From NCBI GenBank assembly GCA_023437285.1, contig JAEZGP010000683.1:1-11628 (forward strand): DNA of 11,628 nucleotides, given 5' to 3'. The stretch comes from Actinomycetes bacterium (GTDB lineage: Bacteria > Actinomycetota > Actinomycetes > Mycobacteriales > Micromonosporaceae). The notes under the pieces are model-generated. The model did not search any database. It worked only from the letters and a program-made list of their open reading frames with translations, and was not told the DNA's origin. This document shows, piece by piece, positions 1-11,628 of the stretch (the first letter of the stretch is position 1; every line of letters begins with the position of its first letter). The translations under genes were made by a program, and so were the position numbers.

Positions 1-309
1 CTCCTGCACTTCAGCCGCACGGGCTCGCTGCCCATGGCGAAGATCGGCCAGCGGCTGCAGGTGCACCCGACCAGCGTCACCAACGCCGTCGACCGCCTGG
101 AGTCCGCCGGCCTGGTCAGGCGTACGCCCCACCCCGCCGACCGGCGCGCCACGCTCGTCGAGATCCTCCCGGCGGGCACGGACCTGGCAGTCGCGGCCAC
201 CGAACAGCTCAACGCGCGGGTGTTCGTCGCGCCGGGCCTGTCGCCCGACAACGTCGCGTCGCTGATCGCGGTGCTCGCCGAACTGCGCCACGAGGCCGGC
301 GACTTCTGA
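1..309 (+). CDS. MarR-family transcriptional regulator (3' part, 5' end outside window)
   Basis: The reading frame is open from base 1 to the TGA at 307-309 and gives 102 residues with no start needed inside the window, so this is the C-terminal two thirds of a protein of usual MarR length (about 140-160 aa). The visible part begins in the winged helix-turn-helix: the helix around AKIGQRLQVHPTSVTNAVDRLE, then the turn into GLVRRTPHPADRRATLVEI. The DRR wing motif is characteristic of MarR proteins. The rest is the C-terminal dimerisation helix. Members of this family are dimeric repressors, often released by phenolic or other small ligands. It is encoded on the same strand as the acyl-CoA ligase, 137 bases upstream, so it might regulate that gene, but the operator in the gap fits the LacI protein better. 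The ATG at base 34 is internal to the conserved domain and is not taken as the start. Confidence 0.88.
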   Translation, partial: LLHFSRTGSLPMAKIGQRLQVHPTSVTNAVDRLESAGLVRRTPHPADRRATLVEILPAGTDLAVAATEQLNARVFVAPGLSPDNVASLIAVLAELRHEAGDF

Positions 310-311
310 CC

Positions 312-326
312 CGGTCGTCGCGACCG
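312..326 (+). terminator. Small hairpin just after the MarR stop codon, possible terminator
   Basis: CGGTCG-TCG-CGACCG forms a perfect 6-bp stem with a 3-base loop, beginning two bases after the MarR stop codon. No T-run follows. U-tract-free hairpins can terminate in actinobacteria, but a stem this short is weak evidence. Confidence 0.3.
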
Positions 327-355
327 CGAGCCTCCCCTCCGCCGGATACGGCTGA

Positions 356-369
356 GACAAACGGTTGAC
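356..369. promoter_or_regulatory. LacI-type operator candidate upstream of the acyl-CoA ligase
   Basis: GACAAACGGTTGAC matches the best operator in the window (GTCAATCGGTTGAC, 5642-5655) at 12 of 14 positions and keeps the central CG. It lies about 80 bases before the ligase GTG. Its right half gives a -35-like TTGACT at 365-370, but I see no good -10 at the proper distance. The same motif precedes the other units of the proposed regulon. Confidence 0.6.
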
Positions 370-446
370 TAACCGGGCTCCTCGGTGTTTCCTCGTCGCA
401 GGCCATCTGATCATCGCGTTGACGCGCCTGTCCGAGGAGGGGCTCA

Positions 447-1958
447 GTGGAGGCAGCCACGACCTTGTGGGAGATCTTCCGGCGGTCCCTGATCACCAGC
501 GCGGACCGCCCCGCGCTCGCCTTCGGCGACGCGGTATGGACCTACCGCGACCTCGGCCGCGCCGTCGCCGCGGCCGCCGCGCGGCTGACCGCGCTCGGGG
601 TACGCCCGAAGGACCGGGTCATCCTGCTCACCGACAACGTCGTCGCCTTCCCCGTCCACGACCTCGCCGTGATGAGCCTCGGTGCCGTCAAGGTGCCGCT
701 GAACTCCATGGTGTCGGCACCCGAGGTCACCGACATCGCGCGACGGGTGCGGCCGCGGGCCGTGCTGGTCAGCCCTTCGCTGGCCGACCGCGTCACCGGC
801 CTCCCGGCCGGGACCGCTGTGGTCAACGCCGACGAGCCCGCCCCCGATCAGGGCGGTGAGCTGCCCGCGATCGGGGCCGCCGGTCCGGACGACGCGGCCG
901 TCATCTACTTCACCGGCGGGACCACCGGCGCCCCGAAGGGGATCGTGCACACCCAGCGCGGCGTGGTCGCCAATCTCTGGGCACACCTGCTGGAGGCCGA
1001 CATCCGCCGCGACGAACGGCTGCTGCTGACCACGCCGCTGGCCCACGCCGCCGGCCTGTTCACGCTGTCGGCGCTGCTGCGCGGCGCGTACGCGCGCATC
1101 GAGCCGTCCTTCGACGTCGACCGGGTCCTCGACCGCATCGACCAGGACGGCATCACCTGGACCTTCGCCGTACCCACCACCATCTACCGGATGCTGGACG
1201 CCGCCGGGGCACGCGACTGGCGGCCCACGACGCTGCGCACGGTGCAGTACGGCGCGGCGCCGATCGCCGCCGACCAGCTCCGCCGCGCCATCGAGGTCTT
1301 CGGGCCCGTGCTGCAGCAGTTGTACGCCCAGACGGAGAGCCCGAACTACGCGACCCTGCTGCGCAAGGAGGACCACGTACGGGCGCTGACGGAGCCGGGC
1401 CTGCTCGCCTCGTGCGGCCGACCGTCGATCATGTGCGACGTGGCCGTCGTGGACGAGGCCGGCAACCCGCTGCCGCCCGGCGAGACGGGCGAGGTCGCGC
1501 TGCGCTCCCCCTACGTCATGGCCGGCTACTGGGAGGACCCTGACGGCGCGGCGAAACGCTTCGTCAACGGTTGGATGCTCACCGGCGACATCGGTTACCA
1601 GGACGCGGAGTCCTATCTGTACCTCGTCGACCGACGAAACGACATGATCGTTTCTGGCGGGATGAACGTGTACTCCATCGAGGTGGAACAGGTCCTCGCC
1701 CGCCACCCGGGAGTACAGGCCGCGGCCGTCGTGGGCCTGCCGCACGACGACTGGGGCGAGGCCGTGCACGCGTACGTCATACCTCGGGGCGACTTCTCCG
1801 ACACCGGGCAGTTGCGCGCGTACTGCCGCGACCTGCTGTCGGCCTACAAGCGTCCGAAGGCCTATCACCTGGTGTCGGCGCTGCCGCTGACCCCGTACGG
1901 GAAGGTCGACAAGAAGGCGCTGCGCGCGGCGGCCACCACACCGGCGATCACGCCGTGA
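447..1958 (+). CDS. Acyl-CoA ligase (class I adenylate-forming enzyme)
   Basis: A 503-residue cytoplasmic enzyme that activates a carboxylic acid with ATP and CoA through an acyl-adenylate. Motifs occur in the expected order: the phosphate-binding loop YFTGGTTGAPK at residues 154-164; the YAQTE motif (A5) at 293-297; a TGD motif near 380; YLVDRR at 392-397 with the ribose-binding Asp395; GMNVYSIEVE at the hinge; and the catalytic lysine Lys486 in PYGKVDKK near the C terminus. Length is normal for a free-standing ligase of the fatty-acid, aryl or benzoate type; the substrate cannot be read from the sequence. The start is GTG at 447 with GAGGAGG at 434-440, six bases away. An operator-like palindrome at 356-369 links it to the other transcription units here. 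It probably performs the first committed step for the acid imported by the ABC system, the role LvaE has in levulinate catabolism. Confidence 0.93.
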   Translation: MEAATTLWEIFRRSLITSADRPALAFGDAVWTYRDLGRAVAAAAARLTALGVRPKDRVILLTDNVVAFPVHDLAVMSLGAVKVPLNSMVSAPEVTDIARRVRPRAVLVSPSLADRVTGLPAGTAVVNADEPAPDQGGELPAIGAAGPDDAAVIYFTGGTTGAPKGIVHTQRGVVANLWAHLLEADIRRDERLLLTTPLAHAAGLFTLSALLRGAYARIEPSFDVDRVLDRIDQDGITWTFAVPTTIYRMLDAAGARDWRPTTLRTVQYGAAPIAADQLRRAIEVFGPVLQQLYAQTESPNYATLLRKEDHVRALTEPGLLASCGRPSIMCDVAVVDEAGNPLPPGETGEVALRSPYVMAGYWEDPDGAAKRFVNGWMLTGDIGYQDAESYLYLVDRRNDMIVSGGMNVYSIEVEQVLARHPGVQAAAVVGLPHDDWGEAVHAYVIPRGDFSDTGQLRAYCRDLLSAYKRPKAYHLVSALPLTPYGKVDKKALRAAATTPAITP

Positions 1959-2099
1959 GGCGGCTCCCGACAGCTGCCGTCCCGCGGCGCGGAGTCGGGG
2001 AGACCATCGGCGGTGGGGCCAGCGGCCTGGACGGCAACGCCGCCGCGGCCATCATGCTCCGCGCCCCCGCCTAGCCTCGGCGTCCGCCCACGGGTACGC

Positions 2100-2137
2100 G
2101 TTGACACCGGTGAGGGGGCGCCCTCACGGGTGTCAAC
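2100..2137. terminator. Long hairpin, bidirectional terminator between converging genes
   Basis: Bases 2100-2116 and 2121-2137 are inverted repeats that pair at 16 of 17 positions (a single G-G mismatch at 2109/2128) around a GGCG loop. The hairpin sits between the stop codon of the rightward ligase (1958) and that of the leftward VOC gene (2150), where both transcripts should end. There is no clear T-run on either side, which is common for terminators in GC-rich actinobacteria. The rest of the 1959-2149 gap shows nothing else I can name. Confidence 0.8.
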
Positions 2138-2149
2138 CGCTGCGCCGGG

Positions 2150-2563
2150 TCACCGCAGCTTGCAGTTGATCTCCACAGCGTTGTGCGCCGGGTCCAGCAC
2201 GTAGATCTGCTGGTAGCCGTTCAAGGCCCAGTTGCCGGGGTCGGCGAAGTACAGCCCCCGTGCGCGCAGCCGCTCGCGTACCACGTCCAGATCGTCCACC
2301 TCGATGGCGACGTGTCCGTTGACCAGCGGGTCCATGTGGAAATGGTTATTGACGCAGAAGTTGTGCGACGGCTTGGCGATGTGCAGTTGCTCAACGCCGT
2401 TGTCGAACCACGCGACGTTCTGCTCGTCGGTCTCGAAGACGCCCCGGTCGCGCTCCTTGAAGGCCGGCGGCCGCTCCTGCATGCCGAGCACCTCGGTGTA
2501 GAACTTGGCCGTTTCCCGAACGTTGTGCGCCGGGACGTTCACGTGGTGCAGCTTCCAGCCCAT
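2150..2563 (-). CDS. VOC-superfamily (glyoxalase/extradiol dioxygenase fold) protein
   Basis: A 137-residue single-domain protein with two beta-alpha-beta-beta-beta modules. The first module opens with KLHHVNVPAHNVRETAKFYTEVLGM and the second with VNGHVAIEVDDLDVVRERLRARG. The usual metal positions of the fold appear as His7, His61 or Glu58, His84 and Glu131 (in NAVEIN), so metal binding looks intact. The superfamily includes glyoxalase I, methylmalonyl-CoA epimerase, extradiol dioxygenases and drug-resistance proteins, and I cannot choose among them. The length suits a glyoxalase or epimerase-like protein better than a two-domain extradiol dioxygenase. The ATG at 2563 is preceded by AAAGGAAG. 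It lies 78 bases after the ABC ATPase on the same strand with no evident terminator between, so it is probably the last gene of the importer operon and acts on the imported compound or a metabolite of it. Confidence 0.85.
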   Translation of the reverse strand: MGWKLHHVNVPAHNVRETAKFYTEVLGMQERPPAFKERDRGVFETDEQNVAWFDNGVEQLHIAKPSHNFCVNNHFHMDPLVNGHVAIEVDDLDVVRERLRARGLYFADPGNWALNGYQQIYVLDPAHNAVEINCKLR

Positions 2564-2641
2564 CAGGCTTCCTTTCGATGAGAGTTGCTTCAGCGCGGCG
2601 TTCCGAACGACGCCATCGCTGGCCGGGCGACTGACAGGTCG

Positions 2642-3490
2642 TCAGCGCAAGAGTTCCCACAGCTCGCGTTCCAGGTCGCGGAATTCCTGGCTCACCACCA
2701 GTTGATCCAGGTCCCGTGGTCGCTCGAAGGGGATGTCCACTTCCCGCAGGATCTTGCCGCCGGAGAGCAGGACCAGCCGGTCCGCCAGCAGCAGCGCCTC
2801 GGTGAGATCGTGGGTCACCAGGACCACACTGGCGCTGGTGCCCGCCCAGGTCTCGAGGAAGACCTGCTGGGATTCGCGGCGGGTCTGCGCGTCGAGCGCC
2901 GAGAACGGTTCGTCCATGAGCAGCAGCTCCGGCTCGCGCACCCACGTACGGGCCAGCGCGACCCGCTGTCGCATGCCCTGCGACAGCTGCCAGGGAAGCC
3001 GGTTGACCGCGTGGCCGAGACCGACCCGTTTGAGGATCGCCACGGCCGCGTCGCGGCGCTGAGCGCGGGGCCGGCCGAGGATCTCCAGCCCCAGTTCGAC
3101 ATTCCGGCGCGCGGTACGCCAGGGCATCAGGGCGTCCCGGGCGAACATGAACCCCATGCGGGACCGGGCGTCGCGCGGCGGTCCGCCGAGGATGGACACC
3201 TCTCCCTCGTCGGGGTCGAGTAGCCCGGACAGCACATTGAGGATGGTCGTCTTCCCAGAGCCGCTGCGACCAACAAGCACGAGGAACTCGCCGTCGCGGC
3301 AGCGCAGCGAGACGTCGTCCAGCGCGGGTTGGTCCGCGGACGCCCCAGCGAACCTGACGGTGATGTGGTCCAGCGAGAAGGCCAACCCGCTGTTGTCCGT
3401 GCCGGCCGCCGGGGCGGGCGGGGACGCGGACTCCGAATCGGACATGTTCGTCGGGCCCCCTTGATGCGTATCAATCTTCGCCACGGTCAC
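2642..3490 (-). CDS. ABC importer ATP-binding protein (nitrate/sulfonate/taurine type)
   Basis: The cytoplasmic ATPase of the importer encoded with the two genes upstream; 282 residues from the chosen start. Visible motifs: Walker A GRSGSGKT at 74-81 (Lys80), signature LSQGM at 169-173 in place of LSGGQ, Walker B LLLMDEP at 189-195 (Glu194), D-loop SALD, and switch His227 in VTHD. The Q-loop reads FARDALMPW, so residue 117 is alanine where the conserved glutamine is expected; the DALMPWR context is otherwise typical of the SsuB/TauB group. Start: a perfect AGGAGG overlaps the permease stop codon. GTG at 3490 is 4 bases from it and GTG at 3484 is 10 bases, while ATG at 3445 (giving 267 aa) has only a weaker AAGGGGG. 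I take 3490, but 3484 is about equally likely. The frame stays open far upstream, but there it is antisense-independent shadow of the permease gene. Confidence 0.92.
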   Translation of the reverse strand: MTVAKIDTHQGGPTNMSDSESASPPAPAAGTDNSGLAFSLDHITVRFAGASADQPALDDVSLRCRDGEFLVLVGRSGSGKTTILNVLSGLLDPDEGEVSILGGPPRDARSRMGFMFARDALMPWRTARRNVELGLEILGRPRAQRRDAAVAILKRVGLGHAVNRLPWQLSQGMRQRVALARTWVREPELLLMDEPFSALDAQTRRESQQVFLETWAGTSASVVLVTHDLTEALLLADRLVLLSGGKILREVDIPFERPRDLDQLVVSQEFRDLERELWELLR

Positions 3491-3494
3491 GGAT

Positions 3495-3500
3495 CCTCCT
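3495..3500 (-). promoter_or_regulatory. Ribosome binding site AGGAGG that decides the ATPase start
   Basis: On the minus strand AGGAGG overlaps the TAG stop of the permease (3501-3499) and precedes GTG codons at 3490 (spacing 4) and 3484 (spacing 10), both in frame with the ATPase. This favours a start here over the downstream ATG at 3445 and implies translational coupling with the permease. Confidence 0.6.
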
Positions 3501-4356
3501 AGGGGGCCTTCCACCACAGCAGCCGGCGTTCGACGATTCCCGCGATGGTGTTCAAGAGGGTGCCGATGACGATCAGCACCGCGATGACGGCGTAGACGTA
3601 GTCGAGCTGGAAGTTGCCCGAGTACTGGGCGACCAACTGCCCTAGGCCCTCGCGGGCGGCGATCATCTCGGATGTCACCACACCGAGCAGGCTGTAGATC
3701 AGTCCGAGCCGAAGGCCCGCGAAGATCGAGGGCACGGCCACGGGGAACAACAGCTTGACGAAGACAGCTCGTCGGCTGGCCCCCATGACCTCCATCAGTC
3801 GCACCACGTCCGGATCGGCCGCGTGGACGCCGGCCCGTGCGTTCAGGATGATCACGAAGATGACGACGGAGAACGCCAACGCGACCTTCGAGGTCAGTCC
3901 GATACCGAACATGATGATGAACACTGGACCGAAGGCGATACGGGGAGCACTGTTCAGCGCGCTCAGGTACGGAGTGACGATCCGCTCGATGGTGGGCGAG
4001 AGCGCCAGACCGAGACCCGTCGACACCCCGATCACCGCGGCGAGGCCGAGCGCGATCAGGGTCGCCTGGATGGTCGACCACATGTGCGGCCACAAGGCGC
4101 CAGTGCTGACGAGATCGCTGAGCGCGGTCCAGACCTGCGGGGGACTACGGACGACGATAGGCCGGCCGATCTTGAAGTGAGCCGCGAGAGCCCACAGTCC
4201 GATGAACCCGACGAAGAGCAGCACCTGCGCGCACAGGACTCCCACGCGTCCCAACGTGGACCGGCGCTGCCCTCCGTCGCGGTTGCGGGCGCCCCGCCGG
4301 ACCGTCGCCTCTTTCTTCTCCTCCGATGCGAGCGGGTCGGCCAGGGCGGCACTCAT
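3499..4356 (-). CDS. ABC importer permease (SsuC/TauC-like)
   Basis: A 285-residue inner-membrane protein with a cytoplasmic charged N terminus (residues 1-36) and hydrophobic segments near 38-58, 96-119, 143-172 (probably two spans), 204-226 and 255-276, as in binding-protein-dependent permeases of the BPD_transp_1 fold. The cytoplasmic EAA loop that docks the ATPase is at about 189-210: EVMGASRRAVFVKLLFPVAVP. Length is normal for SsuC/TauC/NrtB relatives. The ATG at 4356 overlaps the stop of the substrate-binding protein gene in an ATGA arrangement, and the stop overlaps the ribosome site of the ATPase gene, so the three importer genes are translationally coupled. Upstream in-frame codons up to 4509 lie inside the preceding gene and are rejected as start. 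The permease presumably works as a homodimer, since only one permease gene is present. The transported compound is not evident from its sequence. Confidence 0.93.
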   Translation of the reverse strand: MSAALADPLASEEKKEATVRRGARNRDGGQRRSTLGRVGVLCAQVLLFVGFIGLWALAAHFKIGRPIVVRSPPQVWTALSDLVSTGALWPHMWSTIQATLIALGLAAVIGVSTGLGLALSPTIERIVTPYLSALNSAPRIAFGPVFIIMFGIGLTSKVALAFSVVIFVIILNARAGVHAADPDVVRLMEVMGASRRAVFVKLLFPVAVPSIFAGLRLGLIYSLLGVVTSEMIAAREGLGQLVAQYSGNFQLDYVYAVIAVLIVIGTLLNTIAGIVERRLLWWKAP

Positions 4357-5390
4357 GCCCGTGGGTCCTCGCTCGCGCACGGCCCGAAGATCCACTCGCC
4401 GAACGGTGGCGTGGTCTGCTCCTGAGGCGAGTTGTACTTCGTCTGCGCCTCCCACATCTGCGAAGTCAACGCCGTCGGGGTCTTCCACACGGCGCCGTAC
4501 TTCTGCCACATCGTCTTGGCGACGGCCGCGTCGAGCTGCAGGTTCTTGGCCAGGATCGCCGAGACGGCGTCGGCATTCGCCGGGTTGACAGCCCAGTCCC
4601 GCGCGTCCAGGTAAGCCCGGCAGTAGTCGAGCACAGTCTTCTCGTTGTTCTTCAGGTAGTCACAGGTAGTGATCTGGTGACTGATGATGACATCGTTGAG
4701 CGGGCTCGTGTCCGGGTTGTTCACCAGGTCGACAACCATCTGGTAGCTGCCCTCGGGCAGCACTTCGGATGCCGGCGGGAAAGCCGCCATGGCGTCAACG
4801 GCGCCCTTGTCGAGCGCCGCCACCGCGGTCGCCCCGACACCGACGGCCACGTACGTGACGTCGCTGTCCTGCACGCCCGCCGCGGCGAGGACCTTGCGGG
4901 TGTTGCGGTCCGTCGCGCTGCCGAGGTTCGGCACGCCGATCTTGAGGCCCTTGAGATCCGCCAGGCCGCCCGGGAAGGCGTCGGATGTCTTGCTCGGCAA
5001 CGCCAAGCCCTTACGCGCCACGATATTGATCGAGTTGCCGTGCCCGGTGGAGAGCACCTTGAAGCACTCGCCCTGGGAGGCCGCCTGCACGACGTTGCTC
5101 TGCGGGCCGTAGAAGATGTCGAGCTCACCCCGCAGCGCGGAAGTCACCGCAACCTGGCCCGTCTCCATCGGCATGAGGGTGACGTCAAGACCACGGTTCT
5201 TGAAGAAGCCCTGCTCGTCTGCGACCAGGTCCATCAGGCCGATGAGTGCGTTCTTCTGCCAGGCGACCCGCACCTTGGCGGAGCCGCCATCACCCTCCGC
5301 ATCGCCACCGTCACTGCCACATCCGGCGGTCACCGCCAGCACTACCGCCATTCCGGCGGCCGCCCAGGCGGCCCGTCGAAACTTGATCAC
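4353..5390 (-). CDS. ABC importer substrate-binding lipoprotein (NMT1/SsuA-like)
   Basis: A 345-residue extracytoplasmic binding protein. The N terminus has basic residues, a hydrophobic stretch and the lipobox VTAGC with Cys24 as the predicted lipidated residue, followed by a Gly/Asp/Ser-rich linker to about residue 38. The mature part follows the NMT1/THI5/SsuA pattern: VRVAWQKNALIGLMDLVADEQGF, then GLDVTLMPMETGQVAVTSALRGELDIFYG, then LKGLKIGVPNLGSATD at 146-161. This family binds taurine, sulfonates, nitrate, phthalate, pyrimidine precursors and other small anions, so a carboxylate ligand is plausible but unproven. Four further cysteines (109, 243, 257, 338) could form disulfides outside the cell. 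The start is GTG at 5390, with AAGGAG five bases before it. It is first in the importer operon, and an operator-like site lies about 140 bases upstream. Confidence 0.93.
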   Translation of the reverse strand: MIKFRRAAWAAAGMAVVLAVTAGCGSDGGDAEGDGGSAKVRVAWQKNALIGLMDLVADEQGFFKNRGLDVTLMPMETGQVAVTSALRGELDIFYGPQSNVVQAASQGECFKVLSTGHGNSINIVARKGLALPSKTSDAFPGGLADLKGLKIGVPNLGSATDRNTRKVLAAAGVQDSDVTYVAVGVGATAVAALDKGAVDAMAAFPPASEVLPEGSYQMVVDLVNNPDTSPLNDVIISHQITTCDYLKNNEKTVLDYCRAYLDARDWAVNPANADAVSAILAKNLQLDAAVAKTMWQKYGAVWKTPTALTSQMWEAQTKYNSPQEQTTPPFGEWIFGPCASEDPRA

Positions 5391-5529
5391 TATTGCTCCT
5401 TGCCGTTACTTGACTGGTACCGGCGCCGGACGAGGACCTTGAGGGGGTTGTCCGGGATGCGCGCCACCCAACGTCAGGCCACATCCCTCCGGCGGATGTC
5501 GCCTAGACAACACCCAAGCTCACCCGCAG

Positions 5530-5543
5530 GTCAATCGTTTGTT
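5530..5543. promoter_or_regulatory. Weak LacI-type operator candidate in front of the ABC importer operon
   Basis: GTCAATCGTTTGTT matches the 5642-5655 operator at 11 of 14 positions; the left half GTCAATCG is exact and the right half is degraded. It lies about 140 bases upstream of the binding-protein GTG, and 112 bp centre to centre from the strong operator, which is close to a whole number of helical turns. Confidence 0.45.
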
Positions 5544-5641
5544 TCAAACTCTTTACCAAGATCTTCGCGAGGGTCACTCAACGAACACAAGGAACCGCAG
5601 AACGTGCACGCCGACGCTGCGACCCCGTACGCGAAGAGATG

Positions 5642-5655
5642 GTCAATCGGTTGAC
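5642..5655. promoter_or_regulatory. LacI-type operator upstream of the cupin gene
   Basis: GTCAATCGGTTGAC, with symmetry extending to 5640-5657 (16 of 18 positions symmetric) around a central CG, as expected for a LacI-family dimer. The identical 14-mer occurs at 10931-10944. Its right arm overlaps the -35 element TTGACC of the cupin promoter, which predicts repression by blocking RNA polymerase. A further half site, CCGATTG, follows at 5660-5666. Confidence 0.75.
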
Positions 5656-5680
5656 CAAACCGATTGCGGCGGCGTACGTT
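5651..5680 (+). promoter_or_regulatory. Predicted sigma-70-type promoter of the cupin gene
   Basis: TTGACC at 5651-5656 and TACGTT at 5675-5680, separated by 18 bases. This would place the transcript start near 5687, about 70 bases before the ATG. The -35 box lies within the operator. Confidence 0.5.
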
Positions 5681-5756
5681 CCCTGTACAACGACCCTTGG
5701 CCGCCCACAGACAGGTGAGGGCCGAGCGGCAGCCCCCGACCATTGAGGAGACCGTG

Positions 5757-6596
5757 ATGGCAACGCAGGTGGTGAACCCCTCTACGAGCGCGTGGGAGGA
5801 GGCGTCGACGCACCGAACCCCCGGCATTGAGATCAAGCCACTGCTGCAGCGGGACGGCGAGGGGCGCAGCTTCGAGTTCAACGTCGTCCGGTTCAGCGGC
5901 GAGGACTTCTGGAGCCCTCGGCACCGGCACAACTTCGACCAGATCCGCATCGGCCTCGAAGGCGAGACCCAGTACGGCCCGCACCGCAAGCTGCCGGCCC
6001 GGACCATCGGCTACTACCCCGAGGGCACCTACTACGGGCCGTTGAGTGTGTCCGGTGGGCCGTCCCTGCAGGCGATCCTCCAGTTCGACGGGGCGGGTCG
6101 CGGTGGCTACGTCAACTACGTGCACCTGGACAAGGCGACCGCCGAACTCAAGGAGCTGGGCGAGTTCCGCAAGGGTTTCTGGCATCCCCACGACGGCGGC
6201 AAGGCCATCGACGGCTACCAGGCCTCCTGGGAACGGGCCACCGGACGCCAGATGATCTACCCTGAACCGCGCTTCGACGAGGCCGTGTACATGAACGTCG
6301 ACGCCTTCGCCTGGGTGCAGGTCGACGGGTCACCGGTCAAGCAGAAGCACCTGGGCTCGTTCGGCGAGCGCGGCCTGTCCATCGGCATGCGCCTCGTCCC
6401 GGCCGGGACTTCGCTGACGATCGGACAGCCGGGCCGGTCTACCGTCGCCTTCGTCCTGACCGGTGAGGTAAACGCCGCCGGTTCCAGCATGGGCCAGCAC
6501 GCGGCGCTGCTCGTCGAGGAGCAGGACGTTGTCGACGCCGTCGGCGTGGCGGACGCCAGCGAGCTGGTCATCATCACGCTTCCGACGTTCGACTGA
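5757..6596 (+). CDS. Two-domain cupin-like protein of unknown function
   Basis: A 279-residue soluble protein. The N-terminal half carries a cupin motif SPRHRHNFDQIRIGLEGE with His56, His58 and Gln62 at metal-ligand positions; the second motif reads PEGTYYGP (88-95), with Tyr93 where the third histidine is usual. The C-terminal half (about 190-279) looks like a second, degenerate barrel without an HxH pair. So a metal site is possible in domain 1 but atypical. I do not know its reaction; bicupins include dioxygenases, isomerases and non-catalytic binding proteins. The ATG at 5757 has GAGGAG six bases upstream; the adjacent GTG at 5754 is too close to that site. It is transcribed divergently from the importer operon from a promoter covered by the strong operator, so it should be induced with the importer and is probably a dedicated enzyme of the same route. 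Confidence 0.85.
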   Translation: MATQVVNPSTSAWEEASTHRTPGIEIKPLLQRDGEGRSFEFNVVRFSGEDFWSPRHRHNFDQIRIGLEGETQYGPHRKLPARTIGYYPEGTYYGPLSVSGGPSLQAILQFDGAGRGGYVNYVHLDKATAELKELGEFRKGFWHPHDGGKAIDGYQASWERATGRQMIYPEPRFDEAVYMNVDAFAWVQVDGSPVKQKHLGSFGERGLSIGMRLVPAGTSLTIGQPGRSTVAFVLTGEVNAAGSSMGQHAALLVEEQDVVDAVGVADASELVIITLPTFD

Positions 6597-6601
6597 ACAG
6601 C

Positions 6602-6625
6602 GCCGGGAGTGGGCTCCCCGCCGGC
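6602..6625. terminator. Imperfect hairpin between converging cupin and lacI-type genes
   Basis: GCCGG (6602-6606) and CCGGC (6621-6625) can pair, with an inner GAG/CTC pairing and a bulge. It occupies most of the 36-base gap between two converging stop codons, so it may end both transcripts, but the fold is imperfect and no T-run follows. Confidence 0.3.
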
Positions 6626-6632
6626 TAGCAGG

Positions 6633-7649
6633 TCAGCGGGGACGCCCAGTTGATCCCCGGACGACGAGTTCAGGGGGCGTGGTGACGATCGAGGCTTCCG
6701 GGTCCGCCCCGCTCAGTACCGCCAGAAGGTGGTCGACCGCCGCCGCGCCCAACTCGGTCATCGGTAATGAGACCGTCGTCAGTGGGGGCCAGGTGAACTT
6801 GGCCAGCTCCGCATCGTGCAGAGCGATGATCGACAGCTGGTCCGGCACTGGAACCCCGGCCTGGTGCGCCGCGGCCAGGATGCCGACCGCGAGCATCAGC
6901 GTCGGCGCGAAAACCGCCGTCGGCACCTGGCTGCCGGCCAGCAGCCGGGAGCCAGCAGCGACTCCGGCGTCGCCGGAGAGGTTCTTGGCGGTCACCTGCC
7001 GGACGCGGGCGCCATTGGCCCTGGCCCTGCGACTGAAGGCGTGCGCTCGGTCGCGGGTGGCGTCGAGGTGCTTAGGCCCGGCGACCACGACGATGTCGCG
7101 GTGGCCAAGGTCGAGCAGATGATCCGCGGCGAGTTCGCTCGCGCCGGTGTAGTCGACGGTAGCGGTTCGCCGGCTTCCCGTGACCAGACGGTTGACCACA
7201 ACCACGGGTACGGCGGCATCGGCCAGGGCACACACCGCCTCGTCTGAGAGCGTCGCACCGGCCAGCAGCATTCCGTCGACCCCACGTACGCGATAGTCCT
7301 GCGCCAGCCTACGCAGATCGTCCGTAACCTCGCCGACCACGATCGAGTAGCCCTCCTCGGTGGCCCGGCGGTGGGCTCCGGCGATCACGCGCGAGTAGAC
7401 GGGACTCGTGAACTCAGGCACCACGAAGGCGGCCATGCCGCCCCGCGACGTACGCAGGGCCCGCGCGGCCAGGTTGGGTCGGTAGTCGAGCAACTGCACC
7501 GCGGCGAGCACCCGCTGGCGGGTCGCCTCGGAGATGCTGAGTCTCGGATCACCACTGAGCAGCCGCGAGACCACGCTGATGTCCACGCCGGCGTGCTGCG
7601 CGACCTGGCGCATCGTCGGCGGCCTCGCGAGTGGGCGCTCCGTGGTCAT
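6633..7649 (-). CDS. LacI-family transcriptional regulator
   Basis: A 338-residue repressor of normal family length. The N-terminal helix-turn-helix is at about 13-35 (MRQVAQHAGVDISVVSRLLSG), followed by YRPN at 56-59 and the hinge helix LAARALRTS that inserts into the minor groove at a central CG. The remainder is a periplasmic-binding-protein-like sensor domain: ATVDYTGASELAADHLLDLGHRDIVVVAG, and the C-terminal ending PPELVVRGST. The start is ATG at 7649 with GGGGAG just upstream (spacing short, 3-4 bases). Upstream in-frame codons to 7748 run through the operator region and are rejected. A palindrome matching the other operators lies 22-35 bases before the ATG, which predicts autoregulation. 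The likely targets are the ligase gene, the importer operon, the cupin gene and the SDR operon. The inducer is unknown; a substrate or CoA-ester intermediate of the pathway is a natural guess. Confidence 0.93.
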   Translation of the reverse strand: MTTERPLARPPTMRQVAQHAGVDISVVSRLLSGDPRLSISEATRQRVLAAVQLLDYRPNLAARALRTSRGGMAAFVVPEFTSPVYSRVIAGAHRRATEEGYSIVVGEVTDDLRRLAQDYRVRGVDGMLLAGATLSDEAVCALADAAVPVVVVNRLVTGSRRTATVDYTGASELAADHLLDLGHRDIVVVAGPKHLDATRDRAHAFSRRARANGARVRQVTAKNLSGDAGVAAGSRLLAGSQVPTAVFAPTLMLAVGILAAAHQAGVPVPDQLSIIALHDAELAKFTWPPLTTVSLPMTELGAAAVDHLLAVLSGADPEASIVTTPPELVVRGSTGRPR

Positions 7650-7670
7650 CGTCTCCCCATAGCCGCAACG

Positions 7671-7684
7671 GTCAACCGATTGTC
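7671..7684. promoter_or_regulatory. LacI-type operator in front of the regulator's own gene
   Basis: GTCAACCGATTGTC matches the reverse complement of the 5642-5655 operator (GTCAACCGATTGAC) at 13 of 14 positions and keeps the central CG. It lies 22-35 bases upstream of the regulator's ATG, a position that suits negative autoregulation. I could not assign -35 and -10 boxes here with confidence. Confidence 0.65.
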
Positions 7685-7734
7685 CGACATGTGCAACCCC
7701 TGCGGCGCCAGAATCCTCAGAACAGGAGGCCGCG

Positions 7735-7758
7735 GCCCGGCGCGACATCGTGCCGGGC
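7735..7758 (-). terminator. Hairpin downstream of the phosphotransferase gene, possible terminator
   Basis: GCCCGGC/GCCGGGC plus a C-G and a G-T pair give a 9-bp stem (7735-7743 with 7750-7758) and a six-base loop. It lies about 107 bases beyond the phosphotransferase stop and before the regulator's operator, so it could separate the SDR operon from the lacI-type gene. The minus-strand sequence that follows is only mildly T-rich. Confidence 0.4.
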
Positions 7759-7864
7759 GGTCGAAGCGCCGGGGGGCCGAACGCATGGCAGGATACGCCT
7801 CAGCCGGGCGCCGGAACTCCCGTCGATCTTTTCGGGCGTGTCGGAACCCGCGGCGACGAGCCCG

Positions 7865-8938
7865 TCAGGCGGGTCGTTCACGCAGGAGTTCGAGCCCGCG
7901 TGCGGTGAGGACCGGAACCGCCTTGTCGACCCCGTCGTAACCCGCGCTGATGGTGTGTCCCCCCAGGTGCCGGGCGTGCACCCCCTCCAGGATGACGGCC
8001 AGTTTCATCGCGCCGAGCGCACGGTAGAACGCGAGCTCCGACAGGTCCCGCCCGGCGCGGGACGCGTACGCCTGGGCGACCGCGTCCGTGTCCGGGAAGC
8101 CCGGCCACGCCGTCAGCCCGGCGGTATGCCCGAAGGCCGCGTCCTCGGCGAGGTGGCTGTCATACCAGTACGTGAGGAACATCCCGAGGTCGGCGAGCGG
8201 ATCGCCCAACGTGGACAGCTCCCAGTCCAGGACGGCGGCGATGCGCGGCGGGTCGCCGGACAGGTCGACGATGGTGTTGTCCAGCCGGAAGTCGCCATGC
8301 ACGATCGCGTTGTCGCTACGGGGCGGCACCCGCTCGGCCAGTCCGGCGAACAGCCGCGCCATGTCCGGCAGGTCGCGCGTGGCGGTACGTTGCCATTGTT
8401 CGGCCCAGCGTTTCACCTGCCGCGCCGTGTAGCCCTCCGGCCGGCCGAAGGCCGACAGGCCAGCGGCGCCGGGGTCCACCGCGTGCAGTGCGACAAGGGC
8501 GTCGATGAGGCCGTCGCAGAGGGCGGCACGTTGCGCCACGGTGAGCGCCGCCGTGTCGCCGGCACCACGCAGGACGGTGCCGGCCACCTCGGCCATGACG
8601 TAGAACGGGGCGCCGAGAACACCGGTGTCGGTACACAACGCCAGCGGTACCGGCACCGGCACCGCCGCGCCTCCCGCGTCGGCGAGGGCGCGCTGCACGG
8701 TGTACTCCCGAACCATGTCGTGCGCGCTGGGCACGACGCCGGCCAGGGGCGGCCGACGCAGCACGACGGTGCCCGTCGGCACGAGTACCCGGTAGGTGAT
8801 GTTGGACAGTCCGCCGGCGATGACGCTGGCCCGCCACGTGTCGCCGGCCTCCAGTTGGGGCAGTTCGCGCGCGAACCACGCGGTCAGCGCGGCCCGGGGA
8901 AGGCCGGGCAGCTCAGCCGCGTAGGCCTGGTCGGTCAT
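7865..8938 (-). CDS. APH-family phosphotransferase (ACAD10/11 kinase-domain-like, LvaA-like)
   Basis: A 357-residue aminoglycoside-phosphotransferase/choline-kinase-fold protein. The glycine-containing nucleotide loop is at about 40-50 (IAGGLSNITYRV), VVLRRPP at 58-64 follows, the catalytic loop is HGDFRLDN at 214-221 (His214, Asp216, Asn221), and the metal-binding DWE is at 238-240 in VLDWELSTLGDPLADLG. All key residues look present. Sequences of this pattern (GGLSN, LRRPP, HGDFRLDN, DWELSTLGDPLADL) belong to the group related to the kinase half of ACAD10/ACAD11 and to LvaA, which phosphorylates 4-hydroxyacyl-CoA, rather than to antibiotic resistance enzymes. Its ATG overlaps the stop of the acyl-CoA dehydrogenase gene (ATGA), so the two are translationally coupled. 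That pairing strongly suggests they act in sequence: phosphorylate a hydroxyacyl-CoA, then eliminate phosphate. LvaA needs a small partner, LvaB; no such gene is visible here. Confidence 0.9.
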   Translation of the reverse strand: MTDQAYAAELPGLPRAALTAWFARELPQLEAGDTWRASVIAGGLSNITYRVLVPTGTVVLRRPPLAGVVPSAHDMVREYTVQRALADAGGAAVPVPVPLALCTDTGVLGAPFYVMAEVAGTVLRGAGDTAALTVAQRAALCDGLIDALVALHAVDPGAAGLSAFGRPEGYTARQVKRWAEQWQRTATRDLPDMARLFAGLAERVPPRSDNAIVHGDFRLDNTIVDLSGDPPRIAAVLDWELSTLGDPLADLGMFLTYWYDSHLAEDAAFGHTAGLTAWPGFPDTDAVAQAYASRAGRDLSELAFYRALGAMKLAVILEGVHARHLGGHTISAGYDGVDKAVPVLTARGLELLRERPA

Positions 8939-10122
8939 CCGGTCCGCCGTTCCCGGGCCCGGCGGGCGGCGCGCTTGGCGATCGACATGCGGTGGGTCTC
9001 GGAGGACCCGTCATAGATCCGGAAGGCCCGGATGTCGGCGTAGATGCGGCCCACGACGAGATCCTCGCTCGTGCCGAGCCCGCCGCACAGTTGCACCGCG
9101 CGATCGACGACCCGGCCGACGGCCTCACTGACAAACACCTTCGTACGGCTCGACGACTCGGTGTTCCGGGCGCCCTGCGCGATCTCCCAGCTGGTCTGCC
9201 ACAGCAGGGCACGGGCGGCGTGCAGGTCGATCTCGTTGTCGGCGATCAGCTGCTGGGCCATGCCGAGGTCGGCCAGCGGGGACCCGAACAGTTCCCGGGT
9301 CACCGCCCGGTCGGTGGCGATGTCGTGGGCGCGGCGGGCGGCGCCCAGCCACCGCATGCAGTGGGTCAGCCGGGCCGGCGCCAACCGCGCCTGGGCATAG
9401 CGGAAGCCCTCGCCGGGCTCCCCCAGCACCTGGTCGTCCGGCACGAAGAGGTCGTCGATGCGTACCTCGCAGTGACCGCCGATCATGGTCGAGTCGATCG
9501 TGCGGGCGTGCCTGCCGACCGTCCAGCCGGGGGTGTCGGCGTCGACCAGGAACATGGTGGAACCGGCACCGTCGGGCCGCCCGCCCGCGGCCATCAGGAT
9601 GGCGAACGCCGCACCGTCCGCACCGGTGATGAGGTGCTTGACGCCGTTGACGCGCCAGCCGCCGTCGGCCCGGGAGGCGGTCGTACGCAGCGCCGACGGG
9701 TCCGAGCCCGCACCCGGCGGCGGCTCGGTCATCGCGAAGCACGAACGCACCTGGCCCGTGGCCAGCGGCTTGAGGTAGCGGTCGCGCTGGTCGGGCGAGG
9801 CGATCTGGTCGAGCAGGTGGATGTTGCCCTCGTCGGGTGCCGCGCAGCCCAGCGCCAGCGGACCGAGCAGGCTCGTACCGGCCTCTTCGAGCAGCACCGC
9901 CACGTCGTCGAAGGCGAACCCGCCGCCGCCCAGTTCCTCGGCCACCTGCGGCGCGAAGACGCCCCTCCGTCGGGCCGCCTCCTGCAGGTCGCGCCGCAGC
10001 GCGTCGTCGACGCCGGCGGTGAACGCCTCCTGCTCCCTCGGGATCACCACCTCCCGCAGGAACGCGCGAATGTCGTCACGCCACTGCGCCGTGCGTGTCG
10101 ATACCGTGAAGTCGAAACCCAC
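8935..10122 (-). CDS. Acyl-CoA dehydrogenase (ACAD10/11- and LvaC-like clade)
   Basis: A 395-residue FAD enzyme of normal length. The helical N-terminal domain is followed by the flavin-binding stretch CFAMTEPPPGAGSDPSALRTT (128-148), the beta domain with WRVNGVKHLITGA, and the C-terminal helical domain with AVQLCGGLGTSEDLVVGRIYADIRAFRIYDGSSETHRMSIAK. In that last motif Asp371 stands where medium-chain dehydrogenases have the catalytic glutamate; aspartate here is usual in the ACAD10/11 group. The start is GTG at 10122, with GGAGG eight bases upstream, 15 bases after the SDR stop. The kinase gene follows with a 4-base overlap. An ordinary alpha,beta-dehydrogenation is one possibility. Elimination of phosphate from a 4-phosphoacyl-CoA to give an enoyl-CoA, as in LvaC, fits the neighbours better, but it is inferred from context. 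Confidence 0.92.
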   Translation of the reverse strand: MGFDFTVSTRTAQWRDDIRAFLREVVIPREQEAFTAGVDDALRRDLQEAARRRGVFAPQVAEELGGGGFAFDDVAVLLEEAGTSLLGPLALGCAAPDEGNIHLLDQIASPDQRDRYLKPLATGQVRSCFAMTEPPPGAGSDPSALRTTASRADGGWRVNGVKHLITGADGAAFAILMAAGGRPDGAGSTMFLVDADTPGWTVGRHARTIDSTMIGGHCEVRIDDLFVPDDQVLGEPGEGFRYAQARLAPARLTHCMRWLGAARRAHDIATDRAVTRELFGSPLADLGMAQQLIADNEIDLHAARALLWQTSWEIAQGARNTESSSRTKVFVSEAVGRVVDRAVQLCGGLGTSEDLVVGRIYADIRAFRIYDGSSETHRMSIAKRAARRARERRTG

Positions 10123-10137
10123 CTGCCACCCCTCCGC

Positions 10138-10890
10138 TCAGGTCGCGGTCCAGCCGCCGTCGACGACCAGCACCGAACCCGTCACGAACGAGGCGGCCGG
10201 TGTGGCCAGGAACACCGCGGCGGGCACGAGTTCGTCGGGCCGGCCGAAGCGCGCCATGGGAACGTGTCCGAGCAGGTCGGCCATCACCTTGGGCTTACGC
10301 ATCAACGCCGCCGTGAGGTCGGTCTCGAAGTAGCCCGGCGCCAGCGCGTTCACCCGGATCCCGGCGCCGGCCCAGTCGACCGCCAGGGTGCGCACCAGCG
10401 CCTCGACCGCGCCCTTCGAGGCGGAGTACGCGGCCATCCGGCGGCCGGCGGACCGGGCGTGGATGGAGGTGACCGCGACGATGCTGCCTCCCTTGCCGCC
10501 CTCTGCCGTCATGAGGTGGGCGGCGGCGCGCATCGTCCAGAAGGTGCCGTCGAGGTTCACGCCGAGCACGTCGCGCCATTCCTGGTCGCTGACGTCGCGC
10601 GCGTCCTTCACGTGCGGGGAGATTCCGGCGGCGCTCACGCAGGTGTCGAGCCCACCCCACGCCTGCCCGATGGTCTCGGCCGCCGCGCGTACCGAATCCG
10701 GGTCCGCCACGTCGGTCGGCACGACGAGGGCCTTGCGCCCCGCCGCTTCGACGTCGGCGGCGACGTCGCTGAGAGCCTCGGCGGTACGGGCGGAGACGGC
10801 GACGTCGTAGCCGGCGCTCGCGAGCCCGACCGCGATGGCCCGGCCGAGTCCGCGACTCGCCCCGGTCACCCAGGCCCTGTTCGACGCCAT
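10138..10890 (-). CDS. SDR-family oxidoreductase (classical short-chain dehydrogenase)
   Basis: A 250-residue NAD(P)-dependent enzyme of the classical SDR type. Motifs: cofactor-binding TGASRGLG at 9-16; SAAG at 86-89 where NNAG is usual; structural Asn112; catalytic Ser142, Tyr155 and Lys159 (YSASK at 155-159); LAPGYFETDLT after the active site; and a C-terminal VDGG. Arg35 after the second strand (SART) hints at NADP(H), weakly. The start is ATG at 10890 with AGGAG six bases upstream; in-frame codons further upstream cross the promoter and operator. It is the first gene of the SDR, dehydrogenase, kinase operon, transcribed from a promoter with a perfect operator copy. A role in reducing or oxidising a keto/hydroxyl group on the acyl chain, like LvaD on levulinyl-CoA, is consistent with the operon but not shown by the sequence. 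Confidence 0.93.
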   Translation of the reverse strand: MASNRAWVTGASRGLGRAIAVGLASAGYDVAVSARTAEALSDVAADVEAAGRKALVVPTDVADPDSVRAAAETIGQAWGGLDTCVSAAGISPHVKDARDVSDQEWRDVLGVNLDGTFWTMRAAAHLMTAEGGKGGSIVAVTSIHARSAGRRMAAYSASKGAVEALVRTLAVDWAGAGIRVNALAPGYFETDLTAALMRKPKVMADLLGHVPMARFGRPDELVPAAVFLATPAASFVTGSVLVVDGGWTAT

Positions 10891-10930
10891 CTCGGTCTCC
10901 TGCCCGTCACGTCCCCTCAACCGTAGGGAA

Positions 10931-10944
10931 GTCAATCGGTTGAC
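10931..10944. promoter_or_regulatory. LacI-type operator of the SDR operon
   Basis: GTCAATCGGTTGAC, identical over 14 bases to the operator at 5642-5655. It lies just downstream of the -10 box of the predicted SDR promoter, covering the expected transcript start, and about 40 bases before the SDR ATG. A bound repressor here should block initiation. Confidence 0.75.
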
Positions 10945-10950
10945 CAGCTC

Positions 10951-10980
10951 ACGGTATTTCCCTGACCAGGGTGATGTCAA
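10951..10980 (-). promoter_or_regulatory. Predicted sigma-70-type promoter of the SDR operon
   Basis: On the minus strand, a perfect TTGACA (-35, at 10980-10975), an 18-base spacer and TACCGT (-10, at 10956-10951). The start of transcription is expected near 10944, giving a leader of about 53 bases. The -35 box overlaps a GTCAAC half site like those of the operator. The spacer contains CCCTGACCAGGG (10960-10971), a near-palindrome. Confidence 0.65.
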
Positions 10981-11039
10981 CCAGCTCCCGCATCAAGATC
11001 AAATCGCTGCCCTGACCCGATCCGCGCAGAGAGGGGACG

Positions 11040-11628
11040 TCAGCGGTACGTGCGCGACGGCCCGAGATGGGCGTGCTCGTTGAAGGACAACAGGCTCAGA
11101 CCCGAGGACCCCGCGAGCACGCTGGTGATGGACGCGTTCACCATGACCCGGTTGAGCGCGATCACGCCTGCCGGCGGGGCGCCCACGAGCGAACCCGCGA
11201 CGGCGGCGATGACGCCACCCGAGCTGACCACGACAGCGTCCTGACCGGGTGCTAGGCGGGCGGCAACGGCGGCCAACGCCGCGATCGCGCCGGAGACGAA
11301 GGCGTCCCAACCGCCGTCGGCATCGTCGTCGATCCACCGCGCGAGAGCGTGGTCGAGGCGGGCCTGGAACAGGCGACTGTCCCCCGCCGTCGCGGCGTCG
11401 GCGGCCGGGGAACCCGCGTCGCCGGGATCAGTCGGCGGGTACCGGTCGACGAGCCCGAGGTGGTCGTACTCGTTCCAGCGCCTGTCCTCGACGACGCTGG
11501 CAGCGTCCGGGAGTCCGAGCAGGGCCGCGGTGTGCGCCTGTCGGCGCAGCGTGCCCGACACGAGCAACGGTTTGCGGGCGCGTCCGGCAAGCTCCCGTCC
11601 GGCAAGCCCGGCCTGCTCGTGTCCCAGC
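11040..11628 (-). CDS. Histidine-phosphatase-superfamily protein (5' end outside window)
   Basis: The frame is open from the right edge to the TGA at 11042-11040, giving about 195 residues without the N terminus. It starts in GHEQAGLAGREL, which normally follows the catalytic RHG motif by about 20-25 residues, so roughly 25-30 residues, including RHG, are missing. SGTLRRQAHTA and RRWNEYDHL are typical of the actinobacterial phosphoglycerate-mutase-like branch, the latter carrying the acidic residue. Near the C terminus the motif expected to read SHGG reads VVVSSGGVIAAV, so the second catalytic histidine is replaced by serine. The superfamily removes phosphate from diverse small molecules or proteins. 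The substrate is unknown and this variant may be weakly active or inactive. The stop is 150 bases before the SDR ATG on the same strand, with the SDR promoter between, so it is probably a separate transcript. In-frame TTG at 11567 is not a likely start. Confidence 0.85.
   Translation of the reverse strand, partial: LGHEQAGLAGRELAGRARKPLLVSGTLRRQAHTAALLGLPDAASVVEDRRWNEYDHLGLVDRYPPTDPGDAGSPAADAATAGDSRLFQARLDHALARWIDDDADGGWDAFVSGAIAALAAVAARLAPGQDAVVVSSGGVIAAVAGSLVGAPPAGVIALNRVMVNASITSVLAGSSGLSLLSFNEHAHLGPSRTYR

Follow-up and report, generated by a model that had tools for sequence, protein, structure and literature searches.

Does a palindrome that recurs before genes of apparently mixed function join them under one regulator, and which regulator would that be? 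In the window, the 11,628-nucleotide stretch of a Micromonosporaceae contig analysed here, sequence comparison points to the palindromes as operators for the LacI-family repressor whose gene occupies 6633-7649, a pairing to which we assign a probability of about 0.9. This one repressor very probably controls genes for organic-acid uptake and breakdown as a block.

The window opens with a MarR-family regulator (1-309), cut by the left edge to a 102-residue fragment, followed by an AMP-binding acyl-CoA ligase (447..1958, + strand) with 63% identity to the ligase of an Acrocarpospora operon. The importer unit, on the - strand, is composed of an NMT1/SsuA-like ABC substrate-binding protein (4353..5390; 63% identity to its Acrocarpospora counterpart), an ABC permease (3499..4356; 68%), an ABC ATPase (2642..3466; 70%; reading frame as given, with a provisional start) and a VOC/glyoxalase-fold protein (2150..2563; 79% to the operon counterpart) that is probably its last gene. 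The two-domain cupin (5757..6596, + strand; 59%), with a predicted fold at a mean pLDDT of 93, has no Pfam match, and a PDB sequence search with the VOC and cupin proteins returned no matches. The cupin model resembles ChrR and quercetin-dioxygenase-type bicupins at no more than 17% identity among the 50 matches listed, and a reaction name taken from this likeness was rejected as too general. The LacI-family repressor (6633..7649, - strand), with recognition motif VDISVVSR, combines a PF00356 HTH domain (4e-12) with a PF13377 periplasmic-binding-protein-like effector domain (2e-34). It shares 88% identity with a LacI protein of Micromonospora sp. NPDC047074 and 79% with one of Streptomyces hirsutus, and for the cupin the corresponding values are 88% and 76%. 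A short-chain dehydrogenase (SDR; 10138..10890), an acyl-CoA dehydrogenase (ACAD; 8935..10122) and an APH-fold kinase (7865..8938), all on the - strand, form a further unit with the SDR as its first gene. A histidine phosphatase gene is also present.

All five palindromes placed by the sequence-only reading (356, 5530, 5642, 7671 and 10931) were found, including the two said to be identical, with 5642 and 10931 agreeing letter for letter. Each is an even palindrome with a central CG. The predicted ligase operator (356..369; GACAAACGGTTGAC) has one mismatch to GTCAANCGNTTGAC and lies 77 bases 5' of the inferred ligase start. The predicted importer operator (5530..5556) is double, with GTCAATCGTTTGTT at 5530-5543 (2 mismatches) overlapping a second site at 5543-5556 (3 mismatches) in a 13-bp step. 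The same step recurs in the predicted cupin operator (5642..5668), in which an exact GTCAATCGGTTGAC is followed by a degenerate copy (5655-5668; 5 mismatches), with an internal TTGACC that could serve as a -35 element. The predicted operator of the LacI gene (7671..7684; GTCAACCGATTGTC) stands 21 bases 5' of the LacI start, confirming that the repressor gene has a copy before itself, from which autoregulation is presumed. The predicted SDR-unit operator (10931..10944), again an exact GTCAATCGGTTGAC, is positioned 40 bases 5' of the SDR start and directly downstream of TTGACA-18-TACCGT, and presumably overlies the transcription start. A 22-bp matrix built from other genomes' sites ranks 5642, 10931, 356 and 5530 as the window's top four and 7671 seventh, so that 5530 is not the weakest copy; the poorest fit of the five is 7671. 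The placement of a plausible promoter near all but the weakest site is only partly borne out: a strict sigma-70 scan of the window returned 0 promoters, and loose TTGAC/TANNNT pairs, located by eye, accompany the SDR (TTGACA-18-TACCGT, 10980-10951) and cupin (TTGACC-18-TACGTT, 5651-5680) copies.

Window statistics, which taken alone overstate the case because the motif was picked after the window was read, a flaw absent from the other-genome tests below, give six matches to GTCAAYCGRTTGAC at ≤3 mismatches against 1.26 expected (reached by 0 of 200 shuffles; largest count, 5), four to GTCAANCGNTTGAC at ≤1 mismatch (1000 shuffles: mean 0.025, maximum 2) and five at ≤2 mismatches (mean 0.405, maximum 3). 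The sixth GTCAAYCGRTTGAC match, at 2994, falls within the ABC ATPase gene. The five GTCAANCGNTTGAC-like sites at ≤2 mismatches are all intergenic in a window with a 10.5% intergenic share (p = 1.3e-5), as are 7 of 12 matches at ≤3 mismatches. The claim that every copy is intergenic thus holds, provided that the shorter LacI and SDR starts are taken; the longest reading frames (LacI to 7748, SDR to 10980) would overlap two sites. The LacI start at 7649, preceded by GGGGAG, matches that of homologue P0002 (MTTDRRLAKPPTMRQV versus MTTERPLARPPTMRQV), and we infer an SDR start at 10890.

The Acrocarpospora counterpart places the shared genes in one apparent operon, ordered SBP-permease-ATPase-cupin-VOC-LacI-ligase-thiolase, with a LacI protein 52% identical to that of the window and an exact motif 202 bases upstream. 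Its operator is likewise a 13-bp overlapping double site, sharing 22 of 27 bases with 5530..5556. The 10.3-Mb genome holds three exact motifs, two of them on contigs other than that of the LacI operon, and no window homologues were found near these two (L035, L036) within the 10 kb fetched. The motif scan and promoter comparison proposed with the sequence-only reading were made in relatives. The motif is exact at the Acrocarpospora LacI operon; for the kinase, dehydrogenase and SDR genes of that genome, the 14 kb fetched revealed none at ≤2 mismatches, so that membership of the SDR unit is argued solely from the window's exact 14-mer. From this comes the alternative that LacI controls just the core in common with Acrocarpospora (importer, cupin, VOC, LacI and ligase), the SDR-ACAD-APH copy being due to chance or to another regulator and the window holding two unrelated pathways. 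Both the siteless locus and its location on a contig (C131) separate from that of the LacI operon (C126) favour it. Against it, the SDR copy is identical to the cupin copy, when exact 14-mers occur in shuffled windows at a mean of 0.001 per window; it also ranks second by the outside matrix and sits close to its gene beside the TTGACA/TACCGT pair, and we consider this alternative unlikely.

MarR proteins bind palindromes too and often control acyl-CoA pathway genes, and the 356 copy occupies the gap separating the MarR gene from the ligase gene, so the truncated MarR-family regulator at 1-309 could be proposed as the protein bound to the palindromes, the MarR/ligase copy included. However, tblastn with the 102-residue fragment at E≤0.01 detected no MarR homologue in eight LacI loci (L001, L002, L003, L029, L030, L095, L096 and L098), and an operator copy stands before the LacI gene itself. 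The central CG and 13-bp doubles are, moreover, LacI traits in PMC4052901, in line with the earlier attribution of central CG and dyad symmetry to this family. Ownership of the sites by LacI is supported, and MarR binding appears very improbable.

The pairing of LacI and motif extends to other genomes. A protein search of 394 genomes, centred on Acrocarpospora and counting it as one of its hits, yielded three LacI matches, each accompanied by exact sites around LacI. In the other two matching genomes, of 1.5 Mb, all three exact sites of each are placed within 5.4 kb of LacI. Across an order of small genomes, which in size and GC resemble Nanopelagicales, the exact motif is present in 4/4 LacI-positive genomes (E≤1e-70) versus 4/117 others, with a Fisher p of 8e-6 that overstates independence, the four being relatives (LacI 71-98% identical to that of G311). 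These four contain ten exact sites, all ≤5.4 kb from the LacI gene. A palindrome that is frequent simply through base composition, without regulatory role, is made barely credible by the 4/4 versus 4/117 split, by this clustering at LacI and by the shuffles and intergenic restriction in the window, even though its 304 places at ≤2 mismatches in Acrocarpospora exceed only modestly the 222 of a reversed-pattern control.

The same predicted operator sequence accompanies related LacI repressors in other bacteria, and its occurrence follows the recognition helix. In Acrocarpospora's order, 9 of 10 LacI matches (E≤1e-60) lack a site of ≤2 mismatches within 1.5 kb; eight of these nine more distant proteins carry a VDKA/VDRAVVSR helix and one VDPSAVSR. 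The site that accompanies a Pseudonocardia plasmid LacI differs from the motif by 1 mismatch. LacI matches occurred in 146 plasmid records, of which four were examined; one has a site (≤1 mismatch), at the LacI gene end, and the LacIs of the remaining three have other recognition helices; a plasmid search with the whole window gave no match. A genome with a cupin homologue and no LacI match (G213) yielded no site of ≤2 mismatches over 19.9 kb.

Scoring 44 loci over 1.5 kb on each side, with the LacI gene itself excluded and several rows being near relatives, revealed sites at VDxS[VL]VSR loci in 4/10 (exact), 5/10 (≤1 mismatch) and 7/10 (≤2 mismatches), versus 0/34, 0/34 and 3/34 at other-helix loci, the latter including one unparsed helix (L054) and one misparsed helix (L099, which reads VSKSIASR); the corresponding p values are 0.0015, 0.0002 and 0.0003. 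L057, with a VDxSVVSR signature and no site nearby, is a true miss. The Acrocarpospora locus (L001) was scored as a miss with its site 4 kb from LacI, L002 and L003 have a 2-mismatch site only, L079 has an exact match 4 bases beyond the gene, excluded by the 40-base margin, and in L100 a 1-mismatch site falls within the LacI gene itself. The site is thus kept with related regulators in other genomes, the exceptions being L057, L025 and the VDKA/VDRA group, and the association of predicted sites tracks one recognition-helix type, suggesting a helix-to-operator rule for one set of LacI proteins. Several members adjoin CoA-thioester enzymes, namely a ligase and thiolase (L001), a CoA-transferase III, MaoC and HpcH/HpaI (L029) and an enoyl-CoA hydratase (L098). 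More tentatively, and at slightly worse than even odds, the VDxS[VL]VSR group may have retained GTCAANCGNTTGAC in widely separated actinobacterial lineages even as the controlled pathway changed, several members lying beside such enzymes instead of the usual sugar genes; in the window it may have taken over an ACAD11-type 4-hydroxyacyl-CoA pathway via the SDR-ACAD-APH operator.

Without inducer, a repressor dimer on GTCAANCGNTTGAC would block five promoters (ligase, importer, cupin, LacI and SDR-ACAD-APH), with overlapping double sites 13 bp apart available to it in the importer/cupin interval. A small molecule that enters through the ABC importer, or one of its metabolites, would free the repressor, allowing expression of the whole set. 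We infer LacI binding, the direction of control, the inducer and the substrate from the genes and sites. The shared genes stand in Acrocarpospora as one apparent operon behind a single double operator, and in the window the set is divided into several units with an operator copy for each. The enzymes would most likely convert an organic acid into its CoA ester, with a 4-oxo/4-hydroxyacyl-CoA then undergoing phosphorylation and phosphate elimination before it enters β-oxidation, as in lva/ACAD11 pathways.

Resemblance of the genes to such a pathway behind an ABC importer, judged from aligned residues, is a reading with about an even chance. The window ACAD aligns THCMR and RIYDG with ACAD11, its arginines with R626 and R631 and its catalytic Asp with D753 (alignment index one lower), the roles of these ACAD11 residues being taken from PMC12440821; the HCMR motif and Asp base are as in ACAD10/11 and LvaC. 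The kinase matches the ACAD11 chain at E 6e-44, resembling its kinase domain, with HGDFRLDN aligned to HGDFKLDN, and is LvaA/ACAD11-like. The predicted regulon makes of loosely annotated genes an inducible system that can be tested and whose operator is defined, in which a cupin family without Pfam match is linked to transport and a CoA-ester pathway and the LacI switch may sense an organic acid instead of a sugar.

LacI regulons are already known in general, and the predicted regulon adds another. A literature text search found no occurrence of GTCAATCGGTTGAC, one spelling of the 14-mer, and no LacI regulon with levulinate, acyl-CoA or non-sugar control was among the literature matches listed, which lie outside subscription papers. 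In PMC4052901 (RegPrecise collection; Ravcheev et al. 2014), local LacI regulons normally have even palindromes with a central CG, include overlapping sites ~13 bp apart, and comprise several local operons with sites mostly 30-140 bp upstream. The window shares the central-CG even palindrome, the several local operons, the ~13-bp overlapping sites and the mostly 30-140 bp upstream spacing, and differs in its genes, which encode acyl-CoA enzymes and an NMT1-type importer; such a set is unusual for LacI control, 176 of 182 LacI groups with assigned pathways there controlling carbohydrate metabolism. The lva cluster of P. putida and P. citronellolis, for levulinic acid, is governed by the sigma-54-type LvaR in PMC6692424, unlike the LacI of the window, and the available portion of its lva description mentions no ABC importer, cupin or VOC; the P. 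citronellolis region analysed there is reported to be without the small partner protein LvaB. Common to both systems are a ligase, an SDR, an LvaA-like kinase and an LvaC-like dehydrogenase, with a histidine phosphatase gene shared by the P. citronellolis region. The kinase-dehydrogenase pair likewise recalls mammalian ACAD10/ACAD11 as presented in PMC12440821, with two separate proteins in the window in place of one fused protein.

The five palindromic copies of the putative 14-bp operator described in the sequence-only reading are present in the window at 356-369 (ligase), 5530-5543 (ABC importer), 5642-5655 (cupin), 7671-7684 (lacI) and 10931-10944 (SDR-ACAD-APH genes), all within the intergenic 10.5% of the window as delimited by inferred gene starts. 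With two variable positions left open, the motif GTCAANCGNTTGAC yields two exact sites, four at ≤1 mismatch and five at ≤2, against maxima of two (≤1) and three (≤2) across 1,000 dinucleotide shuffles. Operator-to-inferred-start distances are 77 (ligase), 139 (substrate-binding protein, SBP), 101 (cupin), 21 (LacI) and 40 (SDR) bases; section 9 of PMC4052901 places >75% of LacI sites at 30-140 bases upstream, a range containing all but the lacI copy. That copy is also the poorest fit, ranking seventh in a window scan with a matrix built from other genomes' sites, themselves selected by motif.

Because the motif was chosen from the window itself, the case for a regulon rests on other genomes. 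The window encodes one LacI (6633-7649, minus strand) and one MarR truncated by its left end; no MarR homologue was found at E ≤ 0.01 in eight LacI loci. LacI homologues were gathered through protein similarity, and the closest of 11 LacI loci in genome contigs is that of Acrocarpospora catenulata (52%), where the genes run SBP-permease-ATPase-cupin-VOC-LacI-ligase-thiolase and an exact site lies 202 bases upstream of the SBP start. Three of 394 genomes of the class contain a LacI at E ≤ 1e-60, and each of the three has exact sites: Acrocarpospora and the 1.5-Mb genomes G311 and G194. G311 and G194 each hold three exact sites per whole genome, every one ≤5.4 kb from the LacI gene. Within the order of these two, all four LacI-positive genomes of 121 (E ≤ 1e-70) carry the exact motif (10 sites: 3+3+2+2), as do 4 of the remaining 117, one copy each (Fisher p 8e-6, inflated by kinship among the four LacI-positive genomes). 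On a Pseudonocardia plasmid, ATCAAACGATTGAC overlaps the end of a LacI gene (41%), before cyclase and enoyl-CoA hydratase genes. This co-occurrence supports the proposed local LacI regulon, to which we assign a probability of about 0.9.

The G311 LacI neighbours are of other families: HpcH/HpaI lyase, CoA-transferase III, MaoC, mandelate-racemase-type enolase, VOC, 2-oxoacid dehydrogenase E1, SDR and a sugar-type binding protein. At this locus (around 3707), divergent genes flank a long inverted repeat centred on the operator, with 22/23 base pairs matching from the centre outwards.

Site occurrence follows the recognition helix. Of 10 loci with the signature VDxS[VL]VSR (VDISVVSR in the window), 5 have a site at ≤1 mismatch no more than 1.5 kb away, against 0 of the other 34 (p 0.0002; 44 loci, LacI gene itself excluded), an association with exceptions. 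LacI was detected at E ≤ 1e-60 in 10/345 genomes of Acrocarpospora's order; apart from Acrocarpospora itself, none of them shows a site at ≤2 mismatches within 1.5 kb, and the helices of these nine are of the type VDKA/VDRAVVSR (n=8) or VDPSAVSR (n=1). A phylum sample gave LacI-alignment matches in 21/395 further genomes (E ≤ 1e-70), with a site at ≤1 mismatch in 0 of 23 loci. In a 69-row LacI tree, all eight site-bearing rows fall inside one supported half (98/94, 38 rows), not as one single group, and most other rows there are without DNA for checking.

A Rhodococcus qingshengii plasmid locus with helix VSKSIASR carries the palindromes AGCAACCGGTTGCT and AGCAACCGGTTGCG (9226 and 12806) near its LacI gene and also near CoA-transferase and enoyl-CoA hydratase genes. 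Their core is that of the window motif and their ends differ, consistent with a change of LacI specificity; the locus is possibly a sister regulon. Acrocarpospora holds two more exact GTCAACCGGTTGAC sites on other contigs; neither has a window homologue in the surrounding 10 kb.

The importer copy at 5530-5543 overlaps a second site to its right, 5543-5556, at a 13-bp step, and the copy before the cupin at 5642 is paired with a degenerate one at 5655 (five mismatches). The Acrocarpospora operator is likewise an overlapping pair with a 13-bp step, identical to the importer pair at 22/27 bases. Because such pairs occur in both, and PMC4052901 records LacI sites overlapping at ~13 bp spacing, the importer copy, weak-looking when taken singly, is probably a double operator.

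Among the genes under putative control, the cupin (5757-6596; 77 homologues) has no Pfam match in the window copy and a predicted bicupin fold. A thiolase C-terminal remnant (1940-2059, plus strand) matches residues 338-374 of the thiolase encoded directly after the ligase in Acrocarpospora (55%); no other part of that gene turned up in the window. In Acrocarpospora the ACAD-APH-SDR genes and the LacI operon lie on separate contigs, and the 14 kb covered around the former contains no site at ≤2 mismatches, so that regulon membership of these genes may be peculiar to the lineage of the window.

Components of lva clusters as described in PMC6692424 have counterparts in the window's ligase, SDR, APH kinase and acyl-CoA dehydrogenase. 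According to the same paper P. citronellolis also has a histidine phosphatase, in common with the window. The window copy (11040-11627, minus strand; PF00300) is truncated by the window end, lies upstream of the SDR operator and is a possible further member of the pathway. The window dehydrogenase shares with ACAD10/11 the HCMR motif and the Asp base, which PMC12440821 ties to 4-phosphoacyl-CoA turnover by those enzymes, and the APH kinase aligns with the kinase domain of ACAD11. This lva-like gene set, with ACAD10/11-type residues and an ACAD11-like kinase, suggests a likely role in importing an organic acid and passing it into beta-oxidation via 4-hydroxyacyl-CoA; for a 4-hydroxy-acid function of the regulon as such, we regard the odds as even. 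LacI regulons are already known, and the target set here is unusual among them and apparently non-sugar.
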